Assembly: GCF_000968055.1 (NCBI RefSeq)
Contig: NC_022538.1
Span: 1,461,499 to 1,525,498 of the forward strand
Origin: Alteracholeplasma palmae J233
Lineage (GTDB): Bacteria; Bacillota_I; Bacilli_A; Acholeplasmatales; Acholeplasmataceae
DNA: 64,000 nucleotides
Direction of reading: 5' to 3'
Shown here: positions 1 to 64,000 of the stretch, in pieces
How positions within the stretch are numbered: the first letter of the stretch is position 1
Layout: each line of letters starts with the position of its first letter
The notes under the pieces: model-generated
The model's input: only the letters and a program-made list of their open reading frames with translations
What the model was told of the DNA's origin: nothing
Databases searched by the model: none
Program-made: the position numbers and the translations under genes

Positions 1-1057
<1,057 letters not shown>

Positions 1058-1108
1058 TATATTTCTTTTCTTTTAACAGAATTTTATCTACTTTTCAAAG
1101 ATCTCTTT

Positions 1109-1184
1109 TGGTGGAGCTTAGCGGGATCGAACCGCTGACCTCCTGCGTGCAAGGCAGGCGCTCTCCCAGCTGAGCTAAAGCCCC
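1109..1184 (-). tRNA. tRNA-Ala (UGC)
   Basis: 76-nt cloverleaf starting GGGGCUUUAGCUCAGC and ending in an encoded CCA. The anticodon loop CUUGCAC between CCUGC/GCAGG arms gives anticodon UGC. It sits in the 16S-23S spacer, 6 nt from tRNA-Ile, and would be cut from the rRNA precursor. Confidence 0.97.
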
Positions 1185-1190
1185 AAATAA

Positions 1191-1267
<77 letters not shown>

Positions 1268-1321
1268 GTTATTTATATAACTTGCTTTGCTGCCACCGTA
1301 GAAACACTAAATATTAATTAT

Positions 1322-1350
1322 AGTCTTTCAAAACTGAATATGATGAGTAA
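1322..1350 (-). other. 16S processing stem, 3' arm
   Basis: In the 16S-tRNA-Ile spacer. The segment is the near-exact reverse complement of 2965-2994 in the 16S leader (one mismatch and a one-base offset over about 29 nt). The two would pair in the precursor and bring the 16S ends together, as RNase III processing stems do in other bacteria. Confidence 0.75.
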
Positions 1351-1384
1351 TTTGGTTGTTGCATTTTTAATGCCTTTCTCCTTA

Positions 1385-2900
<1,516 letters not shown>

Positions 2901-2964
2901 TTTATTTTTGTAATTGTTTTTCTTAACTCATTTTGTTTTGCGTTATCTTTATAACGCGTTATCC

Positions 2965-2994
2965 TTACTCATCATCATTCAGTTTTCAAAGACT
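2965..2994 (-). other. 16S processing stem, 5' arm
   Basis: Leader segment between the rrn promoter and 16S; read on the minus strand it contains CTTTGAAAACTGAA, also reminiscent of the Bacillus rRNA spacer/boxA-type element. It pairs with 1322-1350. Confidence 0.7.
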
Positions 2995-3029
2995 TAATTG
3001 CTTGCTCGCTATTTCTAACGCGCTTATTC

Positions 3030-3058
3030 ATTTTATCATTATAAAACACCCTTGTCAA
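3030..3058 (-). promoter_or_regulatory. rRNA operon promoter
   Basis: Minus strand: -35 TTGACA (3053-3058), 17-nt spacer, -10 TAAAAT (3030-3035). Predicted start near 3023, about 120 nt upstream of mature 16S. It lies just downstream of tRNA-Tyr, so the operon can also receive readthrough from that tRNA. Confidence 0.8.
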
Positions 3059-3106
3059 GCATGATTTTCACATTTTTTTCAAGGATTGTTTTTTAACAAT
3101 TCAAGA

Positions 3107-3190
3107 TGGTGGAGGGGGACAGATTCGAACTGTCGAACCGTTAGGAACAGATTTACAGTCTGCCGCGTTTAGCCACTTCGCTACCCCTCC
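3107..3190 (-). tRNA. tRNA-Tyr (GUA)
   Basis: 84-nt tRNA with a long variable arm, starting GGAGGGGUAGCGAAGUGG and ending in encoded CCA. The anticodon loop CUGUAAA gives GUA. The long variable arm is normal for bacterial tRNA-Tyr. No terminator with a U-run is visible between it and the rRNA promoter. Confidence 0.96.
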
Positions 3191-3208
3191 AAATTCACTT
3201 GCCTAATC

Positions 3209-3237
3209 ATTCTATCGCATCAAAGATAAAAAATCAA
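3209..3237 (-). promoter_or_regulatory. tRNA-Tyr promoter
   Basis: Minus strand: TTGATT (3232-3237), 17-nt spacer, TAGAAT (3209-3214), about 19 nt from the tRNA 5' end. Confidence 0.65.
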
Positions 3238-3304
3238 CACTTTTTTAAAACTTTTTTCTTTTTTTTGCTTTTTCTCTATACTATTTATAAAGAAGAGGTG
3301 AAAA

Positions 3305-3475
3305 TCAGTCTTTTTTAATGATTTTTTTGTCTAATTCTCGTTTTGGAAGCATAATTTCTCGTTGACAATTCGTACAAACAAGTTTGATGTCTGCACCTAT
3401 TCTTTTGACTTCCCATTCATTTTTACCACAGGCGTGGTTCTTTTTTGTATATATTTTTTCACCTATGCTATACAT
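3305..3475 (-). CDS. DUF951 family protein (YyzM-like), 56 aa
   Basis: A 56-residue ORF. Its ATG is the base next to the parB stop, so it is the last gene of the par operon. It has the DUF951 pattern: basic, an HACG segment, a central RIGADIKLVC stretch with a CTNC motif, and MLPKREL near the end. B. subtilis YyzM is the homologue I have in mind, and it also lies near spo0J. Cys/His content (HACG...CTNC) suggests a small zinc-binding fold. Molecular function is not established. Too short to be picked up by many gene callers. Confidence 0.85.
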   Translation of the reverse strand: MYSIGEKIYTKKNHACGKNEWEVKRIGADIKLVCTNCQREIMLPKRELDKKIIKKD

Positions 3476-4318
3476 TTAGTAATCATCCTTTAATAAAATA
3501 TTAATAATATCATTTATTTTTTCTTCTGTTAATTTAGAAATAACTATTTTATTAGTAAATATTTTAGCTGAAACTTGATATTTTTCTTTAATTTTCTTTT
3601 CGTATTTTTGAAAAATTTCAGGTTTTCTTTGAACTTTTATTTTTTTAGCTTTACTTTCTCTTTGAGTTAGTTCTTCAATTTGTCTAACAGATAAATTTTC
3701 ATTAATAATTTTTTTAGCTAGTTGTATGATTTTTTCTGAATCTTCTAGCTTTGATAAAGCCCTTGCGTGGCCCATAGATAGTTTATTTTCTAACATCATT
3801 TGCTGTACTTCAGCTGGTAAATTTAATAATCCTAGCATATTTGTTACATGAGATCTGCTTTTTCCTATTTTGATTGCAAGATCATTTTGTGTAATTTCTA
3901 ATTGTTTCATGATATTTAAGTAAGCTTCTGCTTCTTCAATAGCCGTTAAATCTTCTCTTTGTAAATTTTCAACAAGTGCTATTTCAGCAACCTTATCTTC
4001 TTGATATGCTCTAATGATTGCAGGAATTGTTTTTTTGCCTACTAATTGAGAAGCTCTAAATCTTCTTTCACCTGAAACAATGATATAACCTTCTTTAACT
4101 GTTTTTAAAATAATAGGTTGAAAAACACCATGTTCTTCGATTGAATTAGCCAATTCTCTTATTTTTTCAGGGTTAAAGATACGTCTTGGTTGAAAAGGGT
4201 TAGGTTTAATCTTAGAAAGCTCGACCTCTAAGACAACCTCTCCTTCTAATACTTCATCAATATGATGTTCTTTTATTAAATCTTCTAATTTTCTAGGTTT
4301 TAAGTTATTTGGCTTCAT
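3476..4318 (-). CDS. parB: Chromosome partitioning protein ParB (Spo0J)
   Basis: 280 residues. The N-terminal ParB/CTPase domain carries PFQPRR and GERRFRAS, the motifs that bind CTP and let ParB clamp on DNA next to parS. A KorB-like helix-turn-helix follows (ITQNDLAIKIGKSRSHVTNM, then a helical linker), and a basic C-terminal dimerisation segment. The chosen ATG at 4318 lies 12 nt after an AAGGAGG site; an upstream TTG precedes that site and is unlikely. It overlaps parA by 14 nt. With ParA it should segregate the origin region. Confidence 0.95.
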   Translation of the reverse strand: MKPNNLKPRKLEDLIKEHHIDEVLEGEVVLEVELSKIKPNPFQPRRIFNPEKIRELANSIEEHGVFQPIILKTVKEGYIIVSGERRFRASQLVGKKTIPAIIRAYQEDKVAEIALVENLQREDLTAIEEAEAYLNIMKQLEITQNDLAIKIGKSRSHVTNMLGLLNLPAEVQQMMLENKLSMGHARALSKLEDSEKIIQLAKKIINENLSVRQIEELTQRESKAKKIKVQRKPEIFQKYEKKIKEKYQVSAKIFTNKIVISKLTEEKINDIINILLKDDY

Positions 4319-5078
4319 TACGTTTAATAACCTCCTTGGCAAGGGATTTATATAATTTAGATGATATTGATTTAGGTGCGTATTTTAAAACTGGTAATCC
4401 ATAAGTTGGGGCAACCTGTGCCGCCACGTTATTAGTAATTATTGTTTCAAATACTTCTTTACCAAAATATCCTTTAATTTCATTAACAACTTCCCATCCA
4501 GCTTTAGTTCTTTTATCTAGCATGGTCAATAAAACACCTTCAATTAGTAATGCTCTATTGTTAACTCTTAAATCTTTTTGGACAAGTCTAATTGTATTTA
4601 GAAGTTGAGTTAATCCATCAACTGCTAAAAAATGACATTGCACAGGTATTAACACAGAATCTGCTGCATATAAAGCATTTAATGTTAATAATCCTAATGA
4701 TGGTGGGCAATCGATAAGTATATAATCGTATTTATCTTTAATCTTTTGTAACTGCTTATATAAAAAGTAGTTTCTATCATCATGATCGACTAATACTTCT
4801 AGATAAGCTAGATTGATAGCCGCTGGAATCACATCTAATTTAAACTGCCCTAATGAAACAATTGTCTCTTCAAAAGTTCTTTCCCCCACTAAAACATTAT
4901 AGATATTTTCATTTAATCCTCTAGTGATTCCATAGCTTGCGGTTGCGCTTGCTTGTGGGTCAAAATCTACTAGTAATATCCTTTTATTATTTTGTGCAAG
5001 TGCTGCTGCTAAGTTAACACTTGTTGTGGTTTTTCCAACGCCACCTTTTTGATTTGAAATTGCTATAATCTTTCCCAT
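4305..5078 (-). CDS. parA: Chromosome partitioning ATPase ParA (Soj)
   Basis: 257 residues, deviant Walker A ATPase. KGGVGKTTTS near residue 11, DFDPQASAT around residue 40 and DCPPSLG around residue 120 are the Walker A, A' and B motifs. Soj-type ParA is a DNA-bound ATP sandwich dimer that works with ParB and in Bacillus also controls DnaA. The ATG at 5078 is preferred over one three codons upstream, which touches the GAGG site. The gene follows rsmG by 12 nt. Confidence 0.96.
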   Translation of the reverse strand: MGKIIAISNQKGGVGKTTTSVNLAAALAQNNKRILLVDFDPQASATASYGITRGLNENIYNVLVGERTFEETIVSLGQFKLDVIPAAINLAYLEVLVDHDDRNYFLYKQLQKIKDKYDYILIDCPPSLGLLTLNALYAADSVLIPVQCHFLAVDGLTQLLNTIRLVQKDLRVNNRALLIEGVLLTMLDKRTKAGWEVVNEIKGYFGKEVFETIITNNVAAQVAPTYGLPVLKYAPKSISSKLYKSLAKEVIKRNEAK

Positions 5079-5090
5079 TTCCAACATCCT

Positions 5091-5783
5091 CTATAATCTA
5101 TTCTTATTTATTTGTGCATATGGTCTTGGATATCCATTGACGTTTTGTTTTTTAACAAAAACTAAATTTGATCTAAATCCGAAGTCATATGGCAATGAAA
5201 AAGTATTTTCTTTTATTAATTCCGTTTTTAATACTTTTAATGCATTTTTGCTATCATTTAATTCTTCTTTGTAATTTGAACCTTTAGGAGCAATAAAATA
5301 TCCTTTGGGTTTAACCATAGGAATACCTAGCTCTAGTATAAGTGCTAAATGACCAACAGCTCTAGCACTCACCAAATCAAATGAGTTTAAATGAGTAAGG
5401 GCAAATATCTCTGCCCTCTCATGAACTAAATTGATGTTACTTAAGTTAAGTTTTTCTGATAGTTGTTCTAAAAATTTAATTCTTTTTCCTAATGAATCAA
5501 CAATTGTAACTTCTAAATGCGGATAAACGATCTTAATAGGAATACTAGGGAAACCAGCCCCTGCTCCAATATCACACATATTTTTAATTTGATTAAAATC
5601 CAAAGATGTTGTAAGCGATAATGAATCAAAGAAGTGCTTGTAATACACTTCTTTTTTGTCAGTAATCGCTGTTAAGTTAGTTATTTTATTATATTCAATT
5701 AAAAACTCATAGTATGTTTCAAATTGTTTTAGTTGTTCTTCATTTAGTACTATATCTAGTTCTTTTAAATTATCTTGAAACAT
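5091..5783 (-). CDS. rsmG: 16S rRNA (guanine-N7)-methyltransferase RsmG (GidB)
   Basis: 230 residues. Methylates N7 of the conserved guanine in the 530 loop of 16S rRNA using SAM. The Rossmann SAM motif is [15 protein letters not shown] near residue 68, followed by the acidic [10 protein letters not shown] segment; SARAVGHL is typical of the family. GGAGAG precedes the ATG by 5 nt. It overlaps the end of mnmG by 14 nt, the classic gidA-gidB order. Confidence 0.96.
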
Positions 5784-7626
5784 TTCTGCTCTCCAAATAA
5801 ACCATAAGAATAGAAATATCTGCAGGATTCACTCCAAGAATTCTAGATGCTTGACCAATTGTTTGTGGTTTTATTTTTGTTAACTTTTCTTTAGCTTCTG
5901 AAGATAAGTTATGAATAGCTTTGTAGTTTGTTTCTTCTGGTATGCTTTTAGATTCTAATCTTAAAAGTTTATCTACTTCTCTATAAGCTTTTTCAATATA
6001 CCCAGCATACTTTATTTGAATTTCTACTTGTTCATAAATATCATCACTTTGATCTTCCTTAATGAAGTGTTTTAAGGTTTCTACCCCTAATTCTGGTCTT
6101 TTTAATAAATTAGATAGACTTACACCTTCATAAACTGGTGATGAAGCAACACTACTTAAATATTCTAAATTTTCTTTGTTAGGAACTACTTTAATTTCAT
6201 TTGCTCTATTTAATAAGCGAGTAATAGTTTCTCTTTTATTTTCAAATTTATCATAAGTATTTTGATCAACTAGTCCTACTTGATATCCATAGTCTCTTAA
6301 TCTTAAATCCGCATTATCATGTCTTAATAGTAATCTATGTTCAGCTCTTGAGGTTAAAAGTCTATAAGGTTCATGTGTACCTTTAGTAACTAAATCATCT
6401 ATAAGCACACCAATATAAGCTTCGTTTCTTTTTAAAATCAATGGTTCTTTTCCACTTACTTTTAGCCCTGCATTAATTCCAGCCATTAAACCTTGACAAG
6501 CAGCTTCTTCATATCCGCTTGTTCCGTTTATTTGCCCAGCACAAAATAAATTTTTTATTTTTTTAGTTTCAAGGCTTGGGTACAGTTGTATAGGGTCAAT
6601 TGCATCATATTCTATTGCATAAGCATATTTGACAATTTTAGCATTTTCTAGTCCTGGAATAGATTTTACAATTTGTTCTTGTACATATCTAGGCATACTT
6701 GTAGAAACACCTTGGATATACATTTCATCTATTTCTAAACTTTCTGGTTCAACAAAGACTTGATGTCTTTCTTTATCACTAAAACGAACTACTTTATCTT
6801 CAATAGAAGGACAGTATCTTGGTCCGATACCTTCTACATATCCACCATACATAGATGATTCATCTAAATGTTGGTTAATAATTTCATGTGTTGTTAAGTT
6901 GGTATGCGTTAAATAACATGGTTCTTGATATCCAAGTTCAGTGATTGGAGAATCAAAACTGAATGTTTGGAATTTATCATCACCAGGTTGAACTGTCATT
7001 TTAGAGTAATCTATACTATCTTTAGCAATTCTTGGCGGAGTTCCTGTTTTAAGTCTGACAACATCAAATCCTAGTTCTTTTAATTGACCACTAATACCAT
7101 AAGTAGTCTTTTCTCCATTAGGTCCTGATGGTGTTTTTTCATTTCCTATTAAAACTTGGCTCGCTAAATATGTTCCTGTTGTAATAATAACTGTTTTACT
7201 ATAAACTTTATTTCCATTTTGAAGTAAAACTCCCTTTACTTCATTATTTTCAATAATTAAAGTATCTACTAACTCTTCTAATAAATCTAATCCTTTAGTT
7301 GTTTTAATCAGATCAGACATGATTTTAGGATACTTCTTTTTATCTATTTGAGCTCTTAAAGCACGAACTGCAGGTCCTTTTGATGCGTTTAGCATCTTCA
7401 TTTGGACTTGGCCTAAGTCTGCTGACTTAGCCATTTGTCCACCGAGTGCATCTATTTCTCTTACAACGATTCCTTTTGCAGGTCCACCAATGGATGGATT
7501 GCAAGGCAAAGAAGCGACTTTATTTAAGTCGCCTGTAATTAATACTACTTTTTTATTCATTTTGGCTAAGGCTAATGCAGCTTCGATACCTGCATGTCCA
7601 CCTCCAACTACTATGCCATCATACAT
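5770..7626 (-). CDS. mnmG: tRNA uridine-5-carboxymethylaminomethyl modification enzyme MnmG (GidA)
   Basis: 618 residues, the usual size. FAD enzyme that with MnmE adds the cmnm5 group at U34 of tRNAs reading split codon boxes, using glycine or ammonium and methylene-THF. FAD-binding [12 protein letters not shown] lies at the N-terminus; [10 protein letters not shown] and GTPPRI are family signatures. I start it at 7626 ([10 protein letters not shown]), because an ATG 12 codons earlier lacks a binding site and lies within tkt. Its partner mnmE is at the far right of the window, not nearby. Confidence 0.96.
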
Positions 7627-7642
7627 GTGAAACACTTCTTTT

Positions 7643-9586
7643 CTATAGTTTAATAAACCCATCTGCTAAATCTTGTGGTGTATAGCCGAAATGTTCTAAT
7701 ACTTTTTCAAGTGGCGCAGATACTCCAAATGTATTTATACCATATACATGTTGAGTATATTTGTACCAAGATAAAGGACTAGCCATTTCTACTGCTAATA
7801 TTTTAACTTCTTTTGGTAAAATTGAGTCTTTATATGCTTTTTCTTGTTTTTCAAATAACTCTATTGAAGGCATACTTACTACTCTAATATCAATATTTTT
7901 TTGTTTAAGTATTTCTTTAGCTTTTAATGCTAAAGATACTTCAGATCCTGATGCTAATAAAATACCATCTAATTTTTGTTCTTCCTTAGATATAATGTAT
8001 CCGCCTTTATTTACTCCTTCATAAGTAGAAGTTTCTAAATTAGGAACTGATTGTCTTGTTAATATAATTGCGGTTGGATGATCTTTTGATTCCATCGCAA
8101 TTTTCCATGCCATTTTTGTTTCATTAGCATCTGCAGGTCTTAATACAACAAGATTAGGGATACTTCTTAACATCACTAATTGTTCGATTGGTTCATGCGT
8201 TGGTCCATCTTCCCCAACAGCAACCGTATCATGGGTAAATACGTAAGTCACTGGTATTTGCATAATAGATGCTAATCTAATGGCTGGTTTCATATAGTCA
8301 CTAAATACGAAGAACCCACCAACAAATACTTTTAACCCACCATGTAAAACCATACCATTAGCAATTGATGCCATAGCATGTTCTCTTACACCAAAGTTAA
8401 TATTTCTACCTAATCTATTTTCTTTAGTGAAATCACCATCTGCACCTTTAGCTTTAGTAGAAGCGGTAAGGTCTGCTGATCCACCAATTAAATTTGTATA
8501 TGTTTTAGATAACGATTCAATTACTTTACCACTAACATTTCTAGTAGCTTCTTTTGAACCTTTTTCATATGTTGGTAATAAAGATAAATCAACTTCTGGC
8601 TGACTATAGTAGTTCATTAGTTGTTCATATTCATTATGATATTGTTCTTTATAAAGTGCTAACTCTTTGTTCCACTTGCTTTGAACTCTTTTTCCTCTAT
8701 TAAGAACATTCTTTTTATAGAAATCATAAACCTCTTGATCTACTTCAAATGGTTCATTTTTATATTGTAATTTTTCTCTTAATTTTTTAGCTTCTTCAAG
8801 TCCAATTGGAGCGCCATGAACTTTACTAGTTCCTTCAATTGAAGTACCTCTACCTATAATTGTTTTCACTTCTATAATAGTAGGTTTGTCAGTTTCTTTT
8901 TTAGCCTTTTTAATTGCTTTATCAATTGATTCTAAATCTTCACCATCTGTAACTAATAAGTGTTGCCACCCCATAGCTTCAAATTTCTTTTTAGCATTAT
9001 CACTATAAGCTAAAGAAGTTTTTCCATCTAACTGAATATCGTTTGAATCATATAAAACAATCAATTTAGATAGCCCAAGGTGTCCTGCTAAACTCATAGA
9101 CTCCATGGTAACCCCTTCTTGTAAATCACCATCTCCACATAAAACATATGTATAGTGATCAAATATTGATAATTCTGGTTTATTGAATTTAGCTGCTAAA
9201 TGAGTTTCAGCAAGCGCCATTCCTACTGCATTAGAAATACCTTGTCCTAGAGGCCCACTTGTTGTTTCAATACCGTGTGTATGTCCATACTCTGGGTGAC
9301 CTGGTGTATTTCCGATTTGTCTGAAATTTTTTAAATCTTCAATAGACACTTTAAATCCTGATAAATGATTGATTGCGTATAAAAGAGCTGAACCATGTCC
9401 AGCAGACAAAATAAATCTATCCCTGTTTATCCACTTATCATCTTTAGGATTTATGTTTAAATGTTTCGTATATAAAACATGTAACATAGGTGCTGCACCT
9501 AAAACAATCCCTGGGTGTCCACTATTAGCTTTATTAATAGCATCTACCCCTAAAAAACGAATTGCATTAATTGCATTATTGTTCAT
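7643..9586 (-). CDS. tkt: Transketolase
   Basis: 647 residues. Thiamine-diphosphate enzyme moving two-carbon units in the non-oxidative pentose phosphate pathway. [13 protein letters not shown] is the ThDP/Mg motif; GHPG and HGSALLY near the N-terminus and the [14 protein letters not shown] segment are typical. The ATG at 9586 follows AGGAG by 9 nt and overlaps the upstream membrane-protein gene by 11 nt, which suggests coupled translation. The gene feeds directly into mnmG (16 nt gap). Confidence 0.96.
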
Positions 9587-10253
9587 CAGTCTTGTCTCCT
9601 GCTTCTTCATCTTCTACTAATTCAGCATCTACTACTTCTATTTCTTTTACTTCTTCATCTTCATTTGTAGTTTCTTCTTCTTCAAATGCAAAATATTTAT
9701 CATAGTAAGCTTGTTGAGCAGTTAATAAATCTTCAAAACGTTTCTCACCTAATACATCTTTAATTTTTTGTGTTGAGTTAACATTTTCTTCTCTAATTGC
9801 TGTTCCGATTTCTTTTTGTTGTTTTCTAGTAGCAAGTAACATAGGAACAAATAAAATCGCCATACCAATTGAAAAAGCAATCATATCATTATTAATTACT
9901 TGGCTTAATAAAATAGTGGCACCTAAGGCAACTAAAACTGCTATTAAAAGAAATAGATTATATTTTTTAGTTACTTTAGCTTGTATACCGTATGCGAAAG
10001 TCATAAAATCTAACCAGATTTCATTCACTTCATTACTATATAAATCTTCAACTGTTTCGTAATATCCTTTTTCAATTAATAATTTATAATCAATTCCATT
10101 AGAAGTCCATACAGCAAATTTTCCTTTTGATGCATATCTAGCTAGAAACGGTGTTTCATCTAAATAATGAAATTCAATTTTATTTCCTTTATAGTTTTCT
10201 ACTCTAAATGGTTCTCCAGTAATTCCTTTGTATATTTTAGGTAATAATTTCAT
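9576..10253 (-). CDS. Membrane protein of unknown function
   Basis: 225 residues, family not recognised. The first 115 residues look soluble (DETPFLARYASKGKFAVWTS). Two adjacent transmembrane segments follow (YNLFLLIAVLVALGATILLS and IAFSIGMAILFVPMLLATR), then a helical stretch and a very acidic Glu/Asp-rich C-terminus. First gene of the run that leads through tkt and mnmG to parB. It has its own extended -10 promoter and a good AGGAAAC binding region. Confidence 0.7.
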   Translation of the reverse strand: MKLLPKIYKGITGEPFRVENYKGNKIEFHYLDETPFLARYASKGKFAVWTSNGIDYKLLIEKGYYETVEDLYSNEVNEIWLDFMTFAYGIQAKVTKKYNLFLLIAVLVALGATILLSQVINNDMIAFSIGMAILFVPMLLATRKQQKEIGTAIREENVNSTQKIKDVLGEKRFEDLLTAQQAYYDKYFAFEEEETTNEDEEVKEIEVVDAELVEDEEAGDKTDEQ

Positions 10254-10302
10254 TTAGTTTCCTCCGTTTATATAAGTTATCTCTTAATAGTTTTTCATTT
10301 AA

Positions 10303-10308
10303 ATTATA
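10303..10308 (-). promoter_or_regulatory. Extended -10 promoter for the 9576-10253 operon
   Basis: Minus strand TGATATAAT; no convincing -35. It would drive membrane protein-tkt-mnmG-rsmG-parA-parB-DUF951. Confidence 0.5.
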
Positions 10309-10369
10309 TCATAGTTTTATATTTATTATGTCTTTATCTATTTCTTTTTAAGTTTCGTTAAAGATGTTT

Positions 10370-10408
10370 AACAAAAATAAAAGCATTATAGTTTTATCTA
10401 TAACACTT
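10370..10408 (-). terminator. Terminator after the ABC transporter gene
   Basis: Minus strand: nine-pair stem GTGTTATAG/CTATAATGC with two wobble pairs, followed by TTTTATTTTT. Confidence 0.65.
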
Positions 10409-10418
10409 TTTTGATTGA

Positions 10419-13244
10419 TTATTTACCTTTAATTGCGTCTATTGGTTTTTTCCTAGCGATACCAAAAACTGGGATTGCACTTGATAAGTAAGCAACACTC
10501 AATGAAATAATTAACATAATCCCTATTTGAATAACGCCAAAATCAAGAAAGTTAACAGATACCGCATTATAAATATTCGTATTGATATAAACCATCACTG
10601 CAGTGGTAAAAACAACTGCGATAAAGACTTCTATTAAGGCAATGATAGTAGCTTCTTTAATAAAAATGCCTTGGACATCTCTACTGCTTGCTCCAATTGC
10701 TCTTAGTATGCCTATTTCTTGCTTTTTATATGAAACACTCGTTGAAATAAAATTTAGCATTAATAATGATGCAAATAATGCAAATGCTACTCCTACCCAT
10801 AAAAATACTTCAGATAAAGTAACTATTATTTTATCAAAGAAAATAACCATTGCTAAAGAAGGATTTTCAACAGTTATTTTGTCAGAATCATCTGAAAAAT
10901 TTCTTTTTATTAATCCTTTTAATACATCATCACTAATTGCTTTATCCGATAGAGCAATCACCGCATCTGCTTCATAAGCATCTAAATTCTCTTTTATAAA
11001 TTCACGTGTAAGAGCCATTGGACTATTAGCATCTTCTGTAAACATAAAGCCTACCGGTTTTAAGGTAAATCTTTTTATTTCAATTTGATAAGGTCCTCTT
11101 AAAATGAATTCTTCTTCCTCTAACTTTATATCTGAAGACTCCAAATAGTTGGTTTTAACTAATTCCCAAAGTTCTCTTTGTTTTGAGAAATTTGTGTTTA
11201 TAGTTCTCAAAGCAAATGACACACGAAGATATTCTGTAATAGCAGTTTTTTTATCAGTAAACTTTTGGTTTAATTCTTTTGACATCTGTTCAAGCGTCAT
11301 ATCATCAAAAATTTGATTTACTGTATCTAAAAATTCTGGATCATCCTTAAATTCTTGATGGTATAAATTAGCAAGACTCACTTGTTTAATATACGAGTTT
11401 TTGTCACTTGGCAAAGTAGTGATTTTTTTTCCACCAGCTCCATAATACTCATACTTAACAGGATCCATAACTATAACATTATACTTATTATTTAGTCCTT
11501 GTTCTCGTAATTTTAGTCCTTTTTGCTTTATTTTTTCAATTTGATTTTTATTTACAATGAGTAAATTTCTCGGTGTATTTTGAACATAATTATTATAATT
11601 ATTTTTTTTTATTAATTCAAAAAAATCATCATCGATATTAGGTTTAAGTTTTTTTATATCGTCATATTTATCATCTTTAAGATGCGTATCTATCACACCT
11701 ACTATTAGATATTCTTCTTGATTGCCCATATCCATATAAAGTTTTAATTTTTCACCAATAATATCTTCTTCCGAATTTATTCTCACTTTAGTATCTTTAT
11801 TATAATATCCTTTTTTTAAAAAACCTTCATATATTAAATCTGTAATAACGACTTCTTCTGAATTTTCAGGCATATTTCCAACTAATGTCCATCCTAATTT
11901 CTCTACTTCTTCTTTTGTTAAATTAACCATTCCAGAAGTATTTGAAGAGTAATATAAATCTTGTCCGTATGTGTCTAGTCTGTCTTCGGGGCTTTCTGGA
12001 TAAAAATTTGCATGCTGGCGCCCTTGAAAGTATACATATTTAGTAATTAATTCACTATCCATATTTTTAATTTCTTCTAAAAGTATGTTATCTGCACCAA
12101 GTCCTATTTTAGGCTGATATATACTACTATATGTGTGTTTTAGAAATAATTCTTTTTGTTTATTTTTTAATGAATTTAAGGCTACTGTTTCTTTATTATA
12201 AAAGGATGCGGTTGTTGCCATACCTAAAAATGAAAAGGCTATTGCTGCTAAAAAAATAGAAAAGAAAAGTCTTATTTTTTTATGTTTAAGAGAGCTTAAT
12301 GCCATTTTCAATGATTTGCTAAAAGGTAATTTAGATTTAATTAGTTGATATGATTCGTGTTCTTCCTTATTAGTTACTTGTTTTGTTTGAGTAAACTTTG
12401 ACTGCTTTTCTTGTTTAGCTTTATTGATTTTAATTATTGGACTTTCACTTTTAATTTTATCTAAGTAATCATTAATAATATTCAAATCTTCTTTTGTTAA
12501 TTTATATCCTTTTTCAATTAAAATTTGATTGTCTTCTAATACTATTTTTTCAATAGAATAATCTGAGGTAATTGTTTTTGTTTCATCACTTACTATTCTT
12601 CCATCTTTAAATTCAATAATTCTATCACCATAAGTTCTAGCAAAATCAAGATCATGTGAAATAACAATAACCAATTTTTCTTTAGATAGTTTTTTTAATG
12701 TTTCAAAAACTTGTTTTCCTGTAGCACTATCAAGCGCACCTGTTGGTTCATCTGCCATAATAATTTCTGGTTCTTTAAATAATGCACGGGCAATCGCAAC
12801 CCTTTGTCTTTGACCTCCAGATAATTCATTTGGCTTTCTATTACCAAACCCTACTAAATCAACTTGTTCTAATATTCTACTAACAGACTCTGAAGTAGCT
12901 TTTTTTCCTTGAAGTTCTAAAGCTAGTCCGATATTTTGTGCAACTGTAAACTCTTCTAAAATATTATATTCTTGAAAAACAAAGCCAATCATTGTATTTC
13001 TATATGAATCAAAGTCTTTTTGACTAAAATTTTTAGTAGACTTTCCTTTGATTACTAAGTCACCTTCTGAATATTTATCCAAACCACCTATAATATTAAG
13101 TAATGTTGACTTTCCTGATCCTGATTTTCCAACTACAAAAACCATTCCTTTACCAGAAAATACTAAGTTAATACCATCTAACGCTTTTACATCTTCACCC
13201 TTTTTAGATTTATAAATTTTTGTAATATCTTTTAGTTCTAACAT
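10419..13244 (-). CDS. ABC transporter, fused ATPase and FtsX-type permease (MacB-like)
   Basis: 941 residues. Residues 1-225 are an ABC ATPase of the LolD/MacB type: GKSGSGKST (Walker A), LSGGQRQRVAIARAL (signature), IIMADEPTGALDS (Walker B). A linker of about 100 residues leads to the first membrane helix near residue 325, then about 400 residues of extracytoplasmic domain, then three helices forming the FtsX domain (QEIGILRAIGASSRDV motif). Relatives export peptides or move lipoproteins mechanically; no accessory periplasmic-type partner is adjacent. An upstream ATG in frame falls inside the SRP RNA; ATG 13244 with GGGAGG is the real start. Confidence 0.9.
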   Translation of the reverse strand: MLELKDITKIYKSKKGEDVKALDGINLVFSGKGMVFVVGKSGSGKSTLLNIIGGLDKYSEGDLVIKGKSTKNFSQKDFDSYRNTMIGFVFQEYNILEEFTVAQNIGLALELQGKKATSESVSRILEQVDLVGFGNRKPNELSGGQRQRVAIARALFKEPEIIMADEPTGALDSATGKQVFETLKKLSKEKLVIVISHDLDFARTYGDRIIEFKDGRIVSDETKTITSDYSIEKIVLEDNQILIEKGYKLTKEDLNIINDYLDKIKSESPIIKINKAKQEKQSKFTQTKQVTNKEEHESYQLIKSKLPFSKSLKMALSSLKHKKIRLFFSIFLAAIAFSFLGMATTASFYNKETVALNSLKNKQKELFLKHTYSSIYQPKIGLGADNILLEEIKNMDSELITKYVYFQGRQHANFYPESPEDRLDTYGQDLYYSSNTSGMVNLTKEEVEKLGWTLVGNMPENSEEVVITDLIYEGFLKKGYYNKDTKVRINSEEDIIGEKLKLYMDMGNQEEYLIVGVIDTHLKDDKYDDIKKLKPNIDDDFFELIKKNNYNNYVQNTPRNLLIVNKNQIEKIKQKGLKLREQGLNNKYNVIVMDPVKYEYYGAGGKKITTLPSDKNSYIKQVSLANLYHQEFKDDPEFLDTVNQIFDDMTLEQMSKELNQKFTDKKTAITEYLRVSFALRTINTNFSKQRELWELVKTNYLESSDIKLEEEEFILRGPYQIEIKRFTLKPVGFMFTEDANSPMALTREFIKENLDAYEADAVIALSDKAISDDVLKGLIKRNFSDDSDKITVENPSLAMVIFFDKIIVTLSEVFLWVGVAFALFASLLMLNFISTSVSYKKQEIGILRAIGASSRDVQGIFIKEATIIALIEVFIAVVFTTAVMVYINTNIYNAVSVNFLDFGVIQIGIMLIISLSVAYLSSAIPVFGIARKKPIDAIKGK

Positions 13245-13267
13245 ACTACATCCTCCCTTATTATTAA

Positions 13268-13381
13268 AAATACTCCCATCAAGCATCGCCATCCACATAG
13301 CAGAATGCTTATGGCTGCTTCAATCAAGACCTGACCAGTTTCACGTCTTACTATTGAATGACGATGCTTCATAGGAGTATT
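13268..13381 (-). ncRNA. ffs: Signal recognition particle RNA (4.5S/scRNA)
   Basis: About 114 nt on the minus strand. The ends pair: AATACTCC...GAAGCATCG with CGATGCTT...GGGAGTATT. The apical part holds the SRP signature CUGGUCAGGUC, then AAGCAGCCAUAAGC, which form the asymmetric and symmetric loops that bind Ffh. It starts at the tadA stop codon. tadA-SRP RNA is also the Bacillus order, where dnaX follows; here dnaX lies 49 kb away. Confidence 0.93.
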
Positions 13382-13838
13382 ATTTCTTATTTTCCCTTAA
13401 TTCTCTAAAAAATCTTTTTAATAATTCAGTTGATTCTTCTGCTAAAATACCACTTTCATATTCTATTTTATGATTGTACGGTAACTCTTGCAAGTTTATT
13501 ATACTATCAATAGAGCCTGATTTCAAGTCTTTACTGCCATAATAGAGTGCTTTTACTCTTGATTGAATTAATGCTCCAGCACACATTAGGCAAGGCTCTA
13601 ATGTGACATAAATAGAAACTTCACTTAATCTCCAACTTTGAACCTTCTTTGAAGCCTTTTCCATTACAATAAATTCTGCATGTCCACTAAATTTTTGTTT
13701 AGTTTCTCTATTATTATGTGCTCTAGCAATAATTTTTCCATCTAATACCGCAACAGCTCCAACAGGAACTTCCATTTTTTTATATGCTTTTTTGGCTTCT
13801 TTTAAAGCTTCTAGCATAAATTTTTCATGAATGTTCAT
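13380..13838 (-). CDS. tadA: tRNA adenosine(34) deaminase TadA
   Basis: 152 residues. Zinc enzyme that converts A34 of tRNA-Arg(ACG) to inosine. HAEFIVMEKA supplies the zinc histidine and catalytic glutamate, and TLEPCLMCAGAL the two zinc cysteines. It overlaps tdk by 4 nt (ATGA), and its stop codon is also the first part of the SRP RNA gene. Confidence 0.95.
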   Translation of the reverse strand: MNIHEKFMLEALKEAKKAYKKMEVPVGAVAVLDGKIIARAHNNRETKQKFSGHAEFIVMEKASKKVQSWRLSEVSIYVTLEPCLMCAGALIQSRVKALYYGSKDLKSGSIDSIINLQELPYNHKIEYESGILAEESTELLKRFFRELRENKK

Positions 13839-14413
13839 TTTTCTATCTCATGAAAATGTCTTGATCTAGGTTCGTATTGTTCTTTAGCTCCTACAATAAT
13901 GATTGGATCTGTTTTTTTGGCAGGTTTTCCATTAATTAATCTTTGGGTTCTTGTCGCTGGTTCTCCACTTACAACGCAGATTGCTGTAAGTTTTGTGACA
14001 AATTCTGCAATCGCTAATAATTGCGGCATGGGTCCAAATGGCTTACCTTTGAAGTCTCTATCTAAACCACCAATAATGACTCTTATGCCTCTATCAGCTA
14101 ATTCATCTGCTAAATCTATGACACCATCATCTAAAAACTGAGCTTCATCAATTACAACAGCGTGTGTATCTTCTTTAATATGTTTTAAAATATCTTGACT
14201 ATTATCAATTAGAATAGCTTGAGCTGATAACAGATTATGAGAAGTAATCTCTTCTTTATTAGAATATCTATTATCTATTTTAGGCTTGAATACTAATACG
14301 TTTTGCTTAGCATATTGTAATCTTTTTACTCTTCGTATCAGTTCTTCTGTTTTACCTGCGAACATAGGTCCACATACTACTTCTATAAATCCTTTATTAT
14401 AAGTATGGTACAT
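13835..14413 (-). CDS. tdk: Thymidine kinase, type II, lacking the zinc site
   Basis: 192 residues. Phosphorylates thymidine for the salvage route. GPMFAGKTEELIRR is the P-loop, VIDEAQFLDDG the Walker B with catalytic Glu, and FGPMPQLLAIAEFVTKL plus YEPRSRHFH the lasso region. Type II enzymes normally bind zinc with CxxC and Cx2C/H pairs. Here the first pair reads CVVS and the second SRHF, so three of four ligands are gone. GGGAGG lies 6 nt before ATG 14413; an ATG two codons earlier abuts it. Confidence 0.93.
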   Translation of the reverse strand: MYHTYNKGFIEVVCGPMFAGKTEELIRRVKRLQYAKQNVLVFKPKIDNRYSNKEEITSHNLLSAQAILIDNSQDILKHIKEDTHAVVIDEAQFLDDGVIDLADELADRGIRVIIGGLDRDFKGKPFGPMPQLLAIAEFVTKLTAICVVSGEPATRTQRLINGKPAKKTDPIIIVGAKEQYEPRSRHFHEIEK

Positions 14414-14444
14414 AAACATCCTCCCAATTAATATTACTTAACCT

Positions 14445-14450
14445 ATTATA
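14445..14450 (-). promoter_or_regulatory. Extended -10 promoter for tdk-tadA-SRP RNA
   Basis: Minus strand TGATATAAT, about 30 nt upstream of the tdk ATG; weak -35. Confidence 0.55.
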
Positions 14451-14500
14451 TCATGTATTATTATCTTAATAATGACTTATTTTTTATATTTTGTTTAAAT

Positions 14501-14529
14501 AAAAAACGCGAAGCTAATCGCGTTTTATT
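14501..14529 (-). terminator. Terminator after rpmE
   Basis: Minus strand: AAAACGCG-attagctt-CGCGTTTT followed by a U-run; five bases from the rpmE stop. Confidence 0.85.
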
Positions 14530-14533
14530 ATTT

Positions 14534-14749
14534 TTATTTTTTGTTTTTATCGATACCGTAACGTTTGTTGAATTTGTCTACACGACCAGCAGCAACCGTG
14601 AAGTTTTGTGATCCTGTATAGAATGGGTGACAATGTCCACAAGTATCAATTCTTATTGATTTTGCAGTTGTTCCCACTTCATGTTCAGTTCCACATGTAG
14701 CACATGCAACTGTAACAACGTGGTATTCTGGATGAATTCCTTTTTTCAT
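14534..14749 (-). CDS. rpmE: 50S ribosomal protein bL31 (zinc-binding C+ form)
   Basis: 71 residues. MKKGIHPEYH is the standard L31 start. CATC near residue 16 and CGHCHPFYTG around residue 36 give the CxxC pairs of the zinc form. ATG 14749 is chosen: AAGGAG lies 8 nt upstream, while two earlier in-frame ATGs are too close to or above it. Monocistronic, with its own promoter and terminator. Confidence 0.96.
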   Translation of the reverse strand: MKKGIHPEYHVVTVACATCGTEHEVGTTAKSIRIDTCGHCHPFYTGSQNFTVAAGRVDKFNKRYGIDKNKK

Positions 14750-14803
14750 TTTCATTTCTCCTTCCGCCATAACATATAGTCATAGTAAGTTTAACCAATT
14801 GAT

Positions 14804-14832
14804 ATTATATCATTAGTTATTTATTTAAGCAA
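14804..14832 (-). promoter_or_regulatory. rpmE promoter
   Basis: Minus strand TTGCTT (14827-14832), 17 nt, TATAAT (14804-14809) with a preceding TGA (extended -10). Confidence 0.65.
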
Positions 14833-14837
14833 TAGTT

Positions 14838-15599
14838 TTATTTTATGCTTGCCACTGCTATATATCCTAATTCTTTTTTGTATTTTTTAAACGTTTTAAA
14901 CATTGTAAAAAATTGAGTTTTATTTTCCTTTTTCAATGCTCTTTTGATAATTCTAAATGTATTTATAAAACCTTCATCTTTAATCATACCAGTTGGTTTC
15001 ATAAGTGACATCGGCCCATTAATTTCTGTTACTTTATCAAAATTTTGTTTTTCAAAAGTCTCAGTCCATTTACTTACTGTAAGTGGCTCAACATGCACAT
15101 TGATTGCTCTTGAAAGGTTTGCTTTAATTTCTTTATTAAAGGTTTCATCATCTTTTGTTAAACAAACGTCATGTGTTAAAAGCATGCCACCTTTTTTTAA
15201 GACTCTATAATATTCGCTAATCGCTTTTTCTTTGTTTTTATCATTTTGCATAGTAAGCATTGCTTCATTAATCACAACATCAAAGCTTTCATCTTCAAAT
15301 GGAAGATTAAGAGCATCTGCATAAACAAAATTAATTTTATGAGATACTTTCTTTTTTTTAGCATTTGCTTTAGCTATTTCTAAAGCATTTTTATCTATAT
15401 CACAACTTGTAAGATTTAGATTATACTTTTTAGTCATTTCAATTGACGTCGTTCCCATATTACAAGCAACTTCTAAAACTTTTAAACTAGAGTTAAGCTT
15501 AGCCTCTTTTAAAAGCCATTGGGTAGCTTTTATTCCACCAGGTCTTAGTCTTTTCTTTCCTAGTGTAGCTAAGAATGTATGTCCTGCTAATTTTGCCAT
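14838..15599 (-). CDS. Class I SAM-dependent methyltransferase
   Basis: 253 residues. SAM-binding motif I is VLEVACNMGTTSIEM near residue 41, motif II LTSCDIDKNALEIA, motif III DALNLPFEDESFDVV, then the GGMLLTHD post-motif: Methyltransf_11/25 type. Substrate unknown. Last gene of the long glyA-rnf run, 3 nt after the cupin gene, so it is probably co-transcribed with it. Motif I lacks the usual GxGxG pattern, as in many family members. Confidence 0.8.
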   Translation of the reverse strand: MAKLAGHTFLATLGKKRLRPGGIKATQWLLKEAKLNSSLKVLEVACNMGTTSIEMTKKYNLNLTSCDIDKNALEIAKANAKKKKVSHKINFVYADALNLPFEDESFDVVINEAMLTMQNDKNKEKAISEYYRVLKKGGMLLTHDVCLTKDDETFNKEIKANLSRAINVHVEPLTVSKWTETFEKQNFDKVTEINGPMSLMKPTGMIKDEGFINTFRIIKRALKKENKTQFFTMFKTFKKYKKELGYIAVASIK

Positions 15600-15602
15600 T
15601 AC

Positions 15603-15935
15603 TTATTTTTCCGGAAAGATAACAGTTAATAACATTTTAAACTGTTCTTTTGCAAATAAGGCATGTGCCACATTAGCTGGCATAATGATAGATTGGTTTT
15701 CTGTTAATTCAAATATTTCATCACCAATTTCAATCACTGCACTTCCTTCAAGAATAGTTACTAAGGCATCTCCAGGAGATTTATGTTTAGTTAATCCTTC
15801 GTTTTTATCAAATGCAAAAGCAGTTAAGCTTACATTTTTATTTTGTGACAAGGTTTTACTTACAACTTGTCCTTTTTGATATACCACTTCATCTTTGAAG
15901 CTAAAAACTGTTGCGTGTTCTATATTTTTAATCAT
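15603..15935 (-). CDS. Small cupin-domain protein
   Basis: 110 residues, a single cupin beta-barrel. Motif 1 region is GLTKHKSPGDALVTILEG, with a histidine but not the complete set of metal ligands; motif 2 region is IIMPANVAHALFA. Similar small cupins bind metals or small ligands; no reaction can be assigned. Its start overlaps the end of the Gx-type transporter gene by 8 nt. Confidence 0.8.
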   Translation of the reverse strand: MIKNIEHATVFSFKDEVVYQKGQVVSKTLSQNKNVSLTAFAFDKNEGLTKHKSPGDALVTILEGSAVIEIGDEIFELTENQSIIMPANVAHALFAKEQFKMLLTVIFPEK

Positions 15936-16470
15936 TTGTTTCTTCCTCTTTTTCTTCTACAATTTTTTTACTTTTTTGTAAACTTTGGATAAACCCAGTT
16001 TTAAGTAATTTTAACGAGATAATTCCAGTAAGAATACCTGCTGGAATACTTGTTAATAACATCACTGGTAAATATAAATAAAGTATAGTGGTCGCAAGTA
16101 TTTGTGTGCCTATAAGTATTTGTCCAATTGCATGAAAAATAGAACCCATAACACTTACAGTAATCATATTAAACTTAAGTTTTTTTATCACTTGCATCAC
16201 TATAACAGATAAGATACCTCCAGCTAACCCCATCATAAAGGTAATAGAAAAGGATCTTGATAATAAAGCAACCAATACTACTCTAAAAATAGTAATGATA
16301 AAAGCCTCTTTAAAACCATACATATAAAAGACAAGTAGCGTAATGATATTTGCAAACCCTATCTTTGCAGAAGGTACGGGTATAATCGGATAAAACCCTT
16401 CTAAAATACTTAAAATAATTGAGATAGCAAGCAGATTAGAAAGAATGACCATTTTTTTTAAATCTTTCAT
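15928..16470 (-). CDS. Gx transporter family membrane protein (heptaprenyl diphosphate synthase component I-like)
   Basis: 180 residues, about five membrane helices, matching the Hpre_diP_synt_I/Gx transporter family (PIIPVPSAKIGFANIITLL is the recognisable signature). Despite the old family name the protein looks like an ECF S-component-type membrane protein rather than a prenyl synthase. Members often sit beside NusG_II and ApbE or FMN-binding proteins, including in the Listeria extracellular electron transfer locus as I recall. The ligand is unknown. Overlaps its upstream neighbour by 4 nt. Confidence 0.8.
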   Translation of the reverse strand: MKDLKKMVILSNLLAISIILSILEGFYPIIPVPSAKIGFANIITLLVFYMYGFKEAFIITIFRVVLVALLSRSFSITFMMGLAGGILSVIVMQVIKKLKFNMITVSVMGSIFHAIGQILIGTQILATTILYLYLPVMLLTSIPAGILTGIISLKLLKTGFIQSLQKSKKIVEEKEEETND

Positions 16471-16913
16471 ACTGCACCATCCACTAATGAATCTTCAAAA
16501 ATAATACTGATACTATTAGGAGCTGATATAAGCGGTAGTCCATTACCATCATACCAACCTCTATTAACAGCTATTTGATAAGGTGACTCATCTTTCTTTA
16601 TTCTAATCCTTTTTAAATTAAAATCAACATCTATATAGACTAATGTTTTTTTATTATCTACTTTATAATCGCCTAGGACAATTATTTGCTTTATATTAGG
16701 TTCATCTGTATCACTAATCACTGGATAACCTTCTTCAACATTTGTTATATTAATTTTATTGGTATTAAAATCGATTGTTGAAAGTATTTTATTTCTATAA
16801 TAAACAATTGCTTGTGATCCTTCTTTTTTAGTAGGTATAGTCACTAAATAAATAACTAACGCAATGACTAACACTATGCTAATGACTACAATATCTTTTA
16901 AATATTTTTTCAT
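16467..16913 (-). CDS. NusG domain II-type extracytoplasmic protein
   Basis: 148 residues. One N-terminal membrane anchor (IVVISIVLVIALVIYLVTI), then a small beta-rich domain ending GWYDGNGLPLISAPNSISI. This resembles the NusG_II (DUF1312) proteins commonly paired with the Gx-type membrane protein that follows. It is not a transcription factor. Probably exposed outside the membrane; it may help flavin delivery or electron transfer, but that is inference from neighbourhood. Confidence 0.75.
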   Translation of the reverse strand: MKKYLKDIVVISIVLVIALVIYLVTIPTKKEGSQAIVYYRNKILSTIDFNTNKINITNVEEGYPVISDTDEPNIKQIIVLGDYKVDNKKTLVYIDVDFNLKRIRIKKDESPYQIAVNRGWYDGNGLPLISAPNSISIIFEDSLVDGAV

Positions 16914-16914
16914 C

Positions 16915-18036
16915 TTATTCTGACCATTTAAATTGATATTTGTCAGTGTTTATGTGAAGTGTTGCTGCCCTTTCATTATTTTCATAATATATGACTTCAT
17001 ACTGGTTTTCTTTAATGAATTTATCCAATACTTCTTTTGGCATATTAAACATAGCAGTTGTTAATGCATCTGCTTTTGCTACATCTTTTGAAATCAAAGT
17101 CACTGTATGATAGTAATTAAGTGGCATTTTTTCTTTTGGAGAAACTATGTGATGATATATTTGTTTTTCATCACCTTTAATAAATTCAACAAATTGTTCA
17201 TGGTTTCCACTGGTTGTAATACCGTTATTCTCTAGTTCAACTGTTCCGTAGTATTCTTTTGTTTTTAAAGGATCTACAAGTCCAATTAAATACTTCTTAC
17301 TAGTTTTTTTATAATTACTACCCATAATCATTGAACTTGAACCTGCACTAATTAGATAACTGGTAACTTTTTGTTCTTCTAAATATTTTCTAACAAGTTC
17401 TAAGGCATAACCTTTAGCGAGTGCACCTAAATCAATTTTAGCGCCTTTTTTAATAGTTAAAAAATATTTACCCTCTGCTTCTTTTATGATTATTGGTCTA
17501 TTTACTTCTTCTATTTTTTCTATTTCACTTTTTATTTTATTAATTTTATCATTAATTTCTTCTTGTGTTAAATCATTTTTTTCTCTAATCACACTTTTCC
17601 ATTTATCAATAATATTTCCAAGTGAAATAGAAAAATATTGCACGCCATCAATTACTGTTTCTTGTTCCATTAATAAGCCAAAATAAACTAACTCATATAA
17701 TTCTTTTTGAACTTCAAAAGTCTCTTCTAAATTATCTGAACTTGCTATTTTGCTATTTATTTTATAAACGTTATTTTCTGATGTTAATTGATATAACGAA
17801 TTAGAATCTAACTTGATTTTATCTGTTTCATTATCTGCTAAAACATGATAAAAATCAAATGTGTCTTCAATAAACTTATAATGTTTTTCATATGCTTCTT
17901 TAATTTCTAAATCTATAGTCACTGAAACTGCAGTGCCCATAGTTGAAAAAGTTCCTCTAAATCTTTCTACTTTTTGACAAGATGACAATATAAAAGAAAG
18001 TAAGATGAGTATAATAAGATTGATTTTTTTTGTCAT
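16915..18036 (-). CDS. apbE: FAD:protein FMN transferase ApbE (lipoprotein)
   Basis: 373 residues. Signal peptide with lipobox LSSC near residue 20, so it is anchored outside the membrane. Attaches FMN from FAD to Thr in Dxx(s/t)gAT motifs. Family motifs: DLGALAKGYA near residue 213, ISAGSSSMIMG, a TTSGN segment, HHIVSPKEK and ADALTTAMF. ATG 18036 is chosen; an ATG 14 codons earlier lies inside rnfA. Substrates are likely RnfD and the two RnfG proteins in the same operon. It occupies the place where rnfB is usual. Confidence 0.93.
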   Translation of the reverse strand: MTKKINLIILILLSFILSSCQKVERFRGTFSTMGTAVSVTIDLEIKEAYEKHYKFIEDTFDFYHVLADNETDKIKLDSNSLYQLTSENNVYKINSKIASSDNLEETFEVQKELYELVYFGLLMEQETVIDGVQYFSISLGNIIDKWKSVIREKNDLTQEEINDKINKIKSEIEKIEEVNRPIIIKEAEGKYFLTIKKGAKIDLGALAKGYALELVRKYLEEQKVTSYLISAGSSSMIMGSNYKKTSKKYLIGLVDPLKTKEYYGTVELENNGITTSGNHEQFVEFIKGDEKQIYHHIVSPKEKMPLNYYHTVTLISKDVAKADALTTAMFNMPKEVLDKFIKENQYEVIYYENNERAATLHINTDKYQFKWSE

Positions 18037-18046
18037 CACACACCCC

Positions 18047-18613
18047 TTAAAATATTCCTGCAAGACCTCTAAAGGCAACTGCCATTACACCTAATATAAT
18101 TAAAAGCATTGGTAATCCCTTAATCACTAAACTATCTGGAGCTGTTTTTAGTCTTACTTGAATTGTTGTTAATAATACCATCACACCCATATAACCTAAA
18201 AGTGAGCCCAACACAACTGCTAGTGCACTTAAAAATGAGTTTTCTTGATATGACATCAAGGTAATAAATATCACTGCTGAGTTTAATATCATATTAGATA
18301 TTAACTCCTTATACTGATCCTTATTCTTTTTATTAAGTAAGTACGTAATTAATGCATGTAGCCCTACCATTAACAATACTACTAATAAGTAATTAAAGTA
18401 TCCTAAGTCAAAAGGTTTTAAACCATATTGATAAATAGGATATGAAACTAGAAAAATAACTAATGTGAATAATGAAACACATCCACTATACTTTAAAACT
18501 GGAACAATCCTTGTTTCATCCTTTAAACTGTCTTCTGTCAAAGCTGTTTTAGTTAAAACAACATTTTGATAGAATAAGGCACTCAAAATCGTCGCAATAA
18601 ATGTAAAAATCAT
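18047..18613 (-). CDS. rnfA: RnfA-like membrane subunit without 2Fe-2S cysteines
   Basis: 188 residues, six predicted membrane helices. It aligns along its length with RnfA (VNNFVL region as YQNVVLTK; C-terminal IQVRLKTAP and LGVMAVAFRGLAG). In E. coli RsxA the cluster ligands are the Cys of GLCPFMG and of TTNCAVLG; here the matching places read KTALTED and LNSAVIF, so neither Cys remains. The one Cys present (YSGCVS) is elsewhere. Overlaps rnfE by 4 nt. Confidence 0.85.
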   Translation of the reverse strand: MIFTFIATILSALFYQNVVLTKTALTEDSLKDETRIVPVLKYSGCVSLFTLVIFLVSYPIYQYGLKPFDLGYFNYLLVVLLMVGLHALITYLLNKKNKDQYKELISNMILNSAVIFITLMSYQENSFLSALAVVLGSLLGYMGVMVLLTTIQVRLKTAPDSLVIKGLPMLLIILGVMAVAFRGLAGIF

Positions 18614-19203
18614 TTTCCTTCACCTTCCTTTTTTGAAAATAAGGCAAATGCAATAGCTGCAACAATCCCAGTTATAATAAAGCCTCCTGAAATATCAACT
18701 AATAAACTTATTGCATATTTACTATCAAAAATAGAAATGCTATTTTGAGCAATTAAACTAAATTGGATACTACCTGTTCCAAGCACTTCTCTTAAAAGAG
18801 AAACAATTAAAATAACTATAAATGTTAATAAACTTGTTTGTATATTTCTTTTTAAACTTATCATACGATCTGAGACTAATTCTGCATAACCGATCACTAC
18901 TATATTAATAATGAAAAGTGATAAATAAAGTCCTGAATTTGTAATATCATTAGGTAATACTAATTTTAATAATAACCCAACAATCGTCATTTGCATCGCA
19001 ACTAATATGATATAAGCATATGTTCTATGCGTGCCTTTTAAATTGTCTTTTAAAAAATAGGCAATAAGGGTTGTCACTATAGAGATAACAAATAAGATAA
19101 TTGCTGAAATAAGCCCTTTTTCAAAACTTGTTGCGATAAGTAAAATAGGCATCATGCTAAAGAAAACTGCAAAAGTTTGATTCTTTAAATAATCATATTT
19201 CAT
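18610..19203 (-). CDS. rnfE: RnfE-like membrane subunit without 2Fe-2S cysteines
   Basis: 197 residues, six predicted helices. Similarity to RsxE/RnfE is clear around IIVMIIAS (YIILVAMQM), GRAEAF (GYAELV) and SLREIIGNG (SLLREVLGTG). The cysteines of GLCPLLAV and TNCIVVG are replaced: SMMPILL and INIVVIG. The protein has no cysteine at all. RnfA and RnfE normally hold one 2Fe-2S cluster between them in the membrane; that cluster cannot form here as known. Confidence 0.85.
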   Translation of the reverse strand: MKYDYLKNQTFAVFFSMMPILLIATSFEKGLISAIILFVISIVTTLIAYFLKDNLKGTHRTYAYIILVAMQMTIVGLLLKLVLPNDITNSGLYLSLFIINIVVIGYAELVSDRMISLKRNIQTSLLTFIVILIVSLLREVLGTGSIQFSLIAQNSISIFDSKYAISLLVDISGGFIITGIVAAIAFALFSKKEGEGK

Positions 19204-20078
19204 TTTACCACCCCTTGAATCACTTCAATCATTGTTTTAATCAGGGTAGTTGAATTAGTAGCCCCACTTGGTTCTGGTAATTCTAGATCGATGCTTTTTC
19301 CAATTAATCCAGATACATACTTATCTGAATGTTCTTTCCAATTGCCACCACTATGTTTGTATAAATCACTTGGCAACAAGGCCTTTTTAATTATTTTGTC
19401 ACCATCTAAAGCAATTAATAATGTAATGTCTTCATTAGAATTTAAGGCAAGACCATTTGCGGTATATTGATAAACTGTATATTCAGTATTTCCTGTTTTA
19501 ACCTTTGTGATAACTACATTTTTATCCTTACTAATTTCTCCAACAACTTCATATGTTTCACCTAGAAGTTCTTCAATATAGTTCTTATTTAATCCATAAT
19601 GGTAATTAATCACTTCTTGAACTGTTTGTTTAACTGTGTTTCTACTCACGCCAATAGTAGTGGCCCCTGCTGCGCCATCAACATACTCAACATTTTCATA
19701 ATAAATACCTTGGTAATTTTTAAGAATATATTCTCTTACTTGTTTAATATAACTTTGTGTTTGTTCTATTTTATTATCACTTACTAATACTTTATCATTT
19801 GTATCAAATGCTACAAATAATTCTATACTACCAAAGCCATTTTTAGTTTCAGTAAAATAGAGTGTACCCAGTTTTTTACCAAACTTTGATTCAACATTTT
19901 GTTTGTAAATTAAATTACCTTCTTTAAGATATTCTTTTTCTGATAAAACTACTTTTTGAGAAAATAATTTATCTACTTTTGTCGTGGGCATAAAATTTTG
20001 ATAAATAACTACTAATAGTACTGAAATTAAAGCCATTAAACCAAATCCAATACATAATTTAATATTTTCTTTTTTCAT
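19200..20078 (-). CDS. RnfG-like protein with two FMN-binding domains (second copy)
   Basis: 292 residues. One N-terminal membrane anchor, then FMN_bind domain 1 with the flavinylation motif DGAAGAT near residue 142 (Ala where Ser/Thr is usual), then domain 2 ending PEPSGATNSTTL near residue 272, which keeps SGAT but lacks the Asp three residues before Ser. Should lie outside the membrane with FMN esterified by ApbE. Overlaps rnfE by 4 nt. It is a diverged paralogue of the protein encoded next upstream. Confidence 0.85.
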   Translation of the reverse strand: MKKENIKLCIGFGLMALISVLLVVIYQNFMPTTKVDKLFSQKVVLSEKEYLKEGNLIYKQNVESKFGKKLGTLYFTETKNGFGSIELFVAFDTNDKVLVSDNKIEQTQSYIKQVREYILKNYQGIYYENVEYVDGAAGATTIGVSRNTVKQTVQEVINYHYGLNKNYIEELLGETYEVVGEISKDKNVVITKVKTGNTEYTVYQYTANGLALNSNEDITLLIALDGDKIIKKALLPSDLYKHSGGNWKEHSDKYVSGLIGKSIDLELPEPSGATNSTTLIKTMIEVIQGVVK

Positions 20079-20080
20079 GA

Positions 20081-21022
20081 TTATTTATCTCCCTCATAGT
20101 CTCTTACTTCTCTTATCATATTTAGTAACAATCTTCTCGTATTACCTGGTTCATTTGCTTGTGATGGTGCTGTATCACTGTCTGTAATACTGCTAATGAC
20201 TTTATTAATAAAGGTCTTAGCATATTCTAAAACACCATCATAATAACCACCCTTAGTATGATGATAATTGTCTAATGGTAGTTCAACTCCTAAGATTTTA
20301 CCTTCACTATCAAGTAGGATAACTGCTTGAATACTACTAGCTTGACTTCCATCTTCACCAATACCTGATTTTTCTATTGTATAAACTTTACCTTGATTTA
20401 AAATAGTTTCTACCTTTTTAATGGTTTTTGTCACATCTGTTTGAGTTTCACTGATAACATAATCATTTGAAAACCATTTTTCATAAGGTTTAACTGCTAC
20501 TTTTTCTATTCTACTATTCGCATCACTTATATCACGAATGAGACTATCTAATGTATGAATACTGACTGAGGTTGCCCCACTGTTTGCATCCACTAGTTTG
20601 TCTAGTTGCTTTCCTTTATAAGCTAAGGCAGCATTTTTAGTATTTTCTTGATACATTGTTTGTTCTAAAATAGTTATTTCTGTTTTGATAATTTTATCGC
20701 TCTTATCTGTAATTAAAATAAGTTCTATCCTACCAAAACTGTTTTCTTCTAAAGCTTTAAAATAATATCCAACCACTTTACTTTCGTTTAGCAAAATAGC
20801 CTTCGCTTTAATACTTGGCATATCTTTATTATCTATTTTAAGTATATCTAAATCATTGAAAATAAGTTCTTCATTTAAATAGCCTTGAATTTCTTTTTTC
20901 ATGGTATTTTTTTCTTTAGTAGTTACTAAAGGATTAATAAGAATATAACAAAGAACAGTAATAAGAATGCTTAAAGTGATAATTAGTCCTAAGATAACTA
21001 AAGATTTTTTATTTTGACTCAT
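20081..21022 (-). CDS. rnfG: RnfG-like protein with two FMN-binding domains (first copy)
   Basis: 313 residues. N-terminal membrane helix (LVILGLIITLSILITVLCYIL), then FMN_bind domain 1 with a full DANSGAT flavinylation motif near residue 155. A second domain of the same shape ends in a degenerate EPGNTRRLL where the paralogue has SGATNST. ATG 21022 overlaps the rnfD stop (ATGA) and is 9 nt from AGGAGG. In Rnf complexes RnfG carries covalent FMN on the outer face and passes electrons between RnfA/E and RnfD. Confidence 0.88.
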   Translation of the reverse strand: MSQNKKSLVILGLIITLSILITVLCYILINPLVTTKEKNTMKKEIQGYLNEELIFNDLDILKIDNKDMPSIKAKAILLNESKVVGYYFKALEENSFGRIELILITDKSDKIIKTEITILEQTMYQENTKNAALAYKGKQLDKLVDANSGATSVSIHTLDSLIRDISDANSRIEKVAVKPYEKWFSNDYVISETQTDVTKTIKKVETILNQGKVYTIEKSGIGEDGSQASSIQAVILLDSEGKILGVELPLDNYHHTKGGYYDGVLEYAKTFINKVISSITDSDTAPSQANEPGNTRRLLLNMIREVRDYEGDK

Positions 21023-22089
21023 ATCACCCATCCTCCTAATACTAGAATAGTTGATATAACAACAACCGCTAATGATACTCCATAACCAATGTAGAATTTT
21101 TTAGTATATTTATTAGTTGCCCATTTAGGATAATCTATTAAAGGTACTAAAATATTTCCTATAAGTAAGGCAATCGCAACCCCCTCAGGATACGCACCAA
21201 ATACTCTAATTAAGAATACTAAAACTCCTATAATCATCCCATAAATCCATCTACCTGGTCTAGTAATTGGCGATGTAACAGGATCTGTTACCATAAAGAA
21301 CAATCCAAATAATAACCCACCACTAAATATATGATAAACAATAAACTCTAACCAATAATTTTCTTGAATGATAAAAGCGGCTGGGATTAATAAAGCTAGA
21401 AAAGCTAATGTTGCAGATAAAATCGGTCTATAATCTGCAGATCTTCTTATAAGTAAATACACACCACCTATAAGTATTGCAATACTATTAATCTCGCCCA
21501 TAGCACCAGGAATGTTTCCTATGATCATATCAAGTAAACTATAAGTTTCTAATACCTTGGGAAACTCTAAAGATAAAGCAGTTGCCCCACTCACAGCATC
21601 TATTGCTGAATATGCACTTGTTGCAAAGAGCGCAGTTAAAGCAAAACCAGCAAATAGTCTACCGAATGCTGCAGGGTTTAAAAGATTATTGCCTAAACCA
21701 CCAAAAAACATTTTAGCAACAAATATTGCAAAAAAGGATGCAATCACAATGACATAAAATGAAATTTTATCTGGTAATAATAATCCTAAAATAAGTCCTG
21801 TAACAGCTGGTGCAGTTATATTATTAATGGTATATGTTTCCCATCTTTTTTTAACTTTATCTAAAAAACTTTTCCCCTCTACTCTTTTAAATAATAAAAT
21901 ATAGGTTGCTTCAAATAAAACAGATAGTAAAACTGATACAATCAATCTTGTTAAAGCACTCATTCCACTTTTATAAATAGCAAATACAACAACCGGTACT
22001 AAAGCAATTAAAACATCCACCATCATTCTTTTAGTACTTGTGTCTTTTCTAATATATGGACTTGTTTGATTTGTTATACGAACATTCAT
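21019..22089 (-). CDS. rnfD: RnfD, membrane subunit with covalent FMN
   Basis: 356 residues, about nine membrane helices, NqrB/RnfD family. Signatures: TSPYIRKDTSTKRMM at the N-terminus, GGLGNNLLNPAAFGR around residue 130, the flavinylation motif DAVSGAT near residue 165, and MVTDPVTSP. This subunit forms the ion path in Nqr and Rnf complexes. All recognised features are intact, in contrast with RnfA and RnfE. Downstream of rnfC by one base. Confidence 0.94.
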   Translation of the reverse strand: MNVRITNQTSPYIRKDTSTKRMMVDVLIALVPVVVFAIYKSGMSALTRLIVSVLLSVLFEATYILLFKRVEGKSFLDKVKKRWETYTINNITAPAVTGLILGLLLPDKISFYVIVIASFFAIFVAKMFFGGLGNNLLNPAAFGRLFAGFALTALFATSAYSAIDAVSGATALSLEFPKVLETYSLLDMIIGNIPGAMGEINSIAILIGGVYLLIRRSADYRPILSATLAFLALLIPAAFIIQENYWLEFIVYHIFSGGLLFGLFFMVTDPVTSPITRPGRWIYGMIIGVLVFLIRVFGAYPEGVAIALLIGNILVPLIDYPKWATNKYTKKFYIGYGVSLAVVVISTILVLGGWVI

Positions 22090-22090
22090 T

Positions 22091-23398
22091 TTACTGTCCC
22101 CCTGTTTTAAGTAAGGCTTTACCTTTTCTCATGTAGTCAGTTAAATGAATTTTAGAAGGACATACAAAAGAACATAACCCGCATTCAATACATTTATTGA
22201 CTGCTAAATCAACTAAAAAACCAGTATCTTTTCTTTTAAAAGCATTCATAATTTGTACTGGTTGAATTTCAACAGGACATGAATATACACAAGACGCACA
22301 ATGAATACAAGGTTCTTCTTCTCTTACTACTTCATTATTAATAATTAAACTTGTCATTGTATGTGTTAAAACTAGGTCACTTGAAGAAACGCTTGTTCCC
22401 ATCATTGGACCTCCAACTATTAATGTCTTATTAAGATCTAAATCTTTGTATCCACCAGCAAGTTCTAAAAGTTCTTCTATCGAAGTACCAATTCTTACTC
22501 TAAAGTTTTTATTATGTGCACCATCGCCACTAATAGTAAAGAATCTTTCTAAGACTGGTAATCTTTTTTTTACGGCATGATATAAACTTACTAAAGTTGA
22601 AACATTAAAGTTAATAATGCCATATTCAGAAGTAATCTTACCTTGTGGTATTTTTATACCTGTAGCACTTTTAATTGTTTCTAGTTCCCATCCTTGTGGG
22701 TAGTAATTCCCTACAAGTTTAACCTTTAAATCATATTGTGGGAAATCTTTAATAGCAAAACTTAATCTAGCTTCTAATTCTTTATTCTTTTCTTTAATAG
22801 CAATAATACCTTTTTTGGCACCTACTGCTTTCATAGAATATATAAGCCCTAGAATCATTTCTTCAGGATGGCGCATTAATATTTCATAGTCACTAATTAA
22901 ATTAGGTTCACACTCAACACCATTAGCAACCACAATATCCACTGGATGTTTAGCATTCAGTTTAATATAAGTAGGAAAACCACTTCCACCTAATCCAACT
23001 AATCCTGAATTTTTAGCAATATCTATAAAATCTTGTTTAGTAAGATTCATAATTTCTTCATCTGTTCTATCATAGATAGATTCATGAAGTTCATATTTCT
23101 TATCATTTTTAACAATTAAGCAATCTACTAAACGTCCACTTTGATCCATTTTCTTTTCATATCCCATAATTTCACCGCTTGCGGTTGCATGTATAGGTTG
23201 TTCAAAAAACGCACCTTTTCTAACTCCAATTTCTTCCCCAACTTTGACAAACTGTCCCATAATAACACAAGTTTCCCCTTCTGGACATCTTTGATTAGTA
23301 ATTGGATAGTATAAATAATCAGCATCCAGGTAATGCAAAATAGGTAGTTTTTTCAATACCTTTTTTCCATCAGGAATTTCCCTAGTTTTTTGTATCAT
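22091..23398 (-). CDS. rnfC: RnfC, NADH-oxidising iron-sulfur subunit
   Basis: 435 residues. N-terminal RnfC domain, then a 51-kDa-type nucleotide/FMN fold (GLGGSGFPTYIK) and YPQG segment, an SLBB-like region, and two 4Fe-4S motifs: CIHCASCVYSCP and CIECGLCSFVCP. It should sit on the cytoplasmic face and exchange electrons with NAD(H). ATG 23398 follows AAGGAGG by 5 nt; a GTG two codons upstream overlaps that site. First rnf gene, 17 nt after glyA. Confidence 0.93.
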   Translation of the reverse strand: MIQKTREIPDGKKVLKKLPILHYLDADYLYYPITNQRCPEGETCVIMGQFVKVGEEIGVRKGAFFEQPIHATASGEIMGYEKKMDQSGRLVDCLIVKNDKKYELHESIYDRTDEEIMNLTKQDFIDIAKNSGLVGLGGSGFPTYIKLNAKHPVDIVVANGVECEPNLISDYEILMRHPEEMILGLIYSMKAVGAKKGIIAIKEKNKELEARLSFAIKDFPQYDLKVKLVGNYYPQGWELETIKSATGIKIPQGKITSEYGIINFNVSTLVSLYHAVKKRLPVLERFFTISGDGAHNKNFRVRIGTSIEELLELAGGYKDLDLNKTLIVGGPMMGTSVSSSDLVLTHTMTSLIINNEVVREEEPCIHCASCVYSCPVEIQPVQIMNAFKRKDTGFLVDLAVNKCIECGLCSFVCPSKIHLTDYMRKGKALLKTGGQ

Positions 23399-23415
23399 AG
23401 GCACCTCCTTATTTT

Positions 23416-24654
23416 TTATTTATATAAAGGAAATTGACTTGTTAATCTAAGTACTTCCTTTTTAATCTCTAATAATTTTTCTAAATCATCTCTATTATTT
23501 AAAGCATCATCTATTAAATGTGCAATCACTCTAAACTCTTCTTCTTTAAATCCTCTAGTAGTCATAGCAGGGCTACCTAATCTAATACCACTTGTATATG
23601 CAGGTTTTTCTGTATCAAAAGGAATGCTATTTTTATTACATGTAATATTGACTTCATGTAAAATATCTTCTGCTTTTTTACCTGTAATATTCAACTTAGA
23701 TTTAACATCAACCAAAACCATATGATTATCAGTAGTCTTAGAAATAATTCTATATCCTAACTTTGAAAGTTCAGAAGCTAATATCTTAGCATTTTTTTGA
23801 ACTTGTTGTTGGTATAGATTAAAAGAAGGATCTAATGCTTCTTTAAATGAAACAGCCTTAGCAGCAATCACATGCATTAATGGCCCACCTTGAACACCCG
23901 GAAAAACCGCTTTATCTATTTTTTTAGCAATATCTTCCTTGTTTGTTAAAATAATTCCCCCACGAGGACCTCTTAAGGTTTTATGAGTAGTCGATGTAAC
24001 AACATCAGCATATGGCATTGGTGATGGGTGCAGTTTAGCAGCAACCAGTCCAGCAATGTGTGCCATATCTACAAATAAATAAGCACCTACTTCATCAGCA
24101 ACTTCTCTAAACTTTTTAAAGTCTATAATTCTAGAATAAGCAGACGCTCCTGCAACTATGACTTTAGGTTTAACTTCTAAAGCTATTTTTCTTAATTCAT
24201 CATAATCAATTAATTCAGTTTCCTTGTTTAATCCGTATGAGTAAGCTTTATAATTTCTTCCTGAAAAATTAAGTTTATACCCATGTGTTAAATGTCCTCC
24301 AGCATCAAGTGACATACCTAAAATGACATCATTAGGCTCTAATAATGCTTGGTATACGGCAGCGTTTGCTTGTGATCCTGAATGAGGTTGTACATTGACA
24401 TAGTTTGCATCAAAAATTTGTTTCAATCTATTAATCGCAAGTGTTTCAACAACATCTACATTTTCACATCCACCATAATATCTTTTACCTGGATAACCTT
24501 CTGCGTATTTATTAGTTAAAACAGATCCTTGGGCTTCTAATACATTTTTTGAAACAAAGTTTTCAGATGCTATTAGTTCTATATGTTCCTCTTGTCTTAA
24601 TCCTTCTTTTTCTATACTTAAAAATAGTTCATTATCAAATGATTTTAAACTCAT
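23416..24654 (-). CDS. glyA: Serine hydroxymethyltransferase
   Basis: 412 residues. PLP enzyme interconverting serine and glycine with THF, the entry of one-carbon units used by the folD-fhs pair found at 29845-32267. PLP lysine lies in [29 protein letters not shown] and DMAHIAGL are typical. It has a promoter of its own and no terminator before rnfC (17 nt), so it may head the rnf operon. Confidence 0.96.
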
Positions 24655-24678
24655 CGTATCGCCTCCTAATGTACTTTA

Positions 24679-24684
24679 ATTATA
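24679..24684 (-). promoter_or_regulatory. Extended -10 promoter for glyA (and probably the rnf genes)
   Basis: Minus strand TGTTATAAT about 20 nt from the glyA ATG; no strong -35. Confidence 0.5.
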
Positions 24685-24819
24685 ACATAAATCTTTAAGT
24701 ACACTAAGCAAAATATAAATGTAGAAGTTAGTTATAAATAGAAAGTTCGCTATATGTTAAGATTAATTTATTTGACTATCCCTTTTACATGTATAGTTTT
24801 AATTGAATCGTGGATATAA

Positions 24820-24852
24820 AAATAAAAACTAACCCTTTTCAAGATTAGTTTA
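24820..24852 (-). terminator. Terminator after the YebC-family gene
   Basis: Minus strand stem AAACTAATC/GGTTAGTTT with loop TTGAAAAG, followed by TTATTTTTA. Confidence 0.75.
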
Positions 24853-24859
24853 CTTTATA

Positions 24860-25567
24860 TTATATAACGTTATGATAAACATTTTGAACATCATCTAATT
24901 CATCTAACATATTTACTAGACGTTCAAATTTTTGATTTTCATCTTCTTCTGATAAAGTTGCTGTAGTAATTGGTAACCATGTTAATTCTTCTTCTAATAT
25001 TTCTATTTTAGCATTAGTTAAAACTGTTTTAATTTGATAAAAATCACTTGGTGCCCCATAAATAATAACATTATCTTCTTCTACTTCTACATCGCTTGCG
25101 TTGACATCATTTTCTAGTAAAACTTCTAATATTTCATCTTCAGTTCCTACTACTTTAAAGACTGATGCATGTTCAAATTGGTGTAACACTGATCCTGATA
25201 CCCCTATTTTACCGCCTGTTTTAGTAAAGCAATTTCTAACTTCCGCAATCGTTCTATTCACATTATCTGTTAAACAGTCAACAATAAACATACTATTTCC
25301 TGGACCAAAACCTTCATATCTTACTTCATTATAGTTTTCATCACTTCCGCCTTTAGCTTTATCAATAGCTCTTTTAATAACGTCAGCGCTGACTTGTTCT
25401 TTCTTAGCCTTTTCAATAATTCTCTTTAAGTTTGCATTTGACTCTGGATCAGGAGTTCCTGATTTTGCGGCCATATAAATTTCTCTTCCGAATTTTGCAT
25501 AAACTTTACTTTTTGCTGCTGCTGTTTTAGCCATCGCAACTTTTCTAACTTCAAACGCTCTTCCCAT
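24860..25567 (-). CDS. YebC/PmpR (TACO1) family protein
   Basis: 235 residues. Starts MGRAFEVRKVAMAKTAAAKS, as in the YeeN-like branch of the family. Central GPGNSMFIVDCLTDN and FTKTGGKIGVSGSVLHQFE are family hallmarks. Members act as DNA-binding regulators or, as shown more recently for some, as ribosome factors easing stalls at proline stretches. Follows ppa by 17 nt in one unit. Confidence 0.92.
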   Translation of the reverse strand: MGRAFEVRKVAMAKTAAAKSKVYAKFGREIYMAAKSGTPDPESNANLKRIIEKAKKEQVSADVIKRAIDKAKGGSDENYNEVRYEGFGPGNSMFIVDCLTDNVNRTIAEVRNCFTKTGGKIGVSGSVLHQFEHASVFKVVGTEDEILEVLLENDVNASDVEVEEDNVIIYGAPSDFYQIKTVLTNAKIEILEEELTWLPITTATLSEEDENQKFERLVNMLDELDDVQNVYHNVI

Positions 25568-25584
25568 TGGTATATCTCTCTTTC

Positions 25585-26112
25585 TTATTTAAACTTCTTA
25601 TTATAATTTTCCATAGCATTTTCAATAATCTGGAGTGCCTCATCTTTTCCTTCAATATCTAGAATATAAGTTTTTTTACCTTCAAGTGATTTATACACTT
25701 CAAAAAAATGACTCATTTCTGATAATAAATGATGTGGCAAAGATTTTAAATCTTTATATTGTGTCATAGATGGATCCCCTAGAGGTATTGCGATAATTTT
25801 TTCATCAACTTCATCTGAATCAATCATCTTTAAAACACCTATTGGATAACATTCTACTAAACTCATTGGTTCAATATCTTCCTGACATAAAACTAAAACA
25901 TCTAAAGGGTCATTATCACCTGCATATGTTAATGGTATAAATCCATAATTTGCAGGATAGTGTGTAGATGTAAACAACACTCTATCTAAAATAATCATTC
26001 CTGTTTCTTTGTCTAATTCATATTTCTTTTTACTACCTTTAGTAATTTCTATACAGGCAATAAATTTGTTTGGGCTTATTCTTTTTGGATTAATATCATG
26101 CCAAATATTCAT
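25585..26112 (-). CDS. ppa: Inorganic pyrophosphatase, family I
   Basis: 175 residues. Hydrolyses PPi to drive biosynthesis. DNDPLDVLV holds the catalytic acidic residues; YPANYGFIPLTYAG is the family I signature. ATG 26112 is 7 nt from AAAGGAGGG; the ORF extends nine codons further without a site. Confidence 0.95.
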   Translation of the reverse strand: MNIWHDINPKRISPNKFIACIEITKGSKKKYELDKETGMIILDRVLFTSTHYPANYGFIPLTYAGDNDPLDVLVLCQEDIEPMSLVECYPIGVLKMIDSDEVDEKIIAIPLGDPSMTQYKDLKSLPHHLLSEMSHFFEVYKSLEGKKTYILDIEGKDEALQIIENAMENYNKKFK

Positions 26113-26151
26113 ATTAAGACCCTCCTTTGAATTTTGCACTCTTATTTTATC

Positions 26152-26180
26152 ATTTTATTATCAAAATTGCACCTTTTCAA
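26152..26180 (-). promoter_or_regulatory. ppa promoter
   Basis: Minus strand TTGAAA (26175-26180), 17 nt, TAAAAT (26152-26157). Shares the 125-nt gap with the divergent osmC gene, whose likely -10 TATAAT is near 26213. Confidence 0.65.
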
Positions 26181-26237
26181 TCAAATTTAACCCTTTTTTT
26201 TCATTTATTCTTATAATATAAACAAGGAGTGATATCT

Positions 26238-26654
26238 ATGAGTATGTATAAGGCAATTGCCTATAATAAATATGGAACAAATGGTGAAAGTTATACTAAA
26301 GATGGTTTAGAAGTAACGCTTGCCCCACTTACAAGTGAAAAAAAAGGAACTAACCCAGAAGAACTATTAGCATTATCTTGGGCAGCATGTTTAAACGCTA
26401 CAGCCAGAAGCATTTTAAACTTAAGTGGTAAAACTAATAAAATTCATGTACGTGTTGAAGTTGATTTAGAAAAAGATGTTCCCAAAGGACTAATATTTAA
26501 ACCAGTAGCATATATGGCTGTAGAAGGCTTCACACTTGAAGAAGCTAAGTTTTTGGCAGAAAAAGCACATAAGCATTGCCCGGTTTCAAAACTACTAAGT
26601 TTAACACCTGGTGTTACGGTAAATGCTGTTTCCTTTGATGAAATATTTGAATAA
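26238..26654 (+). CDS. OsmC/Ohr family peroxide-reducing protein
   Basis: 138 residues. The two redox cysteines are present: LSWAACLNAT near residue 54 and HKHCPVSK near residue 116. Ohr-type proteins reduce organic hydroperoxides using lipoyl-protein or thiols. ATG 26238 lies 8 nt after AAGGAG; an earlier GTG overlaps that site. Monocistronic, divergent from ppa. Confidence 0.9.
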   Translation: MSMYKAIAYNKYGTNGESYTKDGLEVTLAPLTSEKKGTNPEELLALSWAACLNATARSILNLSGKTNKIHVRVEVDLEKDVPKGLIFKPVAYMAVEGFTLEEAKFLAEKAHKHCPVSKLLSLTPGVTVNAVSFDEIFE

Positions 26655-26669
26655 ATTGATATATAACTT

Positions 26670-26696
26670 AACAAGGACTAAAATCCTTGTTTTTTA
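26670..26696 (+). terminator. Terminator after osmC-family gene
   Basis: Stem AACAAGGA/TCCTTGTT with a 6-nt loop followed by six T. Confidence 0.85.
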
Positions 26697-26707
26697 TATT
26701 TATAGAT

Positions 26708-26761
26708 AAAAAAATAGGCTCTAAGTTAAAAGATTGATATCTAAAAACTTTAAGCCTATTC
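26708..26761 (-). terminator. Terminator after the ABC permease gene
   Basis: Minus strand stem AATAGGCT...AGCCTATT extended by AAAGTT/AACTT, followed by seven T. Confidence 0.75.
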
Positions 26762-26772
26762 TATTTAATATA

Positions 26773-27555
26773 TTATTGTAATTCTAATTTCTTATCAATT
26801 AAATAACCTGATCCAAAGAATGCCGCTGATGTGTAAAGTACACCAAATATAATTGCATAACCTTTTTGAAGAGTTGTGCTTACCAATATTTGTCCGGTTG
26901 CTGTTTGACTTGGCTTGAATAAAGAGCTTCCTAAGAATAAATTAACGGCAGTCACGAGTACAATAAAAATAACTATTTGAACTAATTTTTTCTTATCACC
27001 ACGATAAGCTGTGTGTGACACTGTAAAGGCAACAAACATTGCCGCAATTAAGTGTAAGAAAGTCATCATTTTTTCTATAACAGCTACCATAATATCAAGG
27101 AAGTTTGCTTCTTTAGTTATTCCTAAGACTGCTAATAAGATTTCAAATGCATCGAATGATGCTCCACCTTCTTGTTTATTAGCGATGCCTTGAATCATCA
27201 ATATAAATACCGCAATAGGTAACATAGAAATAATTGTTGATGCTAAAACCCATAAGAAGTTAGCAATAATACGTGATAAAACTACATCTTTTGTGCTAGC
27301 AGGAACAGTGAATAATAAATAACCTGGTTTACCAAACATTCTATCTCCTAATGATTTAGATATATTAACAAACATTAATATAAATAAAGAAAAAACTAAA
27401 CCCATTGCTATCATAAATGAAAGACCAATACCATTAATGCTTTCATTTGAAATACTTAGTGCCACGAATCCAGTAGCAATCAATACAGCTACAAATATCG
27501 GAACATAGTTTCTATAAGATGACTTTAATTCATGTTTAATTAGTTTAAAAAGCAT
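26773..27555 (-). CDS. ABC transporter permease (ABC-2 type)
   Basis: 260 residues, six membrane helices; N-terminus MLFKLIKHELKSSYRN is typical of ABC-2/YtrF-like permeases. Works with the ATPase encoded upstream. ATG 27555 is 9 nt from AAGGAGG and overlaps the ATPase gene by 11 nt. Substrate unknown. Confidence 0.88.
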   Translation of the reverse strand: MLFKLIKHELKSSYRNYVPIFVAVLIATGFVALSISNESINGIGLSFMIAMGLVFSLFILMFVNISKSLGDRMFGKPGYLLFTVPASTKDVVLSRIIANFLWVLASTIISMLPIAVFILMIQGIANKQEGGASFDAFEILLAVLGITKEANFLDIMVAVIEKMMTFLHLIAAMFVAFTVSHTAYRGDKKKLVQIVIFIVLVTAVNLFLGSSLFKPSQTATGQILVSTTLQKGYAIIFGVLYTSAAFFGSGYLIDKKLELQ

Positions 27556-28249
27556 TTCTAAATACCTCCTTGAACGCTTCATTTAAATTCATGTTGTATT
27601 CTTCTACTACTTCTTTAGTTGGTTTATGTAAAACAACTTCTCCATATTTTAAGAAGATAACTTCATCAAATAATTCTTCAACATCATAGATTTGGTGAGT
27701 AGATAAAATAATTAATGCATCCTTATTATGATTATTTAAAATTGTATCTAAAATGATTTCTCTAACAACAGGGTCTACACCGCCAATTGGTTCATCGAAA
27801 ATATAAATTTTAGCATCTCTAGATAAAATAAGTGCTAATTGTAATTTTTCTTGATTTCCCTTAGAAAGTTTTTTAATATAAGTACGATCTTGGATTTTAA
27901 ATTTTTCCATTAAAATATTAAATCTTTCTTGATTAAAGTCCCCGTACATATCACTAAAGTATTTTACTACATCTGTAATTTTCATCCATTTTTCAAAATA
28001 GATTTGATCTGGTAAATATGAAATAAGACCTTTTGATAGATTGCTGATTGGATTACCATCAATTAGAACTTCGCCTTCATATTGTTTTAATAGTCCTGTT
28101 AGTATTTTAATAATTGTAGTTTTACCTGAACCATTAGGTCCTAATAAACCAACAATTTTACCACTAGTTAATTCTAAGTTAACGCCTTTTAGTGCTTCAA
28201 CATTGCCATACTTTTTAGTTAGGCCTTTTACTTCAATTAAGTTTTTCAC
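27545..28249 (-). CDS. ABC transporter ATP-binding protein (YtrB/CcmA type)
   Basis: 234 residues. Walker A GPNGSGKTTIIK near residue 37, signature LSKGNQEKLQLALIL near residue 133, Walker B AKIYIFDEPIGGVDP. The signature is the LSKGNQ variant common in YtrB-type ATPases. Paired with the permease at 26773-27555; in Firmicutes such pairs are often under a GntR repressor, none is seen here. Confidence 0.93.
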   Translation of the reverse strand: MKNLIEVKGLTKKYGNVEALKGVNLELTSGKIVGLLGPNGSGKTTIIKILTGLLKQYEGEVLIDGNPISNLSKGLISYLPDQIYFEKWMKITDVVKYFSDMYGDFNQERFNILMEKFKIQDRTYIKKLSKGNQEKLQLALILSRDAKIYIFDEPIGGVDPVVREIILDTILNNHNKDALIILSTHQIYDVEELFDEVIFLKYGEVVLHKPTKEVVEEYNMNLNEAFKEVFRNAF

Positions 28250-28279
28250 TCCCTATACCTCTTTCTTAAATTTAAAACT

Positions 28280-28308
28280 ATTATATACCTTAAATTATTT
28301 TTTGTCAA
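28280..28308 (-). promoter_or_regulatory. Consensus promoter for the ABC pair
   Basis: Minus strand TTGACA (28303-28308), 17 nt, TATAAT (28280-28285): a perfect sigma-A type match. Strongest-looking promoter in the window. Confidence 0.85.
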
Positions 28309-28375
28309 TATAAAATTATAAAATATTATTTTTTATTATTTTAATTATTATCATTGTGCATCCATTGTCATTATA

Positions 28376-28403
28376 TAAAAAAACCCTTTAAATAAGGGAT
28401 TTC
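28376..28403 (-). terminator. Terminator after the GH28 gene
   Basis: Minus strand AATCCCTT/AAGGGTTT stem with one mismatch, followed by a run of T. Confidence 0.7.
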
Positions 28404-28440
28404 TCATAAAATATTAATTTTCATACGAATTAAAGACCCA

Positions 28441-29748
28441 TTATCTATTATCGTAATCGTCATTCTTTTTATCTGCCTTAGATGAAACTGTAATTTGAGT
28501 ATCCTTAAATTGGAGTTCTTTTACATAATTAATCACACCGTACTCAGCCACATTTAGATTCATATTCTCAAATACTAAGTTTTTTATAGGAACATCTTTA
28601 AACCCCTCTATATGAAATGCTCTACTAATACCTTTATAATTAGGTTCATTTGTTGCTTTAATGTTTTTTATATAGATATTTTCTACAATAGTATTTGAAA
28701 TACTTGGATCAATTTTTTGTGTTAATACCTTCCAATGCTCTTTTATGTTTCCTTTATAATCCTTAGGTATTTCACAAATACTATAATCCGGGTTCCAATT
28801 AAGATAGATATGGAATAGATACTTAACATTAATCATTTCTAGGTTATTAATAAAAATATCTTTTATGTATCCTTTTCTATTAATAGAAGACTTAATTCTA
28901 AACCCACAATCTGTCCCATGATATTTTAAGTTTTCAATTTTAATATTATAGATTCCACCTGAAACTTCGCTTCCTAATGTTACCCCAAAACCAGATAAGA
29001 TTTCACAATTTCTAATTATAATATCATGCGATGGTCTAGCTACTCTAATACCATCATAATCTCTACCTGATTTAATGCATATGCTATCATCATTACAAGA
29101 TGTTACACAGTTTTCTATTAATACATGACTTGATGAATCTATATCAATACCATCTGTGCTAGGACTATGTAGTTCTGATGATAATATCTTTACACCATCA
29201 ATATGAATGTGTTCACTATATAAAACATGAACATTCCAAAAACCTGATTTTTTAGAACTAAACTCCTTTAAAACTATATTTTTAGAGTTACTAACAACTA
29301 CATTTCTCACCCTTAAACAATCATAGTCACATGCCCATCTAAGCCCTTTAGCATCATATTCTTTTCTCATACCACTTTTAGTATCAGATCCCCAATATTT
29401 ATTCCAAAAATATTCACCTTGTCCATCAATAAACCCATTTCCACTAATAACTACATTTTCCTTATTTTTACAATTAAGAATTCCTGGATACCAATCCATT
29501 TCAATACCTGCTACACGCGTTTTTTCTAACTTATAGGCAGTTTCATCAGTTGTCCCTAATAAGGTTGCGTTATCCTCAAAGTGAAACTCCATATCGCTTT
29601 CTAAATAAAGTGCTGAGGTTAAATAAACGCCTGTTTCTAAAATAAGTTTTCCTTTAGCTTGCGAAGTTTTTATAATAAGTTCTTGTAATTCTTTGGTAAC
29701 ATCTTTTGTTCCTGTTTTATCAATTAAATGAGTTCTAAAACTTTTCAT
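28441..29748 (-). CDS. Glycoside hydrolase family 28 (polygalacturonase-like), probably intracellular
   Basis: 435 residues, parallel beta-helix with many short IxIxN-type turns. GH28 active-site positions: STDGIDID (usual NTD), CNDDSICIKSG (the DD pair), SGFGVTLGSE (usual GHG, His replaced by Phe) and FRIKSS (RIK). No signal peptide is visible, so it would act on imported oligosaccharides. Loss of the GHG histidine also occurs in rhamnogalacturonase-like members, so the substrate may not be plain homogalacturonan. ATG 29748 follows AGGCAGG. No sugar transporter is adjacent. Confidence 0.85.
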   Translation of the reverse strand: MKSFRTHLIDKTGTKDVTKELQELIIKTSQAKGKLILETGVYLTSALYLESDMEFHFEDNATLLGTTDETAYKLEKTRVAGIEMDWYPGILNCKNKENVVISGNGFIDGQGEYFWNKYWGSDTKSGMRKEYDAKGLRWACDYDCLRVRNVVVSNSKNIVLKEFSSKKSGFWNVHVLYSEHIHIDGVKILSSELHSPSTDGIDIDSSSHVLIENCVTSCNDDSICIKSGRDYDGIRVARPSHDIIIRNCEILSGFGVTLGSEVSGGIYNIKIENLKYHGTDCGFRIKSSINRKGYIKDIFINNLEMINVKYLFHIYLNWNPDYSICEIPKDYKGNIKEHWKVLTQKIDPSISNTIVENIYIKNIKATNEPNYKGISRAFHIEGFKDVPIKNLVFENMNLNVAEYGVINYVKELQFKDTQITVSSKADKKNDDYDNR

Positions 29749-29786
29749 TTTTACCTGCCTTTTTGCATACGTTATCAATTTACTTT

Positions 29787-29792
29787 ATTATA
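29787..29792 (-). promoter_or_regulatory. Extended -10 promoter for the GH28 gene
   Basis: Minus strand TGATATAAT about 38 nt from the ATG; no good -35. Confidence 0.5.
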
Positions 29793-29800
29793 TCATACCA

Positions 29801-29831
29801 AAAAATAAAATGACCCTTATTAAGGATCATT
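29801..29831 (-). terminator. Terminator after folD
   Basis: Minus strand ATGATCCTT/AAGGGTCAT nine-pair stem, AATA loop, followed by TTATTTTTT. Confidence 0.8.
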
Positions 29832-29844
29832 GATGTTTATATTA

Positions 29845-30681
29845 TTATTTAGTATTTTTACTTTCGTATAGTAAAACTGTATTAAAAAGTAAACTATGAA
29901 TGGTCATAGGACCTACACCTTTAGGAACTGGTGTAATATAACTTGCGATATCTTTAATTTCATCAAAGTCAGCATCTCCTACTAACTTCTCATCTACCCT
30001 ATTAATACCTACATCAACTAAAACAACATCTTGTTTCACCATATCTTTGGTAATAAATTTAGGGATACCAATCGCAACCACTAAGATATCAGCTGTTTTT
30101 GTAATTTCTTTAATATTCTTAGTTTTACTATGACATATAGTCACTGTCGCATTTCTATCTAATAGCATTTTAGAAATAGGCATACCAACAATATTACTTC
30201 TACCTACTACAACCACACTTTTACCTTCAATAGGTATATTATAATAATCAAGAAGTGTCATAATTCCTTTAGGTGTTGCTGGATAAATTGTTTTTCTTTT
30301 TTGAAATAACTTACCTTGGTTTACAACATGAAAGCCATCAGGGTCTTTTTCATAAGCGATTAAATCCATTAAGTATTCTTGATCTAAGTGTTTTGGTATA
30401 GGAAGTTGTAATAAGATACCATCTACCTTTTCATCTTGATTTAAAGAATTGATTAATCGTTCTACTTCTTCTTGTGAAATATTTTCATCTAGATGATGCA
30501 AATTTGTAGTTATTCCTACAAGTGAAGCTGCTTTTTTCTTTCCCTTAACATATGATAAACTCGCTGGATTATTACCTATAAGAATAATATCTAATTGCGG
30601 CTTAACATCAAAACTATCTACTTTATTTTTAAGTTTCAAATTAAGTTCTTCTGAAACCATTTTTCCATCTAATAATATCAT
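29845..30681 (-). CDS. folD: Methylene-THF dehydrogenase / methenyl-THF cyclohydrolase FolD
   Basis: 278 residues. Bifunctional enzyme linking methylene- and formyl-THF. YVKGKKKAASLVGI contains the catalytic Lys, DGILLQLPIPKHL the family signature, and VVGRSNIVGMP the dinucleotide-binding segment. Its ATG overlaps the fhs stop, so the two are translationally coupled and cover successive steps of one-carbon metabolism. Confidence 0.96.
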   Translation of the reverse strand: MILLDGKMVSEELNLKLKNKVDSFDVKPQLDIILIGNNPASLSYVKGKKKAASLVGITTNLHHLDENISQEEVERLINSLNQDEKVDGILLQLPIPKHLDQEYLMDLIAYEKDPDGFHVVNQGKLFQKRKTIYPATPKGIMTLLDYYNIPIEGKSVVVVGRSNIVGMPISKMLLDRNATVTICHSKTKNIKEITKTADILVVAIGIPKFITKDMVKQDVVLVDVGINRVDEKLVGDADFDEIKDIASYITPVPKGVGPMTIHSLLFNTVLLYESKNTK

Positions 30682-32267
30682 ATAACTTCACCTTCTTTAT
30701 TGATATGAAAATCGAGTACTCTTGGTGTTTTATTTAATCCTGGCATAACATTTATTCCCTTTGTTAAAGGAATAATAAGCTCTGCCCCATTACTTAATTT
30801 AATATCTGATATATGTAATATAAAATCTTTTGGGCGTGCTTTTAATAAAGGATCACCGCTTAGTGATAAAGGTGTTTTTGCCATACAGATAGGATACTTC
30901 ATTTCTTTAAAAAGTTCTAACTTTCTTAATGCTCTTTTAGAGTATGTCACTTCTTTTGCCCCATAGATATTTTTAGCAATGATATTAATTTTAATATCTA
31001 TATCTAAATTTACATCATATAATTCTTTAAATTTCTTATTTGAGGTTCCCTCTAATTTTTTTACAACTAAATTAGCAAGATCAACTGCGCCTTTTCCACC
31101 TAAATCGTAACCATCAGAAATTTCAATTTCATGACCGTTTCTTTTAGCCCATTTAAGTAATGCCTCTTTTTCATCTTTATCATCATTTGTATATAAATTA
31201 AGAGCAATCACATAATCTAGATTGTAACTTTTAATGTTTTCAAGATGTTTTTCTAAATTAGAAACACCTTTTAATAAAGCTTCGATATTTTTTAATTGTA
31301 AATTTTCTTCTAAAACTCCACCATGAAGTTTAAGTGCCTTAAGCGTTACAACCATCACAACCAAATCGGCATTTTTACCTAATACAGGTACTTTAATATC
31401 TAAGAATTTTTCCATACCAAGGTCAGCACCAAAGCCTGCCTCAGTAATAACATAATCACCTAGTTTTAATGCCATTTGGCTTGCGATAATAGAACTACAG
31501 CCATGAGCAATATTCGCAAACGGTCCTGCATGCACAAATGCTAAAGCTTTTTCTGTTGTTAAAACTAAATTAGGCTTTATAGCATCTTTTAAAAGCATTG
31601 TTAAAGCATCTTCTATTTTTAAATCACTTACTTTAATAAATTGATCATTTTCATTTATACCGATGATAATATTGGAGATTCTAGTTTTTAAATCATCTAG
31701 ATTTTTTGATAAAGCAAGAATTGCCATAAGCTCTGAAGCTGCAGTTATGACAAAACTACTCTTTCCCGCTTTAGTTTCAACTTCTCTTAAACTTCTATCA
31801 TTCACATCAAGTGCTCTTGGCCACATTACTTCTTTGATATGTAGTTCATTGCCAAAATAAATATGATTATCAATAAATGCACTTAACAAATTATGAGCAG
31901 AAGTTAAAGCATGAATGTCTCCTGTAAAATGTAAATCAATATCTAGTGATGGCTCAATACTACTTTTACCAGCACCGGTTGCTCCACCTTTTAAGCCAAA
32001 TACGGGTCCCATACTAGGTTCTCTTAAAGCTAAAATAGCATTTTTATTAATTTGCTTCATCCCTTGTGCAAGACTAATTGAAGTAGTTGTTTTTCCTTCA
32101 CCTGCTGATGTTGGATTGATTGAGGTAACTAAAATAAGCTTTCCATCTTTCTTATCTTTTAATCTGTCTAATAAAGAAAGTTCTACTTTAAACTTATCTT
32201 TTCCATAAGCAATAAGTTCATCGTCTATAATATTTGCTTGGCTCAAAATAATTTCTTTAGTATTCAT
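30678..32267 (-). CDS. fhs: Formate-tetrahydrofolate ligase
   Basis: 529 residues, slightly shorter than the usual 555. Activates formate to 10-formyl-THF with ATP. The P-loop is PTSAGEGKTTTSISLAQ; REPSMGPVFGLKGGATGAG and HAGPFANIAHG are signature stretches. The pyruvate formate-lyase encoded next to this operon would supply formate. Three bases separate it from queH. Confidence 0.95.
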   Translation of the reverse strand: MNTKEIILSQANIIDDELIAYGKDKFKVELSLLDRLKDKKDGKLILVTSINPTSAGEGKTTTSISLAQGMKQINKNAILALREPSMGPVFGLKGGATGAGKSSIEPSLDIDLHFTGDIHALTSAHNLLSAFIDNHIYFGNELHIKEVMWPRALDVNDRSLREVETKAGKSSFVITAASELMAILALSKNLDDLKTRISNIIIGINENDQFIKVSDLKIEDALTMLLKDAIKPNLVLTTEKALAFVHAGPFANIAHGCSSIIASQMALKLGDYVITEAGFGADLGMEKFLDIKVPVLGKNADLVVMVVTLKALKLHGGVLEENLQLKNIEALLKGVSNLEKHLENIKSYNLDYVIALNLYTNDDKDEKEALLKWAKRNGHEIEISDGYDLGGKGAVDLANLVVKKLEGTSNKKFKELYDVNLDIDIKINIIAKNIYGAKEVTYSKRALRKLELFKEMKYPICMAKTPLSLSGDPLLKARPKDFILHISDIKLSNGAELIIPLTKGINVMPGLNKTPRVLDFHINKEGEVI

Positions 32268-32270
32268 ATA

Positions 32271-33008
32271 TTATACCTCTTTCTTTTTATTAAACTCTTC
32301 TAAAAATTGAATCGCTTCACGTCTAGTTTCTTTTAAATCAATGCCTTGATCTAAAGCCGCAAACACACAGCCACAATAACATTGTCTATAAATATCATAG
32401 ATATTGCATAGTTCTACTGATCTTTTATATCCACCACGTTTTTTAAAATCTGTTGGTAAATAGGAAACATCATAAATTTTTTGAACATCAAATCCTATAG
32501 CATTGATTACTTGACTATTCTTATGTGGTGATAATGTAATAGCACTACCAAAATAATCATATCCTAATTCTACTGCTTTTTTCGCAACTCTATCTAATCT
32601 CATCTCAAAACAGAAACTACAACGTGCTCCGCCTTCTTTTTCTTCTTCTAATTTTTTACTATAAACATCTTTAATAAAGTTTTGAGGTTGATACTCATCT
32701 TCTATATATAAAACATTTGTATGATTCTCTAAGTTAAATTTTTTAATAAATTCTTCTTGAACTAATGCTCTTTTTTGATATTCTTCTTTAGGATGTATAT
32801 TCGAGTTAGAAAAGTATATAGTAATATCTGCATACTTAGTCATTTCTTCTAATACATATGTGCTACAAGGTGCACAACAAGAATGTAATATAATTTTAGG
32901 CTTAACATTGTTTTTTTGCCATTGCTTGATAACATCTAATAGTATTTGGTCATAATTAATTTTTTGATCTTTATTATATTTTTTTAAAATTTCATCTATT
33001 TCAAACAT
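32271..33008 (-). CDS. queH: Epoxyqueuosine reductase QueH
   Basis: 245 residues, DUF208. Last step of queuosine synthesis in tRNA. Four cysteine motifs in family positions: HSCCAPC near residue 43, GARCSFCFEMRL, and CYCGC toward the end, which bind a 4Fe-4S cluster and a second iron site. It is unusual for queH to head a folD-fhs unit; this may only be shared transcription. Confidence 0.93.
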   Translation of the reverse strand: MFEIDEILKKYNKDQKINYDQILLDVIKQWQKNNVKPKIILHSCCAPCSTYVLEEMTKYADITIYFSNSNIHPKEEYQKRALVQEEFIKKFNLENHTNVLYIEDEYQPQNFIKDVYSKKLEEEKEGGARCSFCFEMRLDRVAKKAVELGYDYFGSAITLSPHKNSQVINAIGFDVQKIYDVSYLPTDFKKRGGYKRSVELCNIYDIYRQCYCGCVFAALDQGIDLKETRREAIQFLEEFNKKKEV

Positions 33009-33040
33009 CTATTATCATATCCTTTATTCATTCTTATTAT

Positions 33041-33069
33041 ATTATACGTTTTTTATCTACTTTAATCAA
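33041..33069 (-). promoter_or_regulatory. queH-fhs-folD promoter
   Basis: Minus strand TTGATT (33064-33069), 17 nt, TATAAT (33041-33046), about 33 nt from the queH ATG and downstream of the terminator at 33091-33119. Confidence 0.65.
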
Positions 33070-33090
33070 TTTTAGTTGTGTATTTAAAAT

Positions 33091-33119
33091 AAAAAAAGAG
33101 TTAGCCCTACTACTAACTC
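33091..33119 (-). terminator. Terminator of an upstream non-coding transcript
   Basis: Minus strand GAGTTAG-(8 nt)-CTAACTC followed by seven T. No protein gene ends here: the nearest upstream gene, pflA, stops 168 nt earlier behind its own terminator. Confidence 0.7.
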
Positions 33120-33224
33120 CTTCGAATCGTCTATTCCCTAGATACTACTTATTGGTTCCCTAAATCAATGATGAAATATCTTCATATCGCATCATATTTT
33201 ATAGATTAATTAATCTATGCTTAA
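33091..33224 (-). ncRNA. Candidate structured non-coding RNA upstream of queH
   Basis: The gap between pflA and queH is 278 nt and holds no ORF of note. On the minus strand there is a TATAAT box (33225-33230), an 18-bp perfect palindrome (33201-33218), then hairpins with AGGGA in the loop at 33152-33168 and 33130-33142, then the terminator hairpin. A 9-nt segment at 33249-33257 is complementary to 33104-33112 inside the terminator. Either a small RNA or a leader attenuator. I could not match it to a riboswitch class: THF, ZTP, preQ1 and T-box cores were looked for and not found complete. Confidence 0.4.
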
Positions 33225-33273
33225 ATTATATAGATTTGTTCACATATTTAGTAGGGCAAAACTGTCCTATAAT

Positions 33274-33303
33274 ATAAAAAACCAGATCATTTTTGATCTG
33301 GTT
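33274..33303 (-). terminator. Terminator overlapping the pflA stop codon
   Basis: Minus strand AACCAGATCA/TGATCTGGTT with a short A-rich loop and six T. The 5' arm codes for the last residues of PflA. Confidence 0.85.
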
Positions 33304-34048
33304 GCATATATTTATAATCTTTTTTTAATATTGTTTCTGCATGCTTAACTAATTCTTTTGATGGTTCTGGTGTATCTGGTAATGGATACTCTAACCCCAT
33401 CTTTTCCCATTTCATTCTTCCTTTAGTATGATACGGTAAAATATCAATACCAACAATATTTGATAGTCCATCTAAAAAACTTCTCAAGTCTGTTAAATCT
33501 TTATCATCACTATTGATTTCAGGTAATAAAACGTGTCTTATCACTGTAGGTTTTTTAATTTCATCTAAATATTTGGCACATTCTAATATTTGGATATTTG
33601 GTGATTTTGTTAACCAAATATGTTTTTCGTTGTCAATATGTTTGATGTCTAATAAGACCAAATCAGTATATTTCATTAATTCATCATAAACTGGTCTCAT
33701 TTTTTGTGAAAATACACCTGCTGCAGTATCTAAACATGTATGAATATCTCTTTTTTTAGCTTCCTTGAATAACTCAATTAAAAAAGGAAGTTGAAGGGTT
33801 GCTTCACCGCCACTGACGGTCAAGCCACCCTTCTTATAGAAATGTTTATATTTATTATAATCATTTAAAACTTCATCTACACTCATTAACTTGTTAGTTT
33901 TTGTACTCCAAGTATCACGATTGTGACAAAACTTACATTGTAATGGACAGCCTTGTAAGAATAATACATATCTTAAACCTGGTCCATCAAATGCTCCTAG
34001 CGTTTCAATAGAGTGAACGTTTCCTAATTTTAAATTAGAATTGTTCAT
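33287..34048 (-). CDS. pflA: Pyruvate formate-lyase activating enzyme
   Basis: 253 residues, radical SAM enzyme that installs the glycyl radical on Pfl[19 protein letters not shown] has the CxxxCxxC cluster motif; GGEATLQ and DIKH follow. It overlaps pflB by 14 nt and has no clear binding site of its own, so its translation is probably coupled to pflB. Confidence 0.95.
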
Positions 34049-36299
34049 GGAAGGTACGACTCATAACTTCACGTTTTTGTTCATCTGTTAAGCTTGAGAA
34101 GTTTACTGCGTATCCTGAAACACGGATTGTTAAGTTTGGATATAATTCTGGATTGTCATAAGCTTTCTTTAATGTTTCACGTGTAAATACGTTAACATTT
34201 AAGTGATATCCACCTGATGTGAAATATCCATCCATTAAGTTTACTAAGTTAGGAACTTGAACTTCTGTTTCAATATTAAATGAATCAGCGATTTCAATGT
34301 TTTTACCTAATGCTTGAGGAATAATTGTAAATGTATTTGAAATACCATCTTGACAACTTTCACAAGGGATTTTAGCAACGCTTAATAATGATTTTAAAGC
34401 TCCTGTTTTATCTCTACCGTGCATTGGGTTTGCACCTGGTGCGAATGCTTGACCAGCACGACGTCCATCTGGAGTATTACCTGTATTCTTACCATATACT
34501 ACGTTTGAAGTAATTGTAAGAACACTCATTGATGGAATTGAATTTCTATAAGTATATTGTTGTCTAATCTTGTTCATAAATGTTTCAACTAATTCAACAG
34601 CTAATTGGTCAACACGATCATCGTTATTTCCATAAGTTGGGAAATCTCCATCAATTGTGAAGTCAGTAATTAAACCTCTTTCATCATAGATAGGTGATAC
34701 TTTAGCATATTTAATAGCTGATAATGAGTCAGCAACTACTGATAATCCAGCAACACCAGTTGCGAAGTTACGTTTAACTTCAACATCATGTAAAGCCATT
34801 TGTAGTCTTTCATAAGCATATTTATCATGCATATAGTGAATAATGTTTAATGCATTTACATAAACTTCTGCTAACTCATCCATAGTTTTATCGAAACGAG
34901 CCATAACTGTATCATAATCTAATACATCAGCTTTTAAAACATCTTGTTTAGTTTTTTCGAATACTTGGTCTCCACTTACTTCATCGCGTCCACCATTTAA
35001 TGCATATAATAATGCTTTAGCTAAGTTAGCACGAGCACCAAAGAATTGCATTTCTTTACCAACAGTCATTGGTGAAACACAACATGCGATAGCATAGTCA
35101 TCACCATGAACTGGTCTCATTTGTTCATCATTTTCATATTGGATACTTGATGTATCAATACTTACTTTTGCACAGAATTCTTTGAAGTTTTGAGGTAATC
35201 TATCTGACCATAAAACTGTTAAGTTTGGTTCTGCTGAAGTTCCTAAATTATATAATGTATGTAGGTAACGGAATGAGTTTTTAGTTACTAATGAACGTCC
35301 ATCTAAATTCATACCTGCAATACTTTCAGTTACCCATGTTGGGTCTCCTGTAAATAAATCATTATATTCTGGAGTTCTAGCAAAACGAACCATACGTAAT
35401 TTCATAATGAAATGATCAATAAATTCTTGAGCTTGAGTTTCAGTAATTAAACCTTTGTCTAAGTCTCTTTGGATATAAATATCTAAGAATGTTGAAGTAC
35501 GTCCTAATGACATAGCTGCACCATTTTGTTCTTTAACTGCAGCTAAGTATCCTAAGTATAACCATTGGATTGCTTCTTGAGCATTTTCAGCTGGTCTTGC
35601 AATATCAAATCCGTATTCTTTTCCTAATTCGATTAATGCTTGTAAAGCTCTAATTTGTTCAGAAAGTTCTTCTCTTGTACGAATTTTATCTTCAACCATT
35701 GGGAAAGTGATTGCTGCTAATTCTTGTTTACGAGCTTTAATTAAATAATCAACCCCGTATAATGCAATTCTTCTGTAGTCACCAATAATACGTCCACGGC
35801 CATATCCATCAGGTAATCCTGTTACGATATGAGATTTACGAGCACGTCTGATTTCTGGTGTATAAGCATCAAAAACACCTTGGTTATGAGTCTTACGGTA
35901 ATCTGTGAATAATTTAACTGTTTCTTCTGGAACTGTATATCCATAAGCTGCAGCTGCTTTAACAGCAATTGAAATACCACCAAATGGGTGGAATGCACGT
36001 TTGAATGGAGCATCTGTTTGTAACCCAACAATTTTTTCAATATCTTTTAAAATGTATCCAGCTTTGTGAGAAGTGATTGTTGATGGTACTACAGTATCCA
36101 TATCAATAACTCCACCTTTTTCTTTTTCTTCTTTTAAGAAATTGTGGAACATTTCATTTAGTGTTTTACTATCTTCTGTTGCTCCTGCTAAAAATGAAGC
36201 ATCACCTAAATATTCGCTATAGTTCTTATCGATAAAATCGCGAACATCAACCTTGGTCATCCATTGACCATCTTTAAAACCGTTCCATGCATTTGACAT
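34035..36299 (-). CDS. pflB: Formate C-acetyltransferase (pyruvate formate-lyase)
   Basis: 754 residues. Converts pyruvate and CoA to acetyl-CoA and formate without oxygen. Active-site cysteine pair in [12 protein letters not shown] near residue 415; the glycyl radical site RVSGYAVNF lies near residue 729. Good AGGAGG upstream. Codon choice is more biased than its neighbours (many GAA, CGT, GGT), as in a highly expressed gene. Formate from it can feed fhs. Confidence 0.97.
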
Positions 36300-36349
36300 G
36301 TTTTGTTCCTCCTAAGTATTAAATTAACATCATCGGTTGTTATGCCTAT

Positions 36350-36355
36350 ATTATA
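36350..36355 (-). promoter_or_regulatory. pflB -10 element
   Basis: Minus strand TATAAT about 50 nt before the pflB ATG; -35 is weak (GTGCAT at 17 nt), so an activator or regulator is likely. Confidence 0.5.
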
Positions 36356-36391
36356 GTCTTCAATGATTAAATATGCACTATTTTCTATAAA

Positions 36392-36407
36392 TGAAAACGT
36401 TTTACCA
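36392..36407. promoter_or_regulatory. cre-like palindrome upstream of pflB
   Basis: TGAAAACGTTTTACCA, containing a perfect AAAACGTTTT core and matching 12 of 14 positions of the CcpA cre consensus TGWAANCGNTNWCA. About 40 nt upstream of the -10. The gap 36300-36597 holds nothing else I can name apart from this, the -10 and the terminator at 36545. Confidence 0.4.
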
Positions 36408-36544
36408 AAAAAACATTGGTTTTATAAAGCAAATCTCTTGAAATTGTGTGAATATTTCTATTTTTTTTAGTCTCCAACTATTTTAAAGGTATATTATGAT
36501 AAACTTTTTATTATTATAATATATTTATTTAACCCTTTTTATAA

Positions 36545-36592
36545 TAAAAAAATGATATCTAAAGAAGTATTTGACTACTTTTAGATATCATT
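36545..36592 (-). terminator. Terminator after the 36598-37020 gene
   Basis: Minus strand ATGATATCTAAA/TTTAGATATCAT perfect 12-pair stem with an inner AAGTA/TACTT helix, followed by seven T. Confidence 0.85.
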
Positions 36593-36597
36593 ATATT

Positions 36598-37020
36598 TTA
36601 TATGTCTTTAATTCTAAGTTTTAGCAAGATACCTAATGTGATCACCACTGTAAATAATGCAAACATCGGCACCATACTCATTAATATATTCTCATTCATT
36701 ATAAAATTACCGTTGCCTAAAAACATCAAAGGAATTAAAAAAAACATTAGAACTCCTGTGTAGACTAAAGCAACCCCTAAAACAACCCAGTTAATAAATC
36801 TTATTAACTTTTCATTCATTACAATCAAACTCATATAAATCTGAATAGATAAATATACCCCCAATAAGACAACACTTGGAATAAATAATCCAACACTGAC
36901 TATACCAATGACCATTTCAGATGGTTCTAACATAATTTGAAGTGCTGTAATAAATAAAATAACATTATAAAAAATAAACACCCCTAAAAAACAGTTACTC
37001 ACTTTTTTCAATAGATTCAT
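36598..37020 (-). CDS. Small membrane protein of unknown function
   Basis: 140 residues with four hydrophobic segments covering nearly the whole length (for example FIFYNVILFITALQIML and WVVLGVALVYTGVLMFFLI). No family recognised. Single gene with its own strong terminator. GGGGGTAT precedes the ATG. Confidence 0.65.
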   Translation of the reverse strand: MNLLKKVSNCFLGVFIFYNVILFITALQIMLEPSEMVIGIVSVGLFIPSVVLLGVYLSIQIYMSLIVMNEKLIRFINWVVLGVALVYTGVLMFFLIPLMFLGNGNFIMNENILMSMVPMFALFTVVITLGILLKLRIKDI

Positions 37021-37111
37021 TGAATACCCCCTTATATTTAGTTAAATCTATTATAACATAATTTTTTAAATAGCAAATCTATTAAAAGTAATCGCTTTCT
37101 TTTTTAATAAT

Positions 37112-37137
37112 AAAAAAACTCAAGGATAACCTTGAGC
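37112..37137 (-). terminator. Terminator after the hydrolase-like gene
   Basis: Minus strand CTCAAGG-TTAT-CCTTGAG followed by seven T. Confidence 0.88.
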
Positions 37138-37144
37138 TTAATCT

Positions 37145-38008
37145 TTACTTTATTTCTGATAAAAATTCTAAAACTATTTCAACTAATTTATTAGATTCTA
37201 ATACTAAAACAAATTTTTCAACATCTAAAGCAACTGTTTTAGGATTAGGAAGAATGTCTAAAAGTGCATTATCCATCGACTGACCACCCATAGCTCTTTC
37301 TTCAAAATCATATATAAATAATACTTTATGATCTAAATAACTAAAGTCTTCTTTTGAAAAGGGTGCTCCGTTTAAAAAATTCTTTAAAAGTAACATCAAT
37401 TGCTTTTCATCTTCTTCTGTATAGTCAATCATCATATATGTATATAAATCGATTGCATCTTCTATATAAGCATAGTTCACTTGTCTTAAGACTTCTTCAA
37501 TTTGATAAATTTGGGCCATTTTAATATTTTCTAATGGAATTTGTTTTCTAAGTTCTGTTAACTGATTAATCACTTCTAAGATTTCATTTTTAGTTTCAAT
37601 TGCATCAGTTTCCATCATATTAGTGTGAGTAAAAGTTTGATATACCATTAAACTTTTTGTTTTATCAGGATATTTTTTAGCAAAATATTGAGCAATAACT
37701 CCACCAATACTAATACCTAATAAATGTACTTTATCTATTTTTAATTCTTCTATTAGTTGATTTAAATCATCAACGATTTGTTCAATAAACTCATATTCAT
37801 TTTGATGATTAAAAACTAAAACACTATAGTTTTCCTTAAGTTTTTCAATAGTCTTAAAATAAGCATTGGCTCCAAGTAAATTATTGCCTAACAAAGCCAA
37901 AATAACTTCTTTTCCATTACCTATTAAATTATATTTTAAAGTAGTTTTTTCTGATTGTTTTACTTGACTACTTAAAATAAAATCTTGATACTCTTTAATG
38001 TAATTCAT
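37145..38008 (-). CDS. Alpha/beta-hydrolase fold protein, possibly catalytically altered
   Basis: 287 residues. Nucleophile elbow GISIGG with Ser near residue 100, followed by AQYFAKKYPDKTKSLMVY as in the fold. The usual oxyanion HG motif reads LALLGNN, and the C-terminal region (ALDVEKFVLVLES) has no histidine where the catalytic GH(F) normally lies. It may bind rather than hydrolyse, or use another residue. The ATG overlaps dus by 14 nt; a second ATG lies one codon upstream. Confidence 0.75.
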   Translation of the reverse strand: MNYIKEYQDFILSSQVKQSEKTTLKYNLIGNGKEVILALLGNNLLGANAYFKTIEKLKENYSVLVFNHQNEYEFIEQIVDDLNQLIEELKIDKVHLLGISIGGVIAQYFAKKYPDKTKSLMVYQTFTHTNMMETDAIETKNEILEVINQLTELRKQIPLENIKMAQIYQIEEVLRQVNYAYIEDAIDLYTYMMIDYTEEDEKQLMLLLKNFLNGAPFSKEDFSYLDHKVLFIYDFEERAMGGQSMDNALLDILPNPKTVALDVEKFVLVLESNKLVEIVLEFLSEIK

Positions 38009-38990
38009 CATTTTCCTCTTTCAGATTATTAAAAAACTCATCTAAGTGTGAAACAACTTCATCTCTAGTTAAACTTCTACTTAGTTTAGCTCTAAGATCA
38101 CTTGAATTATGTAGTCCTTTAATATACCAAGGACCATGACTTCTCATTTCAAGGATTGCTGTTTTCTCACCTTTTAACTTAATCAAATCATCCATATGTT
38201 TGATCATTAAATTCTTAATTTCTTCTGGCTTGACTTCAATTTTTTCTTCACCATTAAAATAAGACATGATATCTCTAAAAACCCAAGGATTACCTAGTGC
38301 TGCTCTCCCAATCATAACAGCATCACAACCTGTATAATCTAACATGCGCTTAGCACTTTCACCATCTACAATATCACCATTTCCAATAACCGGAATTTTA
38401 ACAGCTTCTTTTACAGCCTTAATCACATCAAGGTCTGCTTTTCCACTATAACCTTGAGCTCTTGTTCTAGCATGAACAGTAATCGCGCTTGCCCCTGCTG
38501 CCTCTATCTTTTTAGCTACTTCAACAGCATTGATACTTTCACTGTCCCAACCACTTCTGATTTTAACAGTAATCGGTTTTTTAACTCTTTTTACTATTTC
38601 TGAAACAATTTCATATATTTTATCAGGATCTTTCATTAAAGATGCTCCTGCTTGTGCTTTAATAGCAACCTTTGGGACTGGGCAACCCATATTAATATCA
38701 ATAGCATCACAATTACTATGTGCTTCTACATATAAAGCAGCCTCAACCATTGTTTCTAAGTCAGAACCAAAAATTTGTTGAATCATTGGCTTTTCTTCAT
38801 CAGTCATATATAACAATTCTACTGTTTTATCATTATTAAAATGGATTCCTTTATCAGAAACCATTTCTGCAAAAACTAGCCCTGCACCAAATTGTCTAGC
38901 AAGCAATCTAAAAGGATTATTAGATACACCAGCCATTGGGGCTAATACTATTTTATTATTAACTTCTATATTTCCTATTTTAAATGACAT
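37995..38990 (-). CDS. dus: tRNA-dihydrouridine synthase (DusB type)
   Basis: 331 residues. FMN enzyme reducing uridines in tRNA. LAPMAGVSNNPFR, catalytic Cys in DINMGCPVPKV near residue 97, VHARTR and MIGRAALGNPWVF are family hallmarks. ATG 38990 follows AAAGGTG; the longer reading frame upstream runs through the promoter. Divergent from hslO; in Bacillus dusB and hslO also lie in the tilS-lysS neighbourhood. Confidence 0.94.
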   Translation of the reverse strand: MSFKIGNIEVNNKIVLAPMAGVSNNPFRLLARQFGAGLVFAEMVSDKGIHFNNDKTVELLYMTDEEKPMIQQIFGSDLETMVEAALYVEAHSNCDAIDINMGCPVPKVAIKAQAGASLMKDPDKIYEIVSEIVKRVKKPITVKIRSGWDSESINAVEVAKKIEAAGASAITVHARTRAQGYSGKADLDVIKAVKEAVKIPVIGNGDIVDGESAKRMLDYTGCDAVMIGRAALGNPWVFRDIMSYFNGEEKIEVKPEEIKNLMIKHMDDLIKLKGEKTAILEMRSHGPWYIKGLHNSSDLRAKLSRSLTRDEVVSHLDEFFNNLKEENDELH

Positions 38991-39006
38991 TTTTTTCACC
39001 TTTGTT

Positions 39007-39035
39007 ATTGTATCATATGATATAAAATCTTGCAA
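39007..39035 (-). promoter_or_regulatory. dus promoter
   Basis: Minus strand TTGCAA (39030-39035), 17 nt, TACAAT (39007-39012) with TGA before it. Confidence 0.7.
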
Positions 39036-39041
39036 TCATGC

Positions 39042-39047
39042 TACAAT
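39042..39047 (+). promoter_or_regulatory. hslO extended -10
   Basis: TGCTACAAT, 22 nt before the ATG, back-to-back with the dus promoter; no clear -35. Confidence 0.5.
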
Positions 39048-39069
39048 AATACATGAAATGAGGTATTTT

Positions 39070-39945
39070 ATGAAAGATTATACACTAATAGCAACCGCTT
39101 ATAATAAAGAAGCACGTATTTATGCTGCTACTTCTACTAATTTAGTCCAAGAAGCACATGAAATACATAAAACTTGGCCAACAGCTAGTGCTGCCCTAGG
39201 TCGTTTTTTAACCGCATCTGCCATGATGAGTTTAATGTATAAAGATGATGAACATCTTACTTTAAAAATTGAAGGCGAAGGCCCTTTAAAATACTTGCTT
39301 GCTGAAGCTCACAATGGAATCGTTAGAGGAGATATCGGAAATCCTGAAGTTTACCTAAAGTATCACAGTGGACCCAAAGCAGGAAAACTTAATGTAGGTA
39401 TGGCAGTTGGTGCAGGTTTATTAACTGTTACCAAAGACTTAAACATGAGACAACCTTTCACTTCTTCAACCCCTCTTGTCAGTGGTGAAATAGGAGATGA
39501 TTTTACTTATTATTTTACAACTAGTGAACAAACACCTTCTGCAGTAGGCGTTGGTGTATTAGTTAATGTAGATAATTCTATTTTAGTGAGTGGCGGTTTT
39601 ATCGTTCAACTTCTACCAAGTGCTAGTGAACAAACTATTTCTTCTTTAGAAAAAGCCTTAACAAAGATTTCTTCTGTAACAGATTTAATGCAAGAAGGTA
39701 AAAAGCCAGAAGATCTTATTCATATTTTAGCTAGTGGGACTGAAGAAATCTTAGACAAAAGAGAAATTAAATATCACTGTCCTTGCTCAAAAGAAGGTTT
39801 TGCTAGTTCATTAAGTTATCTTGATAATAAAACACTTGAAGAACTTATCCATGAAGATCATGGAGCTGAAATCAATTGTCATTTTTGTGGAAAAAAATAC
39901 CACTTTAGTGAAAATGATTTAAAAGATATTATCAATAACAAATAA
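39070..39945 (+). CDS. hslO: Hsp33 redox-regulated chaperone
   Basis: 291 residues. Holdase activated when its zinc cysteines oxidise. The CxC...CxxC motif is intact (HCPCSKEGF and INCHFCGKKYHF near residues 240-275). ATG 39070 follows GAGG by 6 nt; an upstream ATG overlaps the site. Single gene with its own terminator. Confidence 0.95.
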   Translation: MKDYTLIATAYNKEARIYAATSTNLVQEAHEIHKTWPTASAALGRFLTASAMMSLMYKDDEHLTLKIEGEGPLKYLLAEAHNGIVRGDIGNPEVYLKYHSGPKAGKLNVGMAVGAGLLTVTKDLNMRQPFTSSTPLVSGEIGDDFTYYFTTSEQTPSAVGVGVLVNVDNSILVSGGFIVQLLPSASEQTISSLEKALTKISSVTDLMQEGKKPEDLIHILASGTEEILDKREIKYHCPCSKEGFASSLSYLDNKTLEELIHEDHGAEINCHFCGKKYHFSENDLKDIINNK

Positions 39946-39949
39946 TTTT

Positions 39950-39983
39950 ATTCCCTAAGATATCATATCTAGGGAATTTTTAT
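39950..39983 (+). terminator. Terminator after hslO
   Basis: Inverted repeat ATTCCCTAAGATAT/ATATCTAGGGAAT followed by TTTTATTT. Confidence 0.8.
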
Positions 39984-40071
39984 TTAAGTTTCATTTAAGT
40001 CTTTTTTAATGGTTTTATTTTATACTATATACGTTCCATCCAAAAAGTAATACCCTCTCCTTTTGAAAGTA

Positions 40072-40097
40072 AAGGTTTGTGCATTTGCACAAACCTT
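40072..40097 (-). terminator. Probable terminator after maf
   Basis: Very stable stem AAGGTTTGTGC/GCACAAACCTT with a short loop, 14 nt past the maf stop. U-run is poor (TTTACTTTC). Confidence 0.5.
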
Positions 40098-40110
40098 AAA
40101 CTTTATCTTA

Positions 40111-40665
40111 TTAAATTGTTTTGAGGGTTTGTAAGACTTCTTTTAAAGGTAGACCAATAATAGTAAATAAATCTCCTTCATGTCTTTCTATTAATTTACT
40201 ACCAATTCCTTGAATAGCATATGAACCTGCTTTATCCATTGGTTCTTTTGAAGCAATATACTCTGTTATTTCAAAGTCTGTTAATTCTTTAAAATAAACG
40301 CTTGCTACTGATGTGAATACTTTCTCAATTCCCTTTTTTAAAATAGCTACTCCTGTGATGACTTGGTGTTTTTTACCAGAAAGTTTTTTTAACATTCTAA
40401 AAGCATCTTCTTCATCAATAGGTTTTTCTAATACTTCATTTTCTAGAACAACAACCGTATCAGCACCAATAACAGTATCTTCTTGATTTTTTTCTAAGAC
40501 ATCGCTTGCTTTTTTATAAGCTAGTTCTGATACATACTTTTTAGGGTCTGTTTTATCTAAATGAACACTTTTTTCATCAAAATCAGGACTAACTATCTTG
40601 AATGAAACACCGGCTTCTTCTAGTAATTGTTTTCTTCTAGGTGATTGACTTGCTAATATAATCAT
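40111..40665 (-). CDS. maf: Maf family nucleoside triphosphate pyrophosphatase
   Basis: 184 residues. SQSPRRKQLLEE at the N-terminus and GADTVVVLE around residue 65 are family motifs; such enzymes hydrolyse dTTP/UTP or modified nucleotides. Single gene with an AAGGAGG site. In Bacillus maf is linked to the mre/min genes, absent here. Confidence 0.93.
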   Translation of the reverse strand: MIILASQSPRRKQLLEEAGVSFKIVSPDFDEKSVHLDKTDPKKYVSELAYKKASDVLEKNQEDTVIGADTVVVLENEVLEKPIDEEDAFRMLKKLSGKKHQVITGVAILKKGIEKVFTSVASVYFKELTDFEITEYIASKEPMDKAGSYAIQGIGSKLIERHEGDLFTIIGLPLKEVLQTLKTI

Positions 40666-40692
40666 GTAGTAAGCCTCCTTTATACGGGGACT

Positions 40693-40698
40693 ATTATA
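40693..40698 (-). promoter_or_regulatory. Extended -10 promoter for maf
   Basis: Minus strand TGATATAAT, about 28 nt from the ATG. Confidence 0.55.
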
Positions 40699-40750
40699 TC
40701 ATAATATAGAGTTTGTCTATGACTTTATTTTCATTTTAAGTCTTTAAATA

Positions 40751-40799
40751 TTTAAAAAAAACCATCAATGAAACATAAAATTATTTCTATTTCATTGAT
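40751..40799 (-). other. Inverted repeat with T-run between maf and tilS
   Basis: ATCAATGAAA (40764-40773) and TTTCATTGAT (40790-40799) form a perfect 10-bp stem; on the minus strand GGTTTTTTTT follows. It looks like a terminator facing maf, though no minus-strand gene lies upstream of it. Could be an operator. Confidence 0.45.
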
Positions 40800-40839
40800 A
40801 AATCACCAACTTATTTTCATCATTTATAATACCTAATGT

Positions 40840-40845
40840 TATAAT
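40840..40845 (+). promoter_or_regulatory. Extended -10 promoter for tilS-hpt-ftsH-rqcP
   Basis: TGTTATAAT, 21 nt before the tilS ATG. Confidence 0.55.
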
Positions 40846-40866
40846 ATTAAGGTGAGGTGAACGCAG

Positions 40867-42114
40867 ATGCAATTTAACTTATCAATTAAACTAGAAAAGA
40901 ATACTCCCTACTTAATTTCTGTAAGTGGTGGCGTGGACTCAATGGTTCTATTAGACTATTTATATAAAGAAGGTTATAGCTTAAAAGTAGTTCATTTTAA
41001 TCATTTAAAAAGAAAAGAATCTATTTTAGATAAGAGCCTTGTTGAGTCATATTGTAAAAATAATAATATTGATTTTTATTACTTTGAACTTCACCTAGAT
41101 AATAAAGATTTTCAAAATCAAGCAAGAAAACTTAGAAAAAAATATTTATTAGAAGTGGCTAAAAAAAATCAAATCAATCATATTATAACAGCGCATCACC
41201 TAGATGATTTAGCTGAAACCATTTTTATGAAAATTTCTAGAGGTAGTTCCCTTTTGGGATATAGTGGCATGAGTGCCTCTTATACGGTAGATGATATAAC
41301 TTATTTAAAACCCTTACTTTATACACCAAAAGATGATTTGATTAGATATTCTAAAAAAAATCTAGTTACTTATTTAGAAGATAGAACCAATAGTGAAGAT
41401 CATTACTTTAGAAATAGAGTAAGACACCATATTATCCCTTTTTTAAAATCAGAAACTAATTTTAAAGAATCTATTATTCATTATCATAAGCAACTACTAC
41501 TAGCTTATACATATATTAGAAAAGAATCTTTAGCTTTCTTAAACGGTTCTCTATCTATTGTAAAACTAGATAAATTCTTATTATTAGATGAAGCTGTACA
41601 ATTAGATATTCTTTCTTATCTTCTAGAGTCTTATCATATTGAAAAAACATTTAATTTAGTTTCCAGCATGCTAGATGCTTTGAAAAATAAAAATAAACCA
41701 AATGTTGTAATTAGTCTATCTTCTCGTTATGTTTTTACAAAATCTTATCAAAAAGCATTCATAACTAAACAAGAAAAAATAGATTTAAACTTACCAACTC
41801 CTATCATTGATACTTATGATGATTTATTATCTAATATTCCCAAAAACAGTCAAGAAATATGTTATAATATACTAGATTATCCACTTACAGTAAGAAGGCG
41901 CCAAAATGGTGATGTATTACAATTTAATTACGGTCGAAAAAAATTAAAAGATTTCTTAATTGATAAAAAGATTCCTCTTTACCAAAGAGACAATTTATGG
42001 ATTGTAGTTGATAGTAATAACCAAATCATTTGGATACCTAACCTATATATAAACAAAACTCTGGGTAACCAAAATAAAATATATATATCACTTCGGGAGG
42101 AACAAGATGCATAA
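40867..42114 (+). CDS. tilS: tRNA(Ile)-lysidine synthetase TilS
   Basis: 415 residues. Adds lysine to C34 of tRNA-Ile2 (CAU) so that it reads AUA. PP-loop SVSGGVDSMVLL near residue 18, then HHLDDLAET. A C-terminal domain with RRRQNGD and the LKDFLIDKKIPLYQRD segment is present, as in full-length TilS. GGTGAGGTGA lies upstream. Overlaps hpt by 8 nt. Confidence 0.95.
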   Translation: MQFNLSIKLEKNTPYLISVSGGVDSMVLLDYLYKEGYSLKVVHFNHLKRKESILDKSLVESYCKNNNIDFYYFELHLDNKDFQNQARKLRKKYLLEVAKKNQINHIITAHHLDDLAETIFMKISRGSSLLGYSGMSASYTVDDITYLKPLLYTPKDDLIRYSKKNLVTYLEDRTNSEDHYFRNRVRHHIIPFLKSETNFKESIIHYHKQLLLAYTYIRKESLAFLNGSLSIVKLDKFLLLDEAVQLDILSYLLESYHIEKTFNLVSSMLDALKNKNKPNVVISLSSRYVFTKSYQKAFITKQEKIDLNLPTPIIDTYDDLLSNIPKNSQEICYNILDYPLTVRRRQNGDVLQFNYGRKKLKDFLIDKKIPLYQRDNLWIVVDSNNQIIWIPNLYINKTLGNQNKIYISLREEQDA

Positions 42115-42646
42115 CGATATCGAAAAAATTTTGTTAAGTGAACAAGAAATTGAGGCAATTTGCAAAAAAATAGGATCACAAATTACCGCTGACTATGAAA
42201 ACAAAAAACCTGTATTAGTTGGTTTATTAAAAGGATGCATTCCTTTTATGTCAGACCTTGCTAAACATATCAACACACATGTTGAATTTGCTTATATGTC
42301 AGTAAGCAGTTACCATGGTGGCATTTCATCATCAGGAGATGTAAAAATCAAACTTGACTTAGATATATCAATCAAAGATCGTGATGTCTTAATCGTTGAA
42401 GATATCGTAGATACTGGTTCTACTCTAAGTACAATTACAAAAATGTTAAAAAGTAGAGATGCAAAATCTGTTAAAGTTGTAACTCTATTAGATAAACCTG
42501 CTGGAAGAGTTGTAGAATTCTATCCAGACTATATTGGCAAAACAATTCCTAAAGAATTTGTAGTTGGATATGGTCTAGACTATGATGAATTCTATCGTAA
42601 CCTTCCTTATGTAGGGGTACTAAAACCTTCAGTTTATACAAAATAA
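42107..42646 (+). CDS. hpt: Hypoxanthine phosphoribosyltransferase
   Basis: 179 residues. Purine salvage enzyme making IMP or GMP with PRPP. VLIVEDIVDTGSTLSTI is the PRPP loop; KGCIPFMSDLA and VSSYHGG precede it. GGGAGG lies upstream within the tilS end. The tilS-hpt-ftsH order is conserved in Firmicutes. Confidence 0.95.
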   Translation: MHNDIEKILLSEQEIEAICKKIGSQITADYENKKPVLVGLLKGCIPFMSDLAKHINTHVEFAYMSVSSYHGGISSSGDVKIKLDLDISIKDRDVLIVEDIVDTGSTLSTITKMLKSRDAKSVKVVTLLDKPAGRVVEFYPDYIGKTIPKEFVVGYGLDYDEFYRNLPYVGVLKPSVYTK

Positions 42647-42663
42647 AAGAAAGAGGTATTTAA

Positions 42664-44631
42664 ATGAATCAAAAACCTAAAAAACCAACTACTAGAAAAA
42701 ATGATATTCTCGCTTTATTTATTGTTTTACTTGTAGCGATAGGATTATTCTATTTTATTGGTAATCTTAATTCATCTAAAACTGAATCCATCAGATATCA
42801 AGATTTCTTAACTCACATTACTAATGAAGAAGTTAAATCAGCAACCGCTACTCCTGTTGGTGGAGATAACACTAATCTTATTAGAATCAACGGAGAATTA
42901 AAAGAAGGCGCTACAACTGATGCAAGTTATTCTAAATATACAAAATTTACTTTGATTATTAGTCAAAATAACTTTGAAGCGATTCAAGATAAACCTGGAG
43001 CATCCAATATTGTCTATGTTGCTAAATCAGGATTTAGCATTTGGTCTGTCGTAATCTCACTTCTTCCACTTGCCGCGTCAATTTTACTTTTTGTAATCAT
43101 TTTTAGAAGTATGAGTGGTGCAAACAATAAAGCCATGGACTTTGGAAAAAACAGAGCTAAACTTAGTCGTGAAAAAACTGTTACTTTCAAAGATGTCGCT
43201 GGTGCGGATGAAGAAAAACAAGAAATGGCTGAATTAGTTGATTTCTTAAAAAACCCAAGAAAATATGTTGAAATTGGAGCTAGAATTCCAAAAGGTGTGC
43301 TTCTATCAGGTTCACCTGGTACTGGTAAAACTTTATTAGCTAAAGCAGTTGCTGGTGAAGCTAGTGTTCCATTCTTTACAATATCAGGTTCTGACTTTGT
43401 TGAATTATACGTTGGGGTTGGGGCTTCACGTGTAAGAGATTTATTTAGAGTTGCTAAAGAAAATGCTCCATGTATTATTTTCATCGATGAAATTGATGCC
43501 GTAGGTCGCCAACGTGGTGCAGGTCTTGGTGGTGGAAACGATGAACGTGAACAAACATTAAACCAATTACTTGTTGAAATGGATGGTTTTACTACTAACC
43601 AAGGTATCATTATTATCGCAGCTACAAATAGACCAGACGTATTAGACCCAGCTATTTTAAGACCAGGACGTTTTGATAGACAAATTACTATTAATCTTCC
43701 TGATGCTAAAGCTCGTGCTCAAATATTAGAAGTTCATGCTAGAAATAAAAAATTAAACAACGTTAACTTTAAAGAAGTAGCAAGCAGAACTCCAGGATTT
43801 AGTGGAGCTGACTTAGAAAACTTACTTAACGAAGCTGCTTTATTAGCTGCTCGTGATAATAGAGCAGTGATTAATCCTACTGATATTGATGAAGCAATCG
43901 ATAGAGTCATGATGGGACCTGCTAAAAAGTCTAAAAAATATAATGAAAACGAAAGACGCATGGTTGCATATCATGAAGCAGGACACGCCGTTATTGGTAT
44001 TAAACTAAAAGATGCAAATATCGTTCAAAAAATTACTATTATTCCTCGTGGTAGAGCAGGTGGATATAACTTAATGATGCCTGAAGTTGAAACTTTCTTC
44101 TCAACTAAAAAATCACTATTAGCTCAAATTACAAGTTTCCTTGGTGGTAGGGTTGCTGAAGAATTAAAATTCGACACTGTAACAAACGGTGCTTATAATG
44201 ACTTCCAAAACGCTACTGCTATCGCACGTGCAATGGTAACTGAGTATGGTATGAGTGACTTAGGCCCTATCCAATATGAAAATAATGGTGGTAATGTCTT
44301 TTTAGGTAGAGACTACTTAAAAGATAAAAACTTCTCTGATCAAGTTGCCTTAGAAATTGATAAAGAAGTCAGAAAAATTATTACTACTTGTTATGATCAA
44401 GCCAAAGAAATTATTTCAACTAACCAAGATTTATTAGAAAATATTACTAAATACTTACTTGCAATTGAAACCCTTAACAAATCTGATATTGACGAAATTG
44501 TTAATACTGGAAAACTTGCTTGGTTTGATAAAGAAGAATCAGAAGAACAACCTTCTGAAACTACTACTGAAGTAGTGGATGCTGAAGTCGTTACTGATTC
44601 AGAGGATAAAAACCCAAATCATGAGGCTTGA
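42664..44631 (+). CDS. ftsH: ATP-dependent zinc metalloprotease FtsH
   Basis: 655 residues. Membrane-bound AAA protease. Two helices (residues 14-34 and about 120-142) flank a small outer domain. Walker A GSPGTGKT near residue 218, [13 protein letters not shown], and zinc motif HEAGH near residue 439. Ends in an acidic tail. The stop TGA overlaps the rqcP start region by 11 nt. Confidence 0.97.
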
Positions 44632-44884
44632 TAAGTATTTAAAAATTTCTCGCCTGATCAAAAGACGTACAGTTGCTAAAGAAGCCGCTAGCAAAGATAA
44701 AGTATTAGTTAACAATAAACTAGCTAAGCCTTCTACTACTATTTATACTAATGATCTAATTACTTTATACTTAGGTTTAAAGATTATAACTATCAAAGTT
44801 ACTTCTCTTACTCCTATTAAAGATGATCTCATGTATGAATTAATTAAAGAAGAAAAACGTATAGAACAAGTATCCCCTTTATAA
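44621..44884 (+). CDS. rqcP: S4-domain ribosome quality control factor RqcP (YabO/Hsp15-like)
   Basis: 87 residues. Begins [22 protein letters not shown], the S4 RNA-binding domain of the RqcP/Hsp15 family, which acts with RqcH in alanine tailing on split 50S subunits. The ATG lies inside the ftsH end, and SD AGAGGA is far (about 14 nt), so translation is likely coupled. The family is often next to other translation genes. Confidence 0.9.
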   Translation: MRLDKYLKISRLIKRRTVAKEAASKDKVLVNNKLAKPSTTIYTNDLITLYLGLKIITIKVTSLTPIKDDLMYELIKEEKRIEQVSPL

Positions 44885-44900
44885 GGGGATATTTCTTTTT
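44871..44900 (+). terminator. Terminator overlapping the rqcP stop
   Basis: ATCCCCTT-tat-AAGGGGAT followed by ATTTCTTTTT; the TAA stop lies in the loop/stem. Confidence 0.8.
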
Positions 44901-44930
44901 ATATGCCTTTTGTTATAACTTAAGTTGTGA

Positions 44931-44936
44931 TATAAT
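44931..44936 (+). promoter_or_regulatory. Extended -10 promoter for lysS
   Basis: TGATATAAT, 27 nt before the ATG. Confidence 0.6.
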
Positions 44937-44962
44937 ATTATTGTTTTTAAAGGAGGTTACTT

Positions 44963-46444
44963 ATGTATCCAGATGATTTTAATGAGCAACAACTCATTCG
45001 TAGAAAAAAAGTTGAAGAATTAAAAGAACTAGGAGTTGATCCTTTTGGTAAAAAATACCAAAGAACTCATACAACCAAACAAATAATTGAAACTTATGGA
45101 AATGATGATCATGACACTTTAGAAGAAAAGCATGTTGAAGTCTCCGTTGCCGGAAGAATTGTATTAAAACGTGTTCAAGGTAAAGCAGGTTTTATGCATC
45201 TTCAAGACAGAGATGGTAAAATTCAAGCTTATGTAAGACTTGATGGTGTCGGTGAATTAAGTTTTGACTTATACAAGCGTGCTGACTTAGGAGATATTGT
45301 AGGTATTAAAGGTATTTTATTTAGAACTAAAACTGATGAACTTACTATAAAAGCAACTGAGTTTACTCACCTTACAAAGGCCTTACGTCCTCTACCAGAT
45401 AAATTCCACGGTTTACAAGATAAAGAAGAGGCACGTCGTCGTCGTTATGTTGACTTAATCGTTAATGAAGAAGCACAATTTGTTGCTAAAACTAGACCTA
45501 GAATTATTAGAGCAATCCAACACTTCTTTGACTCTAAAGGTTTTATTGAAGTGGAAACACCTGTTTTACACTCTATATTAGGTGGTGCTGCTGCTCGTCC
45601 TTTCGTTACACACCACAACGCTTTAGATATGGACTTCTATTTAAGAATCGCAACTGAATTACCACTTAAACGTTTAATTGTTGGTGGTTTAGAAGCCGTT
45701 TATGAAATAGGCAGACTCTTTAGAAATGAAGGAATTGATGCGACTCATAACCCTGAATTTACTACTATTGAAGCTTATCTTGCTTATGCAGATATGGAAG
45801 ATATCATGGATTTAGTAGAAAACTGTTTATCAACTGTTACTCATGAAGTTCTAGGAACATATGATGTGACATATGGTGAAAATACGATTCATATGAAAGA
45901 CTTCAAACGTGTTCATATGGTTGATTTAATCAAAGAACTTTCAGGTGTTGATTTCTGGCAACAAATGTCTTTAGATGAAGCTAAAGATTTAGCTAAAAAA
46001 CATGAAATTAAAATAGAAAAACACTTTTCTATTGGGCACATTATTGAAGCTTTCTATGAAAAATATGGAGAACCTTCGATTATTCAACCAACAATGGTTT
46101 ATGGACATCCAGTAGAAATTTCACCTCTTGCTAAAAAGAATGAAAAAGATCCAAGATTTACAGATCGTTTTGAATTATTTATAGCTGGAAAAGAATATGC
46201 TAATGCTTTTAGTGAATTAAATGATCCAATTGATCAAAAAGAAAGATTCTTACACCAATTAGAACAAAAAGCTCTTGGTGATGATGAAGCTAGTGAAATG
46301 GATATTGACTTTGTTGAAGCATTAGAATACGGTATGCCACCTACAGGTGGACTTGGTATTGGTATTGATAGATTAATTATGTTATTAACTAACACACCTA
46401 ATATTAGAGATGTTATCTTATTCCCACACGCTAGAAGAAAATAA
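44963..46444 (+). CDS. lysS: Lysyl-tRNA synthetase, class II
   Basis: 493 residues. N-terminal OB anticodon-binding domain ([21 protein letters not shown]), then class II catalytic motifs: motif 2 [18 protein letters not shown] and motif 3 [21 protein letters not shown] precedes the ATG. Separate transcript with strong terminator. Confidence 0.97.
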
Positions 46445-46476
46445 TTCTATTCTTATATAAATAAATTTAAAAATAT

Positions 46477-46524
46477 AAACCCATAATTAAACTAAGTCAA
46501 CTTAGAAAAATTATGGGTTTTTTA
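46477..46524 (+). terminator. Bidirectional-looking terminator after lysS
   Basis: AAACCCATAATT/AATTATGGGTTT 12-pair stem with an inner CTAAG/CTTAG helix, followed by TTTTATT. The reverse side has fewer T and lies 60 nt past the surface-protein stop, which may also use it. Confidence 0.85.
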
Positions 46525-46584
46525 TTATTAAAGTAATAGGTGATTTATCTTAAAATGATAAATAATTAATTATATTACTATGAG

Positions 46585-49500
46585 TTAAAGTTTAGTTTTT
46601 TGACGCTTAATAACAACAATAGCGATTACTTCAATGATAATAATACCTAGTAGAGTAACAACAACCCAGATTGAATTGCCTGCATTGGAAGCTTCTACTT
46701 CATTTTGCTCTTCAACTTTTTGTTTACCTTCTTCAAGGATACTTTCTTTTAAAGTTTCATCTTCATAATTATCCCAATTAATTCTATCAACATATTCATC
46801 TATAATTGATTGCATCTTATCAGTTATTGGTTTATTTGCTAATGCTTCTAATTCTTTTCTTAATTTATCTTTAGCAGCATCTACTAATGCATTTTGATAT
46901 GCATCTACTTGATCTTTAGTTTCTTGTATTAAACCATCTTTAAATGCTTCATCTTGATAATTATCAAGAGTAATTGAGTTAACTTTATCTTCAATCGTTT
47001 TCTTTAGTTCTTCAGATATTGGTTTTTTTGCATATTTTTCTAGTTCAGTTCTAATAGCCTCTTTTAATTCTTTCAATTCAGACTCTGCTTGTTCGCTAAT
47101 TTCAACTTTACCTGATTCAATCAATTCATTAGTAACTTCTTCTTGATCGTAATTATCTAATGTAATTTCTTCAATCTTTGAATCAATGATTGCTCTCTTT
47201 TCATCACTCATTGGGCTACCAGCATGTTTTTCAAGTTCAATTCTCACTTTATCTTTAACTGCTTGTAGTTCTTTTTGATTTTGTTCATCTAATCCTATTT
47301 TGCCTGATTCTTTCATCTGATTAATGATATCTTCTTTATTATAGTTTTGTTCATTAATTGAATCTACCAAATCATCAATAATAGCTTGTGCCTCAGATGT
47401 AATTGGCTTTCTTGCGTAATTTTCCAGTTCAGTTCTAACTGCATCTTTAGTTGCTTGTAGTTCTTTTGATTCCTTGTCCGCTTGTTCATTAATTTCAGTT
47501 TTACCTGATTCAATTAGTCCATTTGTAACATCTTCTTGATCATAATTGTCTAATGTAATTTCTTCAACCTTTGAATCAATTAGGGCTTTCTTTTCATCAC
47601 TCATTGGACTACCTGCATGTTTTTCAAGTTCAGATCTCACTTTATCTTTAACTGCTTGTAGTTCTTTTTGATTTTGTTTATCTAATCCTATTTTACCTGA
47701 TTCTTTAATTTGATGAATGATATCTTCTTGGTTATAGTTTTGTTCATTAACTGAAGCTACGATTTCATCAATAATAACTTGTGCCTCAGGTGTAATTGGT
47801 TTTCTTGCGTAATTTTCAAGTTCAGCTTTAACTTCTTCTCTAACTGCAATAATATCAGCATTAATTTTTTCATACGCTTGGTTTTTAGTATTTGATGTGA
47901 TTCCGTCTATTTCTTCATATTTATCAAGATTCTTAATTTCAGTAAATGATTCTGCAATCATACCGGCAATATCATCACCTATATGTCCATCTTTTAATAT
48001 ACTACGAACATAACTTGCAATTTCACCATAAGCATTTTCTCTTTTAGCATCAAGCAAAGCAGCTTTTAAAAGTTTATCTGCTTCATCTGATTGTGCATCA
48101 GCTTCTTCTTTTGTTCTAGCATAATCAATACGCATATTACCTTCTCCACCTATTTTATTAATATGGTTGATAATATATTGACTCTTTTCTCCTGGTGTTA
48201 GAAACTCATATGCTTGAATCTCTTTAATAGCTTTTTCAATTTTTTCATTTAAAGCAGTTTTTAGGGTATTTTTAGTATCATTCATAAAATCATTTTCTTG
48301 TTGTGTGACATCAGTAATGATTTTATTTAATTCTTTCATTAATCTTTCTGTCTCTATATCGGCTTCTTCAAGTGACTTTGATTTAATCTTATTTTCTATA
48401 TCAATCATTAGATCAGTTATTTCTTGACGTTTTGGGTTAATAGTTGTTTCTGGAAGATGGTCTTTTACTTTATCTAGCAAATCTAATCCTTTTTGTGAAA
48501 GACTAGTTATTTCATTAATCTTACCTTGATAAAAGAACTCTTTATATAAATCATCTAGACTATTTAATGTAGTGTTTTTTTGTGCAAAAACACTTGCCAT
48601 TGTTGCGTCATTCTTATTAACTTCTGTTTCACCAGTTGTCTTTAATTCATCTAATCTTGATTGGTATGTTTCTTTCTGATCTGTTGTTAAACCTTTAGTA
48701 TTTTCCAGTTGGTTTTTAATATTTGTATATTTTTCATTTATTTGATTTATAACTGTTTTTTTCTCATTTAGTAAACGGGCACTAGTAACTTGGCTTTGAA
48801 TATCATTAACTGCGCTATCATAGTATTCTCTAATTTTATCCAAAGTATCTGCACCGTTAATTAAACTTTCTGTTGTTGTAAATGTATTAGTGATACTATC
48901 TATAACTGGATCAATTTCTGTTGTTTTATCTAGATTTTCTAAGTTTGTAACTGTTTGAGCGCTAGAGTCTTTTCTATTTTTTAAACTTTCTATATATCTT
49001 TCTTTTTGTGCAGCAAGAGCCTCTTGTCCATTTTCTTTAGCATTTTGCAATTCTTCATTCAGTTTGCCTATCTCACCACTAATAATTTCATTAATTAGCT
49101 CTACTTTTGAAGCATTATTAATCTTATCTATAGCATCATTAATTGTTTTATTAATCAATTCTTCATAAGTATTGTATTGTTCTTGATTATTAAGCTCAGT
49201 TTCTATTTTTCCAAGTATTTCGGTTTTTTTATCATTAAGTAAATTTGTAGCACTTTCTTTTTGTGCTTTTAGTAACTCTGCTTTAATATTATCTAGCCCT
49301 GAATTTTTTGTGCTATCAATATTGTTTAAATTATTCTTACTCTCAATTGCTTGAATTAAATCTTTTTTATCCTCAACAAGTTTATCTAAATATTGTGTTT
49401 TATCAGAAATGCCTTCAAGACCATTGATTAATGCTTCAATTAAATCAACTTCTTTTTCTACTTGTAATTTAGCGTCTATTTTATTAGCTGAAATTGCTTG

Positions 49501-51729
49501 ATCTAATAATGCTTTTTCAGCTGTTTTTAATGCTTCTTCTACATCAGTTTGCGTTGTCTTTTGTTGAATATTTTCTTTTTCAGCTAAAACTTGAGCATCA
49601 TACTGAGAAAGCTTTTGGTCTTTTTCAGCTTCACTTATATTTTTTAATGATGCTATTGCATCTCTCATCTTCTTTTCATATGCATCTAATTCTTTTAGTG
49701 TTTCTTCTTTTTTGATTTGCAATTCAATTTCTTGAGTTGCTTGATGCATTTGTTTTTCTACATCTATGTAAGTATCTTTTGAATTAATACTTGCTATATG
49801 TCCATCTAGAATTGCTTGCATTTGATTAGTTATTGGCTCTGTACTACTATTTTTAGATAATTCTTTAAGATAGTTAATTGCATTTTCTTTAGAACCAGTC
49901 ACTTCAATAGCATGCATTTCTTCTTTAGCTGCTACTTCTAGGTCAAAGACCTCTTGTTCGCTGTTAGAAAGACTTATTGCAGATTTACCATCATCTCTTA
50001 TTTTTTCAAGTTCTGCAATCAATTCATCTCTTCTAGGTTTATCAACAGCCGGTAATTGATTAATATATTCAATTCTACCTTGTATATAGGAATCTAATTC
50101 TCTTTTAGCATTAATTTGGGCTGCTATTAAGAATGCATTTTCTAACTTAGTTAACCCTTCTGATCCAACAGTTTGAATTTGTTCGATATTTGTTAAACTA
50201 GCTATATTGTTTTGTGCCTGTTCTTTAGTAATTCTTATTTGAGCTTGATATTCTTCAATTTCTTTATCAGTTAATTTCTTTAAGCCAGCTATTTTATCTT
50301 TAAGAGAAGTTGCCTTCTTTTCAATAATTTTATTCATATTATCTTTAACTATCACTAAATACTCAGAGTCTAATGATGCAAGACCCTCATTTTTCTTTGT
50401 TTCTACTTCACTTGAGTCAAGACTTGCATTTACTTGGTCTTTCGCTCGTTGCCAGGCTGCTTGTATTTGAGATTTATAGTTTTCTTTTTGGCTTGCATCT
50501 AATCCAGTTATAGAATCAACTTTATTAGATAGTTCTAATGCTTTTGCATCAAGAATTGCAATTGCATCATTTTTAGCTTTAAGTAACTTAGAATCTTTTA
50601 TTTCTCTTGCTTTCTGATATCTTAACAAGAGTTCATTTTTGTACTCTTGTGATGCAACAGAATCAATATCAGATTTTAATTGCGTCATCATTGCTTCAGT
50701 AACAGTAGTTTTAATATCTGTTTCTGTTTGATCTACATATAAATCATCTAAGCGCTTATCTAAAGCAGTAATTGCATCTCTTTGAGATTTAGCAAGTGCG
50801 AGTTTATTAGTATATAGCGTACGCATTGATTGTGATAATGGTTGAGCCGTATTATTAAGGCGTGCTTCAAGACTATTATAAATAGTATTAAAATCAGCAA
50901 GACTACGATATTTTATTGCTTGCATATTATAATCTGTAAATAATGTTTCAAGTTCGTTTTGAACATCATAATCTGCTTTTAAATATGCATTTAAGTTCTT
51001 GATATTCATGAAAGTTCTTTGCTCATCTGTACTTGCATAGACACGAACTGCAATTGCCATTTTTGTTCTAACTCCTGAATTAAAATCTAAAGTTAGTTTA
51101 AAAACATTTTTATCAACCGGACTATAACGTTCATGTTCTGCAATCGTTATATCAGTGCTGAAGTGAGGATTCACAGTAGTTCCAATAGATGCATATGCTC
51201 CAATATCTACCTTATTAGCCGTTCCAAGTGTATTATAAGAAGCTTGTGCATAAAGTTCTATTGTGTAGTCCTCATGTTTCTCAACAGGAATCTCTTGCCA
51301 TATGGTAACATAACTATTTACACTAGAATACTTATTATTAGCCCCAGCATAAACCTTCGCGCCATCCCCAGTGTTTTCTTTATACATTCGATTTTGAGTA
51401 TGTAGATTACCATCTCCAGTTTCTCCTCTAGTTTGAAAAGGATTACGATCCGCATCGATATGGGCTGCACTACGATTTAATTGTGCTCTAATGACTCTTT
51501 CCTTTTGATCCTTGGTTCCTTTATTTTCAGTATTTGTTACTTGAAAATTCCAGTTTGGAATCTCTTTAACAGTTGTATTATAAAGCATATTTGAATTCTT
51601 TATAAGACCTGCTTCTTTATTATAATTGTTTGAATAACTTATTGATGTTATAAACGTAAATAATAATCCTAAAACTGTTACTAGTAAAAACATTGTGTAC
51701 CGCTTGTAAAAAACTATTCTCTTATTCAT
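46585..51729 (-). CDS. Giant surface-anchored coiled-coil protein
   Basis: 1714 residues, the largest gene here. Signal/anchor helix at residues 13-31; then a beta-rich domain of about 200 residues rich in Thr/Tyr/Asn (SYVTIWQEIPVEKHEDYTIEL), then over 1000 residues of short helices in modules of roughly 70-80 residues resembling DUF1542/three-helix-bundle repeats (ALxxKxxxI...LDxxQKxxYKxQI). Near the C-terminus come near-identical 64-residue repeats, then a membrane helix at 1685-1707 and a short basic tail KRQKTKL. No LPXTG motif. Likely an extended adhesin or cell-surface stalk; function inferred from architecture only. AAGGAGG is 9 nt from the ATG. Confidence 0.8.
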   Translation of the reverse strand: MNKRIVFYKRYTMFLLVTVLGLLFTFITSISYSNNYNKEAGLIKNSNMLYNTTVKEIPNWNFQVTNTENKGTKDQKERVIRAQLNRSAAHIDADRNPFQTRGETGDGNLHTQNRMYKENTGDGAKVYAGANNKYSSVNSYVTIWQEIPVEKHEDYTIELYAQASYNTLGTANKVDIGAYASIGTTVNPHFSTDITIAEHERYSPVDKNVFKLTLDFNSGVRTKMAIAVRVYASTDEQRTFMNIKNLNAYLKADYDVQNELETLFTDYNMQAIKYRSLADFNTIYNSLEARLNNTAQPLSQSMRTLYTNKLALAKSQRDAITALDKRLDDLYVDQTETDIKTTVTEAMMTQLKSDIDSVASQEYKNELLLRYQKAREIKDSKLLKAKNDAIAILDAKALELSNKVDSITGLDASQKENYKSQIQAAWQRAKDQVNASLDSSEVETKKNEGLASLDSEYLVIVKDNMNKIIEKKATSLKDKIAGLKKLTDKEIEEYQAQIRITKEQAQNNIASLTNIEQIQTVGSEGLTKLENAFLIAAQINAKRELDSYIQGRIEYINQLPAVDKPRRDELIAELEKIRDDGKSAISLSNSEQEVFDLEVAAKEEMHAIEVTGSKENAINYLKELSKNSSTEPITNQMQAILDGHIASINSKDTYIDVEKQMHQATQEIELQIKKEETLKELDAYEKKMRDAIASLKNISEAEKDQKLSQYDAQVLAEKENIQQKTTQTDVEEALKTAEKALLDQAISANKIDAKLQVEKEVDLIEALINGLEGISDKTQYLDKLVEDKKDLIQAIESKNNLNNIDSTKNSGLDNIKAELLKAQKESATNLLNDKKTEILGKIETELNNQEQYNTYEELINKTINDAIDKINNASKVELINEIISGEIGKLNEELQNAKENGQEALAAQKERYIESLKNRKDSSAQTVTNLENLDKTTEIDPVIDSITNTFTTTESLINGADTLDKIREYYDSAVNDIQSQVTSARLLNEKKTVINQINEKYTNIKNQLENTKGLTTDQKETYQSRLDELKTTGETEVNKNDATMASVFAQKNTTLNSLDDLYKEFFYQGKINEITSLSQKGLDLLDKVKDHLPETTINPKRQEITDLMIDIENKIKSKSLEEADIETERLMKELNKIITDVTQQENDFMNDTKNTLKTALNEKIEKAIKEIQAYEFLTPGEKSQYIINHINKIGGEGNMRIDYARTKEEADAQSDEADKLLKAALLDAKRENAYGEIASYVRSILKDGHIGDDIAGMIAESFTEIKNLDKYEEIDGITSNTKNQAYEKINADIIAVREEVKAELENYARKPITPEAQVIIDEIVASVNEQNYNQEDIIHQIKESGKIGLDKQNQKELQAVKDKVRSELEKHAGSPMSDEKKALIDSKVEEITLDNYDQEDVTNGLIESGKTEINEQADKESKELQATKDAVRTELENYARKPITSEAQAIIDDLVDSINEQNYNKEDIINQMKESGKIGLDEQNQKELQAVKDKVRIELEKHAGSPMSDEKRAIIDSKIEEITLDNYDQEEVTNELIESGKVEISEQAESELKELKEAIRTELEKYAKKPISEELKKTIEDKVNSITLDNYQDEAFKDGLIQETKDQVDAYQNALVDAAKDKLRKELEALANKPITDKMQSIIDEYVDRINWDNYEDETLKESILEEGKQKVEEQNEVEASNAGNSIWVVVTLLGIIIIEVIAIVVIKRQKTKL
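46678..47820 (-). repeat. Six tandem 64-residue repeats in the surface protein
   Basis: Units start with LExxxxxP(I/M)(T/S) at residues about 1304, 1368, 1435, 1499, 1563 and 1627, spaced 192 nt except one of 201 nt (three extra residues). Units 1 and 3 (LENYARKPIT) match each other, and units 2 and 4 (LEKHAGSPMS) match each other, so a 393-nt two-unit block has been duplicated. Units 5 and 6 are more diverged; the last is cut short by the membrane helix. Confidence 0.88.
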
Positions 51730-51763
51730 ATATTTGTTCCTCCTTTTTGTAATTTAGAGTATA

Positions 51764-52375
51764 CAAGTAATGAACAAAATAGGCTTGAATATGTCCCCAA
51801 ATGCATTGAAAATGTAATAGAACACATTTAATTATAATTTTATATAAATTAAATAACTACAAATTTTAATGAAATAAAAACTTAAAAATATTGTTTTTTA
51901 TACTGATTTTTCCTTAAGGTATTTTCAACAAATACTTTGTTTAACCTACCAGTTAAAGTGAGCCTTTTATATAACAAAAGGAATATATCTATTTCTAATA
52001 TATTCCTTATATTCTTTAATTATATATAAATATGTCTTTTATATTAATCTTTTAATCGTTTCATACAATAAATAAAAAAATCGGAACCTAGTAAATTTCT
52101 TCATTATCAAAATAAAACATCCTTTTACTAAGCCTTATCCATAATATATCAGGTTATACTTATTTATATTTTCATCAGCTCTATAAAATATAAAGAGTTT
52201 TAATTCTAACCAATATTTTTACTATTTTTCATCAGAGTGTAATGATATTCTAGGTCACTTTGTTGTATCATAAACAAATCCACTTAGAGCAACCACTAAT
52301 AAAAACAAATGGTTTTTTAGTTTTAATATTATCCTTTTATTTCATTTGTAATTAAATCATGAAGCCGAAAGATAA
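51764..52375. other. Long AT-rich intergenic region without a gene
   Basis: 612 nt. I see no ORF over about 30 codons with a binding site. It holds a perfect 9-bp inverted repeat GGAATATAT/ATATATTCC (51980-51988, 51998-52006) and a minus-strand hairpin plus T-run at 52074-52132. Broken coding potential on the minus strand between 52080 and 52330 might be a gene remnant, but I cannot name one. Confidence 0.5.
52074..52178 (-). ncRNA. Candidate small RNA upstream of the surface-protein gene
   Basis: Minus strand: a possible promoter TTGGTT (52208-52213), 17 nt, TATTTT (52185-52190), then about 105 nt ending in a nine-pair stem CTTAGTAAA/TTTACTAGG and TTCCG plus seven T. No coding potential. 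Low certainty; it could instead be a remnant of a lost gene's terminator. Confidence 0.3.
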
Positions 52376-52780
52376 TTAATACTGAAATTTAGAATTGATG
52401 AACCACTTACCTTTTATATTTACTACATCAACTTTTTGTTTAGCTTCAATGATACCAGTTTCTCCATTAGCATATTTAATATTAAGTTTAAATTCTATGC
52501 TATAAGTTACATCTGAATTTTTTATTATGTTCTCATCTGTAACTTCTCTATGATCGTCTTTATAGTATTCACTTTCTAACATTTGTTTTCTAAGTTTAAT
52601 AGTCTCATTTATATACTCTTTTGAATAGTATTTTTCTGCATATTCTTTACTACTTATTTTAGTATCATATAAATCCCTTAAGTGTGCTTTTATAACAGAT
52701 TCTGGATTTTTATGATCACTACTTGAACAACCTGCCAAGATCATCATAAAAAACATGCTAATCATAAGTATCTTTTTCAT
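52376..52780 (-). CDS. Small lipoprotein of unknown function
   Basis: 134 residues. Signal peptide ending in lipobox LAGC (Cys near residue 18), so it is lipid-anchored outside. The rest resembles DUF4878/NTF2-like lipoproteins: NPESVIKAHLRDLYD helix, then beta strands with a final VVNIKGKWFINSKFQY. That family guess is weak. Monocistronic. Confidence 0.75.
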   Translation of the reverse strand: MKKILMISMFFMMILAGCSSSDHKNPESVIKAHLRDLYDTKISSKEYAEKYYSKEYINETIKLRKQMLESEYYKDDHREVTDENIIKNSDVTYSIEFKLNIKYANGETGIIEAKQKVDVVNIKGKWFINSKFQY

Positions 52781-52887
52781 AATATTTCCCCCTATTATAT
52801 ATGAATAATTAGTTCTAAAACTTATCTCTACTATAACACAAGCGTTTTATAATTTCAACTTATCTTATCAGTTATCCTATATATTTA

Positions 52888-52934
52888 AAATTAAAAAGCT
52901 CCATTCTAGTAAGGTACCAGAATAAAGCCTTTAC
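52888..52934 (-). terminator. Terminator after the 52940-53488 gene
   Basis: Minus strand AAAGGCT..ATTCT/AGAAT..AGCTTTT imperfect long stem followed by TTTTAATTTT. Confidence 0.6.
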
Positions 52935-52939
52935 TTATT

Positions 52940-53488
52940 TTATATTAATTCTAATTCATTAGCGATTTCTAAGAATAACTCATGTACTGAGTGATACTCT
53001 GAAACCTTACCTATTAAATCTTGTGAAACTTTATCTAATCTATCATAATATTCATCACTTAGAGTTTCTTTTTTCTCTAGGGCAGTTCTAACATCATTTT
53101 CTAAGTTCTTAAGTTCTTTTAGCTCTTCTGTGTCTACATTATTATCTGCAACAAAATCATTTTCTAAATCTAATACATTTAATAGTAGGTTAATAGTTGT
53201 TGCCTTCTTATTTAACTCTTCATAAGAATTATTTAAGTATTTATTTAAGATCTCAGTTAATGTGATAAATTCTGATTTAAGATATAAAAAACCTGTGACA
53301 AAAATTTCATTTTCTGTTTCTGTATATGTTGGATCATCTATTAATTTATCAAACAGATAATCTAGTACTTCAAAAATATAATCATAACGTACAAGTAATA
53401 AAGAATCATTTTCTTTTAAATATAAAATCAAATCTTTATATGTCTCTTTCCATTGATTATATTCTTGATAAATTTTTTCTTCGATCAT
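52940..53488 (-). CDS. Acidic helical protein of unknown function downstream of fba
   Basis: 182 residues, cytoplasmic, strongly helical and acidic (many Leu/Glu/Asp/Asn; ENEIFVTGFLYLKSEFITL in the middle). No family recognised. It starts 13 nt after fba and so should be co-transcribed with it. Confidence 0.65.
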   Translation of the reverse strand: MIEEKIYQEYNQWKETYKDLILYLKENDSLLLVRYDYIFEVLDYLFDKLIDDPTYTETENEIFVTGFLYLKSEFITLTEILNKYLNNSYEELNKKATTINLLLNVLDLENDFVADNNVDTEELKELKNLENDVRTALEKKETLSDEYYDRLDKVSQDLIGKVSEYHSVHELFLEIANELELI

Positions 53489-53501
53489 TAATTATCTTTC
53501 C

Positions 53502-54365
53502 TTATGCTTTATTTACTGAACCAAATAAAGTTATTTTTTCTCTTACTACTTTTTTGATTGCTTCTACACCTGGAGCTAATAGTTTTCTTGGATCAAAGCC
53601 TTTTGATTGAAGATCTTTACCTTCTTCAATATACTTTCTAACTGCTGCAGCGAAAGCTAATTGACATTCTGTATTAACATTAATTTTTGATACTCCCAAT
53701 GAAATAGCCTTTTTAACCATTGCCTCAGGAATTCCAGAACCACCATGTAATACAAGTGGTAAGCCATTAGTTACTCTTTGTACTTCAGCTAAAACTTCAA
53801 AGTCTAAGCCTTTCCAGTTTGCAGGGTATTTTCCATGAATATTACCAATACCAGCAGCGAACATATCAATTCCTGTTGATGCTAATTCACGGCATTCTTC
53901 TGGATCAGCAATTTCTCCTGCACCAATGACACCATCTTCTTCTCCACCAATAGCGCCAACTTCTGCTTCAACAGAAACACCTTTAGCTTTACATAAAGCA
54001 ACGATTTCTTTAGTTTTTTCTAAGTTTTCTTTAAATGGGTAAGCAGAACCATCAAACATAATCGAAGTAAAGCCTGCTTCTAATGCTTTTTTAGCTCCTT
54101 CATAAGTTCCGTGGTCTAAATGGATTGCTACTGGTACTGAAATATTAAATGATTTATCTAATTCAGTTACCATCGCAACTACGTTTCTATATCCTCCCAT
54201 GTATTTAGCAGCCCCTTCAGAAACTCCTAAAATAACTGGTGATTTTAATTCTTCTACTTCTTGTAGAACAGCTTTAATCCACTCTAAATTATTAATATTA
54301 ATGTGAGCCACACCATATCCTTCTTTGTGTGCTTTTAGTAACATATCTTTTGCTGATGTCAACAT
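53502..54365 (-). CDS. fba: Fructose-1,6-bisphosphate aldolase, class II
   Basis: 287 residues. Zinc-dependent glycolytic aldolase. PVAIHLDHGT supplies zinc and catalytic residues, EAEVGAIGGEEDG, and VLHGGSGIPE are family motifs. GGGAGGTAAC lies upstream. Follows pyrG as in Bacillus (pyrG-fba), with its own promoter. Confidence 0.96.
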   Translation of the reverse strand: MLTSAKDMLLKAHKEGYGVAHININNLEWIKAVLQEVEELKSPVILGVSEGAAKYMGGYRNVVAMVTELDKSFNISVPVAIHLDHGTYEGAKKALEAGFTSIMFDGSAYPFKENLEKTKEIVALCKAKGVSVEAEVGAIGGEEDGVIGAGEIADPEECRELASTGIDMFAAGIGNIHGKYPANWKGLDFEVLAEVQRVTNGLPLVLHGGSGIPEAMVKKAISLGVSKINVNTECQLAFAAAVRKYIEEGKDLQSKGFDPRKLLAPGVEAIKKVVREKITLFGSVNKA

Positions 54366-54395
54366 TTTTGTTACCTCCCTTTTTTTATCTCTTTT

Positions 54396-54424
54396 ATTAT
54401 ATAACTATATAGTTTTTTTTACAA
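54396..54424 (-). promoter_or_regulatory. fba promoter
   Basis: Minus strand TTGTAA (54419-54424), 17 nt, TATAAT (54396-54401). The -35 overlaps the pyrG stop codon. Confidence 0.65.
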
Positions 54425-56032
54425 TAATTTGCCCTTTTTATTTTGTTTCGCTGCGAAAACGAAATCTTTGAATAAAGGGTGCGGTCTTAATGGTCTTGAT
54501 ACAAATTCTGGATGATATTGGACAGCTATAAACCAAGGGTGGTTATTTAATTCAATAGATTCTACTAATTTAGATGTCTTTTCAACCCCCGTAATAATAA
54601 AATTAGCATCTTTTTCTAAAATTTCTACATACTCAGGGTTCACTTCATAACGGTGTCTATGTCTTTCTGCAATTACACCTTTATTATAGGCCTTAAACGT
54701 TTTCGTATTTTCTTTTAAAATACTTTCGTATAATCCTAAGCGAAGAGTTCCACCTAACTTAGAATCTTTAATCTTTTTCGTAATAATTGGTGCGTCTGTC
54801 TTAGGATCAATCTCTGTTGAATTGGCATTTTTAATCCCCAATACATTTCTAGCATATTCAATCACTGATAGTTGCATCCCATAGCAGATTCCAAACATTG
54901 GCACGTTGTTTTCTCTAGCATATTGGATTGCGGCTATTTTACCTTCAGTAGCTCTTTTTCCAAAACCACCTGGAACTAAAATACCATCACAATCAGCTAA
55001 AGCTTCTCCTACATTTTCTGGATTGATTTTTTCTGCACTTAACCATTTGATTTTAATAGAAACATCATGTGCATATCCTGCATGCTTTAATGCCTCACTA
55101 ATAGACAAATATGCATCATGTAAAGAAACATATTTACCTACTAAACCAATAGTTATCGCTTCTTTTAAACCTTTAATTTTAGAAATGAGATTTTCCCATT
55201 CAGATAAATTTGCTTTAGGTAAATTGTTGAATTTAAAATGATCTAATATGAAATCATCAATTCCTTGTTTTTCTAAATTAAGAATAGATTGATATAGTAC
55301 TTCAACATCAAGAGACTCAAAAACAGCATTTTCATTCACATCACAGAAAAGTGCGATTTTTTCTTTCACATGCTTAGGAATCTCTACTTCACTTCTTAAA
55401 ACAATCATATCAGGTTGTATACCAAGTGATCTTAATTCTTTAACACTGTGTTGAGTTGGTTTAGTTTTAATTTCATTAGCAGCCTTTAAATAAGGTATTA
55501 ATGTATTATGGAGGTAAAGTGTATTTTCATAGCCATAATCACGTCTTGCCTGTCTAATCGCTTCTAAATAAGGTAATGATTCGATATCACCAACAGTTCC
55601 ACCAATTTCAGTGATAACAACATCAGCTAAAGACGACTCTGCGGCAGCTTTAAGCTTGCTTTTGATTTCATCAGTAATATGTGGAATCACTTGAATAGTT
55701 GCCCCTAAATATCCACCTTTACGTTCTCTATCAATCACTGTTTGATAGATTTTCCCTGTTGTAATACTAGAATCCTTTGATAGATTTTCATCAATAAATC
55801 TTTCATAGTGACCTAAATCTAAATCTGTTTCTGCGCCATCATCTGTCACAAAAACCTCTCCATGTTGATAAGGACTCATTGTTCCTGGGTCAACATTAAT
55901 ATACGGGTCAAATTTTTGCATGAACACTTTTAGTCCACGAGATTTTAAAATTTGTCCGATTGATGATGCAGTGATACCCTTTCCTAAACTAGAGACAACT
56001 CCTCCAGTTACAAATATAAACTTTGTGCTCAT
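54419..56032 (-). CDS. pyrG: CTP synthase
   Basis: 537 residues. Makes CTP from UTP, glutamine and ATP. N-terminal synthetase domain with [14 protein letters not shown] and [21 protein letters not shown]-terminal glutaminase with nucleophile Cys in GICYGMQL near residue 380 and QYHPE/VSRP near residue 515. Its 70-nt leader looks like a CTP-sensitive attenuator (next entries). Confidence 0.97.
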
Positions 56033-56102
56033 TTCTAATTTTTCCTTTCTAAAATAAAAAAAATAAGCCTCCTATAATAGGAGACTTTTTTATAGTGTGC
56101 CC
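56033..56102 (-). promoter_or_regulatory. pyrG leader: predicted CTP-sensitive reiterative-transcription attenuator
   Basis: The predicted transcript starts GGGC at 56102. A terminator follows whose 5' arm contains a pyrimidine-rich GUCUCCU tract. In Bacillus pyrG, low CTP stalls polymerase before the C, extra G residues are added, and the poly-G tail pairs with such a tract to prevent termination. All elements are in place here; the regulation itself is inferred. Confidence 0.7.
56053..56088 (-). terminator. Attenuator/terminator before pyrG
   Basis: Minus strand AAGTCTCCTAT/ATAGGAGGCTT stem followed by ATTTTTTTT. It ends 21 nt before the pyrG ATG, and also lies downstream of the PAP2 gene. 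Confidence 0.85.
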
Positions 56103-56108
56103 TTTTTA

Positions 56109-56137
56109 ATTATAACAAACTTACGACTATCAAGCAA
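56109..56137 (-). promoter_or_regulatory. pyrG promoter
   Basis: Minus strand TTGCTT (56132-56137), 17 nt, TATAAT (56109-56114) with TGT before it; six bases later comes GGGC. Confidence 0.75.
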
Positions 56138-56155
56138 CTACAATTTAATAAATAA

Positions 56156-56839
56156 TCACTTTTCAATTTTTAATCTTTTATTCACCTTTGTAAAGAAGGT
56201 TTCAAAGGGTTTATACCAGTTTGTCTTACCTACAATAAAATAGATAATTTCAACTAAAATAACTGCGGCTATTACATCTATAATATAGTGTTGCTTAATG
56301 GTTACTGTTGACATAAACACCAATACGGCAATAATAAACTGAGTTAAAACTAACCATTTAGGAGCTTTTAATTTATCTGTTTTAATAAACGGTCTAAAGC
56401 ATAACCAACTAATAGTAGAATGCATACTAGGCAATAAATTATTAGGCACATCTGACTTATAAATTAAATTAGTTAACCAGTTAAAAAAATTAGTATTAGG
56501 TATTTCAGGTCTTACAATAGTTGTTGGGAAAGTAATATAGATTAGAATACAAGCGATATGAGTAATTAAAACTGTAACTACATATTGGTAAAATCTTTTT
56601 TTAGATAAATATTTTCCCATGACCAAAGGGGTTATTCCCCACCAAATATAACAGCCAACATAAACAACAATCATAAAGGTCCATAATGGAACAAATTCAT
56701 CTATTTTCCAAGAAATAATATGATGATACATATTATGATTGATTAGTTTAGAAATAAAATATACTATATTTTGTATTAAAAGTAAAAATAAAAACGGGAT
56801 TAATGGATAAAAATTTATTTTCTTTAATTTCTTTATCAT
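56156..56839 (-). CDS. PAP2-family membrane phosphatase
   Basis: 227 residues, about six membrane helices. Phosphatase motif 2 LLPSMHSTISW near residue 145 and motif 3 KQHYIIDVIAA near residue 190 carry the catalytic His residues; motif 1 (KxxxxxxRP) is reduced to the VRPE region. Last gene of the lipid cassette, ATGA overlap with psd. May dephosphorylate a lipid phosphate such as PGP or PA; not determined. Confidence 0.85.
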   Translation of the reverse strand: MIKKLKKINFYPLIPFLFLLLIQNIVYFISKLINHNMYHHIISWKIDEFVPLWTFMIVVYVGCYIWWGITPLVMGKYLSKKRFYQYVVTVLITHIACILIYITFPTTIVRPEIPNTNFFNWLTNLIYKSDVPNNLLPSMHSTISWLCFRPFIKTDKLKAPKWLVLTQFIIAVLVFMSTVTIKQHYIIDVIAAVILVEIIYFIVGKTNWYKPFETFFTKVNKRLKIEK

Positions 56840-57687
56840 AATTTATCTCCAATCTTTTCACCAATAGAAACGATTGTTTCGCAATTGTTTTTAGTATTTT
56901 CTAAATAAATAGGATTTAATTTGATAATATCTTTTTTAACTAGTATCACAACAGTTGATCCCCCAAATAAGAATAATCCTTTTTCATCGCCTTTTTTAAA
57001 GTCTACTACATCATGGTTCTTAATTTTACCAACCATTAATGCACCAACTTCAATTTGAACTAATTGAGAAAAATTATCAGATTCAATAATTGTATATTCT
57101 CTATTGTTTTCTTTAAACACATCATACTTTTCAAACGCAATAGGATTGACCGTATGAAATCTACCTTTAATTTTTTTATTTTCTATTATTTTACCATTAT
57201 CCGTAAAAATATATCTATGATAATCATCTACTTCTAATCTAAAAACTAGTAGATATCCATCTTTATATTGGTTTGCTAATTCACTATTTTGTAATAGATT
57301 TTCAATACTATATTGACTATTTTTAATCGTATATGTTAAATCTTCTTTAATAACATACGCTGATAATTTAGATGAAGCCGGACTAATAAAACTTGTGACT
57401 TCTTTATCATAAGAAACTTCTTTGAGCTTTCTAGTAAAAAAATCATTATATGATTTAAATTTCTTTTTCTCACATAATGACAAGTCAATCTTATTTTTTT
57501 TAATAAACCCTTTAATAAAAATCTTAGATAAAAATGAATTCATGAAAAGCCCCATAGAAAAAGAAACTACCTTAGTGATTAATAGCCTTAAAATGATTCT
57601 TCCTATTAAAGTACGGTATAAAAACTTTTGAAGTTTACTGCTAGATCCCTGCCTAACAATTTCCCCATTTTTTCTAACTATTTTCAT
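56836..57687 (-). CDS. psd: Phosphatidylserine decarboxylase
   Basis: 283 residues. Makes phosphatidylethanolamine. FLFGGSTVVILVK near residue 245 holds the Gly-Ser cleavage site where the pyruvoyl group forms; SDNFSQLVQIEVGALMVGKI and RYIFTDNG are typical. Overlaps pssA by 4 nt. Confidence 0.93.
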   Translation of the reverse strand: MKIVRKNGEIVRQGSSSKLQKFLYRTLIGRIILRLLITKVVSFSMGLFMNSFLSKIFIKGFIKKNKIDLSLCEKKKFKSYNDFFTRKLKEVSYDKEVTSFISPASSKLSAYVIKEDLTYTIKNSQYSIENLLQNSELANQYKDGYLLVFRLEVDDYHRYIFTDNGKIIENKKIKGRFHTVNPIAFEKYDVFKENNREYTIIESDNFSQLVQIEVGALMVGKIKNHDVVDFKKGDEKGLFLFGGSTVVILVKKDIIKLNPIYLENTKNNCETIVSIGEKIGDKL

Positions 57688-58304
57688 AAAACTCCCTTTG
57701 ATTTACAAATAATAAGCACTGTAATGATAATAGCCCCAATAACAGTTAAAGCGATTAGCCCTTTTTGAGAAAGTTTCTTTACTTTTATTTTAGAAACAAA
57801 AAGCACTAGAACGACTGCCATAATGGCTGCGTATAAATACTTAAAGTCGGCTCCCATAACCCTTTTAAAGACGAATATGGCAGGAAAAACAATAGCTGAG
57901 GAAGTTACAGGGAGACCAATAAACCCAGAACTAGCAAATTCTTTATCCTCTTCTGTTAAAACATTAAAATACGCTAATCTAATTAATGCCGCTAATGGAT
58001 ATAAAACCATTAAAGCAGCTCCATACCAAGTGTTAAGCCCTATAGTATAGCCTATAACTGCAGGTAATAATCCAAAACTTACCATATCAGCAAGCGAATC
58101 TATTTGAACACCATATCTTTTTTCAAAACTATTTCTTTGTTTAGTTCTAGCAACTACCCCATCAAACATATCAAAAAATCCCGCTAAAGCTAAACATAAA
58201 ACGGCACTTAATGGTCTACCATTTAAAGCATAGCCAATACCAAAAATAGCTGAAATAAGATTTGCATATGTTAAATAAACCGTATAATTATAAAAACCTA
58301 TCAT
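57684..58304 (-). CDS. pssA: CDP-diacylglycerol-serine O-phosphatidyltransferase
   Basis: 206 residues, CDP-alcohol phosphatidyltransferase. The catalytic motif DG..AR........G...D...D is seen as DGVVARTKQRNSFEKRYG and QIDSLAD near residues 47-71. Position before psd supports serine as acceptor. About six membrane helices. Its start overlaps the flippase remnant. Confidence 0.92.
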   Translation of the reverse strand: MIGFYNYTVYLTYANLISAIFGIGYALNGRPLSAVLCLALAGFFDMFDGVVARTKQRNSFEKRYGVQIDSLADMVSFGLLPAVIGYTIGLNTWYGAALMVLYPLAALIRLAYFNVLTEEDKEFASSGFIGLPVTSSAIVFPAIFVFKRVMGADFKYLYAAIMAVVLVLFVSKIKVKKLSQKGLIALTVIGAIIITVLIICKSKGVL

Positions 58305-59348
58305 GATCTTTTTTTCCTTTCTTAAAGTGTTTTAATACCATAAAAGTTAATATAATTACTCCTGTTAATAAAATAGCTAAGTAATAATTTAACCCTCTTG
58401 TCATCATCATTGCTGGGAAAATAAAATCTTTTTGATATACTAATTCAAAAAATGAAATCATTAAACTTTCAGATAAGCCCACACCACCTGGAATAGGTAA
58501 ACTATCTACTGTAATTGTAATCAGTATTTAATAGTCATTAGTGTAATAAAACTTTCTGTTGTAAATCCAAATGATAGATAAACTAAATATGGAATTAAAA
58601 ACATTGCTCCCCTTTGAATAAAATTATATGTAAAAATTCTTATTAATAAAAAAATATCTTTTTGCAAATATAAGAACGCTTCTTTATATTTTACAATACT
58701 ACTTTCTAATTTGTCATTATAAATGGAAATATCTTTTTTTAATATTTTAATTTTATGTAAAAATCTAATGATACTTTTACCTATTTTTAATAATAACTTT
58801 CTTGAAATTAAAGCCATTAAAAAGATAGATATGAAAACAACATTAAGTGAAAGTCCTATGGTAAACAAAATGATTTTAACTGGCGTATCTAAATAAAAAC
58901 CACTAATAATAATTGCGATAAACCCATAAACCATCAAAACAATTCTAAATATAATTGAATTTAACAATAAAACAACACTAGATTCTGAAACTGGTATCTT
59001 ATCTTTCTCCATATAGTAGGCAACCATAGGCTGTCCTCCTAAGGCAGAAGGTGTAATAGCACTAAAATAAACATCAACTGATGCATACTTTATATTACTC
59101 AAAATAGATGTTTTATGTCCAAGTTTGTTTAATAATGCCTTCATGCTCAATGCTTCAAAAAATAAATACACTAAAAGCATCATGATTGAGTAATAGATAT
59201 AATTAGGATTAATTAAGCTAAAAGCATTTTTAACATCCTTTATACTATACTCTTTAAATAAGATATAAAACGTTACCCCTATCAGTATTAAAAGTATTAA
59301 AAAGCTAATAATATACTTTTTTCTACTCTTTTTTGTGCTTATCTCCAT
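58288..59348 (-). pseudogene. Lipid flippase-type membrane protein (YbhN/MprF N-domain), frameshifted
   Basis: Two reading frames cover one protein. The first part (275 residues from ATG 59348) has the UPF0104/lysylphosphatidylglycerol-flippase pattern (ITPSALGGQPMVAYYMEK) and stops at 58521. The next frame continues with ITVDSLPIPGGVGLSES and two helices to 58288; PxPGGxGxxE is the conserved end of the family. One missing base near 58524-58532 (before ATACTG) explains it: adding one base gives ...MTI-x-ILITITVDSLPIPGG. Sequencing error, true inactivation or programmed shift cannot be told apart here. First gene of the PE lipid cassette. Confidence 0.8.
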
Positions 59349-59366
59349 ACACTCACCCTTTTAAAA

Positions 59367-59395
59367 TATAAAGGAGCAATTATCAATTGCTCCTT
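59367..59395 (-). terminator. Terminator after rpoE
   Basis: Minus strand AAGGAGCAATT-gat-AATTGCTCCTT followed by TATATTTT. It lies between rpoE and the flippase remnant. Confidence 0.8.
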
Positions 59396-59416
59396 ACTTC
59401 TTTGATGTAGTATTTG

Positions 59417-59956
59417 TTACTCATCATACATGTCTTCATAGTCATCCATGATTTCATTATAATCATCTTCATCATAATTAGTATCATCAAATTCTATTTC
59501 GACATCATCATCGTTGTCTTCATCAATTGACTCAATTGGCAATTCTACTTCAATATATTCTTTTTCTTCTTTAGAGTCTTCATCAATTTCTAACTCTTCG
59601 TCTTCATCTATATCTTCAGCAACTTCTTCTAAATTGAATTCTGTAAAGTCAATTAATTCTTCATCTTCAATTTCTTCATCTGCAAGGTCTTGATCAAATG
59701 AGAATGATTCTTTATCCCATAAATCTAAGTGACCTTCTTTTAATGCCCACAAATTTTCCCCATAAAACACGAATTTAGCACTCAATGTAATATCTAAATA
59801 TAATTGTGAAATTTCATCTACATCGTTCGGATCTATTCCTTTGATAGTTGCTGCTTCATCCATTAAAGTATAAATTGGCGTTGGCTCATTTTTTTCTTTA
59901 AGAATTTCTTCAACAATATCTAACAATGATAATTCGCTTAATTTTTCTTTATTCAT
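59417..59956 (-). CDS. rpoE: RNA polymerase delta subunit
   Basis: 179 residues. N-terminal HARE-HTH domain (LSLLDIVEEILKEKNEPTPIYTLMDEA... ENLWALKEG) followed by an intrinsically disordered Asp/Glu tail, the classic delta architecture in Firmicutes, where it speeds polymerase recycling. GGAGGGCGCA precedes the ATG. rpoE-pyrG is a conserved Firmicute pair; here a four-gene lipid cassette lies between. Confidence 0.94.
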   Translation of the reverse strand: MNKEKLSELSLLDIVEEILKEKNEPTPIYTLMDEAATIKGIDPNDVDEISQLYLDITLSAKFVFYGENLWALKEGHLDLWDKESFSFDQDLADEEIEDEELIDFTEFNLEEVAEDIDEDEELEIDEDSKEEKEYIEVELPIESIDEDNDDDVEIEFDDTNYDEDDYNEIMDDYEDMYDE

Positions 59957-59980
59957 TGCGCCCTCCTAAAAACCGCCTAT

Positions 59981-60009
59981 ATTGTATATTAAAGCAATTA
60001 TTTTTGCAA
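59981..60009 (-). promoter_or_regulatory. rpoE promoter P2 (proximal)
   Basis: Minus strand TTGCAA (60004-60009), 17 nt, TACAAT (59981-59986). Confidence 0.65.
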
Positions 60010-60011
60010 TA

Positions 60012-60040
60012 GTTTTAATGCATTTAGTGAATATTGTCAA
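60012..60040 (-). promoter_or_regulatory. rpoE promoter P1 (distal)
   Basis: Minus strand TTGACA (60035-60040), 17 nt, TAAAAC (60012-60017). Tandem with P2. Confidence 0.5.
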
Positions 60041-60066
60041 GCATTTTTGCTGTTTTTAGTCTTTTT

Positions 60067-60657
60067 TTAGTATTTTTGTCTATTTTCTACTGCTTTATTC
60101 AAGGTTAACTCGTCTGCATACTTCAAATCTGACCCTACTGGAAGTCCATATGCAAGTCTTGTTATACTTAAATTAAAGTCACTTAAAAGGGCTTTTAAAT
60201 ATTTAGCAGTTAATTCGCCTTCAACGGTTCCATTAGTGGCGATGATTACTTCTTTATATGAAGCTACTTTTTTTAATAGTGAGTCAATATTCAAATCTTC
60301 TGGACTAATTCCTTTTGAAAAATCAATGACTCCATCTAGGACATGATATTGTCCATGATAAGTTTTCATCTTTTCAAATACAAAAACATCTTTACTGTCA
60401 GAGACAACCATCAATGTTTCAGTGTCTCTTTCTTTACTTTTACATATATCACAAATTGTATCTTCTGTTAACATGTGACATCTTTCACACTTAACAATTT
60501 TATCAGTCATTTCTTTTAAATGGCTTGAAAAACTTAAAATACCATCCTTTTCTTTTTGAGTTGCTAGAAACAAAACAAATCTTTCTGCTGTTTTCTCACC
60601 AACTCCTGGAAGTTTAGAAAAGTCTTCAATTAAGTCTTTAATTGATTTTGGATACAT
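60067..60657 (-). CDS. recR: Recombination protein RecR
   Basis: 196 residues. Gap-repair clamp working with RecO. N-terminal HhH (LPGVGEKTAERF), Cys4 zinc finger (CERCHMLTEDTICDIC), then a Toprim domain (LMVVSDSKDV) and the Walker-like end GLPVGSDLKYADELTL. One base overlap with ebfC. dnaX-ebfC-recR is the standard order. Confidence 0.96.
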   Translation of the reverse strand: MYPKSIKDLIEDFSKLPGVGEKTAERFVLFLATQKEKDGILSFSSHLKEMTDKIVKCERCHMLTEDTICDICKSKERDTETLMVVSDSKDVFVFEKMKTYHGQYHVLDGVIDFSKGISPEDLNIDSLLKKVASYKEVIIATNGTVEGELTAKYLKALLSDFNLSITRLAYGLPVGSDLKYADELTLNKAVENRQKY

Positions 60658-60947
60658 TAGAATCCAAAGCCACCCATTCCACCAGTAAATTGTCCCATAG
60701 TATCTTGTTGTTGTTTGTCAATTTGAGCTAAAGCATCATTTACTGCAAGTAATATTGCATCTTGTAACATTTCTGCTTCATCTAACATTTCTGGATCAAT
60801 TTTAACATCCACAACTTGTCTTGTTCCTTGAACAATAACAGTTACTCCACTAGCTTTTCCAGTGAACTCTGTAGAATCTAATTTTTCTTGTGCTTCTTCC
60901 ATTTGTTTTTGAATCTTACGTAATTTATTCATCATATTTGGGTTCAT
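60657..60947 (-). CDS. ebfC: YbaB/EbfC nucleoid-associated protein
   Basis: 96 residues. MMNKLRKIQKQMEEAQEKL coiled helix, VVDVKIDPEML core and a Gly/Gln-rich tail ending GGMGGFGF. Small dimeric DNA-binding protein. AGGAG lies 10 nt before the ATG. Between dnaX and recR as in most bacteria. Confidence 0.94.
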   Translation of the reverse strand: MNPNMMNKLRKIQKQMEEAQEKLDSTEFTGKASGVTVIVQGTRQVVDVKIDPEMLDEAEMLQDAILLAVNDALAQIDKQQQDTMGQFTGGMGGFGF

Positions 60948-60954
60948 CGTTTTA

Positions 60955-62622
60955 CTACTCCTTTATTTTTACTTTTTCTTTTCCAAAATATTCATATGCC
61001 AATGAAACTGTTGGGTCTTCTTTGGTTTCAAATTCTTCACTGATTTCATCTTCATATAAATGTAAGTCATATTCAGGTAATTTAGCAACCGCTGTTCCTG
61101 AATTTAATTCAGCCAGATATGCTTCTTTTAAATATAACCAGTCTGGTTTTAAAATCACTATATAATCTTTTACTAATTCTTTTTTCTGATTTAGTATTTG
61201 TAAAACTTGTTTTTTAATCTCTTTTTTAAGCATTTGTTTACCTAAAATGACACTATCATAAACAAGTAACATCACATCATCTGTCATCGCTTCTAAAGAC
61301 CCTTTATAAAGCATTTTAGCAATTCCATTTAATGAGGCTAAAGGATAATCTTCTAATCTACTCCATGCAGATAATAAAAGTTCTTTTTTAGCTTTATTTG
61401 AATTTCTTAGGATATCTTCAACTTGTTTAACTGTCACAAGCGGTTTTCCTTTAGGTGTTGCCTGATAAGGCACTTGTTTGTTAACAATTTGAGTTTGTTT
61501 AGGTAAACTTTTTAGTTTTTCTAATTCTATTTCTAAATATTCTACTTTAGCTTCTAAATCTGCTTTTGCGACTGACTCATGATTAATCATTTTAATTAAG
61601 GCCATTTCAATATATGCACGTTTTTGATTTGTCCATTTAATATCTTGTAAAAGTTCATTTAAAATAGCTAGGTAAGCATATATTTTTTGAATAGGAACAA
61701 GTTTAAATTCTTCATATAAATTTGTCTTATTTGTTCTATCTAATAAAATATCTCTAAGAGCTAAAATTAAATCGTTTGTTACTCTTGAAATATCCTTGCC
61801 TTGTTTTAAAATATTATTTAATTCATTAATAGCTTGTTGGGGTTTCTTTAAGACAACCGATTCTAAGATTGTTGTAATTGTTTTTTTAGATAATCCACCT
61901 GAAACAACTAAAACATCATCTTCTGTAATATCATCTGCTTTATAAGAAATCACTTGATCAAGTAAACTTAAAGCGTCACGCATACCACCTTCTGAGTGAA
62001 TAGCTATCTCCTTTAATGCTTGATCATTAATGTTAATCTTTTCTTTTAACACAATTTCTTTTAATTTTTCCACGATATCATCTTGATCAATATTTTTGAA
62101 ATCAAATCTTTGACAACGGGATAAAATAGTTGCTGGTATTTTATGGATTTCTGTTGTTGCTAAAATAAAGACAACGTGTTTTGGTGGTTCTTCTAATGTT
62201 TTTAAAAGGGCATTAAACGCACCTGTTGTTAACATATGAACCTCATCTATAATATAAACTTTATATGTTCCAACGCTAGGGGCATAATTGACTTTATCTC
62301 TTAAATCCCTAATTTCATCAACACCATTATTAGATGCCGCATCTATTTCAACTACATCTGAAACTTCATTTTTATTAATAGCCTTACAGATTTCACATTC
62401 ATTACAAGGATTCCCATCAACTAGGTGAGGACAGTTAATCGCCTTAGCCATAATCTTAGCAATAGATGTCTTTCCAGTCCCTCTTGGTCCACTAAAAAGA
62501 TAAGCGTGAGCAATTTTATCATGTTTGATTGCATTAGTAAGTGTTTGTACAATCATCTTTTGTCCAGCTACCTCACTAAAGGTTTGTGGTCTATAACTTC
62601 TGTATAACGCAACATATGACAT
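60955..62622 (-). CDS. dnaX: DNA polymerase III subunit gamma/tau
   Basis: 555 residues. Clamp-loader ATPase. Walker A SGPRGTGKTS near residue 41, zinc module C...CNECEIC around residues 65-78, DEVHML and sensor 1 ATTEIHKIPATILSRCQRF. The C-terminal tau-like region is present. ATG 62622 (MSYVALYRSYRP) follows GGCGGTGAG; the frame extends eight codons upstream. Confidence 0.96.
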   Translation of the reverse strand: MSYVALYRSYRPQTFSEVAGQKMIVQTLTNAIKHDKIAHAYLFSGPRGTGKTSIAKIMAKAINCPHLVDGNPCNECEICKAINKNEVSDVVEIDAASNNGVDEIRDLRDKVNYAPSVGTYKVYIIDEVHMLTTGAFNALLKTLEEPPKHVVFILATTEIHKIPATILSRCQRFDFKNIDQDDIVEKLKEIVLKEKININDQALKEIAIHSEGGMRDALSLLDQVISYKADDITEDDVLVVSGGLSKKTITTILESVVLKKPQQAINELNNILKQGKDISRVTNDLILALRDILLDRTNKTNLYEEFKLVPIQKIYAYLAILNELLQDIKWTNQKRAYIEMALIKMINHESVAKADLEAKVEYLEIELEKLKSLPKQTQIVNKQVPYQATPKGKPLVTVKQVEDILRNSNKAKKELLLSAWSRLEDYPLASLNGIAKMLYKGSLEAMTDDVMLLVYDSVILGKQMLKKEIKKQVLQILNQKKELVKDYIVILKPDWLYLKEAYLAELNSGTAVAKLPEYDLHLYEDEISEEFETKEDPTVSLAYEYFGKEKVKIKE

Positions 62623-62650
62623 CTTCTCACCGCCTTTTATTTTCATATAG

Positions 62651-62656
62651 ATTATA
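62651..62656 (-). promoter_or_regulatory. Extended -10 promoter for dnaX-ebfC-recR
   Basis: Minus strand TGATATAAT, 28 nt from the dnaX ATG. Confidence 0.55.
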
Positions 62657-62676
62657 TCATAAAATTAAACTATTCT

Positions 62677-64000
62677 TTATTTTCCTAGGCAAAATTTAGA
62701 AAATAATTCTGTTAATAAATCTCCATACCCGTTATCTCCTAAAATCTCTCCTAGGTCATTCCAAGCATTTGTTAAGTCTAGAACATAAATATCTACTGGC
62801 ATATCATTGTTAATTGCCTCTAAGACGTCTTTTAATGCATTTAGAGCGTCTTTTATCTTCTTTATATGTCTAACATTAGATAAGTAGTTAAAGTCTTTTT
62901 GTTCTAAGTTTTCTAATTGTAGTTTTTTTAAGATTGTTTGTTCTAATTCTTTTAGTCCTACTTTATTTAAACTAGAGATTGAAACTAATTCTAAATCTAG
63001 TTTTCTTGTTAAGTCAGATTTATTACCAATTAAAATTCTAGGATAGTCTTTAGTCAATTCTAATAATTCTAAGTCCTCTTCTGTTAAGTCACTACTTTGA
63101 TCTAAAACTAATAAGACTAATTCAGCTTCTGTAATAGCCTTTCTAGATTTAGTGACACCTATTTGTTCTACTTTATCTTCTGTTTGTCTAATCCCTGCAG
63201 TATCGATTAAATGAAGAGTAAAGCCACCTAGATTAACATAAGCATCTATTGTATCACGGGTTGTTCCAGCAATATCAGTAACAATCGCTCTATCTTCATC
63301 TAATAAGGCATTTAAAAGACTTGATTTTCCTACATTAGGTTTTCCAACAATCGCTGTTTTAATACCATCTCTAATATATCTAGTTTTTTTAGAGTGAGTT
63401 AATATTTCTTCCATTTCTTTAATTAGTTCTAATGTCTTAGGGTAAACTATTTCTTTACTCATAACAACCGCATCATCATACTCTGGATAATCAATATTCA
63501 CTTCTATTTGTGCAACAACTGTTAAAAGTTTTTCTTTTAAGTTTTTAATTAATTGCGATGTTTCTTTTTGGAGTCCTAAATGAGCAACTTTAATAGCATT
63601 TTCATTTTTAGCATGAATGATATCCATAATAGCTTCTGCTTGAACAAGGTCAATGCGCTTATTTAAATAAGCTCTTTCGCTAAATTCACCTGGTCTTGCT
63701 AGTCTAATATCTAAAGTTAGAATACGTTCTAAAACCATTTGAGTAATTAAAATTCCACCATGGGTAGAAACTTCTACAACATTTTCCCCTGTAAATGACT
63801 TAGGTGCTCTAAAAATAGAAACCATTACTTCATCAAGAACACTACCATCTTCATTTAATATATGACCATAGGTAATCGTATGGCTTTCTTTTTTATTTAA
63901 GCTCTTCCCTTTAAAAATTGTGTTGATTTGGGTAATTGCATCATCACCGCTCACTCTAATCACACTAATTCCTGCGGTACCAATAGGGGTTGCGATTGCG
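62677..64000 (-). CDS. mnmE: tRNA modification GTPase MnmE (5' end beyond window)
   Basis: 440 residues visible; the frame stays open to the window edge with [21 protein letters not shown], so only about 10 N-terminal residues are missing. N-terminal formyl-THF-binding domain, a G domain with [30 protein letters not shown] and NKSD, and the C-terminal FCLGK motif (the CxGK catalytic cysteine). Acts with MnmG (5770-7626) on tRNA U34. The frame opens from a GTG if read only inside the window; the true start is outside. Confidence 0.96.

Follow-up and report, generated by a model that had tools for sequence, protein, structure and literature searches.

An Rnf operon of Alteracholeplasma palmae that lacks RnfB and the cluster cysteines of RnfA and RnfE

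Rnf, related complexes and the operon of A. palmae

Rnf (RnfABCDGE) is a Na+/H+-translocating ferredoxin:NAD+ oxidoreductase with a U-shaped electron path, in which a [2Fe-2S] cluster is buried between RnfA and RnfE and RnfC holds two [4Fe-4S] clusters and an FMN; both the RnfA/RnfE cluster and RnfB are regarded as indispensable. Electrons run from ferredoxin via RnfB, the RnfA/RnfE cluster, the FMN of RnfG and the FMN/riboflavin of RnfD to RnfC and NAD+ (PMC12174285). The solved complexes provide no direct transfer between RnfB and RnfC, and RnfG contacts chiefly RnfA and RnfE; mutants in the cluster cysteines lose ferredoxin:NAD+ activity, and in A. woodii free-energy work links the movement of Na+ to reduction of the cluster (PMC11889175). 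Whether ions pass via RnfD or via RnfA/RnfE, whose half-helices are transporter-like, has been left open (PMC12174285). The NQR/RNF-like systems have two genes, an RnfD-NqrF fusion and no RnfA or RnfE, and are found mainly in Actinobacteria and CPR (Meheust et al. 2021, PMC8238504; PMC11334425); their RnfD-like part has no flavinylation site (Huang et al. 2024, PMC11334425). A survey of flavinylation called Rnf by the presence of RnfB, and NQR/RNF-like systems by the RnfD-NqrF fusion (PMC8238504). Rnf has also been listed as a trait that divides acholeplasmas from phytoplasmas (PMC4221730).

Here we describe an Rnf operon of Alteracholeplasma palmae J233, the genome of which is a single contig of 1,554,229 bases (99.87% complete). 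Positions are those of the window, i.e. the whole stretch of 64,000 nucleotides that was analysed (contig NC_022538.1, 1,461,499 to 1,525,498, forward strand). The operon reads, in this order:

22091..23404, minus strand: rnfC, NADH/FMN subunit, 437 aa (Pfam RnfC_N and Complex1_51K; TIGR01945 above cut-off); both [4Fe-4S] motifs are complete (CIHCASCVYSC and CIECGLCSFVC)
21019..22089, minus strand: rnfD, membrane flavin subunit, 356 aa (PF03116, E 3e-84), with the FMN motif DAVSGATALS retained
20081..21031, minus strand: rnfG1, extracellular FMN subunit, 316 aa, motif VDANSGATSVS (operon HMM of relatives and motif; no Pfam match at 1e-3)
19200..20078, minus strand: rnfG2, second RnfG paralogue, 292 aa, motif VDGAAGATTIG (operon HMM of relatives and motif)
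18610..19203, minus strand: rnfE, 197 aa, no cysteine (PF02508; alignments; fold model matches 9eri_E)
18047..18613, minus strand: rnfA, 188 aa (PF02508; alignments; fold model matches 8ahx_A and 9eri_A)
16915..18078, minus strand: apbE, flavin transferase, 387 aa counted from the first start codon (PF02424, E 3e-42)
16467..16913, minus strand: NusG_II-domain protein, 148 aa, a conserved operon member (PF07009; same place in most relatives)
15928..16470, minus strand: Gx/Hpre_diP_synt_I membrane protein, 180 aa, a conserved operon member (PF07456; same place in most relatives)

By place and gene order this is orthologous to the Rnf operon of canonical relatives. RnfC, RnfD, RnfG and ApbE have their cofactor motifs, and RnfA and RnfE are recognisable by sequence and fold. 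Aligned with solved RnfD and NqrB chains, the window RnfD also retains the NPA and TDPVTSPIT stretches, and both RnfG proteins carry the ApbE-type FMN motif, which together with the apbE gene predicts flavin attachment. What distinguishes A. palmae from Rnf as described is that RnfB, the [2Fe-2S] ligands of RnfA and RnfE, a small protein that we call X and, genome-wide, pyruvate:ferredoxin oxidoreductase (PFOR) are all missing, and so there is no ferredoxin arm. The complex is thus orthologous to Rnf but without two of the features by which Rnf is defined. The literature searched contained no account of an Rnf that lacks RnfB or the RnfA/RnfE ligands; an earlier note on this DNA likewise knew of no described Rnf with such a loss. 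Elsewhere in the window, positions 1-4000 have a GC content of 42%, vs. about 30% over the remainder, and may be ribosomal RNA.

Cluster cysteines, RnfB, protein X and PFOR

The earlier note had placed rnfE and rnfA correctly, on the minus strand at the positions listed above, and had read both as Rnf homologues. Both products do pass the Pfam cut-off for Rnf-Nqr (PF02508), with only 52 and 40 bits vs. about 160-210 in canonical relatives, and fall below the NCBIfam cut-offs for rnfA and rnfE. AlphaFold models of the two proteins (mean pLDDT 79) have the RnfE and RnfA folds as best matches, with TM-scores of 0.69-0.75 to the solved folds, an agreement that is partly imposed by the canonical rows in the input alignments. 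The central claim of the note, that all four ligand cysteines of the [2Fe-2S] cluster are absent, is borne out by alignment with relatives and with the solved chains of A. woodii, C. tetanomorphum and A. vinelandii, which sets the ligand positions and puts other residues there: M18 (19150-19152) and I101 (18901-18903) in RnfE, and E27 (18533-18535) and S112 (18278-18280) in RnfA. RnfE indeed has no cysteine at all, and the single cysteine of RnfA, C45, lies off the ligand positions and is not shared by the sister species (G001). Nor is there a second, intact copy that could form the real complex: a whole-genome search returns just these two PF02508 genes.

The loss extends well beyond this strain. 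Searching 61 relatives with PF02508 gave a clean split between strong (canonical) and weak scorers, and an order-wide search of 160 genomes, based on aligned RnfE proteins of the odd type and followed by retrieval of the loci, produced 13 Rnf operons in which none of the four ligand cysteines is present, one per species and in three genera. These are the genus of A. palmae J233 and G001 (g1), a genus with three species (g4: G004, G017 and G028) and one with eight (g12), to which A. laidlawii PG-8A (G063), A. oculi (G064) and A. equifetale (G061) belong by putative assignment. The loss is therefore fixed across 13 species. In a class-wide search for more such RnfE proteins (395 genomes), from which unrelated convergent losses could escape, the same genera alone stood out, and the weak scorers that were checked are canonical by their PF02508 score. 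None of the 13 loci has another cysteine at the cluster positions, their alignment shows no conserved replacement ligand at the four sites, and in g4 and g12 the second ligand site is affected by deletions. Chance or sequencing error can be dismissed as the cause, because the loss is fixed in G001 and two further genera and recurs in a second type of RnfE/RnfA pair (see below). The loss of all four ligand cysteines in A. palmae J233 is thus confirmed.

What the earlier note overlooked is that the cysteines did not go alone. Canonical relatives have two small genes between rnfA and apbE, encoding a short RnfB and the unnamed protein X. The short RnfB (e.g. L039:6142-6462, L041:5859-6176, L051:6874-7185 and further canonical loci) is about 106 aa long and combines a single predicted TM segment with a single [4Fe-4S] domain (PF04060). 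It lacks the C-terminal polyferredoxin region of the solved Rnf and scores under the NCBIfam rnfB cut-off. X (e.g. L039:6459-6671, L043:8017-8226 and further canonical loci), a protein of about 70 aa with a single TM segment and, in most cases, four cysteines, sits between rnfA and rnfB in 88 of 88 canonical loci. In the window operon RnfB is absent, and apbE abuts rnfA at the spot where relatives have rnfX and rnfB; in the other loci without ligand cysteines rnfA likewise abuts apbE, or almost. Counted over 101 non-redundant loci with complete RnfA and RnfE, 88 have four ligand cysteines, RnfB and X, and 13 have no ligand cysteine and neither protein, with no exception and no intermediate. 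Loss of RnfB, the cluster ligands and X as a coherent module is therefore shown, although only one or two evolutionary events, and not 13, stand behind this perfect association.

Relocation of either gene to another part of the genome was considered and rejected. Whole-genome searches found no PF04060 domain in A. palmae J233, G001, G004, G017, G028, G012, G025 or G034, and X likewise went undetected in all 13 genomes with cysteine-free ligand sites, whereas three controls were positive; one sub-threshold match to X in G025 contains a stop. PFOR (PF01558) is present in every genome with canonical Rnf among the 61 and in none of the eight tested genomes of the other type, an absence that is no proof of the absence of ferredoxin. 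Eight of 12 X sequences gave a weak match to FeoB_associated (PF12669), at best with E 3e-4, and PF04400, used to assess X as an NqrM candidate, matched neither X nor any control. X may be a cluster-maturation factor or a small electron carrier or input subunit of Rnf. The co-absence of RnfB, X and PFOR offers an explanation for the loss of the cysteines from RnfA and RnfE.

Conservation, descent and likely working of the remaining arm

With no shortcut between RnfB and RnfC, loss of RnfB and the cluster amounts to loss of the ferredoxin arm, with NADH, RnfC, RnfD and RnfG left, and a missing PFOR means that the ferredoxin arm would have little to carry. The explanation that we favour, and consider rather probable, is a half-Rnf in which the ferredoxin arm was lost, the NADH arm was kept and RnfA and RnfE serve as a scaffold. 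Ferredoxin input, RnfB, the RnfA/RnfE cluster and possibly X, as maturation factor of the cluster, would have been lost together as one module, with this first arm deleted in organisms that lack PFOR. The remaining arm would carry electrons from cytosolic NADH via RnfC and RnfD to the RnfG FMN on the outside and on to an external acceptor, so that NAD+ would be regenerated by an outward route; this would require that the RnfG FMN come within reach of RnfD in the absence of movements driven by the cluster. RnfA and RnfE would have no cofactor and would serve to hold RnfG and RnfD in place, and the pumping of ions gated by the cluster would be gone. The operon of Acholeplasma, including that of A. 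laidlawii, would then probably now be a one-way NADH outlet instead of an ion pump. A search for a partner reductase as acceptor gave no obvious one, and PF04205, a model that also misses the operon's own RnfG proteins, found no further FMN-binding protein in the A. palmae genome. The membrane NADH oxidase once purified from A. laidlawii may be linked to this half-Rnf.

The remaining arm of RnfC, RnfD and two RnfG proteins is shown to be conserved, and ApbE is kept. RnfC and RnfD in the 13 loci are conserved to the same degree as in canonical ones, keeping 56 of 57 and 39 of 41 canonical-invariant residues, respectively; the RnfC clusters and the RnfD FMN motif are kept, and most RnfG proteins have FMN motifs. 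RnfE and RnfA, in contrast, keep only 5 of 49 and 8 of 53. At equal RnfD divergence, canonical RnfA and RnfE are more conserved than RnfD, whereas those without ligand cysteines are far less so. Nevertheless, both are intact, full-length ORFs in 13 of 13 species. Their dN/dS is about 0.1 for the closest pair and 0.2-0.5 between more distant sequences, for which saturation is partial, vs. 0.03-0.06 for canonical RnfA and RnfE. Selection on the two proteins is thus relaxed yet still purifying. Both points that the earlier note wanted tested, fixation of the loss in the clade and purifying selection, hold. Among the RnfG proteins, one of the two in G004 (RnfG1, 313 aa, L034:8735-9676) has no recognisable FMN motif, and RnfG2 of G017 (582 aa, L053:8596-10344) has three FMN-type motifs.

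The flanking genes (glyA and yebC upstream, the rpmE and tdk side downstream) and the gene order match those of canonical relatives, which points to vertical descent of the operon and led us to reject horizontal acquisition of an odd Rnf. In an rpoB/C tree A. palmae and G001 are sister to the phytoplasmas, which have no PF02508 gene and no Rnf; g12 joins next and g4 is placed elsewhere. An RnfC+RnfD tree also groups g1 with g12 and sets g4 apart, but the AU test does not reject a single clade (p 0.14 and 0.24). Proof of independent losses therefore fails, and one or two origins are both possible.

This history bears on the strongest alternative. The erosion of RnfA and RnfE could also be slow decay, with the complex disappearing as in the phytoplasmas, the two proteins functionless remnants and RnfC, RnfD and RnfG surviving for now. 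The sister position of the phytoplasmas, the loss of nearly all canonical invariant residues from RnfA and RnfE and their fast evolution would fit this. We nevertheless consider it improbable, given full-length reading frames in 13 species of three genera, the dN/dS values, RnfC and RnfD conserved to the canonical level and an unaltered operon order. Whole Rnf, half-Rnf and no Rnf suggest themselves as possible stages towards phytoplasma reduction.

Two further alternatives give RnfA and RnfE a more active part, and we rate both as distinctly unlikely. The proteins might have exchanged the [2Fe-2S] cluster for another cofactor or for non-cysteine ligands, remaining a transmembrane carrier with a donor in place of RnfB; their retention with a fold that the models predict to be kept would agree with this, as would the cavity left by the cluster, which calls for an explanation. 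However, no residue at or near the four positions is conserved among the clades without cysteines, the second site is deleted in g12 and g4, and no replacement subunit is encoded in the operon, where apbE comes right after rnfA. Lastly, RnfA and RnfE could form an ion channel or transporter that is conformationally coupled to the NADH-RnfC-RnfD-RnfG path, Na+ being pumped or used without the cluster, as the question of the ion route left open in PMC12174285, the transporter-like half-helices described there and the retention in the g1 RnfE of R60 and E108, equivalent to the R67/E115 ion pair of A. woodii, might suggest, but neither residue is retained in g4 or g12, and the link between Na+ movement and cluster reduction in A. 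woodii (PMC11889175) also speaks against it.

The loss of the ferredoxin arm, our preferred reading, also answers a choice that the earlier note had posed, between a path rewired around flavins only and a complex that is losing its redox role. The first would stand in a specific form, as a path via the flavins of the NADH arm. The second does not stand as worded: the NADH half is intact and conserved, so the redox role is not wholly lost, and only its ferredoxin-dependent, cluster-gated part would be.

Relation to known systems and other cysteine-free pairs

In solved Rnf, RnfC, RnfD and RnfG form one path, and it is one-way flow along this path that we infer for the half-Rnf. Na+-NQR has a homologous core (A/E, B/D and C/G) and is likewise without RnfB. 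It differs from the half-Rnf in having NqrF in place of RnfB and all four cluster cysteines; conversely, the RnfC of the half-Rnf has redox centres that are absent from NqrA, and a profile search found no NqrF match within the window. Gram-positive flavin-based extracellular electron transfer (Ndh2/EetAB/PplA/FmnB) is similar in outline, in that electrons of cytosolic NADH reach a surface protein flavinylated by ApbE; its membrane proteins are others, and a quinone takes part. In its working the half-Rnf would resemble the NQR/RNF-like one-way complexes, in which a single path connects NAD(P)H with an FMN protein outside the cytosol (PMC8238504; PMC11334425). Unlike these, the half-Rnf has RnfC as NADH subunit, an FMN site on RnfD, and RnfA and RnfE, and the window RnfD is a plain PF03116 protein without a fused PF00175 NAD-binding domain. 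By the definition of PMC8238504 the half-Rnf is thus not a member, and the criteria of that survey would let it fall between categories and be missed.

We tentatively propose, with confidence a little short of even, that the half-Rnf is a new Rnf architecture, which arose when the ferredoxin arm was deleted in a coordinated way and which runs one-way from NADH to extracellular flavin with RnfA and RnfE as a cofactor-free scaffold, that X is a new factor for maturation of the Rnf [2Fe-2S] cluster, or else a small subunit for electron input, and that the Rnf of Acholeplasma is not a ferredoxin-driven ion pump. If this is true, the last point applies to the annotated Rnf of A. laidlawii as well, and the reading of Acholeplasma energy metabolism changes. 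X is nominated as a candidate for Rnf cluster assembly. A long-lived natural lineage without the cluster, RnfB and the main source of ferredoxin, but with RnfC, RnfD, RnfG and eroded RnfA and RnfE, also provides a test of the roles of the individual parts.

Cluster-free RnfA/RnfE pairs occur in two contexts. Besides the operons above, two other genera (g3 and g10) have a separate type of RnfE/RnfA pair, again with no ligand cysteine in five of five sampled copies (L036:11121-15807, L037:2-1200, L062:5192-9253, L063:3742-7404 and L064:3065-5786). This pair follows an RnfD-like protein fused to at least one FMN-binding domain and is itself followed directly by nqrBCDEF; in g10 (L036) it also adjoins cydAB. 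At the level of the loci, the nqr operons of the order are nqrBCDEF with no adjacent nqrA (L040, L051:11491-15297, L036, L044 and L047). Genus g12 also has Nqr beside the half-Rnf, with NqrC-like proteins of 662-825 aa that contain three or four FMN-binding domains; NqrC-like multi-FMN proteins are located at G063:C1:991785-993425, G012:C1:191364-193043 and G064:C5:73428-74633.
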